37,462 nucleotides of DNA from Lachnospiraceae bacterium (GTDB lineage Bacteria; Bacillota; Clostridia; Lachnospirales; Lachnospiraceae): contig JAAUZL010000024.1 in assembly GCA_014804615.1 (NCBI GenBank), positions 363,064 to 400,525 on the forward strand. Reading direction: 5' to 3'. How positions within the stretch are numbered: the stretch's first letter is position 1; every line of letters begins with the position of its first letter. Below the pieces are notes generated by a model. The model had not been told where the DNA came from. It worked only from the letters and a program-made list of their open reading frames with translations, and made no database searches. The position numbers were made by a program, and so were the translations under genes. Positions 1-37,462 of the stretch are shown piece after piece.

Positions 1-543
1 CAGAACAGCCTGCACCAGCCGCTCATCCGCCACCAGAAGCTTCGCCTGTGTTACCCGGACTGCCCTGATCCCGATGAATTCCTTTGCCTGTACCCCGTAG
101 TCCTCCAGAGCCTCCACCGCAGCAGCAAGGATCTCATCCGTGCGGGCCGCAGAGTGGGTCGTGACCGTCAACGTAAGAAGCCGGATATCAGACAGGATCT
201 CCGCCTGCATGGCCTCCTCCACTTCCTCTCTGGCATAATCCGCAGAGAGACCCGCAAGTGTCAGATCCATGATCGGATCAGCCGCCATCAGATCATTCCA
301 GGTGTAGCCATTGTAAGCCTGATAGACTTCTCCCGTCTCATCTGCCGCAAAATCCAGATAGATCTTCGCATAAGCCTGATACTCCCGCTCCGACTCCGGC
401 ACCGTACGCACGATCGTGTAAATCAGCGCGCCAAGCAGGGCACCACAGACCGTCGCTGCCAGAAGCAGTGGCAGCCGTCCAAGCAGACAGAGCATATATT
501 TTTTTACATCCATTCCCTCGTCAGCGTAACTGCGCTCTCTCAT
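1..543 (-). CDS. Wzz-like polysaccharide chain-length / co-polymerase protein, 3' end outside window
   Basis: The frame is open from an ATG at 543 to the window edge, giving the N-terminal 181 residues. After a short cytoplasmic tail beginning MRERSYADEGMDVKKYM there is one long membrane helix (about residues 17-45, rich in L, A and G). An extracytoplasmic region follows whose composition suits the Wzz/YveK family, with many E, A and L residues. Such proteins sit in the inner membrane, set polymer length and usually partner a tyrosine autokinase. The gene starts 15 bp after the stop of the sugar transferase gene and so is the next cistron of the same operon. The family call rests on topology and context, because the diagnostic second membrane helix is off the edge. 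It could instead be another polysaccharide export membrane protein. Confidence 0.72.
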   Translation of the reverse strand, partial: MRERSYADEGMDVKKYMLCLLGRLPLLLAATVCGALLGALIYTIVRTVPESEREYQAYAKIYLDFAADETGEVYQAYNGYTWNDLMAADPIMDLTLAGLSADYAREEVEEAMQAEILSDIRLLTLTVTTHSAARTDEILAAAVEALEDYGVQAKEFIGIRAVRVTQAKLLVADERLVQAVL

Positions 544-558
544 ATAAACTAAGCCTTC

Positions 559-1929
559 CTATTTCATCGCCGTCGTCTGGCTGCTGTCCACACCCTCCGT
601 ACTCTCCGGCTTAATGAGGATCTTTAACGTCAGAAGCATCAGCTTCAGATCCAGCCAAACGGAATACTGTTCGATATAGGTCAGATCCAATTTCAACTTA
701 TCGTAAGGCGTCGTATTATACTTTCCATAGACTTGCGCATACCCTGCAAGCCCCGCCTTCACCTTCATACGAAATGCAAACTCCGGCATCTCCTCCATGT
801 ACTGATCAATGATCTCCGGCCGCTCCGGTCTGGGGCCGATGAAGGACATCTCCCCTCGCAGAATATTAAACAGCTGGGGGAGTTCATCAATCCTTGTCGG
901 ACGAATCAGCTTGCCCACCGGCGTAATGCGGGAATCGTTCTTTGCTGCCAGTCTGGCCACGCCATCCTTCTCCGCATCCACTTTCATACTCCTGAATTTC
1001 AGGATATAAAATTCCTTCCTGTCCCGTGTACAGCGTATCTGCTTATAAAAAACCGGTCCTCCGTCATATAACTTGATCGCTATCGCCGTGATCAGCATAA
1101 AGGGGGACGCGATCACCAAAAGGAGCACAGAGCAGACCAGATCGATCAGACGCTTCGCCACACGCTGCTCCACCTTAAGCGAGTATTCCCTGGTCAGATA
1201 GATGGGCGTGTCAAACAAATGCAGCTGATCCGCTCCCCGGATGAGGACATCAGAAATCTTCGGCATTGTGTACACCCGTATAGACAGGCTGTAGCAATAC
1301 TTTAACAGGGCATTCCGATCCACAGCAGAGATGTCCCAGAGGGCCACCGCACCGTAACCCGCGCCGATCTCTGCTTTTACTGCTTCCATACCTTCAGCAA
1401 TGTTCATACATTTTCGGATCCGGTACTTGTCCTTTCTCGTCTCAAATTTTTTCACAATATCATCAATAGGCCGTTCGCCGTGAATGATTAGTATCTCTCT
1501 GGGCGGAAACGCCTTATAGTAGCAGGCATTACAGAAAAAAATCCACAGAGCGGCAAGCAGAATCTGCAAAAGCATCGTCCATATGATCGGACGTACGTCC
1601 ACGACCCAGTTTGCCATCAAAGATATCTGGAAATATGAGATCACATTGACAATGAGCAGAGAAAATATCTCTGAAATGAACACATCCACCGGTTTCAGAT
1701 ACCCGATCTTCAATGCGCCATAGGTGTTCGCAAAAAAGAACAGCAACACAAAATAGATCAAGAGGATCAGCACGTGTCCCTTGAAATAGAATCGCAAATT
1801 TCTGTGCAGTCTCAAAAACGGATAGTACGCCTCCATCCAAAAGTAAGCGTAGATCGCCGTCTGAAAGATCAACCCGATAAATGAAAGCTGCAATATGATC
1901 AGTCTTTTTAAGGTTTCCATTTTTTTCAT
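559..1929 (-). CDS. Polyprenyl-phosphate sugar-1-phosphate transferase (WcaJ/WbaP type)
   Basis: This 456-residue membrane enzyme should start polysaccharide repeat-unit assembly by moving a sugar-1-phosphate from a nucleotide sugar to undecaprenyl phosphate. The sequence shows four N-terminal membrane helices (about residues 10-135), a soluble middle domain and a further hydrophobic helix at about 265-290. The bacterial sugar-transferase domain follows, with KFRSM, RIDELPQLFNILRGEMS, FIGPRPERPE and DLTYIEQYS. That layout and length match full-size PHPT enzymes rather than the short PglC form. It lies 4 bp after the upstream glycosyltransferase stop and has a GAGGCGG ribosome site, so it is within the operon. 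The donor sugar cannot be read from sequence. Confidence 0.93.
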   Translation of the reverse strand: MKKMETLKRLIILQLSFIGLIFQTAIYAYFWMEAYYPFLRLHRNLRFYFKGHVLILLIYFVLLFFFANTYGALKIGYLKPVDVFISEIFSLLIVNVISYFQISLMANWVVDVRPIIWTMLLQILLAALWIFFCNACYYKAFPPREILIIHGERPIDDIVKKFETRKDKYRIRKCMNIAEGMEAVKAEIGAGYGAVALWDISAVDRNALLKYCYSLSIRVYTMPKISDVLIRGADQLHLFDTPIYLTREYSLKVEQRVAKRLIDLVCSVLLLVIASPFMLITAIAIKLYDGGPVFYKQIRCTRDRKEFYILKFRSMKVDAEKDGVARLAAKNDSRITPVGKLIRPTRIDELPQLFNILRGEMSFIGPRPERPEIIDQYMEEMPEFAFRMKVKAGLAGYAQVYGKYNTTPYDKLKLDLTYIEQYSVWLDLKLMLLTLKILIKPESTEGVDSSQTTAMK

Positions 1930-1933
1930 GATC

Positions 1934-2767
1934 TTATATCCGCCTCATTGTCGCCCTGTAAGCCCAAAACACAAAATGAAATGCACTGGATAAAACGGAA
2001 AGTCCTTCCTGCCTGCGGTACAGATTCCAGATCCGCTTCATTGCCCGCAGCTTATTGGAGGACAGAGAAGCCGCCGGCCTTCTGTAGACCGCAAGCACTT
2101 CGTCAAGACCGCAGGCTGTATGTCCCGCCCGCAAAATCTGCCACCAGGTAGCTGTATCCTCACTCTCCACCTCCGGCATCCGCACCAGCTCGTCCGAAAT
2201 TTTTTCCCGGTCTATCACCACTGTGGTGGTAAAGATGACCGTGCGCGACAGTGCCTTCTCATAAGTCAGCCTGACCGGCACATGCACAACTCTTCCTGTG
2301 GGCCTGGCCGCTTCATCACCAAATTCATAGGCGGAAAAAACAAATCCCGCCTGCTGCTCTTTCATAAAGGTAAGCTGTTTTTCAAGCTTTTCCGGCATCC
2401 AGATATCATCTGCGTCAAGAAACGCAATGTACCGTCCGCCTGCTGCCGCCAGACCCGTGTTGCGCGCTCTGGCAGCGCCCTCGTTTTTATTTTTACAGAT
2501 GAGAAAAATCTTTTGACCCTCATCACACTGATATTCTTCGATACGCTCTACATTCTCTAGAGCTGTCTCTACCGGAGCATGCCTGCATGCCGATAATGCA
2601 CGCTCTATCTCCTCCACACTCCCGTCCCCGGAACAGTCGTCCACCAGCAAAAGCTCCCATGCTTTGCAGGATTGTGCCCGCACCATCTCGATGGTCTGCG
2701 CGATATAGGGTGCTGCATGATATACCGGCACGATAATGCTGACCAGTCCGTCCACTTTATCCTTCAA
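1934..2767 (-). CDS. Family 2 glycosyltransferase
   Basis: A 277-residue GT-A fold glycosyltransferase. The N-terminus has the family pattern SIIVPVYHAAPYI, then VDDCSGDGS as nucleotide-binding region and FLDADDIW as the metal-binding DxD motif, preceded by AARARNTGLAAAGG. There are no membrane helices apart from a weakly hydrophobic C-terminus, so it probably adds one sugar to the lipid-linked unit on the cytoplasmic face. The start codon is TTG at 2765-2767, placed 7 nt after a GAGGG site; no ATG nearby has better support. It sits 17 bp after the preceding glycosyltransferase and 4 bp before the sugar transferase. Substrate unknown. Confidence 0.88.
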   Translation of the reverse strand: MKDKVDGLVSIIVPVYHAAPYIAQTIEMVRAQSCKAWELLLVDDCSGDGSVEEIERALSACRHAPVETALENVERIEEYQCDEGQKIFLICKNKNEGAARARNTGLAAAGGRYIAFLDADDIWMPEKLEKQLTFMKEQQAGFVFSAYEFGDEAARPTGRVVHVPVRLTYEKALSRTVIFTTTVVIDREKISDELVRMPEVESEDTATWWQILRAGHTACGLDEVLAVYRRPAASLSSNKLRAMKRIWNLYRRQEGLSVLSSAFHFVFWAYRATMRRI

Positions 2768-2784
2768 TTATTTTCCCTCTGCTT

Positions 2785-3717
2785 TTAATCTACTTCTTCC
2801 CTAACCAGATAGATTGGCCGCTTCTTCACTTCCATATAAGTCTTGGACAGATACTGTCCTAAAATTCCCAGACAAAATAGCTGCACGCCACTGACCAACA
2901 TGATAATACAAACCAAAGAAGGCCAGCCGGAAGTCGGATCTCCGAACAACAGCTTACGCACGATCGTTACAATGATCATAACGAATGCCAGCACACAAAA
3001 CAGCACTCCTATCACTGAAGCCATGGTAAGAGGCACCGTGGAAAAAGCAACGATCCCTTCCAAAGAATATACAAAAAGCTTCCAGAAAGACCACTTAGTC
3101 TCTCCCTTCCTGCGCTCCACATTTTCAAATTCCAGCCATTTGGTCTCGTAACCCACCCAGCCGAAAATACCTTTGGTAAAACGATTGTATTCCGTCAGAG
3201 ACAAAATCGCATCCACCACCGGTCTGGTCATCAGCCGATAATCCCGGGCGCCATCCACAATCTCCGTGCGGGAGATCTTATTCATCAACCGATAAAACAT
3301 TCTGGCAAAAAAAGAACGGATCAGCGGCTCCCCTTTTCTGTTCACCCGTCTGGTCGCCACCGAGTCATAGCCCTGTTCAATATAAGCATACATTTCCGGT
3401 AACAGCGACGGCGGATCCTGCAGATCCGCATCCATCAACACTGCCAGATCGCCTCTGCACTTCTGCAGTCCTGCATAGATCGCCGCTTCTTTGCCGAAAT
3501 TGCGGGAAAAGGAGATGAGACGAACCCGCTCATCTTCCCCGCGAAGCTTTTTCACTTCGGAGACCGTGTTGTCCTTCGAGCCATCGTCCACGTACAATAT
3601 CTCAAACTCTATTTCCTTTTGCCGGAAAAAATCTGTGTTTTTACATAACTCATCGTAGAAATCCCTGATGTTTTCTTCCTCATTGTAACAGGGTACGATG
3701 ACACTGAGTAATTTCAT
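2785..3717 (-). CDS. Membrane-anchored family 2 glycosyltransferase (GtrB/DPM1-like)
   Basis: A 310-residue protein beginning MKLLSVIVPCYNEEENI. It shows VDDGSKDNT and MDADLQDPP, the signature of the dolichyl-phosphate-mannose/bactoprenol glucosyltransferase group, and two C-terminal membrane helices (about 235-260 and 270-295). GtrB-type enzymes load a sugar onto polyprenyl phosphate, making a donor for membrane glycosyltransferases acting outside the cell. The longer frame to 3780 was rejected because the conserved N-terminal motif starts at this ATG and purine-rich GAAGGG and AAGGAG lie just upstream. It is the first gene after the Spo0A-like terminator. A possible promoter (TATACT at 3769-3774) overlaps that region. 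Confidence 0.9.
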   Translation of the reverse strand: MKLLSVIVPCYNEEENIRDFYDELCKNTDFFRQKEIEFEILYVDDGSKDNTVSEVKKLRGEDERVRLISFSRNFGKEAAIYAGLQKCRGDLAVLMDADLQDPPSLLPEMYAYIEQGYDSVATRRVNRKGEPLIRSFFARMFYRLMNKISRTEIVDGARDYRLMTRPVVDAILSLTEYNRFTKGIFGWVGYETKWLEFENVERRKGETKWSFWKLFVYSLEGIVAFSTVPLTMASVIGVLFCVLAFVMIIVTIVRKLLFGDPTSGWPSLVCIIMLVSGVQLFCLGILGQYLSKTYMEVKKRPIYLVREEVD

Positions 3718-3786
3718 AGCCCTTCGCCTTCTCCTTATATGATTCATCTTATGGCGATAATTAAAATAAGTATACCACATTTACAT

Positions 3787-3820
3787 AAAAATGGGAAGAG
3801 ACGTGTCTCTTCCCATTTTT
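3787..3820 (-). terminator. Rho-independent terminator of the Spo0A-like gene
   Basis: A perfect 16-bp inverted repeat (arms 3787-3802 and 3805-3820; AAAAATGGGAAGAGAC and its complement) with A and T tracts on the outside. The stop codon of the Spo0A-like gene (3819-3821) overlaps it. It is symmetric, so it could act in both directions, but only minus-strand genes flank it. It separates that gene from the downstream glycosyltransferases. Confidence 0.88.
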
Positions 3821-4202
3821 ATCCTATCAAGCCGTTTTTCAGGCGTATATAATCTGCGACCACCGCGATATACTCACTGTTGGTTGGTCTGGTATACTCC
3901 GGACTGTTGCTGTACCCAAACAACTCCTCAAAAAGTTCCGTATTTCCTCTCTCCCAGGATACCTCGATCGCATTGCGGATCGCCCGTTCAATCTTTGTAT
4001 CCGTGGTCTGGTACAGTTTCGCAAGATCCGGATACAGAAGCTTGGTAACGCTTCCCACCAATTCCATATCCTCTACGCACATCTCCAATGCGCTGCGCAA
4101 AAACTGATATCCCCGCAAGTGCGCCGGTATACCAAGTTCCAGCATAAAATCTGAGATTGTTTTTTCAATCTCCCCTCTGCTTACCGTATTCTGTTGTATC
4201 AT
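3819..4202 (-). CDS. Stand-alone Spo0A C-terminal DNA-binding domain protein
   Basis: A 127-residue protein that is almost only the Spo0A effector domain. It has LGIPAHLRGYQFLRSALEM, then LVGSVTKLLYPDLAK, then KIERAIRNAIEVSWERGN (recognition helix region), LFGY and PTNSEYIAVVADYIRL. Full Spo0A is about 260-280 residues with an N-terminal phosphoreceiver, which is absent here. The start at 4202 follows AAGGAG and AAGGGG; the longer frame to 4301 would run through the promoter. The gene has its own promoter and terminator inside a polysaccharide cluster, and a perfect TGTCGAA 0A box on its start site. It could be an unphosphorylated competitor or an independent regulator of 0A-box promoters; that role is inferred. 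Confidence 0.92.
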   Translation of the reverse strand: MIQQNTVSRGEIEKTISDFMLELGIPAHLRGYQFLRSALEMCVEDMELVGSVTKLLYPDLAKLYQTTDTKIERAIRNAIEVSWERGNTELFEELFGYSNSPEYTRPTNSEYIAVVADYIRLKNGLIG

Positions 4203-4277
4203 TCCCCTTTTACTCCTTTGCACAATGATGGTATTTTTATTTTGACTACAACTAGCAAACGTAGTCCATCTTTCTCT

Positions 4278-4312
4278 TTCGACATAATACCAAAGATCCA
4301 TCGCGCTGTAAA
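4278..4312 (-). promoter_or_regulatory. Promoter with perfect 0A box for the Spo0A-like gene
   Basis: Read on the minus strand, the -35 is TTTACA (4307-4312), the spacer 17 bp and the -10 TATTAT (4284-4289) with an extended TG. TGTCGAA, identical to the Spo0A box consensus TGNCGAA, runs 4284 to 4278 and begins at the last base of the -10, so occupancy should block initiation. A leader hairpin (GACTAC/GTAGTC) follows near 4243-4265. Confidence 0.72.
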
Positions 4313-4326
4313 CGGTAAGTTATCGC

Positions 4327-5268
4327 CTAAAGTCTCGCCTCCTGCACATTCTCTTTAAACCAATCGTAGGCAAGCTGTACTCCCTCCGCAAGCTCCACCT
4401 TATGCGTCCATCCCAGCCCGTGCAGTTTCGTCACATCTGTGAGCTTTCTCGGCGTGCCGTCCGGCATATCCTGATTCCAGACAATATCCCCCGTGTAGCC
4501 CACCACCTTCTGCACCGTCTCCGCCAGCTCGCGGATCGTAACCTCCTTGCCGGTACCGATATTGACATGCTGCTCACCGCTGTAATTCTCCAGTAAAAAC
4601 ACACAGGCATCCGCCATATCGTCCACATACAAAAACTCCCTAAGCGGCGTTCCCGTTCCCCACAGCTCCACCGTGGGCATATTGTTTACCTTCGCTTCGT
4701 GGAACTTACGGATCATAGCCGGCATCACATGAGAACCCTCCAGATCATAATTATCATGAGGACCATACAGGTTTGTGGGCATACAGCTGATAAAATCATC
4801 CCCATACTGCCGCTTGTAAAATTTACACATCTCAAGCCCCGCGATCTTTGCGATGGCATACGCCTCGTTGGTCTCCTCCAAAGGCCCCGTCAGAAGCGCA
4901 TCCTCCGGGATCGGCTGAGGTGCCATTCTGGGATAGATACAGGTGCTTCCCAAAAACAAAAGCTTTTTCACCTTATATTCGTGACAGCACTGGATCACAT
5001 TGCACTGGATCTGCATATTCTCATAAGCAAATTCCGCGGGCGCCGTATTGTTGGCGTTGATGCCACCCACCTTCGCCGCCGCCAGAACCACCACGTCCGG
5101 GCGCTCCGCCTCGAAGAAATCGCGCACTTCCTGTTGACTTGTTAAGTCAAGTTCCTTGTGCGTTCTGCCGATGACATTCTCATATCCCTTTGCCTGCAGA
5201 GAACGTACAATGGCGCTGCCTACAAGTCCTCTGTGACCCGCCACATAAATCTTATCCGTTTTATTCAT
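4327..5268 (-). CDS. fcl: GDP-L-fucose synthase
   Basis: This 313-residue extended short-chain dehydrogenase should convert GDP-4-keto-6-deoxy-mannose to GDP-L-fucose by 3,5-epimerisation and NADPH reduction. It has the nucleotide-binding GHRGLVGS at 11-18, AAAKVGGI at 63-70, catalytic Ser in GSTCIYP (107-113), and the Tyr137/Lys141 pair in [17 protein letters not shown] and [12 protein letters not shown] are typical of the WcaG/Fcl family, and length is normal. It follows a GGAGGG site. Its partner dehydratase gmd lies two genes upstream, so the pathway from GDP-mannose to GDP-L-fucose is complete here. A 78-bp gap separates it from the membrane protein gene. Confidence 0.95.
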
Positions 5269-5346
5269 AAAACCCTCCTTATTTGACAGTTCGACTCAGC
5301 ATGATTTATCATTCAGATTCAGTCTGGTTACACTTCTAACAGTGTA

Positions 5347-7053
5347 TCACAGCCCCGGTTCTTTTACAATAAACCCATCTGCCAAGCCATCTCCCAAAAA
5401 CGAGATCTCCGCTTTTGCCGGCGAGGACGGAAAGCTGTCATAACCCGCCTGATCTCCCTCAGCCGGATAATAAAACGTAACCCCCTCAATCTCATAAGCA
5501 AGAGTCTCGTAATTCTCATAGTCCTTTTGGGCAAGCCAATAAGCATTCTCATAAGAGCCCACGATCTCACGCCCCAGCGCCAGTCCCTTATACAAAAGAA
5601 GCAAAATCGTCAACACAGACGCCGCACGCTTTATCATGATCCGCCACAATGATCTGTCCGGCTCTGTCTCATCGCTCCGGCCAGCCTCACAGCCCGTCGC
5701 CGTCTCATAAATCCCGCCGCACACCACCGCAAAAGTCAAATACACCCAGACACAGCCATAGCGTATGAGTGGGGACGTACACAGCCAGAAAAGAAAGGAC
5801 GCCGCCACCGTGCCCTGTACCAGCAAAAGCTCCCACCGTCTGTGCCACCATCGAAAAACCATTCCCGCCGCATACAGCAGGAGCAAAAACACGGAAATCA
5901 CCGCCGCGATCACAAACAGTCTGTCGCTGCCCGCAAGCCCCTGAAACCACCCGGGAAGCCACTCTCTCACGGGCATTTCAAAACGTGTCACATCCGTATA
6001 TCCTCTGCCCCATACCTGAATCTCCCTGGCATCATAATCTGCCACACCCTTAGGAATCTTCCAGATCACCGAAAACAGATCAATCTGGGTAAACGGATAG
6101 ACCAACCACCCCGATATCACCACATTGCGGATCAGATAGGGCAGCGCCGTCACGATGCCAAGCCCCAGATATATGCCAATCTCTCTCCACTTTTTCTCCC
6201 GCAGAAGACGATACGCCGGATAGATCACAAGAAGAAGTATCAATGCCGCAGACAGCTTCACCGTCAGGAGGAACACCCCAAGCACACACAGAAGCCCATA
6301 CGGCAAGACTGTCTGCTCCCCACGCTCCAAAAGATCCAGCCATCGTATCACAATATAAAAAGCTATCAGCACCATAAAGTAATCAGATGCCGGAGATATC
6401 ATCTCATCAAAGATATTCACCAGATAATAGACGCACATCACTCTGGCAAAATCACTTGTCCTCAGTCTGCCACGGTGCAGAGAGCGCCCTATTTCCAAAC
6501 AGATCACGGCCAGCAGAAAAGCCAGAAAACCCGCACAGCAGTGAAAGGAACTGCCACCTAAAAAGGCCATACTGTACAGCGCGGACAGAGCAAAAGAGGA
6601 ACTGTTATAAGCCAGCCTGCAGTGCAGATTTCCCAGCCCTTTCACAACGCCATACTCCTCGATCCAGCGAATGCTTTGGGCATGGTAAAGTCCCGTATCA
6701 TAGTGGATCATCCCTCTGGAGGTTCCATAGGCAAAGAGGAGAAACATGCCAACCACCAAAAGAATCCTGCTATCTGTCCGATACGATAGGAACAAAGTTT
6801 TAAGGCTCTTCCTCTCCCGCCACAGAATCCAGGCGCAGACCGCGCACAGCGCTCCATTCGCAAGCAGCCCTACTCCAGCGAACAGACTAAAAAACTGTGC
6901 ATATACCGTGACACATACAATTCCACACAGCACATAGGCATCCCAATTTTTTACCTGATAGGGAAAGTGCCGCGTTATCAAACGCAGCACGCCATACCCG
7001 ATTATAAATGTAGTTATTAAAATATAGATCCAAATCAGAATTACTGATATCAT
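5347..7053 (-). CDS. Polytopic membrane protein, LIC_10190-like, putative envelope polysaccharide enzyme
   Basis: A 568-residue protein with about 11-13 hydrophobic helices and a soluble C-terminal tail. YDTGLYHAQSIRWIEEYG and GLGNLHCRLAYNSSSFALSA (about residues 120-155) resemble a family often annotated LIC_10190 membrane proteins. An aspartate in an early loop recalls GT-C glycosyltransferases. In this place it may be a flippase, a polymerase (Wzy-like) or a lipid-linked-sugar transferase; sequence alone does not decide. It starts 1 bp after the gmd stop with no clear ribosome site of its own, so translational coupling to gmd is likely. No separate Wzx or Wzy is visible in the window. Confidence 0.65.
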   Translation of the reverse strand: MISVILIWIYILITTFIIGYGVLRLITRHFPYQVKNWDAYVLCGIVCVTVYAQFFSLFAGVGLLANGALCAVCAWILWRERKSLKTLFLSYRTDSRILLVVGMFLLFAYGTSRGMIHYDTGLYHAQSIRWIEEYGVVKGLGNLHCRLAYNSSSFALSALYSMAFLGGSSFHCCAGFLAFLLAVICLEIGRSLHRGRLRTSDFARVMCVYYLVNIFDEMISPASDYFMVLIAFYIVIRWLDLLERGEQTVLPYGLLCVLGVFLLTVKLSAALILLLVIYPAYRLLREKKWREIGIYLGLGIVTALPYLIRNVVISGWLVYPFTQIDLFSVIWKIPKGVADYDAREIQVWGRGYTDVTRFEMPVREWLPGWFQGLAGSDRLFVIAAVISVFLLLLYAAGMVFRWWHRRWELLLVQGTVAASFLFWLCTSPLIRYGCVWVYLTFAVVCGGIYETATGCEAGRSDETEPDRSLWRIMIKRAASVLTILLLLYKGLALGREIVGSYENAYWLAQKDYENYETLAYEIEGVTFYYPAEGDQAGYDSFPSSPAKAEISFLGDGLADGFIVKEPGL

Positions 7054-7054
7054 A

Positions 7055-8122
7055 CTATTTTTCTTTTTTCCTGTAATCCTCGCAGCTCATCCCTGCAATC
7101 TCTCTCAGGTCCGCATCCATCATCATGGAAACCAGCCCCTTGAAGTCCACATCCCGCTTCCAGCCAAGCTCCCGCTCCGCCTTCTCACAGTTACCCCACA
7201 AAAATTCCACTTCAGCAGGACGATAAAACTCCGGATTCACATCCACCAGAAGTCTGTCGGTCTTTGCATCATAGCCCTTTTCGTTTACGCCGGTTCCCTC
7301 CCAGCGAATCTGAATACCCAGCTCTGAAAATGCCGCTTCTACAAATTCTCTGACCGTGTGCGTTTCGTTGGTAGCCAGCACATAATCATCCGGCTTATCC
7401 TGCTGCAGCATCAGCCACATACCTTTGATATAATCTCCCGCAAATCCCCAGTCACGCTTGGCATTCATATTGCCCAGAGAAAGCTTTTCCTGCTTGCCCG
7501 CGATAATATTCGCAATGGCGAGAGTGATCTTTCTGGTAACAAAATTCTCACCGCGTCTCGGCGATTCGTGGTTAAACAAAATACCGTTGCAGGCAAACAT
7601 ATTATAGGATTCTCTGTAATTCACCGTGATCCAGTAGGAATAAAGCTTGGCTGCCCCGTAAGGACTCTTCGGATAAAAGGGCGTCTTTTCACTCTGGGGT
7701 GCCGTCTCCGGAATACCGCCAAAAAGCTCTGAGGTGGAAGCCTGATAAAAACGGCATGTCCCGCCATTTACCCGGATTGCTTCCAAAAGCTTCAGCGTGC
7801 TCACGCCTGTAGCCTCCGCCGTGTACTCGGGCACCTCAAAAGATACTCCTACATGGGACTGTGCTGCCAGATTGTAGACCTCAGTAGGCCGAATCTCTGC
7901 GATCAGACGCATCAGATTGCTAGAATCCGTAGTATCCGCATAATGGAGGAAAAACTTTACTTTGTGATATTCGGATTCGATCAAATGATCGATCCTCGCT
8001 GTATTGGAAATGCTGTGCCTGCGGATCAGTCCGTGCACCTCATAACCCTTCTCCAATAAAAACTCCGCCAGATAGGAGCCATCCTGCCCCGTGATGCCTG
8101 TGATGAGCGCAATTTTCTGCAT
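7055..8122 (-). CDS. gmd: GDP-mannose 4,6-dehydratase
   Basis: A 355-residue dehydratase that makes GDP-4-keto-6-deoxy-D-mannose, the substrate of Fcl. Motifs are GITGQDGSY (9-17, NADP binding), [12 protein letters not shown] (85-96), STSELFG (129-135, with the catalytic Thr/Ser-Glu), and Tyr155/Lys159 in [22 protein letters not shown] is characteristic of Gmd. The start at 8122 follows an AAAGGAG site by 10 nt; an upstream in-frame ATG at 8143 has no ribosome site. It lies 43 bp after rfbD and is followed with a 1-bp gap by the membrane protein gene. Confidence 0.96.
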
Positions 8123-8165
8123 TTTGCTATGTTCTCCTTTCATGTGCTTTGCTTGGCTCGCACCA

Positions 8166-9002
8166 TTACATTAAATATTCCCGAATCGCATCATGCCAGT
8201 CCGCAAATTTAAAATCCGATGTCATGTTCAGCATATAATTTTCCAGAATAGAATAGGCCGGCCGCTTCACCGCGGCGCCAAACTCCTCCGAAGTGATGTG
8301 CTCCACCACCGTCTTTTTCCCTGCCAATCTGAAAATCTCCTCCGTAAACTGTGCCCAGCTGCAATCCCCCTCACAAGTGGCATGAAACAGTCCGTAATTC
8401 TCCGTGGGGAGTAAATATGCAATCGCTCTCGCCAACTCTGCCGCACTGGTCGGAGAACCCACCTGATCCCGCACGACCCGCACCTTATCGTTAGTTTCCG
8501 AAAGCCGCAGCATAGTCTTTACGAAATTCTTTCCCTCTCCATAAAGCCACGCTGTACGCAAAATAAAATGTCTGTCACTAAATTCCTTTACAAACTCTTC
8601 TCCCGCAAGCTTTGTCCTGCCATATGCTCCCTGGGGACCTACCGGATCAGTCTCCCGATAGGGTCTTGTCCCCTCGCCGTCAAACACATAATCCGTGGAA
8701 ACATGCATTAGCTTCGCGCCTGTCTCCTGCGCCGCAATGCTTAAATTACGAGCACCGATGGCGTTGATGCGAAATGCCAGATCCTCTTCTTTTTCGCAAG
8801 CCTCCACCGCTGTATAAGCGGCACAGTTGATAATCGCGCAGGGCTTGATCCCGCGCACAAATTCCATCACCTGATCGATCTGCGTAATATCCAGCTCTCC
8901 AACGTCTGTATTAACGAGTTCATATTCCGAACTCCCTGCATACTGTTTGTTTATCGCACACCCCAGCTGCCCGTTGCAGCCTGTCACTATCAGTTTTTTC
9001 AT
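8166..9002 (-). CDS. rfbD: dTDP-4-dehydrorhamnose reductase (RmlD family)
   Basis: A 278-residue RmlD-type short-chain reductase, the last step of dTDP-L-rhamnose synthesis. It shows TGCNGQLG (7-14), [12 protein letters not shown] (59-70), STDYVFDG (102-109) and Tyr127/Lys131 in YGRTK. It is first in the cluster, has its own promoter with a 0A-like box and a GGAGGG site 3-4 nt before ATG. The rmlA, rmlB and rmlC genes are not in the window, so either they lie elsewhere or this member reduces a different deoxysugar nucleotide. Confidence 0.92.
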
Positions 9003-9032
9003 GTTCCCTCCGTGTTAAAATATACTTAGTTT

Positions 9033-9061
9033 ATCATACAACCAACCACCGAATTCGTCAA
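9033..9061 (-). promoter_or_regulatory. Promoter of the rfbD-gmd polysaccharide operon with overlapping 0A-like box
   Basis: On the minus strand the -35 is TTGACG (9056-9061), the spacer exactly 17 bp and the -10 TATGAT (9033-9038). TGACGAA, a match to the Spo0A box TGNCGAA, lies at 9054-9060 on the same strand, overlapping the -35. In B. subtilis this placement is seen at promoters where Spo0A works with sigma-A. The match could be chance; the promoter itself is close to consensus. Confidence 0.7.
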
Positions 9062-9114
9062 ATCTAAGAGCATTTTCTTCTAAATATTTTGTCATTTTTT
9101 ACAGAGCTTTTTTC

Positions 9115-9143
9115 GTGACTCCCCATTCTGCTTATGCTATACT
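9115..9143 (+). promoter_or_regulatory. Promoter of the DUF3048 lipoprotein gene
   Basis: An extended -10 (TG at 9135-9136, TATACT 9138-9143) has a weak -35, GTGACT, at 9115-9120 with a 17-bp spacer. It lies 55 bp before the start codon and is divergent from the rfbD promoter. Confidence 0.55.
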
Positions 9144-9197
9144 ATCATTGTGTATCAAAAAACAGCACACAAAATACCAGAGAAAGAGGAGCGCAAG

Positions 9198-10361
9198 ATG
9201 AAAAAAATACTAGTTCTTGTTTTCGTCACACTGTCTTCCGCTTTATTGTTTTCCGGCTGTGGCAAAAAACAGGAAGAAAACACAGAGGTCGCAGCACCTG
9301 TGGAAGAACAGGTGATCGACAAACCTTCAGAACCAGAGCCAGAACCGGAACCGGAAGAACCAGAAGAGGAAGTCGAGGAAGATCTTCCCCCTGAGGAAGG
9401 AATGGTTCGCAGCCGCATCACTAATGAGTGGGTGACTGAAGATGTCAATGACAGACGCCCCATCGCCTTTATGACACCAAACACTAAAACCGCCTCACAT
9501 TATGGTCTTTCCAACGCAGACGTGCTCTACGAGTGTAACGTAGAAGGAAGCTATACCCGTCTGATGGCCGTAATACAGGATTGGAAAAACTTCGACAGAC
9601 TCGGAAATATCCGCAGCTGTCGCGACTATTATGTGTACTGGGCCTTTGAGTGGGATGCCCTTTATATCCATTTCGGCGGCCCCTTCTATATCAATGAGGT
9701 AATCAGTCGTTGTGACGACATTGACGGTATCAACAGTCCCAATTTCTGGCGGGCCGATGACGTACATAACACTACTGATAACGCCTTTGTAGACACCGCC
9801 GGTATTCTGGCAGATATCGACAGACTTGGCTATGACACCAGACTCCGCAGCGGTTACGCCGATGAGCAGCATTATAACTTTGCTCCTGTAAACGAACCCA
9901 ATGAGTTGTCGCAGTACAGTGATGCGATCACAGCCAATAAAATTGACATGTCGCCCACTTACCCCCTTACTAAGTGTTATTTTGTCTATAACAGTGAGAC
10001 GGGGCTCTATGACAGATATCAGCATCTTGCCAGCTCTTCCGAAGGTCCTCACACAGATCTGGCAAACGGTAAGCAATTAACTTTTAAAAATATTCTGATC
10101 CAGAATACTTACTATGAGGTTCGCGACGCCAAGGGGTATCTGGCATTCAAGTGCCACGACAACACCCGGGACGGCTGGTTTTTCACAAACGGAAAAGGCA
10201 TTCATGTGAACTGGGAAAAGACTTCCGATTACGGCGCGACAAGATACTATGACGATGCCGGCAATGAGATTCAGCTAAACACCGGCAAGACTATGGTATG
10301 CATCGTGGAGGACGGCGATTCCTTCCTGGTGGACGATCAGAAGATCTCCTCCAAAAAATAA
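9198..10361 (+). CDS. DUF3048 (YerB-like) lipoprotein
   Basis: A 387-residue exported protein. The signal peptide MKKILVLVFVTLSSALLFSGC ends in a lipobox (FSGC), so it should be anchored to the outer face of the membrane. An acidic, proline-rich linker of E, P and G follows (about 35-75). The DUF3048 region then begins with RPIAFMTPNTKTASHYGLSNA and LGNIRSCRDYYVYWA. B. subtilis YerB belongs to this family; its biochemical role is not established. The start follows GAGGAG; the upstream in-frame ATG at 9150 would place a charged segment before the signal peptide. It is monocistronic. Confidence 0.9.
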   Translation: MKKILVLVFVTLSSALLFSGCGKKQEENTEVAAPVEEQVIDKPSEPEPEPEPEEPEEEVEEDLPPEEGMVRSRITNEWVTEDVNDRRPIAFMTPNTKTASHYGLSNADVLYECNVEGSYTRLMAVIQDWKNFDRLGNIRSCRDYYVYWAFEWDALYIHFGGPFYINEVISRCDDIDGINSPNFWRADDVHNTTDNAFVDTAGILADIDRLGYDTRLRSGYADEQHYNFAPVNEPNELSQYSDAITANKIDMSPTYPLTKCYFVYNSETGLYDRYQHLASSSEGPHTDLANGKQLTFKNILIQNTYYEVRDAKGYLAFKCHDNTRDGWFFTNGKGIHVNWEKTSDYGATRYYDDAGNEIQLNTGKTMVCIVEDGDSFLVDDQKISSKK

Positions 10362-10394
10362 AAAGAGAAGCCAATACACGAGAGTATAGACACG

Positions 10395-10426
10395 GGGCAG
10401 TTTCAATGCACTATTTGAAACTGCCC
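10395..10426 (+). terminator. Probable terminator of the DUF3048 gene
   Basis: A perfect 12-bp inverted repeat, GGGCAGTTTCAA (10395-10406) and TTGAAACTGCCC (10415-10426), with an 8-nt loop. It lies 34 bp after the stop and is followed by TTGATTATTTAT, a weak T tract. Confidence 0.65.
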
Positions 10427-10487
10427 TTGATTATTTATAATAATAAATCCAACAAAAAAGACGCAGGCAGTTATCTCCCACGTCCTT

Positions 10488-10691
10488 TTAATCTTCCTCT
10501 GTAAATTCCACAATATCATTTGGAGCACAGTGCAATATTTTTGATAATCGGTACAAAGTTTCAACAGTCACATTACGATTGTGTCTTAAGTTGCTCATAA
10601 GGTGACTTGAAATATCATAATGATTCACAAGGCTGTATGTCGTTATTCCCTTTTCTTTCATTGTTCTCCAAAGAGGATCATAATTATACAT
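10488..10691 (-). CDS. Small XRE/Cro-type helix-turn-helix regulator
   Basis: A 67-residue protein that is a single HTH domain. It includes MKEKGITTYSLVNHYDISS (helices 1-3) and TVETLYRLSKILHCAPNDIVEF, the usual end of the Cro/CI-type short repressors. It faces a small membrane protein gene, and the intergenic space holds three 18-bp tandem repeats that look like its operators. It is probably an autoregulated repressor of that divergent unit, which is inferred from layout. Its own terminator may be the AAAAGACG/CGTC hairpin near 10455-10488. Confidence 0.85.
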   Translation of the reverse strand: MYNYDPLWRTMKEKGITTYSLVNHYDISSHLMSNLRHNRNVTVETLYRLSKILHCAPNDIVEFTEED

Positions 10692-10724
10692 TTTGCCACA
10701 TCCTTTATAAATATTATCCCCAAA

Positions 10725-10778
10725 TTGTATAAAATGAACATATTGCGTAAATTGAACGCATGGTGTAAAGTGAATGCA
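10725..10778. repeat. Three tandem 18-bp repeats, likely operator array
   Basis: Three head-to-tail units of exactly 18 bp: TTGTATAAAATGAACATA (10725), TTGCGTAAATTGAACGCA (10743) and TGGTGTAAAGTGAATGCA (10761). About 12 of 18 positions are shared (T.G..TAAA.TGAA..A). The middle unit has dyad arms TGCGT and ACGCA. They fill the space between an XRE regulator and the opposite gene. Confidence 0.75.
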
Positions 10779-10802
10779 TATAAAAATAGAGAGGGATCAA
10801 AG

Positions 10803-10856
10803 ATGACAAATGCGATTGTAGAATTGCATATGAAAGGCGCGACATGGACAAGATAG
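10803..10856 (+). CDS. Possible 17-aa leader peptide ORF
   Basis: A short frame, MTNAIVELHMKGATWTR, begins at an ATG placed after GAGAGGG and ends at TAG (10854-10856). It overlaps the start of the 78-aa gene (10844), a layout fitting translational coupling. No family is recognised; it may be only a spacer frame. Confidence 0.3.
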   Translation: MTNAIVELHMKGATWTR

Positions 10857-11080
10857 GGCTACTGATTATGGCACTTAGTATGATATGTATTATTGTAACT
10901 CGTATCATTTATTTATTGATATATCTTATGAAACGCTTTACTTGTAGAGACATAGAAGAATGCAGAAATAGAAGGTGCGTTGTCAATGAGATATGCTCAA
11001 AATATGATTCACGACTAACAGATGAGGAAGCTAACGAATTATACAAGTTAATTGAAAGCATGCGCGAAAAAAGGGAGTAA
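10844..11080 (+). CDS. Small single-pass membrane protein, unknown
   Basis: A 78-residue protein with one strong hydrophobic helix (about residues 4-29, MSMICIIVTRIIYLLIYL region). A charged, Cys-containing tail follows (CRDIEECRNRRC, then DEEANELYKLIESMREKRE, probably helical). No family is recognised. It lies opposite the XRE regulator behind the 18-bp operator repeats and overlaps a 17-codon frame that has the better ribosome site, so its expression may depend on coupling. Function unknown. Confidence 0.5.
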   Translation: MDKIGLLIMALSMICIIVTRIIYLLIYLMKRFTCRDIEECRNRRCVVNEICSKYDSRLTDEEANELYKLIESMREKRE

Positions 11081-11098
11081 TGAAATTTTGAAGTCAAA

Positions 11099-11128
11099 AA
11101 AGGAGATTTGAATAATTAAATCTCCTTT
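11099..11128 (-). terminator. Terminator between small membrane protein and Nudix genes
   Basis: A perfect 11-bp inverted repeat, AAAGGAGATTT (11099-11109) and its complement (11118-11128). On the minus strand a run of six T follows, making it a good terminator for the Nudix gene, whose stop codon (11116-11118) lies inside. It may also serve the plus-strand gene ending at 11080. Confidence 0.8.
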
Positions 11129-11607
11129 GAAATAAAATGCACAATTTCGTTATTATCACTCAAAATATGCGGTATCAGCTCCAACGGATATACCTTTAAT
11201 CCATTTTTCAAATTTTCTAGCGGAACCCAACAAAAATCCAAATCAATTCTTTCATGATCTAAATCATCATATCCATGGAACAAACCATCTAATGGTATAT
11301 CATGATCATTCAGTAAATGAACTTTATAATACAGACAAATTTGGTGGCATGGTTTTTGTCCCCAGGGGAAAAATACTTCACCAATAGCAAATAAACGATC
11401 CACTTCTATTTTTGCATGAAGTTCTTCTTCAAATTCTCTTTTCAATGTTTCAGCTGTTGTTTCAAAGCAGGATACATGACCTCCAATAATAGCAAAATCA
11501 TCGTTCTTAGGTTTTTGCAGTAATATTTTATCGTTTTTTATAAGCAATCCGCCAACTCTGTACGAGAATACAAATTCTTCCGTCTTAAAAAGAATATCTC
11601 TGCCCAT
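11116..11607 (-). CDS. Nudix hydrolase
   Basis: A 163-residue Nudix enzyme. The Nudix box is present as G43-x5-E49-x7-R57-E58-F-x-E61-E62 within GGHVSCFE and LKREFEEEL, with the metal-binding glutamates intact. The usual Gly after the EE pair is replaced (LHAKI). Family members hydrolyse nucleoside diphosphates linked to another group; the substrate here cannot be deduced. The ATG at 11607 follows GGGAGGGA; an upstream TTG at 11628 is less likely. It is monocistronic with its own terminator, next to a type I toxin-antitoxin locus. Confidence 0.88.
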   Translation of the reverse strand: MGRDILFKTEEFVFSYRVGGLLIKNDKILLQKPKNDDFAIIGGHVSCFETTAETLKREFEEELHAKIEVDRLFAIGEVFFPWGQKPCHQICLYYKVHLLNDHDIPLDGLFHGYDDLDHERIDLDFCWVPLENLKNGLKVYPLELIPHILSDNNEIVHFISKEI

Positions 11608-11657
11608 ATACTTATTTCCCTCCCTCAAAAAGAACCCCTAACTTTCCCACAAGCGGC

Positions 11658-11686
11658 TTGCACATTCCAGACTAACATGCTATATT
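11658..11686 (+). promoter_or_regulatory. Promoter of the antitoxin sRNA
   Basis: -35 TTGCAC (11658-11663), 17-bp spacer, -10 TATATT (11681-11686) with extended TGC. Transcription should start near 11693. No gene follows on the plus strand, only a hairpin terminator 50-90 nt later. Confidence 0.72.
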
Positions 11687-11692
11687 ATAACC

Positions 11693-11785
11693 ATAAAAGG
11701 AACAACCTCCCACAAGGGGTTGACCGTTAGGATGATAGAAATTCCACCCTCTCAACTGGTCAAAGTATACAAGGGTGGTTTTTCT
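11693..11785 (+). ncRNA. Predicted antitoxin sRNA of the holin-like toxin
   Basis: An RNA of about 93 nt lies between a strong promoter and a terminator (CCACCCT 11744-11750, AGGGTGG 11772-11778, then TTTTTC). It is convergent with the toxin mRNA and would be fully complementary to that mRNA's 3' extension. Its 5' part also holds ACCTCCCA (11705-11712), complementary over 8 nt to the toxin Shine-Dalgarno UGGGAGGU. It should therefore silence toxin translation or promote decay, as in TxpA/RatA-type systems. Ends are estimated from promoter and terminator positions. Confidence 0.65.
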
Positions 11786-11812
11786 ATGTCCATTGCTGGG
11801 ACTTGAAAAACG

Positions 11813-11896
11813 CTACTGACTCATCATTACGATCAAGGTCAGCAATGCGAGAATGAACATTCCGAAAGACATCAAATCTTTGAAATCAAATTTCAT
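11813..11896 (-). CDS. Holin-like type I toxin peptide (27 aa)
   Basis: A 27-residue hydrophobic peptide starting MKFDFKDLMSF and containing LMSFGMFILALLTLIV. This matches the putative holin-like toxin family (Hol_Tox, YqdB/TxpA-like), small membrane-inserting toxins. It has a very strong ribosome site (GGGAGG) 8 nt before ATG. The leader can pair ACCTCC (11923-11928) with the ribosome site GGAGGT (11904-11909), hiding it as in other type I toxin mRNAs. A convergent sRNA gene lies directly downstream. Confidence 0.82.
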   Translation of the reverse strand: MKFDFKDLMSFGMFILALLTLIVMMSQ

Positions 11897-11965
11897 CCGC
11901 ACCACCTCCCATCTATGTAATAGGAGGTCAACGCCTTGCAGTGACACGGTTGTTCCTGTCCCTCA

Positions 11966-11994
11966 ATACTACCATATATCACACAATTCAGCAA
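11966..11994 (-). promoter_or_regulatory. Promoter of the holin-like toxin mRNA
   Basis: Read on the minus strand: -35 TTGCTG (11989-11994), 17-bp spacer, -10 TAGTAT (11966-11971) with extended TGG. Start is expected near 11959, giving a leader of about 62 nt. Confidence 0.68.
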
Positions 11995-12072
11995 TCATTT
12001 ATAGTATATTTTTAGTCAATTAGACGATTATTTTTGTATATTTTCAATTCTACAAACCAAAATTTGATGTCA

Positions 12073-12387
12073 CTACTCAAAGATCTCTTCTTCCTCTAAA
12101 TTTCCCTTTTCATCAAAGTAAAACCATTTCCCGGCTTCTTTTCCATTAACATAATCGCCTTCTGCTGCAATTTGACCATTTTCATGATAATCAACCCAAT
12201 GACCATTCTCTAATCCGTTATCATATAATCCGGTTGATGCAATGTTCCCATTTTGGTAATATTCTGTAAACAGACCATCCCGAATCCATCTCTTTCCATC
12301 ATCCGAGATCTTTCGTGAGTACCTAAAATGGATTTCGCCTGTTTCATATGGGATTTCTGCAATATACAAAATATTTTCTTTTTCCAT
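12073..12387 (-). CDS. YwqK-like MORN-repeat protein
   Basis: A 104-residue protein with a tandem of MORN-like units: DGLFTEYYQNGNIASTGLY, ENGHWVDYHENGQIAAEGDY and GKWFYFDEKGNLEEEE (about residues 37-100). Members of this family include B. subtilis YwqK, the antitoxin of the YwqJ toxin, and are common beside polymorphic toxins. No signal peptide is present. It has an AAAGGGAG site 8 nt before the ATG. No toxin gene adjoins, but a truncated gene follows upstream, suggesting a decayed toxin-immunity locus. Confidence 0.75.
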   Translation of the reverse strand: MEKENILYIAEIPYETGEIHFRYSRKISDDGKRWIRDGLFTEYYQNGNIASTGLYDNGLENGHWVDYHENGQIAAEGDYVNGKEAGKWFYFDEKGNLEEEEIFE

Positions 12388-12429
12388 AATGCTTCTCCCT
12401 TTGTTTGCTGTGGGGTATTGATTGTCTAC

Positions 12430-12610
12430 TTAACATACAGTCTTTATTTTATCTACATCCAGCCCCTTCCCAATAAATTGGACAATATCATGGTGATTCT
12501 CTGTAATGAGCCAATCAAACTTTTTATTTGTAATATAGTAATCTGTTGGATATGCATCATTGATAATACGGCAAACAACAGAGGGGTTACATTCCGGTTT
12601 ATCGACTTGA
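12430..12610 (-). pseudogene. 3' remnant of an unidentified gene
   Basis: About 50 C-terminal codons read CRIINDAYPTDYYITNKKFD and then WLITENHHDIVQFIGKG before a TAA at 12430-12432. The phrase resembles the ends of small immunity-type proteins (YYI..KKF.WLI.ENHHD), but no start or N-terminal part is seen. Upstream the frame runs into the tRNA terminator and att site. It is best read as the truncated tail of a gene, possibly an immunity gene associated with the YwqK-like protein. Confidence 0.45.
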
Positions 12611-12682
12611 TTGACAGCAGAGAAGATCGCGACCGAAAACCATGAAAGTCGCTCTGGGCTAAGTCTACATACACCTACATAC

Positions 12683-12720
12683 AAAAAAATCGGAGAAGTG
12701 CCCATTTTAACACTTCTCCG
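12683..12720 (-). terminator. Original terminator of the tRNA-Glu/tRNA-Cys operon, displaced
   Basis: CGGAGAAGTG (12691-12700) and CACTTCTCCG (12711-12720) form a 10-bp stem followed on the minus strand by ATTTTTTTG. It abuts the att copy that matches the tRNA-Cys 3' end, so before insertion it would have terminated the tRNA transcript. It is now 9.3 kb from that tRNA. Confidence 0.85.
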
Positions 12721-12742
12721 AGAGGCGCAGACCGGATTTGAA
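12721..12742. repeat. Distal att copy (22-bp direct repeat)
   Basis: Identical to 22012-22033, starting AGAGGCGCAGACC; it is the duplicated tRNA-Cys 3' end, followed here by TTAGTCAC instead of the tRNA T-loop sequence. Confidence 0.9.
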
Positions 12743-12800
12743 TTAGTCACGAGCGCCAAAAATACAGTAAAATAGGAGGTTTGAGAGCGTCTTGTCGCGG

Positions 12801-12823
12801 GGTTAACCCCAAGGTTAACCCTG
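12801..12823. repeat. Element-end repeat, possible integrase arm site
   Basis: GGTTAACCCC followed by AAGGTTAACCCTG. A near copy in the same orientation lies at 21928-21949 near the other element end. Confidence 0.6.
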
Positions 12824-12933
12824 TTTTTTATAGTACAAAACAGACTCGCAAGATCATCTGCTTCGAAACGCGCCTATCCTATAAAATTAATTTATCCCAT
12901 GCAGACTATCAACCGTTGATGTATTGAAATCCA

Positions 12934-13932
12934 TTACTCTGCTGTGTCTGTGCCCTTATCCGCCAATCTCTCAGGCACTGTGCCCTCTTTGTTTATGCGG
13001 AAGAATTTTCTTCCCTCAATATAGTTGCTCTCATCAAAAGCATAAAAGATGTCATCTTCAGTGGTTCCAGTTCCCCTAACGGTCTCCGTATCCAATACCC
13101 CATTATATTCATTCATTGGAGTTGCCTCAAACACTAAACCATCATAACCCTCCGACACTTTGAAAATATAGGTTGTATAGCATCTGCCGTCACAATGGGC
13201 ATTTCCGTCATCATCATAAACCCAATCATCCCACTCCCATTGAGTTTCCAGTGTATAAGATAAATCAAAGCTAATCCCATCTATGTCCAGTGTGACACTG
13301 GAATCAAATACATCGTCATCAAATATAGTACGAGTTGGCAACATACGTCCCGTATACCAATCATAAATACTCGAACGCGAGTGAACAGTATCATAAACTA
13401 TATCCTGTGCGGCATCGTAATAAGCCTGCATTGACATGCAAAGTTTTAGATGAATAAGCTGGTATCCATCCTCTTCCGCAGGCTCACTGTAGCATTCAAT
13501 CTGTTCCCTCGTTCCATCTATAACCATCTGGTATTCTTCCGGATTATCATAGTTATAAAGCAAAGTATTCAGCGTACACGCCACAGGAGCATCAGCTACC
13601 TCCGCGCCATGTTCCTCGAAATAACTCTGTTTCGGCTCACCCTCTGTCTTACCACATATCGTACAGACTGCCGCTTCTTTGTAAGTGGCTTCTGTTAAAG
13701 TATGACCTAACGCCACACCCTCGGTCTCACCGCATTTACTACAATGTTTCGCTTCTTCACAGGTTGCTTCCACCCATGTATGTCCTAATGCTTCACCCTC
13801 TGTTTCTCCACCCACGGTGCAAGTTCTTGGCTCTGTGCAGGTCGCATCTACCCATTCATGACTCATATGGCATCCTGCCAGCATTATACCCATAAAAAAG
13901 AGCATTAGGCCACAAAGCAACTTCCTTTTCAT
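12934..13932 (-). CDS. Cys-rich tandem-repeat lipoprotein
   Basis: A 332-residue lipoprotein. The signal peptide MKRKLLCGLMLFFMGIMLAGC ends in a clear lipobox (LAGC, Cys21). Three repeats of about 26 residues follow (25-100), of the type GHTWVEATCEEAKHCSKCGE, common on Lachnospiraceae surface proteins. The CxxC pair is intact in copies 2 and 3 but reads CTVGG in copy 1, and copy 3 has Tyr in place of the first Cys. The acidic C-terminal 230 residues are not recognised. Start follows AAAGGAG by 10 nt; the longer frame to 14076 runs through the RNA terminator and is not coding. It is the only surface-exposed cargo of the element. Confidence 0.8.
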   Translation of the reverse strand: MKRKLLCGLMLFFMGIMLAGCHMSHEWVDATCTEPRTCTVGGETEGEALGHTWVEATCEEAKHCSKCGETEGVALGHTLTEATYKEAAVCTICGKTEGEPKQSYFEEHGAEVADAPVACTLNTLLYNYDNPEEYQMVIDGTREQIECYSEPAEEDGYQLIHLKLCMSMQAYYDAAQDIVYDTVHSRSSIYDWYTGRMLPTRTIFDDDVFDSSVTLDIDGISFDLSYTLETQWEWDDWVYDDDGNAHCDGRCYTTYIFKVSEGYDGLVFEATPMNEYNGVLDTETVRGTGTTEDDIFYAFDESNYIEGRKFFRINKEGTVPERLADKGTDTAE

Positions 13933-13972
13933 TTTCGATAATCTCCTTTTCTTAAGTTTCTCTGGTGCATAG

Positions 13973-14008
13973 AAAAAGACTACGAAATCGTTCCAATTAA
14001 TCGTAGTC
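13973..14008 (-). terminator. Terminator of the structured RNA upstream of the lipoprotein gene
   Basis: GACTACGA (13978-13985) and TCGTAGTC (14001-14008) form an 8-bp stem followed on the minus strand by TTTTTC (13977-13972). It lies 41 bp before the lipoprotein start, so it either ends an independent RNA or acts as an attenuator. Confidence 0.8.
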
Positions 14009-14318
14009 CCTTCAAACTCCGATTTCTCATCAAGAGTACCCCAGCGGCAGATTGCTCCGCCGCCAACGCACTCCAATGAGAAACCCAGAACGAGGTGCTA
14101 AGTATGCGTCCACACTTACACCCCGCTAATATTTCAAACAGGCACAGACCCACTGCTCAAACTGCCACAAAATTATTGCACATTCATTGAAAGTGACCTA
14201 TAATAATTTCGTGTGTATCGCAGACTCAGTCTGTATCGTGTGGTAGCTATGATACCATCCCTTGCCAGACAGGGCGGCAACCCTGTCTGGTGGTACACCG
14301 TTATGTCCTAGATTTCTC
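13973..14318 (-). ncRNA. Structured non-coding RNA of about 345 nt, unidentified
   Basis: A 448-bp gene-free gap has a near-consensus promoter at one end and a terminator at the other. In between are several stems. CCAGACAGGG/CCCTGTCTGG is a perfect 10 bp (14265-14290) and is enclosed by TACCA/TGGTA. AAATTATT/AATAATTT closes a long arm (14170-14209). TTTCTCAT/ATGAGAAA (8 bp, 14023-14083) encloses GAGT/ACTC and GCGGC/GCCGC (14044-14063). No convincing reading frame spans it. It does not look like tmRNA, RNase P, SRP RNA or a c-di-GMP riboswitch. It may be a stand-alone RNA or the leader of the lipoprotein gene. Confidence 0.68.
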
Positions 14319-14324
14319 AGACAC

Positions 14325-14353
14325 ATTGTAGCATATCCGCCAAAACCTGACAA
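14325..14353 (-). promoter_or_regulatory. Promoter of the structured RNA
   Basis: Read on the minus strand: -35 TTGTCA (14348-14353), exactly 17 bp, -10 TACAAT (14325-14330) with extended TGC. This is among the closest sigma-A matches in the window. It lies just after the serine recombinase stop. Confidence 0.78.
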
Positions 14354-14380
14354 GCAAAAATCGGAGGATAGCTCATGCCC

Positions 14381-14950
14381 TCATTTGTTGTCTTCGTAAT
14401 CTCGCACCCTCCGATAAAACGTAGACGGCTTCAGATCTAACTCCCGCATCGCATCCACCCCCTTGACCTCTCCAGATTTCCATCTGCCATACACCTCTGC
14501 AAATTTTTCCCCATCAACAGCAATCGCCTTACGTCCTTTGTACTTTCCGTTCTGTCTGGCGATTTCAATACCCTCTCGCTGGCGGTCAAGGATATACTCC
14601 CTCTCTAACTGCGCAATCGCACCAAAGACTGTCAGCATAAATTTTCCTGATGGTGTGTTAGTATCAATCTGTTCTTTACGAGAGGTGAAATCTACCCCTT
14701 TCTCATTCAGCCGCTCCACGATCTCCAACAGATCTTTTGTATTTCTGGCAATACGCGAAATGGATTCCACCACCACAACATCACCCTCCCGCACATACGC
14801 AAGCATCGCCTCCAACTGCTCCCTGCCGCGCTGTGTTTTACCCGATACTTTTTCAATAAAAACCGTCTCCACGCCCAGCTCTGACATAATGGCCTCCTGA
14901 CGCGCTGTGTTCTGTTCTTCTGTGCTGACTCTCACATACCCTACTTTCAT
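14381..14950 (-). CDS. Small serine recombinase (resolvase/invertase family)
   Basis: A 189-residue recombinase with the full resolvase layout. GYVRVST contains nucleophile Ser9, SRIARN (65-70) has the two catalytic Arg, and AQLEREYI (113-120) is present. A C-terminal helix-turn-helix starts near KYKGRKAIAVDGE and ends TFYRRV. It would cut and rejoin DNA at a res-type site as a tetramer. Start at 14950 follows AGGAGG by 6-7 nt. It lies downstream of a dead paralog in the same orientation. Since integration is done by a tyrosine enzyme, its job may be multimer resolution of the circular form or inversion of a segment; no site was proven. Confidence 0.92.
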   Translation of the reverse strand: MKVGYVRVSTEEQNTARQEAIMSELGVETVFIEKVSGKTQRGREQLEAMLAYVREGDVVVVESISRIARNTKDLLEIVERLNEKGVDFTSRKEQIDTNTPSGKFMLTVFGAIAQLEREYILDRQREGIEIARQNGKYKGRKAIAVDGEKFAEVYGRWKSGEVKGVDAMRELDLKPSTFYRRVRDYEDNK

Positions 14951-15271
14951 ACTGTGCCTCCTAACTCTGCTTGCATTGATCCGCAGGTAAACCAAAATTA
15001 AAGTTGCACAAAGGTTAGAACAGCATCAAACTGTGCCAATAGACCTCTCTCAAATACTGGCACATTCCAAAATACCGCAACTAACCCCTGTGACACAGAA
15101 AAGAGCGGCAGGAAACCGTGCCAGTAGAGGATACCCCAAAGAACCAGCGCAGAAGCGCGTGTCGCGCCCAAACAAGCCCGCAAAAGGAAAGAAGCACTAA
15201 CCTACCTCCCCGCCGCAAAGCGCGCCGTGTGGAGGCGGTACGGATGCTCCCAAAACAGAACAAAATCTTAC
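14951..15271. other. Gene-free stretch upstream of the serine recombinase; possible res region
   Basis: No convincing gene is seen in these 321 bp. GTGCCA(A/G)TAGA occurs in direct orientation near 15034 and 15119, and TGTGCCA/TGGCACA forms a dyad (15033-15039, 15059-15065). Such repeated half-sites directly before a resolvase gene could be its binding subsites; this is weak evidence. Confidence 0.4.
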
Positions 15272-15799
15272 TCAATTCCCTCTTTTTCTTATCCCGTTAT
15301 TGCTGAACACGATGACCAGATCTGTTAGGCTCTCTTTGCAAATTCTATCAATGAGCGCGTACTTGACCTCGTCTTGCAGTTCCAGCGTCTTGATGACATT
15401 CACCAATCCTACCTCTCGCGTCGCAAAATTCTTTAACGTCTCCACAGTGGCCACAGAGAGCGGCTTGATCGATGAGAAATTCAGGTGAGACTCATTTCCC
15501 GATTGAAATTCTAGACCTCGACTGGAAAGAAACTGAAGTTTGCAGAAAAAATCGTATGCACCGCACGCAAAGGAGGATATTGTCGGAACGCAAAGCGCAT
15601 CCCCAGCTACCATCCTGTTGAGCACAGCGTTCATCGCATTCACGCCTACCACATTGCTGTCTGGTACTCCCATTTTCTTCACTACGTGAGACTCGGCATT
15701 CCTGCAGATTACTCCGTATTTTTGCGCTCCTCGCTGGACATTTCTCTGACTCCCCGCCGTCTGATCACTCCTCTTTTGTGTTCCTTTCTTCTGCGACAT
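15272..15799 (-). CDS. Catalytically dead serine-recombinase paralog
   Basis: A 175-residue protein whose middle part can be aligned by eye with the resolvase fold. VLNRMVAGDALCVPTISSFA matches the recombinase stretch MLAYVREGDVVVVESISRIA, and FFCKLQFLSSRGLEFQS matches LLEIVERLNEKGVDFTS. The nucleophile region is CRNAES instead of RVSTEE, and SRIARN is SSFACG, so the Ser and both Arg are gone. The C-terminus has no clear HTH of the usual type. It starts after GGAGG and lies upstream of the active enzyme. It may be an architectural or regulatory subunit of the recombinase; that is inference. Confidence 0.7.
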   Translation of the reverse strand: MSQKKGTQKRSDQTAGSQRNVQRGAQKYGVICRNAESHVVKKMGVPDSNVVGVNAMNAVLNRMVAGDALCVPTISSFACGAYDFFCKLQFLSSRGLEFQSGNESHLNFSSIKPLSVATVETLKNFATREVGLVNVIKTLELQDEVKYALIDRICKESLTDLVIVFSNNGIRKRGN

Positions 15800-16325
15800 A
15801 ATTCACACCTCCAAAATTTTTTATAAAAGATATACCATTCTCTTCAGAAAAGAGGCATGGGATCACTCAATACCAGTCAACGGATTCAAACAAAACAGGA
15901 GGACTCAAAACAGGATGGTCTGTCTTAAAACAGCCAAGCTTTTCTCGTAACACCACTGTCTTTCTACGATCGTTCTCAAACCATCCTTCATTCGTGAAAT
16001 TTTCCATTCCGCAAGACGCTGTAAACAAATTTTTTGCAGTTTTTCTATTTTTCAGTGTTTCGCAAAAGCCCCATAAAACCGCGATTTTGAATCACTGAAA
16101 CTGGTTTTTGCTTATTATTTCACCCCAAAAATAATCAAAAAAATAGGAAAAACCAATCCCTCATAAACAACAATGATAAACATACTCAATGATCCTAGCC
16201 CGCCTCTTTTAACGGTTCGTAAAATATCAGCCCCAGTACAACAGCGTGTTGTAAAAACCGCATTAGGCCATGCTGCGCATCGTCTAACGCGGTTTCACAA
16301 GCTCTGGAACAATTTGCGAAAAAAA
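15800..16325. other. Gene-free stretch with inverted repeats
   Basis: No gene is supported in these 526 bp. It contains a 12-bp imperfect stem (AAACCGCATTAG 16255-16266, CTAACGCGGTTT 16284-16295) and the dyad TACAAC/GTTGTA (16237-16253), just downstream of the GGCT-HTH stop. The rest is AT-rich. It may hold the GGCT-HTH operon terminator and the promoter of the next gene. Confidence 0.4.
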
Positions 16326-16976
16326 TCAGTTTCCCAGCAACAGATGCGGCGGCACTTCCAAGACCTCCGCAATCTTCATGACTGTGTCGGAACGCGCCCT
16401 ATTGATCTTCCTTTCACCACTCTCATACTTTTGGAGGGTCTTACAGGAAACTCCTGCGGCATCCGCAAGCTGTGCCTGAGTCATCCCTCTCTCCCTGCGG
16501 TAAAATTGTAAAGGATTCGGCAGAGCGGCATCTGCATCCGCCACCCTCTGCCATGCCTCATAAAGCTTCTCCTCCTCTAAACCAAAATATTGATATCCTG
16601 ACAGCACTGCCTCGAAGTACCCCTGAGATGGCAGACGTGGTACTGCACGCGGATTCATCACATAGACTAAACCACTGATCCGCCTACCGTCATCCATCAG
16701 GACATCCATGCACTCTCTCGTATAATGAATGGGCTGTCCTTCATATCGGTCAAGCGCCTGCTCATCTCTCCTGCTGATCCGCCAGACTGCCACAGGAACA
16801 GCCTCACCCTCACAGGCTTCGATGGTGGCAAATGCACTCGCACCCAAAGCCCGAAATGCAAGCCTGTAGCCCTCAATGATACCTGTACCGACTGCCTCTG
16901 CATCAGGACAGCGGTATGCCATCTGCCTGATATTTAGATTACTGCCATACGCTACATATAGTGTCTTTTTCATCAT
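16326..16976 (-). CDS. Gamma-glutamylcyclotransferase fused to an XRE helix-turn-helix
   Basis: A 216-residue two-domain protein. Residues 1-130 are an AIG2/GGCT fold: YVAYGSNLN (7-15) is the substrate loop and Glu79 in LDRYEGQPIHY is the expected catalytic acid. Residues 153-216 are a Cro/CI HTH (MTQAQLADAAGVSCKTLQKY then IAEVLEVPPHLLL). GGCT enzymes release 5-oxoproline from gamma-glutamyl amines or peptides. It follows the amidoligase gene by 69 bp and has AAAGGAGG before ATG, so both are one operon. The HTH may make the enzyme its own regulator or tie it to DNA. Confidence 0.85.
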   Translation of the reverse strand: MMKKTLYVAYGSNLNIRQMAYRCPDAEAVGTGIIEGYRLAFRALGASAFATIEACEGEAVPVAVWRISRRDEQALDRYEGQPIHYTRECMDVLMDDGRRISGLVYVMNPRAVPRLPSQGYFEAVLSGYQYFGLEEEKLYEAWQRVADADAALPNPLQFYRRERGMTQAQLADAAGVSCKTLQKYESGERKINRARSDTVMKIAEVLEVPPHLLLGN

Positions 16977-17045
16977 AACTGTCCTCCTTTTGTTATGCTA
17001 TTAATGGGTTAACTGTTTATATACCCCTGACAGGAGAGGATGCGC

Positions 17046-17945
17046 TTACGCGCATCGCCCGTGTCTCCATGCAGAATCACCAGTCAGGTTCTTGATCATA
17101 TGGTGGCGGCAAGTCTTGAATTCATCACCGATCAGGCCAAGCCTTAAAAGCCAGCAACGCATGCAGTACTTCTCGTTATCCGTCACACTCCTGCGGCAAC
17201 TCGCCTTCTTTTGCGTCAGTGCCTGATGACTAAGAGCCAGACAGAACTGAATGTATGCCTTTATCTCCCCAGCGTGTGTCGTGGAATTGAAGAGCCTGAA
17301 TTCTACTGTTCCTTTTGTGAATGTTGCATGAAGATTCAACCCGCGGTATCGGCTTGAATTATAGTGGGCATCTCTCGAACCACTCGTCCCTGCATACCAC
17401 ACATCTGCCAATTCTGCCAGTGTCTGGGGCTTTCGGCGGTTGATTACCCCGATCAGATCCTCGTTGACCTTCTGGCAATATTGCAACCTCTCTGGAGCGA
17501 TCTGGAGTGCCCTATACAGAATATCCTCCTTCTGTGCCATGAGATTTACCAGATTCTTCAAGGTCTGTGGAGTATGGCAACTGGCGTCCACGTGGATATG
17601 AATACCGCAGGACTTATTCACAAACGCACCTGCATGGCGGAGCTGTCTGACCACCTCCTGCAAATCCTCGATATCTGCATAGCTGAGGATCGGGCTGACA
17701 ACTTCTGTGGAATACTCACGCCCAGCCATGCTTTTGCCACCTGATGCTGTCTTCTTCTGGCAGGTGATGGATGCATCGGACATTGCCTTCCATACTCGCC
17801 CCTGACGATCCTTTGCATGATATGCACTGTAACTACCCCCTGCATATGAAGATACTGTGCCAAAATACTTTGCGATCACCTGCGCCGCCCGCTCCCTCGT
17901 GATCCCTGTCATTTCAATTTCGATACCAAACTTTTGTGTTCTCAT
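17046..17945 (-). CDS. Amidoligase (glutamine-synthetase-like COOH-NH2 ligase)
   Basis: A 299-residue protein of the Amidoligase_2 family, which is predicted to form amide bonds with ATP. It has GIEIEMTG (7-14, metal-binding Glu pair), EVVSPIL (81-87), GIHIHVD (114-120) and VEFRLFNST near residue 220, the set seen in the GS-like fold. Length is normal. The start follows AAGGAGG. Families of this type are known to pair with GGCT genes in mobile elements, where the ligase may add glutamyl-like groups and the cyclotransferase remove them. Substrate unknown: protein, peptide, lipid or wall amine are all possible. Confidence 0.88.
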   Translation of the reverse strand: MRTQKFGIEIEMTGITRERAAQVIAKYFGTVSSYAGGSYSAYHAKDRQGRVWKAMSDASITCQKKTASGGKSMAGREYSTEVVSPILSYADIEDLQEVVRQLRHAGAFVNKSCGIHIHVDASCHTPQTLKNLVNLMAQKEDILYRALQIAPERLQYCQKVNEDLIGVINRRKPQTLAELADVWYAGTSGSRDAHYNSSRYRGLNLHATFTKGTVEFRLFNSTTHAGEIKAYIQFCLALSHQALTQKKASCRRSVTDNEKYCMRCWLLRLGLIGDEFKTCRHHMIKNLTGDSAWRHGRCA

Positions 17946-17992
17946 AACCTTTTCCTCCTTAGATCGTACATTTGTTCTCTTCCGGTGTGTCC

Positions 17993-18021
17993 ATGTTACC
18001 TCTACAGGGGGAGTTGTTCAA
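17993..18021 (-). promoter_or_regulatory. Possible promoter of the amidoligase operon
   Basis: On the minus strand TTGAAC (18016-18021), 17 bp, TAACAT (17993-17998). The -10 is weak. It is 48 bp before the start codon. Confidence 0.4.
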
Positions 18022-18050
18022 CTCATTTATGCACTCTAAACTAAACAAAA

Positions 18051-18353
18051 ATGTCTGATAAAATGAATACTGTCTTTGTCAGTTATGCTGCCCATGAGCC
18101 AAACTGCGCAGGCTGTGCAGAGAGACAACTCTGCCAATACGCAGATGGCAGAGGAAAGCTACCCCCAGACACAGAAAAGGATTCTACAAAAATCACGAAA
18201 TACCTGAAGAACAAAACTGGGGAAAAATTATGGCGGTGCCAGCGCACCGCATGGCATCGTTCGAAATGTCTCGCAAAACAGACTGATCCAGTTTTCAGGG
18301 AAAAACAGGAAATAAGTAAAGATAAGAACAAACCTTGGATCATGACTAAATAG
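18051..18353 (+). CDS. Doubtful 100-aa ORF with Cys cluster
   Basis: An open frame with NCAGCAERQLCQY and later WRCQRTAWHRSKC, lysine-rich at the end. There is no ribosome site before either possible ATG, no family is recognised and it stands alone in plus orientation. It may be a chance frame. Confidence 0.22.
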   Translation: MSDKMNTVFVSYAAHEPNCAGCAERQLCQYADGRGKLPPDTEKDSTKITKYLKNKTGEKLWRCQRTAWHRSKCLAKQTDPVFREKQEISKDKNKPWIMTK

Positions 18354-19345
18354 ATGATAATTTTAATAACACATAAAGATATGATAATAAACTAATGCTT
18401 TCAGAGCTGCCGATGATGGACTGCCTCCCGCCCAACCACCCCTGAAGAATACGCTCACTATGTCTGGTACATTCATACTACACAAAACAGAATTTACTCT
18501 CTGCTCAACTTTCGGAGGTGTCGTTTTTTGTGTCTCTATTATATAAATACTATTAATTTGATATAAATGAACTGAAAAAAGATCTCAACAAAATCCATAC
18601 CTCTCCTCAGAATTTACTATATATAAATAGCTTTTCCAATTTGACTGAAATAGCAGGCAGGCCTGTATGCACACGTATGACCACACTCAGGATATAATGG
18701 CACTATGCAAAAAACAAGATATACACACTACTGATGCCCGAATATAGGCCTGTGGAGGCCATGCAACAGATGACAGATCTGGGGAAAATCCGTGTTCGGA
18801 TGTTACAAAATCAGGGTTCTGAAAGCCCCTCCAGATTACAAAATCCTTTTTCTTAATCATTCACAGATTACATATGAGACAAAAGCTGTGAATTTGGCAT
18901 TACAATCTCTAAGCAAAATAACTTCTATCGGACTACACATCCTGCAAAATCGCTTGTCACGAGATTACATCTTCTTCATTTTTACACATCATGAAAATTA
19001 CAAATTTCCTCAAAAATTCTAAAGCACAGAATACACATACGGCACTTCGCATCGAGTCCTATATTACATTTCTCGCTCCATCAGTAATGAAAAAAAATTA
19101 CTCCATAAATCAATTTACGCATTCTATAAAGATTTTTTTTGCACGGGTATGGATTTTCATATCGATGAGTTGATCAAAATTGATCCCGAAAAATCTTTTT
19201 TAGTTGTCAATATACCCCCCTTTTGAGGTGGATATTGCCATTTTGGCTTAGTATTTTTGTTCAAACTGAGTTGGCACTTGATCTCGGCTATATAAACCAT
19301 CTTCCTTTTCAAAAATTGGGGAAGATGGAAAGCGAGGTCATTTAG
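18354..19345. other. 1-kb AT-rich gene-free stretch of the element
   Basis: No supported gene on either strand. There are TATATAAATA-type runs near 18540-18630 and a hairpin with arms CAATAT (19208-19213) and ATATTG (19232-19237) about 110 bp before the methyltransferase start. The size and AT content suit an origin, transfer origin or decayed gene, but nothing specific was identified. Confidence 0.4.
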
Positions 19346-20683
19346 ATGACGAAAAAAACATGCGTAACTCAACAACATCAAGGCACTGCACACCCGCCAA
19401 GGACCCTGAAATTCAGTCGGGCCTTAATTGCCAAAGCCTCGGAGTTTTTCAAGGCACATTCGAAACGTGAACCCAAATCGGACTCCGAAAGCATTTTATA
19501 CGGCCTGCTTGCGTATTCAGGGTGTAGAATCAATGTAATCGAGACACGCAGACAACATATCATACTGATCCCGTCGGCTGAAGAACGCCTCACTCTTCAT
19601 CCCACATCCGTTCGTATCCCCGATGCGCTTTACGCCGATCTGCAAGAAATAGCACTGCAATGTGCAGTTACTGTGCAAGAAATCGCAGCTCTGATTCTCG
19701 TGGATGTTGTCACGCAAAACGATCCACCGCGTCATGCGCTCCGCATTCCCGGAAGTAAGCGAGATCCGCGTATGCAGAAAGCGATCTCCAGCATCCTCAG
19801 CAACTGCAACAATAATCTCGGCGGTCACTACTACGATGCCAGCGTGGAACCCTGCGGCGGTGCTCTTGAAATTCATCAGAATTTTAAGGTGGCTGATGAA
19901 GAGATCATCTGTGACATTGATCCCGAAAAAATCAACCTTTATCAAGTAATTCAAAAGCAACATAAAGCATTCGTATCGTGTGCCCTGTCACATGGAATTG
20001 ATTATCAAACCTTCGAATGTCTTAAAGAAAGAGTCTCCCGTAATAGGGTTGAGAGAGCAGCCAGATATTTTTATCTGTGCCTGAATTCTTCGCGCAATAG
20101 CGGAGAAAAATACAAAGGACTGAAGCTCCGTACATACTTGAACGCTATCGCCGCTACATACATATTGCAAGCTCGTCTGCAAGCGACACGAATCTACAGA
20201 CGAGACATCTTCAAGACACTGAACAGTAGAAACTTACCCGCAGGCAAGACTCTGCTGATCGTTGATCCACCCTACCTCGCGACCCACGCATACGCAGACA
20301 ATCTGACTTATCAGGAGCATGAGAAGCTGGCTAAACGGCTTCTAACTCTGTGCAAAAAAGAGAATCGTGATCTCCTGTACTTTTGCCGTATAACTGACGG
20401 ACATGACAAGCTTGATTCCAATGAACAGGCAATCAAGCTGAAAAATGACCAAATTATGCAGGGACTGATTGACGACCTTTACTTCGGACACGGCTTATAT
20501 TATACGGACGTTTGTCTCGATCATGGGATTATCGAACGCATCATTACGTCTTTCCCCTTCGAGGGCGCAACACAGTATGGTAATGAGAAAGAGCGGCATG
20601 GCAAGGTGCCAGATACCTCGGAGGAATTTGCCGATCCACATCCATGTGCTTCACCATTGGTTGAAATGGGGGTGAACGCATAA
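19346..20683 (+). CDS. D12-class DNA adenine methyltransferase with extra N-terminal domain
   Basis: A 445-residue protein. The C-terminal two thirds carry Dam-like motifs: PGSKRD (135-140), SVEPCGGALE (156-165, the cofactor-binding motif, normally FxEPFxGGG), ICDIDPEKIN (178-187) and the catalytic VDPPY (296-300) followed by THAYADNLTYQEHEKL. This suits N6-adenine methylation by the D12 class. The first 130 residues are not part of standard Dam; SVRIPDALYADLQEIA and the following helix resemble a ribbon-helix-helix-like segment. The first Phe of the cofactor motif and one Gly are changed, so activity needs testing. Start follows GCGAGG. The stop overlaps the integrase start (TAATG). Confidence 0.75.
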   Translation: MTKKTCVTQQHQGTAHPPRTLKFSRALIAKASEFFKAHSKREPKSDSESILYGLLAYSGCRINVIETRRQHIILIPSAEERLTLHPTSVRIPDALYADLQEIALQCAVTVQEIAALILVDVVTQNDPPRHALRIPGSKRDPRMQKAISSILSNCNNNLGGHYYDASVEPCGGALEIHQNFKVADEEIICDIDPEKINLYQVIQKQHKAFVSCALSHGIDYQTFECLKERVSRNRVERAARYFYLCLNSSRNSGEKYKGLKLRTYLNAIAATYILQARLQATRIYRRDIFKTLNSRNLPAGKTLLIVDPPYLATHAYADNLTYQEHEKLAKRLLTLCKKENRDLLYFCRITDGHDKLDSNEQAIKLKNDQIMQGLIDDLYFGHGLYYTDVCLDHGIIERIITSFPFEGATQYGNEKERHGKVPDTSEEFADPHPCASPLVEMGVNA

Positions 20684-21933
20684 TGAAAGTTTATCCCCGT
20701 TATCATAAAACAGCCAGCGAAATAGATCTATTGATATTGCAGGATTGCCTCGATTCTGGTATTGTGTCTCATGATAAGACGCTCGAAAATATTATTATGA
20801 ATCGAAGATCAGAAATTATTAAGAACCACGAAGCAACACGAAGCATCTGGCAGAGTAAAACCACCCTGAAGTGGTGTACTAAACTTGGTGCCGACAAGCA
20901 GTTGGTGGTACGGAAAGAAAGGTGGGACTTAGAAAACGCCATCGTAGAATACTATCTTACAAACGAGAAACTCACCGCCACAGTCGATGATGTATTTCAG
21001 GAGTGGCTCCAATATGAATCAACACATACGGAACACAGTATGAAAACTATCAACGAGTACGAGGGCGAATATAAGCGGTTCCTTGCAGGAACAGAGTTTG
21101 CGTCAACTACTATTCGCTCCGTCACGGAGATGGACATCGTCCGACTCCTGAGATCGATAGTAACAGGGGGTGAGAAAATCCAACGGAAACGTTACGCCGC
21201 AGTAAAGACCATCATTCGTACACTTTTTAACTTCGCGCGAATCCACATGGAAATCGACTGCATAACTGTAACGAATATTCTGGCAGATATACACTTCCCA
21301 GATGCGGCATTCAAGGAAAAAGATAACGATGATGCCAAGCAGGTGTTCAATCACTCAGAAATCAAATTGATAAAAGAGGAGCTGAGAAATACAGACAATC
21401 CTCTGGAACTCGGCATCCTGCTGGCACTCGAAACTGGTCTCAGAGTCGGAGAACTTTGTACTCTCAGGCGCGAATGCATCAAAGACGATTATCTTATAAT
21501 CAGATACTCTCAGCATAAGTACAAACGCGATGGAAAGTTTTACTACTCTGTAGGCGCGCCCAAAAAGGGGAAAGAAAGAACTGTTGTATTAAACTATGAC
21601 GCGAAAAAAATTATACAAAAAATACTCGCACTACACGATAGCGAATGGATTTTCCCAGACGAAGCAGACACTACTCAATGGAGGAAAGCGCATTGCTTCG
21701 ATGGAGCAATTCGCAGAGTATGCAAGCGATTAGGAATTGCTGAACGTTCTATGCACAAACTGAGAAAGACATACGCATCCTATATCCTAACCGAAGAATC
21801 TAAGGTAACGGATAAGCTAGCACAAGGACAGCTAGGACACCGCGATATACAAACAACGCGGAATCATTATTATTATGATATCTACGATAAAGAGGAAAAG
21901 GTGCGCATCCTTGGCAATATTCGGATAGGTTAA
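20683..21933 (+). CDS. Tyrosine site-specific integrase
   Basis: A 416-residue phage-type integrase. The N-terminal part includes an arm-binding and core-binding region (HTEHSMKTINEYEGEYKRFL). The catalytic domain has Arg254 in TGLRVGEL, a Lys near 297 (KKGKERTVVL), H358-x-x-R361 in MHKLRKTYASY, His386 in LGHRDIQTT and the Tyr cluster 396-398. It overlaps the methyltransferase stop by 1 nt, so both proteins are probably made together. It lies beside the tRNA-Cys att site, as expected for the enzyme that inserted the element. Its stop codon is inside the GGTTAACCCC repeat. Confidence 0.95.
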   Translation: MKVYPRYHKTASEIDLLILQDCLDSGIVSHDKTLENIIMNRRSEIIKNHEATRSIWQSKTTLKWCTKLGADKQLVVRKERWDLENAIVEYYLTNEKLTATVDDVFQEWLQYESTHTEHSMKTINEYEGEYKRFLAGTEFASTTIRSVTEMDIVRLLRSIVTGGEKIQRKRYAAVKTIIRTLFNFARIHMEIDCITVTNILADIHFPDAAFKEKDNDDAKQVFNHSEIKLIKEELRNTDNPLELGILLALETGLRVGELCTLRRECIKDDYLIIRYSQHKYKRDGKFYYSVGAPKKGKERTVVLNYDAKKIIQKILALHDSEWIFPDEADTTQWRKAHCFDGAIRRVCKRLGIAERSMHKLRKTYASYILTEESKVTDKLAQGQLGHRDIQTTRNHYYYDIYDKEEKVRILGNIRIG

Positions 21934-21949
21934 CCCCAGTTAACCCCTG
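21928..21949. repeat. Element-end repeat near the integrase stop, possible arm site
   Basis: GGTTAACCCCAGTTAACCCC, matching 12801-12823 at the far end in the same orientation. It overlaps the integrase stop codon. Confidence 0.6.
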
Positions 21950-21961
21950 AAACCAACAAAA

Positions 21962-22001
21962 GGAAAATGGCTCAACCCCACTGTTTACAAGGGGTTGAGC
22001 C
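21962..22001 (-). terminator. Replacement terminator for tRNA-Cys brought by the element
   Basis: GGCTCAACCCC (21969-21979) and GGGGTTGAGCC (21991-22001) form an 11-bp perfect stem; on the minus strand ATTTTCCTTTT follows. It lies 13 bp past the tRNA-Cys 3' end, inside the element. Confidence 0.78.
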
Positions 22002-22011
22002 ACTCAACACA

Positions 22012-22033
22012 AGAGGCGCAGACCGGATTTGAA
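22012..22033. repeat. tRNA-proximal att copy (22-bp direct repeat)
   Basis: Identical to 12721-12742; it covers the tRNA-Cys acceptor 3' strand and part of the T arm. Confidence 0.9.
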
Positions 22034-22085
22034 CCGGTGAATCAGGGTGTTGCAGACCCACGCCTTACCGCTTGGCTACTGCGCC
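22014..22085 (-). tRNA. tRNA-Cys (anticodon GCA)
   Basis: A full cloverleaf on the minus strand: acceptor GGCGCAG/CTGCGCC, anticodon loop CTGCAAC in a GGGT/ACCC stem, T arm with GGTTCAAATCC, and discriminator U73 as expected for Cys. Its 3' end was rebuilt by the inserted element and is intact. Confidence 0.95.
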
Positions 22086-22117
22086 GTATAGAATTATTTC
22101 AGGTCTTTTATGACCGA

Positions 22118-22189
22118 TGACTCCAACGGGAATCGAACCCGTGTTACCGCCGTGAAAGGGCGATGTCTTAACCGCTTGACCATGGAGCC
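22118..22189 (-). tRNA. tRNA-Glu (anticodon TTC)
   Basis: Acceptor GGCTCCA/TGGAGTC, anticodon loop CTTTCAC (TTC), T arm GGGTTCGATTCCC, all on the minus strand. It lies 32 bp upstream of tRNA-Cys and is probably co-transcribed with it. Confidence 0.95.
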
Positions 22190-22335
22190 TCATGAAAGGC
22201 CTCAGGTAGCCTTAACGAATGATATGATACCACATTCCGTCTCGTTTGGCAAGGGGAAGATTGTAGAAATTCTCTGCTTTTCACAACTTCTCTAAAACGT
22301 CATAAACTAATCTCAAAGCCTACAGGAGCTTTCTT

Positions 22336-22833
22336 ATGTATAACTCTCAACTCACACCCGCAACGACTTTCACGCAGCTTCTCTTCCACGATCACCCGGG
22401 CGCGATTGCCTGGATTAACGGTAATAAAAATTATCCCGGAATGAATGGTCTGATCAAATTTTATCATACCACTTACGGCGGCGTGCTGGTGGAAGCACAG
22501 ATTTTCAATCTTCCCGACATCACCCTCCCCGGTTCCAGCAGCTTCTATGCCATGCACATACACGAAACAGGGGATTGCGGCGATGCCTTTGCCCATACCG
22601 GCATGCACTACAACCCCCAGAACACAGAACATCCGAATCACGCCGGCGACATGCCCCCGCTTCTGAGCAATCAAGGGTATGCCTACAGCGTTTTCTATGA
22701 TAAGAGATTTACGATTCAGGAGATCATCGGAAGAGCCGTCATCATACATGAAAAGCCCGATGATTTCACCACACAGCCATCCGGAAATTCCGGCGCAAAA
22801 ATAGGCTGTGGGGTCATTAAATGGGCTGACTAG
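22336..22833 (+). CDS. Cu/Zn superoxide dismutase family protein, no signal peptide
   Basis: A 165-residue protein with the Cu/Zn SOD metal ligands: HIHETGDC (74-81), GMHYNP (89-94), NHAGDMPPL (101-109) and IIHEKPDDFTTQPSGNSG (136-153). The Cys pair at 81 and 158 (GCGVI) would give the structural disulfide. Bacterial SodC is usually exported, but here the protein starts MYNSQLTPATTF without any hydrophobic segment, so it is probably cytoplasmic. The gene stands alone after the tRNAs, preceded by ACAGGAG. Confidence 0.88.
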   Translation: MYNSQLTPATTFTQLLFHDHPGAIAWINGNKNYPGMNGLIKFYHTTYGGVLVEAQIFNLPDITLPGSSSFYAMHIHETGDCGDAFAHTGMHYNPQNTEHPNHAGDMPPLLSNQGYAYSVFYDKRFTIQEIIGRAVIIHEKPDDFTTQPSGNSGAKIGCGVIKWAD

Positions 22834-22867
22834 AGTGTGTGACAAATCACCGTTGTATGGGGACGGA

Positions 22868-25369
22868 TTATAAATACTTCCCCGTCAGGCTATTCTCATT
22901 CCCGCAAATCTCCTGCGGTGTTCCCTTCGCAATAATCTCTCCGCCATGTACACCGCCGCCCGGCCCCATATCGATCACATAATCGGCATTGCGGATAACA
23001 TCCAGATCGTGCTCGATCACAATAACGGTCGCCCCGTTTTCAATCAATCTCAGAAAAACATGCAAAAGAGTCTCCACATCCAGGGGATGCAAGCCAATCG
23101 TTGGCTCGTCAAAGACAAATACAGAATCTGACTGCCCTTTTCCCATCTCGCTTGCCAATTTCAGTCTCTGTGCTTCCCCGCCGGACAGACTCGGCGTTTG
23201 TTCTCCCAGCGTCAGATAGCCAAGGCCAAGATCGTGCAGCACTTGAAGTTTCCGCGCTACATTCGGAAGATCTGCACAGGCATCCAATGCCTCATCCACG
23301 CTCATATCCATGAGTTCCGGAAGTGTGTACACCCCGTCTTTCTTCTTCGGAAACCGCCGGATCAGACTTGCCTCCTTCGCATACCGCGAACCTCTACAAT
23401 CCGGACAGGTGATCTCTACATCCGGCAAGAACTGCACATCGAGGCTGATAGAACCTGTGCCGTCGCAGACCGGGCATCGCAATTTCCCCGTATTGTAAGA
23501 GAAGTCCCCTGCCTTATAGCCTCTTTCCTTCGCATCCGGCGTCCGCGCATAAATCTTTCTCAGTTCATCATGCACATCCGCATAAGTCGCCACCGTGGAA
23601 CGAACATTCACCCCTATCGGTGTCGCATCGATCAGCTTAACCTGTCTGATACCATACGCTGAAACCATACGTACATGCTCCGGGAATTTTTCCCCCTTAA
23701 CAGAAGCCTCCAGCGCAGGAATCAGACTTTCCAGAACCATCGTCGTTTTCCCGGAACCGGACACCCCTGTCACCGCGATCAGGCGTCCTTTCGGGAAATC
23801 CACTTCTAATGGCTTCACAGTATGGATCGCAGAAGTGGACAGATGAATGGTGCCCAACTCAAACATGCGCTCCGAAGGAATATGGTTCCCAACATCAAGC
23901 ACTTTCTCTCCCGTCAAAAAACCGCCGATCTGAGAAGCCGGATTCTGCTCCACATCTGCAAGATTTCCCTGTGCAATAATGGTGCCACCGCCCGCGCCGG
24001 CCTCCGGCCCCAGCTCTATGAGCCAGTCCGTCTCGGAAAGCACATGCGTATCGTGATCCACCAGAACCACCGTATTACCATCCTGCAGAAGGTCACGCAT
24101 AACTCCCTTCAGTCCTTCCACATTAGAAGGATGCAGTCCGATGGACGGCTCGTCAAGCACATACAGCACGCCTGTTGTACGGTTTCTGACCGCCCTTGCA
24201 AGCTGCATCCTCTGCCGTTCCCCTGTGGACAGTGTAGAGGCCGCCCGATCTAAGGTAAGGTAAGAAAGCCCCAGATCTATCAGTCGTTTCGCCGCACTCT
24301 GAAAGGATTCACAGATACTTTCCGCCATAGGTCTCATTTCCGCCGGTAGTGAACCCGGCACGCCGACGACCCATTCAGTCAATTCTAAGAGTGTCATAGT
24401 ACAGGCCTCCGCAAGGGAAATGCCGCGAAGCCTAGGAGCACGCGCCTCCTCTGAAAGTCTGGTGCCGCCGCAGTCCGGGCAGACGCCCTGCCGCAAGAAC
24501 TTCTCGACACGCTTCATCCCTTTCTCATCTTTCACCTTGGACAACGCATTTTCCACGGTATAGGTGGCATTAAAATATGTAAAATCCATATCTCCCGCCG
24601 CGCCGCTGGTCTTGTTCTGGTAAATGATATTTTTCTTGACCGCCGGCCCATGAAAGACAATCTCCCGTTCCTTTTCCGTCAGTTCCCGAAACGGCACATC
24701 CGTCCGAACGCCCATTTCACGGGCAATATCTTTCATAAGAGACCACATAAGTGTCTGCCACGGGGCGACAGCGCCCTCGTCAATGGAAAGGGATTCATCC
24801 GGCACAAGCGTTGCTTCATCCACCGTCCGAACAATTCCCGTTCCGTCACATCGTCTGCACGCACCTTGACTGTTAAACGCCAGCTCCTCTGCGCCTGGTG
24901 CAAAAAAACGTGCACCGCACTCCTGACAAACGAGTTCCTGTCCTGCCGCAACGTTAAGGGACGGCTTTACATAGTGCCCGTTCGGGCAGCGATGCTCGGC
25001 CAATCTCGAATACATCAGGCGCAGACTGTTCAAAAGTTCCGTTCCCGTGCCAAAAGTGCTCCGTATACCCGGAATACCGGGGCGCTGTCTGAGCGCTAGG
25101 GCCGCAGGGACATACAGCACCTCATCTACCTGCGCTTTTTCCGCCTGCGTCATACGTCTTCTTGTATATGTGGAGAGCGCCTCCAAATACCGTCTGGAGC
25201 CCTCCGCATACAGGATTCCCAATGCCAAAGAAGACTTGCCGGAACCGGATACTCCCGCTATCCCGACAATCTTATGTAATGGGATGTCTACATCAACATT
25301 TTTCAGATTATGTACTCTCGCGCCACGCACTTTGATATGCGTCGGCGTCGTATTTTCATTATGATTCAA
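22868..25369 (-). CDS. UvrA-like ABC ATPase, short drug-resistance-type paralog
   Basis: About 833 residues, shorter than housekeeping UvrA (about 940). Both ABC modules are present: GVSGSGKSSLALGILY and LSTGERQRMQLARAV with DEPSIGLHP; then GVSGSGKTTMVLESLIPAL and LSGGEAQRLKLASEM with DEPTIGLHP. Zinc modules include CPVCDGTG paired with CPDCRGSRY. Such short forms (UvrA2/DrrC-like) are linked to resistance to DNA-binding drugs rather than general excision repair. The start chosen is TTG at 25367-25369 after GGGGGA, 11 bp inside the acetyltransferase gene; longer starts overlap that gene by up to 98 bp. No uvrB or uvrC is nearby. Confidence 0.85.
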   Translation of the reverse strand: MNHNENTTPTHIKVRGARVHNLKNVDVDIPLHKIVGIAGVSGSGKSSLALGILYAEGSRRYLEALSTYTRRRMTQAEKAQVDEVLYVPAALALRQRPGIPGIRSTFGTGTELLNSLRLMYSRLAEHRCPNGHYVKPSLNVAAGQELVCQECGARFFAPGAEELAFNSQGACRRCDGTGIVRTVDEATLVPDESLSIDEGAVAPWQTLMWSLMKDIAREMGVRTDVPFRELTEKEREIVFHGPAVKKNIIYQNKTSGAAGDMDFTYFNATYTVENALSKVKDEKGMKRVEKFLRQGVCPDCGGTRLSEEARAPRLRGISLAEACTMTLLELTEWVVGVPGSLPAEMRPMAESICESFQSAAKRLIDLGLSYLTLDRAASTLSTGERQRMQLARAVRNRTTGVLYVLDEPSIGLHPSNVEGLKGVMRDLLQDGNTVVLVDHDTHVLSETDWLIELGPEAGAGGGTIIAQGNLADVEQNPASQIGGFLTGEKVLDVGNHIPSERMFELGTIHLSTSAIHTVKPLEVDFPKGRLIAVTGVSGSGKTTMVLESLIPALEASVKGEKFPEHVRMVSAYGIRQVKLIDATPIGVNVRSTVATYADVHDELRKIYARTPDAKERGYKAGDFSYNTGKLRCPVCDGTGSISLDVQFLPDVEITCPDCRGSRYAKEASLIRRFPKKKDGVYTLPELMDMSVDEALDACADLPNVARKLQVLHDLGLGYLTLGEQTPSLSGGEAQRLKLASEMGKGQSDSVFVFDEPTIGLHPLDVETLLHVFLRLIENGATVIVIEHDLDVIRNADYVIDMGPGGGVHGGEIIAKGTPQEICGNENSLTGKYL

Positions 25370-26003
25370 TTGCTTTTTCCCCCATCCGCTCCAGAATATC
25401 CTGCCAAGCTTCCTCGTCGATCTCCTCATCCCGGAACAGTTTGCGCTTATCTTCATCCGTGATCTTACGAATCACTTTGCATGGATTTCCCGCCGCAATA
25501 CACCAATCGGGAATGTCCTTCGTCACTACGCTTCCGGCTCCGATCACCACATTGTCCCCGATATGCACCCCCGGACAGATTACGGAATTGCCGCCGATCC
25601 AAACATTATTGCCTATGGTCACTTCCTTGCCGTACTCATAAGCGGAGTTGCGGCTGACCGGATGTACGGGATGTCCGGCCGTGTATATCGCCACATTCGG
25701 AGCCATCTGACAGTTATCTCCTATTTTTATCTTAGCGACATCCAACAGCGTGCAATTATAATTGGCAAAGAAGTTTTTACCCACCTCGATATGTTTCCCA
25801 TAATCGCAGTAAAAAGGGGGATTGATAAAAGCATCCTCCGACTTCCCCAGAAGTTCCTTTACCACCTCCCTGATCCCTGCAAAATCGGAGCGGTCCATAA
25901 AATTCAATTTCTGCAAAATCCTTCTGCATACCATTTGCTCCTCAAAAATACTGTCATCCGAAATATATGCCATCTGCGCGTCCCTGCGCTCTCTGTTTGT
26001 CAT
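25359..26003 (-). CDS. Sugar O-acetyltransferase (maltose acetyltransferase type), copy 2
   Basis: A 214-residue left-handed beta-helix acetyltransferase. After an N-terminal Mac-type helical region it has NPPFYCDYGKHIEVGKNFFAN, the catalytic His in IYTAGHPVHPVSRN, hexapeptide repeats (IGNNVWIGGNSVICPGVHIG) and VVTKDIPDWCIAAGNPCK. It should transfer acetyl from acetyl-CoA to a hydroxyl acceptor. The ATG at 26003 follows GGAGGGAG by 9 nt. It lies 26 bp after the paralog and overlaps the UvrA-like start, so the set is an operon. It is only moderately similar to its neighbour. Confidence 0.9.
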   Translation of the reverse strand: MTNRERRDAQMAYISDDSIFEEQMVCRRILQKLNFMDRSDFAGIREVVKELLGKSEDAFINPPFYCDYGKHIEVGKNFFANYNCTLLDVAKIKIGDNCQMAPNVAIYTAGHPVHPVSRNSAYEYGKEVTIGNNVWIGGNSVICPGVHIGDNVVIGAGSVVTKDIPDWCIAAGNPCKVIRKITDEDKRKLFRDEEIDEEAWQDILERMGEKAIES

Positions 26004-26029
26004 ATCTTCTTTCTCCCTCCATAAATCAT

Positions 26030-26632
26030 TCATTCCGGCTGTTCATCGAACCGTCTGTCTTTAAAATAATATTCATCGTCGTGTTCGTTGATTTCCCTGT
26101 ATACTTTGCACGGGCTTCCGAACGCCACCACGTTTGGCGGTATATCCTTTGTCACAACCGAACCCGCACCAATCACGGAGTTTTCTCCGATGGTAACGCC
26201 CGGTAAAACGACTACATTCGCTCCAAGCCATACATTGTCTTCAATGGTAACAGGGAAGGAATACATGCCGTCCGCGCGGTGCTTCGGATGGACAGGGTGC
26301 CCTGTTGTACTCAATGTTACGTTGGGACCTATCAGGACATGCTTGCCGATCGTTATTTTCCAGTCATCAATCAGGGTCAAATTCATATTTGCATAAGTGC
26401 CCTCTCCAATTGACACATATTTCCCAACTGCCGCTGTAAGCGGAGGAACAATCCATACATTTTCGCCAACACTTCCGAATAGTTCCTTCAGAAGCTCTGC
26501 GCGCTCCCCCATGCTCTCCGGAGGCAGACTGTTAAACTGATTCACAATACCCTTCGCATGTGCCTGCAGAGCCATGTTTTCTTCGTCGTCATCCCAGAGA
26601 TACCCGTTCTTCATTTTTTCCTGTTCTGTCAT
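26030..26632 (-). CDS. Sugar O-acetyltransferase (maltose acetyltransferase type), copy 1
   Basis: A 200-residue LbH acetyltransferase with VWIVPPLTAAVGKYVSIGEG, catalytic His in LSTTGHPVHPKHRA, IEDNVWLGANVVVLPGVTIG and VVTKDIPPNVVAFGSPCK. An N-terminal Mac-like segment (YLWDDDEENMALQAHAKGIV) is present. It has a GGGAGG site and lies 22 bp after the MATE stop. Two different acetyltransferases in a row beside an efflux pump suggest that a small molecule is acetylated and exported, but ordinary sugar acetylation is equally possible. Confidence 0.9.
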   Translation of the reverse strand: MTEQEKMKNGYLWDDDEENMALQAHAKGIVNQFNSLPPESMGERAELLKELFGSVGENVWIVPPLTAAVGKYVSIGEGTYANMNLTLIDDWKITIGKHVLIGPNVTLSTTGHPVHPKHRADGMYSFPVTIEDNVWLGANVVVLPGVTIGENSVIGAGSVVTKDIPPNVVAFGSPCKVYREINEHDDEYYFKDRRFDEQPE

Positions 26633-26654
26633 CGTTATCCTCCCTCTTCCTTTT

Positions 26655-28004
26655 TCAACTCGTGATAGATTGATTTGTTATGTTTTTTACCCAGCCATAT
26701 TTTTTGTAATGCCGATATACAGCCGGCAATTTTATGACTTCATCTAAATTTAATACGAAATAAACAACCAATACCGGGAGTCTATACACAAATGCACATA
26801 AGCATCCAAGAGGAATGGTGATACACCATAATGTTACTGTATCACAAACTAACCCGAATTTGGAATCCCCTCCCGCAGGAAAAATGCCGCCTATGGTCAT
26901 ACAGTTTATGGACTTTCCCGCAATATAATAGGAGCATATGACTAACATTCTGCCTAAAATATTTTTGGCCTCGGGCGTCAGATCAACCAGACTTATAATA
27001 GCGGGAGACAGTGCCAGTAAGAATAACCCCGACAAAACGCCGCCAATAACGGAAGCCCATGTCAATATTCTGCCTATCCTCTTAGCTTCCTCAAAATGAT
27101 CTGCACCTAATTCATTCCCTATTAAAATGCTCCCGCCGCTTCCCAGTCCAAGGCAAAAACATATCATAAGATTTTTGGAAATATTTGCGATACTGTTTGC
27201 CGCCACTGCATCTGTTCCCAAATGTCCCATAATGATCGAATACAAGGTAAATCCACAGCCCCATATCAGCTCGTTAAACATCACCGGCGCCACTTTCAGA
27301 CGAAACTGCTTTGCCAGTTCCCGATCCTTTTCTAATAAATGTACTTTTATCTGCCGCATTTCTCGTTTCACATAAACAACGCCCAAGATCATCTGCAGCG
27401 CTGTCGCTGTCACCGTGGCCAATGCCGCTCCCCTGATTCCCATGGCTGGAAATCCCCAAAGCCCAAAAATAAAAACTGCATTGAGCACAATATTGAACAT
27501 GACTGTCAGACTGCTGATGACAGAACTTTGATTGACCGCACCGCAGTTTTTTAGGATTGTCAGACACACCTGCGCTATTGCGGAAAAAAGATAAGAAATT
27601 CCTATATACCGCAAGTATTCATTTCCCATCCGGATCAGATCCGGTTCGTTTGTCAAAAAACACATGATCCTATCCGGGAAAAACAGGGAACCAGTCAAAA
27701 ACGGGATCGCCATAAGACAGGAAATCCGAAGAACCAGAACGAACGTTGCAGAAATCCCCGCATAATCTTTTTTCCCATAATATTGTGCCGCGAACATATT
27801 CTCTCCGACCACAAACGCCGTCATAAAAAGATTGAATACAAAGGTCACCTGTGATGCCAGAGACACTGCCGACATAGCATTCTGATCCAACTTTCCTAAC
27901 ATGATCGCATCGCTGGCTCCTACGAGAGCAAGCATAAGCTGCTGAAAGGAAATCGGCAAAACTAATCGCAGCATTTTATTATATAAGTTTTCTTTCTCTG
28001 CCAT
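26655..28004 (-). CDS. MATE-family efflux transporter
   Basis: A 449-residue protein with twelve predicted helices and the MATE family N-half pattern (LVLPISFQQLMLALVGASDA, then MLGKLDQNAMSAVSLASQ). It should export organic cations or drugs using an Na+ or H+ gradient. The ATG at 28004 follows GGGGAG by 6-7 nt; the in-frame upstream extension to 28073 lacks a site. It is the first gene of the MATE-acetyltransferase-acetyltransferase-UvrA operon and is divergent from an AraC regulator 133 bp away. Confidence 0.93.
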   Translation of the reverse strand: MAEKENLYNKMLRLVLPISFQQLMLALVGASDAIMLGKLDQNAMSAVSLASQVTFVFNLFMTAFVVGENMFAAQYYGKKDYAGISATFVLVLRISCLMAIPFLTGSLFFPDRIMCFLTNEPDLIRMGNEYLRYIGISYLFSAIAQVCLTILKNCGAVNQSSVISSLTVMFNIVLNAVFIFGLWGFPAMGIRGAALATVTATALQMILGVVYVKREMRQIKVHLLEKDRELAKQFRLKVAPVMFNELIWGCGFTLYSIIMGHLGTDAVAANSIANISKNLMICFCLGLGSGGSILIGNELGADHFEEAKRIGRILTWASVIGGVLSGLFLLALSPAIISLVDLTPEAKNILGRMLVICSYYIAGKSINCMTIGGIFPAGGDSKFGLVCDTVTLWCITIPLGCLCAFVYRLPVLVVYFVLNLDEVIKLPAVYRHYKKYGWVKNITNQSITS

Positions 28005-28137
28005 TCCGTTCTCCCCATTCTTTCTGCCTTTCTTTTTTAACAATAACATATTATCTATTTCAATTTCTTTCAAAATATGCTATTATTTTATAACAATCCT
28101 CTTCACTTCAAAGAAGCGTATGGCAAAGGAATGACTC

Positions 28138-29052
28138 ATGGGCGAAAGCGATACCTACTGTTCCACCTTCAATTTAGACTCTTCCGAAACGGTGGCATAC
28201 AATAATCCGCTGTTCCCGGCTTATATCAGAGATGGTATTTTATCCTCCTATCCGGATTACTCTGCCGTCAGCCATTGGCATAAGGATCTGGAATTTATTG
28301 TGATCAAAAAAGGAACTATGACCTATAATGTCAATGGAGAATTGTACGATCTGTACGAGGGAAGCGGCATCATGGTAAACAGCCGGCAATTGCATTATGG
28401 CTTTTCACCGGAACATAAAGAATGTGAATTTATCTGCATCTTACTTTCACCGGAACTGCTGTCGGGAAATGAATGGTTTTATCAAAATTATATAGAGCCT
28501 GTCACAGAGAACTCCCTATATCCCTATCTCCTCCTGTCCGAAGATAACTGGACAAATGCTATCTTAGGAAAAATAAACAGAATATATTCATCCGTCGCTT
28601 TACAAACAGAACAGGATCTGCCCTATTTTACCTTGACAGGGGAATTTTTATCGATCATGAAAATACTATTCGAAAATTTAGACAACAAGACGGATAACAC
28701 GACAAAAGAATCGAGCGAATTGATTTCTTTAAGAAATATGATCACCTATATGGAAGAACATTTTTCCCGGCGCATTACACTTGAAAATCTGGCTTTGACC
28801 GGAATCTGTTGTAAAAGCAGATGCTCTTTCCTTTTCAAAAAATATCTCCATGAAACTCCCATGGTCTATCTCGCCAAACTGCGCCTCAGAAAAAGCCTCG
28901 ACGCCCTATTAAATTCTGATACAAGCATTACAGATATTGCCTACGCTCACGGATTTTGCGGAGCAAGTTATTACTGCGAAACTTTTCAGAAATATTATGG
29001 TATATCTCCGCTGCAATATCGCAAAGCGCAAAATAGGCTGCGGGCTCATTAA
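28138..29052 (+). CDS. AraC-family transcriptional regulator
   Basis: A 304-residue regulator. The N-terminal cupin-like sensor includes HWHKDLEFIVIKKGTMTYNV and YEGSGIMVNSRQLHYGF. The C-terminal double helix-turn-helix (about 200-300) has ITLENLALTGICCKSRCSFLFKK and ITDIAYAHGFCGASYYCETF with KYYGISPLQYRK. AAAGGA precedes the start by 7 nt. Being divergent from the MATE operon, it probably controls it in response to a sugar-like or drug ligand; this is inferred. Its stop overlaps the convergent membrane protein stop by 4 bp. Confidence 0.93.
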   Translation: MGESDTYCSTFNLDSSETVAYNNPLFPAYIRDGILSSYPDYSAVSHWHKDLEFIVIKKGTMTYNVNGELYDLYEGSGIMVNSRQLHYGFSPEHKECEFICILLSPELLSGNEWFYQNYIEPVTENSLYPYLLLSEDNWTNAILGKINRIYSSVALQTEQDLPYFTLTGEFLSIMKILFENLDNKTDNTTKESSELISLRNMITYMEEHFSRRITLENLALTGICCKSRCSFLFKKYLHETPMVYLAKLRLRKSLDALLNSDTSITDIAYAHGFCGASYYCETFQKYYGISPLQYRKAQNRLRAH

Positions 29053-30560
29053 ATAGATGGTGTAGTTTTCATATAAATCAATGCACCATTTGCCTCGTCC
29101 TGAGACCAGATCAACTGATAATCATTATTATTTAAAAAGTCAGATATATTATCATCATATCTGGTAGCCTCAACTACAATAATCTTAGGCTGTTCCTCAT
29201 GCAGTTCCTCCATATACTCTTCCATGATTTCCGGTACTATATTTCCAATAGGAAATTGATAAGAATATCTTGTAGCATGCTTTCTGTCGCTTAACACATA
29301 TATCAGATCCCAATTGCCATAGACCGAAATTGCATCATCTGTATCTGTTTTTTCACTTACTATCCTGCTTACGGTTATATTCAATCCTGATTTGTACTCA
29401 TATTTTCTATTCTCATAAATTCTCGGTACTGATGATATACGCGACAACCAGTTCGGAAAAATAATGCCGGCCAGGAAAAGAACACTAAGAACAATAGAAA
29501 ACGTCTGCGCCACTTGTGGAAATTCTATTTTTTCAATCTCACCAAATAAGGCCGCCAACGGATAGGAAATCATGGGAACCAAAATTATCCCGTAATGTGG
29601 AGGCATCATTCCGGATAAACATATAAATAACAATGTGATCAGCATATACGCCAGATAAACCATATTGATTGCTTTTTCCTTTATGGTACACATATATGCC
29701 ACAGCCCCAAGCGAAATAATAATCACATTCCTGTTTAAATAATATATATATGCTTCCCACTTCGCCGTAAATGAGGCCCTACCGCCCTGTTCAGATATAT
29801 ATATTTTATTAAAGACTATATAATTCTCCCAAAAAGGTACCAAAGAACGATTCACCGCCAACCATATCAAAATGGGGATTATGACAATACACATGCCGCT
29901 CACGAACCAAAACAGCAAATATTTCAGCGTATCCCAGTTCTTTTCCATTACCATTTTCACAAAGATAAAAAGAGGAAAAACGATCCACACCGAAATCATG
30001 TTGGCACGTAAAAGAAGCGTTGCACCAAGACCGGCTCCACAAATCAACAATCGGATTTTTGTTACTTTTTGATTCATTAGATAATCAAGAAAGCTATATA
30101 GAGCTATTGCAATAAATATCATTGCGTATTCTTCTACAAAATTTCCTCCATCAAAATATTCAAACAGTAGGGAACCCGAACACAAGGTTACAAGTACAGA
30201 AGAACCAACGGAACATTTTAAACGGGCTATTTTATAAATCACAAAAAAGGTTCCCGTCATAAAGATAAATTCAATGACCCATACCCCTCGGTAAGCTGAG
30301 ATTCTATTGCCAATCCAATTTAATATGTAAATAAGCGGCCCCTTATGATCAAAGGAATCTCTATAAGGCATATAACCTCTCTCCATCATAAACGCTACCG
30401 CCTTAAAAACACCGGAATCCGTTCTTGTATCCCCGCCGATCCACGGATGCAATGGACTCTCCAGCAAAAAAACAAAAGACAAAAATGTCATAAGCAGTCC
30501 AACAATGAGATTCTCTTTATTTCTTTTTATCATTTTTATCAAATAAATACCATTTCCCAT
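29049..30560 (-). CDS. Polytopic GT-C type membrane glycosyltransferase, putative
   Basis: A 503-residue protein with about 11 membrane helices and a soluble C-terminal domain (from about 375). The first loop has GGDTRTDSGVFKAVAFMMER and YRDSFDHKGPLIYILNWIG, a pattern of the PMT/GT39-like proteins, in which an early acidic pair binds the lipid-linked sugar. It begins directly after the GT2 stop (no gap), so the two form a unit: the GT2 makes a polyprenyl-phosphate sugar and this enzyme transfers it outside. Acceptor unknown. The GC content is lower than that of the cluster at the left. Confidence 0.75.
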   Translation of the reverse strand: MGNGIYLIKMIKRNKENLIVGLLMTFLSFVFLLESPLHPWIGGDTRTDSGVFKAVAFMMERGYMPYRDSFDHKGPLIYILNWIGNRISAYRGVWVIEFIFMTGTFFVIYKIARLKCSVGSSVLVTLCSGSLLFEYFDGGNFVEEYAMIFIAIALYSFLDYLMNQKVTKIRLLICGAGLGATLLLRANMISVWIVFPLFIFVKMVMEKNWDTLKYLLFWFVSGMCIVIIPILIWLAVNRSLVPFWENYIVFNKIYISEQGGRASFTAKWEAYIYYLNRNVIIISLGAVAYMCTIKEKAINMVYLAYMLITLLFICLSGMMPPHYGIILVPMISYPLAALFGEIEKIEFPQVAQTFSIVLSVLFLAGIIFPNWLSRISSVPRIYENRKYEYKSGLNITVSRIVSEKTDTDDAISVYGNWDLIYVLSDRKHATRYSYQFPIGNIVPEIMEEYMEELHEEQPKIIVVEATRYDDNISDFLNNNDYQLIWSQDEANGALIYMKTTPSI

Positions 30561-31271
30561 TCAATTCCTCATTTCTCTCTTCATCCCTTTAAAATCTCCC
30601 AACGCCTTCCATCCGGTTTTGATAATACTTAAAATATTGATAGAATTTTTTCCACCTTGACGGGACTGAAAAGAAATCGTTTTAAACAAGGTTTTCTCAT
30701 TGTAATAAACAAAATAAGTTGTGATTATAATATTGGGAATATGGTAATCTGAAGGTAACTTATATAAATATTTTTTGACAGTCTGTACGTTCATCAGACG
30801 AAATGGGGCATTCGCATCAGGAACTTTTATTCCAAAATAAATCCTCAGCAAAAAACAAACTATCTTCTCAACAAAAGACCTTATTCTGCCATCTTCTCTT
30901 GCATTGCGATATCCAAAAATACCATCATATTGTTTCCTATTTTCCCAAAAGCCATCAAATTCCACAGGATCCGTCTGTCCATCTGAATCCGTCTGAAAAA
31001 CATATGCTGCCCCCTGCTTAATAGCATAATCATATAATGCGATCACTTTAGGGCCATGTTGTTTTGGGGTTTCGCTCAGAATTTCAAGTTTTGGATATTC
31101 TCTCTGTAATATTTTCAGCTTTTCATGTGTTTTATCTGTACTTCCACTATCCGCAATTACCAACCGCGATTTTTCATCTTTCCCATAGAGCACCGGATAC
31201 CATTGCTTTACTACACCTTCAATATTTTCTTCCTCGTTATATGCCGGCATCACAATAAATAAAGAATCCAC
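30561..31271 (-). CDS. Family 2 glycosyltransferase, polyprenyl-phosphate sugar synthase-like
   Basis: A 236-residue GT-A enzyme with FIVMPAYNEEENI, IADSGSTDKT, and FQTDSDGQTDP (DxD). There are no C-terminal membrane helices as in GtrB, though an amphipathic region with KTGWKALGDFKGMKREM ends the chain. It directly precedes a GT-C type membrane protein. The pair looks like a lipid-linked sugar donor plus transferase module for envelope decoration. The start codon ATG at 31271 lies a few bases after GGAGGAGAG. Confidence 0.88.
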   Translation of the reverse strand: MDSLFIVMPAYNEEENIEGVVKQWYPVLYGKDEKSRLVIADSGSTDKTHEKLKILQREYPKLEILSETPKQHGPKVIALYDYAIKQGAAYVFQTDSDGQTDPVEFDGFWENRKQYDGIFGYRNAREDGRIRSFVEKIVCFLLRIYFGIKVPDANAPFRLMNVQTVKKYLYKLPSDYHIPNIIITTYFVYYNEKTLFKTISFQSRQGGKNSINILSIIKTGWKALGDFKGMKREMRN

Positions 31272-31377
31272 GCACTCTCCTCCAAAACGTATATTTCAAT
31301 ATATTTAAACATATAGTATTGTATTGTTTTTTCTTTTGCTCCAACACGTTTATATATTATCACTTTCACTTTGCATG

Positions 31378-31396
31378 TGCAATACTATACATTGCA
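31378..31396. promoter_or_regulatory. Dyad between the GT2 and XRE genes, possible operator
   Basis: TGCAAT-N7-ATTGCA, a perfect 6-bp dyad in the divergent space, 25 bp before the -35 of the XRE gene. Confidence 0.4.
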
Positions 31397-31420
31397 ATTA
31401 CGCGTTCATGTATTGTTTAT

Positions 31421-31449
31421 TTGCACTGTCCTGCTTTGTAAACTATAAT
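31421..31449 (+). promoter_or_regulatory. Promoter of the XRE regulator gene
   Basis: TTGCAC (31421-31426), 17-bp spacer, consensus -10 TATAAT (31444-31449). The expected start at about 31456 is only some 8 nt before the ATG at 31464. Confidence 0.75.
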
Positions 31450-31463
31450 ATGAGGTGGATTTT

Positions 31464-31700
31464 ATGTGTAAAAAAAGAAAACAAGAATATAAAATGATAG
31501 GTTTAAACATTGCTTATTATCGAAAAATGAAAGGATTAACACAATTACAACTGGCGGAAACAATAAATATAAGCAGAACACATATGAGCAATATCGAAGC
31601 CCCTAATATGCCAACGTCTATCTCCCTAGACACCTTATTTGATATTGCGGACGCACTGGACATCCCTGTTACACAGCTTTTGCACTTCAATCATGTATAA
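31464..31700 (+). CDS. XRE-family helix-turn-helix regulator
   Basis: A 78-residue DNA-binding protein with a basic N-terminus (CKKRKQEYK) and one HTH: IGLNIAYYRKMKGLTQLQLA, INISRTHMSNIEAP, then LDTLFDIADALDIPVTQLL. The ATG at 31464 has GAGGTGG before it, but the predicted transcript begins near 31456, which would cut that site. A GTG at 31455 (leaderless) or an ATG at 31494 are therefore alternatives. It is divergent from the glycosyltransferase pair and ends before a strong terminator. Confidence 0.85.
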   Translation: MCKKRKQEYKMIGLNIAYYRKMKGLTQLQLAETINISRTHMSNIEAPNMPTSISLDTLFDIADALDIPVTQLLHFNHV

Positions 31701-31721
31701 CGCAAACTATTATGTTAAAAT

Positions 31722-31768
31722 AAAAAACACTGGATATAGGCATTTTAAACCTACATCCAGTGTTTTTT
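31722..31768. terminator. Bidirectional terminator
   Basis: AAAAAACACTGGAT (31722-31735) pairs with ATCCAGTGTTTTTT at the other end, with inner AGG/CCT pairs. A and T tracts on both sides serve both the XRE gene (plus) and the convergent binding-protein gene (minus). Confidence 0.88.
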
Positions 31769-31792
31769 AATGTGCTAAAGTTTATCAATGAA

Positions 31793-33181
31793 TCATTCGG
31801 GCCATTCAACCTTTACGATCTCAGGATACCGTTTCTTAATCGCTGTCTCAAAATTATCCTTTCCAGCGTCCAGATCGATATAGCCGTCAAAATAGTTGAT
31901 AAAAGCATTCTGTATCTCCTCATTACATCCCTGATCATAAGCGGAAATATTGCTCATATCAACAGCAGATGCCGCTTCAGAGAACAATCCAACAGGGTTC
32001 TGTCCACCCAGTAATTCTGACTCGAAGTCGGGATCAGCAGCAATCTCCTGCATACCGGATACTGTATTGGCATAATCCTGAATATGAGGGTCCTCTGCCA
32101 TTGCTTTCATAATATCCTTTGTGCAAGTCAGCTTTAACATAACGTCTTTCACCAGTATTGGGTTATCCGTTCCCTGTGCAGCAGCCATCCATGTCCCGCC
32201 CCAGTAATAAGGCTGCGGCCCCTGACATACTGCCCAGTCGCCATAGCCTGCTTCGCCGGCTGTACCGGCCAGCATGAAATTGATTCCCCACGTCGAATAG
32301 AAGAACCCGAATACCTTCGCATCCGCACCCTGATCCTGCATCCATCTATCACTCCAGAGTGTAGCTTTATGATTATATCCGTTATCTGTAAATTCTTTTG
32401 TCTGTTTGACCCATGCCATGATGTTGGGATCTACTGTTACTGTAGTCGTCTCAACAAAAGGCGCATTAGTTCTTCCCACCCAAGGCTTATCCACATTGTT
32501 GGAGAATACACGGAAGGAATCATAATAGCTGGAAAGCATATAGTACCCTTTATCCTTCGCCTGTGCTGCAACCTTATTGAACTTATTCCAATCGGAAAGA
32601 GCGGCCTGAACTTCCTCCGGATCGTCTGTTCCAAGAACATCCTTTGCGATGGAACGTCTATAAGCAAACAGACCGGGCTCTGCATTCCATGACGCTGCCC
32701 TCTGCTCACCGTTTTCATCCGTAACAATATCCTTCGTATACTGATACTGATCGGCAAGATCATCTGTTGTGATTCCCAGCTCAGAAAGCGATATTGCAGC
32801 ATCTGCATCAGCGCTCACATATTTCAGTGCGTAGTCTGCCTCAAGCAAAAAGATATCAATCTTGTCATCAGCCGCCGCGCTGTCCTGCGCCATCAATGCT
32901 TCGTCCAATTCATTTTGATAGTTATTGTCTAAAGAGAGATTGATCGTCCATTTCACCGTGATGCCATTCTTCAGAGTCGTTGTCAACCTGTCTTTTGAAA
33001 CAGACTCGACATCAGGATAATAGTCGTTGAAATACCTCTGGAACTCATCATTCCAGCACCAGATATTGAGAACTTTCCCCTCCATGTTCTGTCGGGATTG
33101 CTGCAAAACCTGATCCGCATCCACCAGACTGCTTCTTATCATAGAGGCCGCAAGCACCACACTAAGTAATTTCTTTATCAT
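31793..33181 (-). CDS. Orphan extracellular solute-binding protein lacking a lipobox
   Basis: A 462-residue family 1-type sugar-binding protein. NIWCWNDEFQRYFNDYYPDV (about residues 39-58), IDIFLLEADYALKYV and WNKFNKVAAQAKDKGYYML are typical of ABC carbohydrate binding proteins. It begins MIKKLLSVVLAASMIRSSLV with a charged DADQ next, where homologs usually have a lipobox Cys and a Gly/Ser/Thr-rich linker. It therefore has a weak signal peptide and no lipid anchor. No permease or ATPase genes are nearby. The chain otherwise looks complete, so it may be a recent decay product or a differently located protein. GGAG precedes the start by 8 nt. Confidence 0.82.
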   Translation of the reverse strand: MIKKLLSVVLAASMIRSSLVDADQVLQQSRQNMEGKVLNIWCWNDEFQRYFNDYYPDVESVSKDRLTTTLKNGITVKWTINLSLDNNYQNELDEALMAQDSAAADDKIDIFLLEADYALKYVSADADAAISLSELGITTDDLADQYQYTKDIVTDENGEQRAASWNAEPGLFAYRRSIAKDVLGTDDPEEVQAALSDWNKFNKVAAQAKDKGYYMLSSYYDSFRVFSNNVDKPWVGRTNAPFVETTTVTVDPNIMAWVKQTKEFTDNGYNHKATLWSDRWMQDQGADAKVFGFFYSTWGINFMLAGTAGEAGYGDWAVCQGPQPYYWGGTWMAAAQGTDNPILVKDVMLKLTCTKDIMKAMAEDPHIQDYANTVSGMQEIAADPDFESELLGGQNPVGLFSEAASAVDMSNISAYDQGCNEEIQNAFINYFDGYIDLDAGKDNFETAIKKRYPEIVKVEWPE

Positions 33182-33234
33182 ATTTGTATCTCCAGCGCTT
33201 TTCTTAAATCCCAGATATAGGTTTTCTGCCGCTT

Positions 33235-34113
33235 TTAACTTAATTTATCCGCCAGTCTCTCAAGACTCTCTTTATTCATCGGCGGAATCAAAATATGATC
33301 TGTATCAAACTGCTGAACACCATATTGTCGTATTTCTTCCATAAAGCGCTCGTAAGGATACAAGCCTTCCAACATGCGATCTTCACTGTAAATATAAAAT
33401 TGGATAAATCCCTCGCTTATTTTTATATCACTCAAATTCAGAAATCCATCTGCGCGAACAGGAAGAACACTTTCACACTCTTCCGTCAACACATAAAAAG
33501 CGCCTATTTCCCCTGCATCACCTTTTCGCAGCAGCCGCGGTTTTGCATAATACACATCCCGTGATTGGATAGCGTGCAGCGTCTGCTCAAAGTCGGCTAA
33601 ATCCGTACGGTTTTTCCAATCCGATACCTTCTCTGTCGGCAAAGTATATGGCCATAACGCCAATGTAAGTATATAATTCTCATATTCCTCATTATTACAA
33701 AACTGCTTCAATGACTCTAAACTGAAATCTACAAACTTATCAATATTTTGTTCCAATTCTCCGGTTGTAAAAGTACGTTCTTCCTCTACACAATACATCT
33801 CCACCTTACCTAAACGCCGTTCTACTTCTTGTACCAGTCTGGTGAAATCTATTATCTCTCCTCTTGTCGTAGGAATATTGTAACTTATCTCATAAAATCC
33901 GTTTTCGCTTTCTGTTCCATCAAAAAAAATTCCTCGTCCAATTCTGTCAGGATTATAAAAAATAGCTGTCTTATTATTCTCCTGACCTTCCTGCAAAACA
34001 AAAAAGTCATCATCCGAACCATACTTAAATCCGCACGCACGAGCCAATGCCGGAATATCAAGTTTCGTCTTTCCAAAAAGTTTCTTCTGTTTAATCTGTA
34101 ATGTAAATGCCAT
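33235..34113 (-). CDS. DUF4299-like cytoplasmic protein
   Basis: A 292-residue soluble protein beginning MAFTLQIKQKKLFGKTKLDI, which resembles DUF4299 proteins of Bacillota. Other visible stretches are YGSDDDFFVLQEGQ, GFYEISYNIPTTRGEI and a C-terminal MNKESLERLADKLS. It has no signal peptide or membrane helix. The start follows AAGGAGG. It lies just beyond the old tRNA-Asn terminator. Function is not known. Confidence 0.6.
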   Translation of the reverse strand: MAFTLQIKQKKLFGKTKLDIPALARACGFKYGSDDDFFVLQEGQENNKTAIFYNPDRIGRGIFFDGTESENGFYEISYNIPTTRGEIIDFTRLVQEVERRLGKVEMYCVEEERTFTTGELEQNIDKFVDFSLESLKQFCNNEEYENYILTLALWPYTLPTEKVSDWKNRTDLADFEQTLHAIQSRDVYYAKPRLLRKGDAGEIGAFYVLTEECESVLPVRADGFLNLSDIKISEGFIQFYIYSEDRMLEGLYPYERFMEEIRQYGVQQFDTDHILIPPMNKESLERLADKLS

Positions 34114-34134
34114 AATATTTCCTCCTTATTATAC

Positions 34135-34170
34135 AAAAAAGAATCTATAAGTAATAACACCTATAGATTC
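34135..34170 (-). terminator. Original terminator of tRNA-Asn, displaced
   Basis: GAATCTATA (34141-34149) and TATAGATTC (34162-34170) form a 9-bp stem, followed on the minus strand by TTTTTT (34140-34135). It follows the truncated tRNA-Asn copy. Confidence 0.82.
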
Positions 34171-34175
34171 TTTAA

Positions 34176-34234
34176 AACTCCCCGAGTAGGGCTCGAACCT
34201 ACAACCCCGCGGTTAACAGCCGCGTGCTCTACCA
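34176..34234 (-). pseudogene. Truncated tRNA-Asn (att copy)
   Basis: This copy retains the 3' 57 nt of tRNA-Asn (anticodon arm with GTT, T arm, acceptor 3' strand). It lacks the 5' acceptor and the start of the D arm; the sequence then changes to GCGTTGCGG. It cannot fold as a full tRNA. Confidence 0.9.
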
Positions 34235-34317
34235 GCGTTGCGGTTACATACCGTAACCACTCCCTGATAATAACAGGAATAAACCTTTTCTCTATCTCTA
34301 CCGTTTCTATTCTATAT

Positions 34318-34707
34318 CTATAGATTTTCGATGTTTCCCAACTGTTTCTGCAATTGCCTATCAAAAGTTACAATACCAATGCCCCGCTCCATCTTATAAC
34401 CGTAGAGCAGACAATCTACAAAATCCAGTTTAGGCGGCTTTTCAAATATTTCTAATGCCCGCAAAAATACATCTACATTTAAAATGGTAACATCAAAATT
34501 CAATTTGCGGAAACTATCTGCTATATCCCCTCTCGAGACCTGATATAAGCCTTCCAGAACATAGCACACTTCCGCCATTACTTCAAGCGTTACATAGCAA
34601 CGGTCTCTTTTAACGATAGATTTCACCTCTTGAAACTGTTCCTCAATATCTTTGAGCAAAAATCTCAACACAGCATTTGCATCCAGCATATGACTATTTT
34701 TGAGCAT
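34318..34707 (-). CDS. PIN-domain toxin (VapC-like)
   Basis: A 129-residue PIN ribonuclease. The acidic residues expected for metal binding are present: Asp9 in HMLDANAVLRFLL, Glu42 in TLEVMAEV, Asp95/Asp98 in KLDFVDCLLYGY and Asp116 in IVTFDRQL. VapC toxins cleave tRNA or rRNA when free of antitoxin. The gene overlaps the upstream antitoxin by 14 bp, the usual order. Which RNA is cut is unknown. A second in-frame ATG (residue 7) is an alternative start. Confidence 0.9.
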   Translation of the reverse strand: MLKNSHMLDANAVLRFLLKDIEEQFQEVKSIVKRDRCYVTLEVMAEVCYVLEGLYQVSRGDIADSFRKLNFDVTILNVDVFLRALEIFEKPPKLDFVDCLLYGYKMERGIGIVTFDRQLQKQLGNIENL

Positions 34708-34906
34708 GCTTTTTCACCATCGCCTCTCTCCACGCATCTTTTTCCAATCCGATCATAGATGGATCTGCATATTTATGGAGCCCTCCCGCTGCTGTATCCA
34801 TTAAGTTCTCTTCATTTTCTATTGGTATAACTATGACTCTTTGATTTATTTGCAACTGTCCATCCACTTGAACAGCCGTTCCGTCATAATACCCCGTAAT
34901 AGACAT
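34694..34906 (-). CDS. Antitoxin partner of the PIN toxin
   Basis: A 70-residue protein starting MSITGYYDGTAVQVDG, followed by LQINQRVIVIPIENEE, a beta-rich N-terminal half like small AbrB/DUF2281-type antitoxins. The C-terminal half (DPSMIGLEKDAWREAMVKKH) is likely the toxin-wrapping helix. It sits directly before and overlaps the PIN gene. The ATG at 34906 follows AAAGGCAGG; the longer frame to 34942 is less likely. The complex probably represses its own promoter. Confidence 0.75.
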   Translation of the reverse strand: MSITGYYDGTAVQVDGQLQINQRVIVIPIENEENLMDTAAGGLHKYADPSMIGLEKDAWREAMVKKHAQK

Positions 34907-34942
34907 ACAGACTACCTGCCTTTCATACTTGCTATTTTGCAA

Positions 34943-35318
34943 TTCTTGGCTAACATTTTATCTTGTTACAATATTTCTTTTGGCTTCTCTTTTCTTTAAT
35001 CATATTATATAAATCTTACAGTCAAAATACAATAATTCTAATAAAATCCCGTTTCCATTGTTTTCTTTTCTCATCAGGCAAGCAATGGATCAGGATATCC
35101 TTTTCGGATATCCTGATCATTGCTTCGCCGCCTTAGGCGTCTCGCTTTGCTTGTTGGGGACACCCCAAGCCCCGGCCTTAAGACTTCTCCTCCGCCTCCT
35201 TTTCTATTAACAAGCACGGATTCCTACCTTCGCATAATGCAAAAGTCCATCACCACCAGCAATGTATGCAAAACAGACCAAATCACAAGGGAGAGTCTCC
35301 TGCTTATTGCTAAGTTCA
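34943..35318. other. Gene-free stretch with a long palindrome and GC-rich inverted repeats
   Basis: No gene is supported. It holds a near-perfect hairpin (arms 35082-35100 and 35106-35123, centred on GGATATCC) and, 30 bp on, TTGGGG-ACA-CCCCAA (35154-35168). The GC-rich stretch to 35185 differs from its AT-rich surroundings. On the minus strand upstream of the PIN antitoxin there is a possible promoter (TTGACT 35020-35025, TATGAT 34999-35004, 15-bp spacer). Confidence 0.5.
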
Positions 35319-35738
35319 CTAGTTATAATAATCTTTTACAAAAGCAATTACACCCTCCACCTCTTCATTCTCCCCTGCCTTTAGCGTAGGCACATAAAGT
35401 CCTATTCCCAAATCATATATTGTACATCCGCATTCATCCTCAACGATTTCTTGTCCGAACTGCAACAAATATTTTTTAACTTCTACATATGGTTTTCCAA
35501 CTAATTCTACTCCTTTATATGTAATTTTGGACAAAACATTACCTTCAACCGCAACACATTTGCCCTCTTTATTACATACAATACCAATCCCCCTATTATC
35601 CCAATACAATTCATATTCATCACAATATTTATTAACTCTCTTATTCAATTTATTTTCGCAGATATCATATATTTGTGATTCTTCCATTCCAAATTGTATT
35701 TTTCCAACTCCACAATAACTATTTATTTCATTTTCCAT
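35319..35738 (-). CDS. Hypothetical protein downstream of Fic
   Basis: A 139-residue soluble acidic protein (MENEINSYCGVGKIQFG, IGIVCNKEGKCVAVEGNVL, ending EGVIAFVKDYYN). It is not recognised. Its size, acidic nature and lack of signal resemble many immunity proteins. It starts 30 bp after the fic stop with AGAGAG upstream, so it is the third gene of the antitoxin-Fic operon. An in-frame ATG at 35753 is an alternative start. Confidence 0.6.
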   Translation of the reverse strand: MENEINSYCGVGKIQFGMEESQIYDICENKLNKRVNKYCDEYELYWDNRGIGIVCNKEGKCVAVEGNVLSKITYKGVELVGKPYVEVKKYLLQFGQEIVEDECGCTIYDLGIGLYVPTLKAGENEEVEGVIAFVKDYYN

Positions 35739-35768
35739 ACTTTCTCTCTGCATAATATCATTGAAATA

Positions 35769-36401
35769 TTAAGCTTCTCCTTTCTCCTTAATTGCATCTT
35801 CCACAATCTTTATCAGATATTCTTTCTTTGATAAATCCCCCAAATCATCAAATACAGCATTGTAAGCTACCAATGCTGTCCTGACATATTGCGCATTATC
35901 CTCAAACAATTTACGATTAGGAGTTAAGCCAATCTCATCAGCATACTGGCAGCAAAAAGTAACTATTGTACGGGTGTTACCTTCTCTAAATGGATGTATC
36001 CGCCATAACTTTGCCAATGAATCCGCAAACTGTACCGCCGCTTCATGCAAAATCATGTTCTTCCATGGCTTTTTTGTCATTTCCGCCAGAACATTTTCCA
36101 CGTCTCTTAATATATCCATCCTGTCAGAATAATCAATTGATAATCCGCCTAATACCGGCTCTTCTTTATAAATATTTAGTTCCCTCGACTGACCTGCCCA
36201 TTCATAAATATCTTGAAAAATATATCTGTGTACTCTCAAGAGATGTTCGTAATCGTATGCTCCCGGTAAAGGATCTATCGCAATTTCTTTCAAACGATAT
36301 GTCACATAATCTGCCTCTGCATCCTCGAGAATCTTTTTATCTTTTATATTCATGAGGTTTTTCAGAACACCACAATCTTCATAAAGATAAATATCCCTCA
36401 T
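35769..36401 (-). CDS. Fic-domain AMP-transferase toxin
   Basis: A 210-residue Fic protein. The active motif is HPFREGNTRT (136-145), with catalytic His136 and the phosphate-binding GNTRT. The flap region LNIYKEEPVLGGLS is near 75-88. Such proteins transfer AMP or a related group to target proteins. No inhibitory helix is seen in the chain, so control should come from the separate antitoxin 4 bp upstream. It has GAAGGA 7 nt before ATG. Targets are unknown. Confidence 0.92.
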   Translation of the reverse strand: MRDIYLYEDCGVLKNLMNIKDKKILEDAEADYVTYRLKEIAIDPLPGAYDYEHLLRVHRYIFQDIYEWAGQSRELNIYKEEPVLGGLSIDYSDRMDILRDVENVLAEMTKKPWKNMILHEAAVQFADSLAKLWRIHPFREGNTRTIVTFCCQYADEIGLTPNRKLFEDNAQYVRTALVAYNAVFDDLGDLSKKEYLIKIVEDAIKEKGEA

Positions 36402-36405
36402 AGGA

Positions 36406-36573
36406 TTATCCTTCTTTTACTTTATATTTTTTGTCAAGGTACTGTTTAATATCTGCCATCGTAACCTCACCACGCTTTTCTTTCTCGATATATTCCTTAA
36501 ACTCTTCCGTAGGTTCAAGACCATCAACCTTTATCATGCCTATCGCATAATCCCATGCCTGTGTGTTTGTCAT
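36406..36573 (-). CDS. Fic antitoxin (VbhA-like), 55 aa
   Basis: A 55-residue protein starting MTNTQAWDYAIGMIKVDG, with LEPTEEFKEYIEKEKRGEVT and a Lys-rich end. Its place directly before fic and its small helical nature fit class I Fic antitoxins. The canonical inhibitory motif (S/T)xxxE(G/N) is not present; the nearest equivalent is MIKVDG, with Asp in place of Glu and Met in place of Ser/Thr. It has a very good GGAGG site. It is missing from simple long-ORF scans because of its size. Confidence 0.78.
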   Translation of the reverse strand: MTNTQAWDYAIGMIKVDGLEPTEEFKEYIEKEKRGEVTMADIKQYLDKKYKVKEG

Positions 36574-36677
36574 TACACTGTCCTCCGTTTTATCAACTTA
36601 TTATGCTGTTCTCAACCACTATTATTCACAATAATCGTTCTGTTTCAATTTAGGCAGACAATGTCTACTTAAATTTT

Positions 36678-36706
36678 ATCATACCAAATTATCCTTTCAT
36701 TTTCAA
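36678..36706 (-). promoter_or_regulatory. Promoter of the antitoxin-Fic operon
   Basis: On the minus strand: TTGAAA (36701-36706), 17 bp, TATGAT (36678-36683) with extended TGG. Just past the start is the palindrome AGACA-A-TGTCT (36656-36666), inside a longer imperfect dyad, a possible operator. Confidence 0.72.
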
Positions 36707-36743
36707 ATTTCATCGCATTTTTCACAGATGATTACCACACATA

Positions 36744-36783
36744 AAAAGGTCTGCAGCCACCTTATCCAGACTCCAGACCTTTT
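36744..36783 (-). terminator. Terminator after the TnpV-like gene
   Basis: AAAAGGTCTG (36744-36753) and CAGACCTTTT (36774-36783) form a 10-bp stem about 50 bp after the stop; T tracts lie on both sides. Confidence 0.75.
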
Positions 36784-36833
36784 ATGGCTCATTTGTTTTT
36801 AGACCTTAAATATCTTATTCGTAAGAAATTTCT

Positions 36834-37070
36834 CTATTGATACACGATCTCCCGCAGCACCACTTCCCCTGCCATCGCCCTTAATGCATTGACCTTCCTC
36901 ACCCACGCCATCTGATCCGAGGCTTTCAGTTCCTCATCTACACATTGCCTCTCCATCATCTCTCTGAGCAGACATTCCACTTCTTCCTCCGTGCTGCCGT
37001 CTGTCTCACCATCCATAATAAGGTTTGGTATCAGATAATCTCCCTCAACTCTGTATGTGACATCGCTCAT
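36834..37070 (-). CDS. Shortened TnpV-like protein
   Basis: A 78-residue protein. Its start, VTYRVEGDYLIPNL, and its end, MAWVRKVNALRAMAGEVVLREIVYQ, match the two ends of TnpV transposon proteins, which are about 110-125 residues. The middle is much shorter and acidic (DGSTEEEVECLLREMMERQC). It may be an internally deleted version or a short subfamily. It has a GGAGG site. It marks the island as mobile-element derived. Confidence 0.65.
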   Translation of the reverse strand: MSDVTYRVEGDYLIPNLIMDGETDGSTEEEVECLLREMMERQCVDEELKASDQMAWVRKVNALRAMAGEVVLREIVYQ

Positions 37071-37312
37071 CGTTCTTCCTCCTCTTCTTCACTCATACAT
37101 ATCAATGTTCTACATTGCCGGGGGATCGTGTAATCAATTCATCCCCGAATCTTTTTCCAAGCAATCCACGCTCAAAAGCTTACCAGCAGAAAAAGAAAAG
37201 TGAGATAAGAAGAGCAGCGCCGTCCCTGTCTGTTTCCGGTTACCAGTCGCATGGTCGTTTTAGCAGCCATGCGATCTATTTCTTTGTCTTATAGTAAAAT
37301 TTTTTGCATAAC

Positions 37313-37346
37313 AAAAGCCCGTAAACGATGATGTTTACGGGCTTTT
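37313..37346 (-). terminator. Terminator after intact tRNA-Asn
   Basis: AAAAGCCCGTAAAC (37313-37326) and GTTTACGGGCTTTT (37333-37346) form a 14-bp perfect stem with flanking T/A tracts. It lies 5 bp after the tRNA 3' end and differs from the terminator after the truncated copy. Confidence 0.88.
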
Positions 37347-37351
37347 CTCAA

Positions 37352-37423
37352 CTCCCCGAGTAGGGCTCGAACCTACAACCCCGCGGTTAACAGCCGCGTG
37401 CTCTACCATTGAGCTATCGAGGA
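37352..37423 (-). tRNA. tRNA-Asn (anticodon GTT)
   Basis: A complete cloverleaf on the minus strand: acceptor TCCTCGA/TCGGGGA with one T-G pair, D arm TAGCTCAATGGTAGAGCA, anticodon loop CTGTTAA, T arm GTAGGTTCGAGCCCTAC, discriminator G. Its 3' 59-bp portion is duplicated at 34176-34234. Confidence 0.96.
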
Positions 37424-37462
37424 TCGCAGTATTGCTTCGCAAAACTGCCAGAGAATCACTTC

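Follow-up and report, generated by a model that had tools for sequence, protein, structure and literature searches.

The minus strand of a 37,462-nucleotide stretch of DNA from a Lachnospiraceae bacterium (the window, by which we mean the whole stretch analyzed) carries a structured RNA in front of a predicted lipoprotein gene. An earlier note, made from the letters alone, had left this RNA as either a new regulatory leader or a stand-alone RNA of a mobile element. Which of the two is it, and does it stand alone or belong to a family? An RNA family, its covarying competing helices and the gene order point to a cis-acting, riboswitch-like 5′ leader with helix P1 as the ON state and OFF as the default, a reading that we consider probable. 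The leader half of the earlier proposal is thus retained, given covariation, competing helices and an enrichment of secreted-protein genes downstream. The mobile-element half became superfluous, because some homologs (L028, L036 and L040; loci are cited by L numbers) adjoin housekeeping genes, atpC, tsf and tuf among them, which were identified in the translations by eye. What the note had overlooked is the alternative pairing and the existence of the family.

The assignment of the locus to a tRNA-Cys element was borne out: the tRNA-Cys 3′ end occurs as two 23-bp copies with a single mismatch (12720-12742 and 22011-22033; 0 expected) that bound 9.3 kb, and a phage-type integrase adjoins the right copy (Pfam). 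The element also holds a borderline match to a D12-type adenine methyltransferase (21.5 bits against a cut-off of 22). A serine recombinase gene ends 63 nt before the RNA, and a like neighbor at equal distance was seen by eye in L005, L026 and L031. The features of the window are as follows.

12720-22033, no strand: integrative element, 9.3 kb, between the tRNA-Cys 3′-end copies (repeat comparison)
14384-14953, minus: serine recombinase (Resolvase), upstream gene (Pfam)
14325-14353, minus: σ70-type promoter (TTGTCA, 17 nt, TACAAT, TG before the –10; promoter scan, 10/12 matches)
13972-14318, minus: whole leader RNA, about 347 nt (folding, alignment)
14305-14318, minus: P1, 5′ strand (GAGAAATCTAGGAC), pairs with 14076-14091 (strand-swap test, 0/5000)
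14213-14298, minus: core helix P2, enclosing P3, P4 and P5 (46-sequence alignment)
14265-14290, minus: P3, perfect 10-bp hairpin with a hypervariable stem, within P2
14241-14257, minus: P4 hairpin, within P2
14221-14233, minus: P5 hairpin, within P2
14175-14207, minus: P6 region with near-invariant ATTATTATA and ACAA(T/G) segments (alignments)
14092-14124, minus: P8 hairpin (GGGGTGTAAGTGTGGACGCATACTTAGCACCTC), conserved in alignment A1
14076-14091, minus: switch strand, at once P1 3′ strand and anti-P1 5′ strand (strand-swap tests, P1 scan, folding)
14031-14075, minus: P9, variable hairpin stacked on anti-P1 (folding, alignment)
14021-14030, minus: anti-P1, 3′ strand (ATGAGAAATC; strand-swap test, 3/5000)
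14014-14024, minus: antiterminator 5′ strand (AATCGGAGTTT), partner of the terminator 5′ arm (strand-swap test, 0/5000; folding)
13972-14008, minus: intrinsic terminator (GACTACGA...TCGTAGTC, then TTTTTC; folding, strand-swap test)
12937-13932, minus: downstream gene, 332-aa predicted lipoprotein (CxxC/GHxW repeats by eye)

The near-consensus promoter that had been described lies on the minus strand at 14353-14325 and would start the RNA near 14318. By itself, the promoter scan is not significant (5 found versus 3.8 expected in shuffles); a –10-like box a few nucleotides 5′ of P1 is also present in most of the homologs displayed. The leader has a minimum free energy of –149.3 versus –103.1 for shuffles (z = –7.9, 0/100 shuffles equal), in line with the strong stems noted before, and the plus strand of the region also folds well (z = –4.4, 0/100). 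The perfect 10-bp hairpin of the earlier note is P3, and its nested multi-stem domain at 14023-14083 corresponds to the anti-P1 hairpin (14021-14091). The terminator expected about 345 nt after the start is present at 14008-13972 as a hairpin followed by TTTTTC; it is absent from the output of our terminator scan because its loop exceeds 8 nt. As for reading frames, among ORFs of 80 aa or more the lipoprotein frame extends upstream to a TTG at 14076, inside the RNA; the likely start of the lipoprotein, an ATG at 13932, lies outside the RNA, 40 nt past the terminator. The 332-aa lipoprotein has no Pfam match.

The RNA had not been recognized as tmRNA, 6S, RNase P, SRP RNA or a known riboswitch, and an Rfam search had been recommended. 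We compared the window RNA and the RNAs of 16 homologous loci with Rfam 15. No family matched the window RNA at the gathering score or with E up to 10, and neither the RNAs in L053, L086, L087 and L089-L093 nor those in L024, L027, L033, L037, L041, L046, L065 and L096 had a match. Membership at the gathering score was thus found in none of tmRNA, 6S, RNase P, SRP, T-box, the known riboswitch classes and abiF; a T-box reading was dropped for lack of an Rfam match. A CRISPR-DR47 hit in the window is a chance hit outside the RNA, and a mir-960 hit inside the L053 RNA (E = 0.097) falls far below the gathering score. The gathering-score hits in the second set of loci are a tRNA (L041) and a separate Clostridiales-1 RNA (RF01699; L037, 5685-5800), the latter on a 6-kb contig together with one copy of our RNA. 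We met no description of the RNA in the parts of the literature searched, which included PMC11109978, PMC8040213, PMC8632094, PMC2864571 and PMC2965389. The 2017 catalogue of 224 motifs and supplementary files lay outside this search, so that an earlier listing under some name is possible. The class apparently is undescribed, and it has no match in Rfam 15.

Homologs were collected with BLASTN, motif scans and covariance models. BLASTN found matches in 12 of 98 genomes, own genome included. A core-motif scan, which itself selects for P5 and part of P2, returned 45 stretches in a named genome collection, by title mostly Lachnospiraceae, Eubacteriales or other gut metagenome-assembled genomes, with one Clostridium neonatale; a single stretch titled Muribaculaceae (L025) is taken for a mislabelled or contaminated bin. 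The covariance model R1 detected the RNA in 13 of 77 same-genus genomes and in 7 of 392 genomes drawn from the order (own genome included in both), a distribution that is sporadic at either level. With R1, three additional families likewise yielded divergent copies: genome G155 (L087, L089, L090), genomes G848/G808 (L091, L093) and genome G696 (L092). Based on these and a copy from a viral contig (L095), we built a second model, R2. In family f37 it was positive in 16 of 45 genomes, with up to eight hits per genome and 40 in total, one of them partial, but across the phylum in only 3 of 398 genomes. In the plasmid and phage collections, blastn found no match to the window RNA or to one f37 copy. 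Among viral contigs, the Lachnospiraceae motif had 0 matches and the divergent motifs gave the one prophage copy (L095) plus two chance hits, one inside a reading frame (L094) and one in which the other core motifs are absent by eye (L133).

Some copies depart from the standard arrangement. Four lack a clear terminator (L002, L023, L029, L052). In the tandem pairs L018/L023 and L015/L029, a variant RNA with a terminator-like end is followed by a core-only copy without a clear terminator, and these core-only copies precede large secreted proteins with DUF285 and Big_3 domains. Related pieces occur in the window's own genome at C8:339554 and 342160. IS110-type transposases lie near two copies (L087, 1339-1875, by Pfam; the upstream gene of L022, by eye).

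For the alignments, 38 of the 45 stretches were joined by the window, L005 and L010 to give 41 sequences in all. Alignment A1 holds 39 RNAs (L060 and L061 left out), A2 46 cores, and A3 and A4 are chosen subsets of 23 and 7. The homologs in A1-A3 share a common architecture: the conserved core (P2-P6) and the hairpin P8 are enclosed by a long-range helix, P1, in which the 5′ end pairs with a strand located about 213 nt further on. P2 carries a C·A mismatch in most copies, and the stretch between P6 and P8 is poorly conserved, reading CCTTANGATATA in many Lachnospiraceae copies.

The covariation analysis that the earlier note had proposed supports this architecture. In the 46-sequence alignment, 91.2% of core cells are paired versus 77.6% in shuffles and 216 cells are changed on both sides versus 72 (0/500 shuffles in each case), although kinship among the sequences inflates such permutation tests. 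Of five covariation measures, four exceed the shuffles; the exception is the number of further pair types, at 46 versus 49.0, with 465/500 shuffles as high. Double changes affect all 10 pairs of P3, which carries most of them, three of five in P4 and five of six in P6, whose hairpin is intact in only 69.5% of cells. Double changes are absent from P2 and P5, which hardly vary in this alignment, partly because the search motif covers them. We regard the RNA family as real and covarying, with the covariation of the sensor domain residing in P3, P4 and the hairpin of P6. By eye, the AAGG of J3/4 seemed well placed to form a pseudoknot with the CCTT before P8, but the pairing scored –5.61 with own and –5.56 with swapped strands in 38 RNAs (2005/5000 as good). 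Some rows had a wrongly extracted J3/4 and neither strand varies much, so that the pseudoknot is left unsupported rather than refuted.

The strand that follows P8, GTTCTGGGTTTCTCAT in the window and mostly GTTCTTGATTTCTCAC elsewhere, has two partners: the 5′ end of the RNA (P1) or a downstream GTGAGAAATC (anti-P1). This downstream partner shares a few nucleotides, four in the window copy, with the AATCGGAGTTT strand, which pairs with the 5′ arm of the terminator, AACTGCGATT in many copies. We compared the pairing energies of own strands with those of strands exchanged between RNAs in 34 of the 39 A1 RNAs (L010, L040, L045, L057 and L062 left out). On average, own strands paired better in all four helices: P1 (–18.24 own versus –16.03 swapped, 0/5000), anti-P1 (–10.27 versus –9.58, 3/5000), antiterminator (–9.93 versus –8.17, 0/5000) and terminator (–16.76 versus –11.22, 0/5000). 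The search motif covers none of these strands, but the expressions that extract them presuppose their general shape.

The same 34 RNAs were folded in both states, with the fold constraints imposed as penalties. When the leader ends before the terminator 3′ arm, the states differ by 2.9 kcal/mol on average; OFF is the better one in 30 of 34, and of the 34 RNAs 33 have the antiterminator in the ON fold and 14 have it in the OFF fold as well. With the complete leader, OFF is more stable in 33 of 34, by an average of 7.0, and an antiterminator of six or more pairs survives in only three of 34 folds with P1 formed. Because OFF prevails in most truncated and full-length folds, we take it as the default. 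As the full-length terminator usually beats the antiterminator at equilibrium, the ON choice would have to fall during transcription. Exclusivity of the two states is partial, as seen from the short overlap of anti-P1 with the antiterminator and from the truncated OFF folds that contain the latter. Members of the family can adopt two competing folds and are therefore probably on/off switches of the next gene.

We propose the following mechanism. The core would emerge first from RNA polymerase, P2 with P3-P5, then P6 and then P8. A partner, be it a small molecule, an ion, a protein or an RNA, would stabilize it, whereupon P1 could zip both ends together and occupy the switch strand. With P1 formed, AATCGGAGTTT would be free to capture the terminator 5′ arm ahead of the synthesis of the 3′ arm, and transcription would continue into the lipoprotein gene. 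Without the partner, the switch strand would enter anti-P1, the terminator would form and the gene would stay off. Regulation itself, its direction with P1 as ON, the timing of the choice and the existence of a partner are what we infer from the helices and their energies.

Riboswitches are 5′ leaders with a conserved closed core, in which P1 and anti-P1 compete and a terminator or a Shine-Dalgarno sequence is part of the alternative fold. Our RNA resembles those with attenuation or Shine-Dalgarno platforms in its position in the 5′ leader of a same-strand gene, in the closed core with a conserved, covarying sensor domain (P3, P4 and the P6 hairpin, not P2 and P5), in the competition between P1 and anti-P1 and in expression platforms that include a terminator or a Shine-Dalgarno sequence, here with partial exclusivity and a dominant full-length terminator. 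Unlike the known classes, it lacks an Rfam match, its P1 spans about 213 nt in the window copy, and its P3 stem and P4 loop are hypervariable. A functional analogy exists with c-di-GMP riboswitches, one of which precedes cbpA, the gene for a collagen-binding surface protein (PMC7423583). They likewise serve as surface-protein gene leaders in Firmicutes; our RNA differs in that cmscan matched it to none of the Rfam riboswitches.

Elsewhere in the Firmicutes, a ribosome-binding site could be under the control of the same switch strand. In 11 loci where P1 has a different sequence, own strands scored –16.4 and swapped strands –8.3 (0/20000, an optimistic figure because the strands were picked by eye). 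A stricter scan of 13 loci kept the length of the 5′ strand at 22 nt and set each locus against 20 shuffled controls. No control was as good in eight (the window, L065, L046, L089, L091, L092, L127, L130), one of 20 was in L053 and L087, and two of 20 were in L086 and L090; L095 failed, with 7/20 controls as good and its best site elsewhere. The P1 strands of f37 (GGTGGAAATTAAAAAG / CTTTTTAATTTCCCC) are unrelated in sequence, and by eye their CCCC part can pair with the GGGG-rich Shine-Dalgarno sequence of the next ORF, as CCCCTAT...ATAGGGGG in most copies and CCCCT...AGGGG in L127 and L130-L132. Variation among the f37 copies is too low for this pairing to be tested by covariation. In L087 and L111, an AAAGG-type Shine-Dalgarno sequence sits, again by eye, in a hairpin beside the P1 3′ strand. 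Outside Lachnospiraceae, a P1 strand could therefore hide the ribosome-binding site, as read by inspection.

A same-strand ORF was picked downstream in 46 of 48 loci (none in L047 and L060), within 120 nt except in L022 (266 nt) and L048 (185 nt); picking was lenient, with at least three starts wrong and the L048 choice doubtful. By a crude test for a signal peptide or N-terminal helix, 31 of these 46 genes were positive versus 48 of 183 other ORFs of these loci (Fisher p = 3e-7), or 34 after correction of the three mis-picked starts, where the two gene sets had different length and start rules. A Pfam scan of 30 of the 46 proteins found leucine-rich repeat (LRR) families or DUF285 in 14 (LRR in L024, L027, L029, L035, L037, L038, L039, L041, L050, L056, L057, L064 and L086; DUF285 only in L023), a zinc ribbon in four, choline-binding repeats in two, CHAP in two and a sortase in one. 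The downstream genes are diverse and point to no ligand.

The RNA might instead be a stand-alone regulator acting in trans, with a constitutive terminator and a downstream gene served by weak read-through or a promoter of its own. An own promoter and terminator would suit this explanation, as would the predominance of the full-length terminator over the antiterminator in most folds and, by eye, the terminator-like U-run that follows P8 in other lineages. So would the P4 loop, which behaves as expected of a trans-pairing loop in close f37 copies (L091-L129). Among 22 copies with RNA and ORF, no other stretch of 5 nt in the RNA varies as much, the mean being 1.47 bits; of 485 windows only one, taken to be the P4 loop itself, reaches this value. 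The comparison means are 0.87 for nine fourfold-degenerate sites of the next ORF, of which two single sites reach 1.7-1.8, 0.89 for the 120-nt upstream flank and 0.10 for the rest of the core. We nonetheless judge action in trans unlikely: the 3′ third covaries as anti-P1 and antiterminator, which would be pointless in a discrete RNA, secreted-protein genes are enriched downstream, and the alternative helix of f37 holds a Shine-Dalgarno sequence. Complements of the P4 loop in its own locus numbered 20 versus 15.3 in permutations (47/500 as high), which is not significant.

P3 also differs strongly between the close relatives L007 and L008. Either neutral loop drift or diversifying selection for recognition may account for the variability of the P4 loop and P3. 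In the window copy, the P3 loop (TTGCCG), found also in L025, L036, L039 and L042, is the reverse complement of CGGCAA in L005, the closest full-length relative, as if the loop of a palindrome had been turned around.

Outside Lachnospiraceae the genes behind the RNA are of other kinds: the SymE family by Pfam behind L087, L127 and the prophage copy L095 and by eye behind L089, L090 and L111; a receiver domain behind L130 (Pfam), with like proteins behind L131 and L132 (by eye); and a Cas12f1-like TNB domain behind L092 (Pfam). Most f37 copies precede a conserved 55-aa ORF, the one tested having no Pfam match. In L092 (1498-3132), the core RNA is followed by a terminator-like hairpin, a 92-aa frame and the Cas12f1-like/TnpB-like protein, which the RNA might also serve. 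The L095 segment (5521-6126) contains the RNA copy and then the SymE-like ORF, with a serine-recombinase-like ORF about 2 kb on.

Such neighbors, along with the integrative element around the window copy, would fit an RNA that began as the antitoxin or sensor half of mobile addiction or defense modules, with surface-protein leaders as later recruits. The precedent is abiF motif RNA (RCd22, RF03085), which PMC12373285 describes as a prophage-borne leader that carries a terminator, lets transcription read through to the gene behind it and is termed riboswitch-like; its 132-nt transcript with two short motifs neutralizes AbiF through direct binding. Our leader shares with it the terminator of its own, but none of the RNAs that we scanned matched RF03085, nor was an AbiF gene noticed next to them. 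No SymE-like or Cas12f-like hit occurred among the 30 Lachnospiraceae-type downstream proteins scanned, and what most f37 copies precede is the 55-aa ORF, so that we rate this origin as quite improbable. Mobile attenuators, terminator leaders upstream of transposases or unrelated genes that are conserved through recent transposition (PMC2965389), are likewise tied to mobile elements; a decayed or inert attenuator of this sort with a merely insulating terminator would suit the sporadic distribution and the integrative-element setting, but these are terminators only, and the conserved, covarying core and competing helices of our RNA make it a very remote explanation.

A cis-acting leader, the reading we prefer, can be extended further. 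The copies could form a large, unreported Firmicutes switch class in which a single conserved core is coupled to different outputs (antitermination and Shine-Dalgarno release). Recognition would lie in two hypervariable elements, the stem-loop of P3 and the loop of P4, so that each copy answers its own RNA or protein partner rather than one common metabolite. Under such control would stand surface LRR proteins and SymE-like toxins as well as a response regulator and a Cas12f/TnpB-like protein. We put this forward as a speculative and rather doubtful idea.

If the leader reading is correct, the orphan riboswitch-like RNAs would gain a sizeable class whose closed domain is large and which probably has two expression platforms. 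In gut Lachnospiraceae, one signal would then govern many surface proteins (LRR, choline-binding, CHAP). Ligands can be sought directly for orphan classes in which the P1/anti-P1 logic is clear, and such control of surface proteins is therefore testable.
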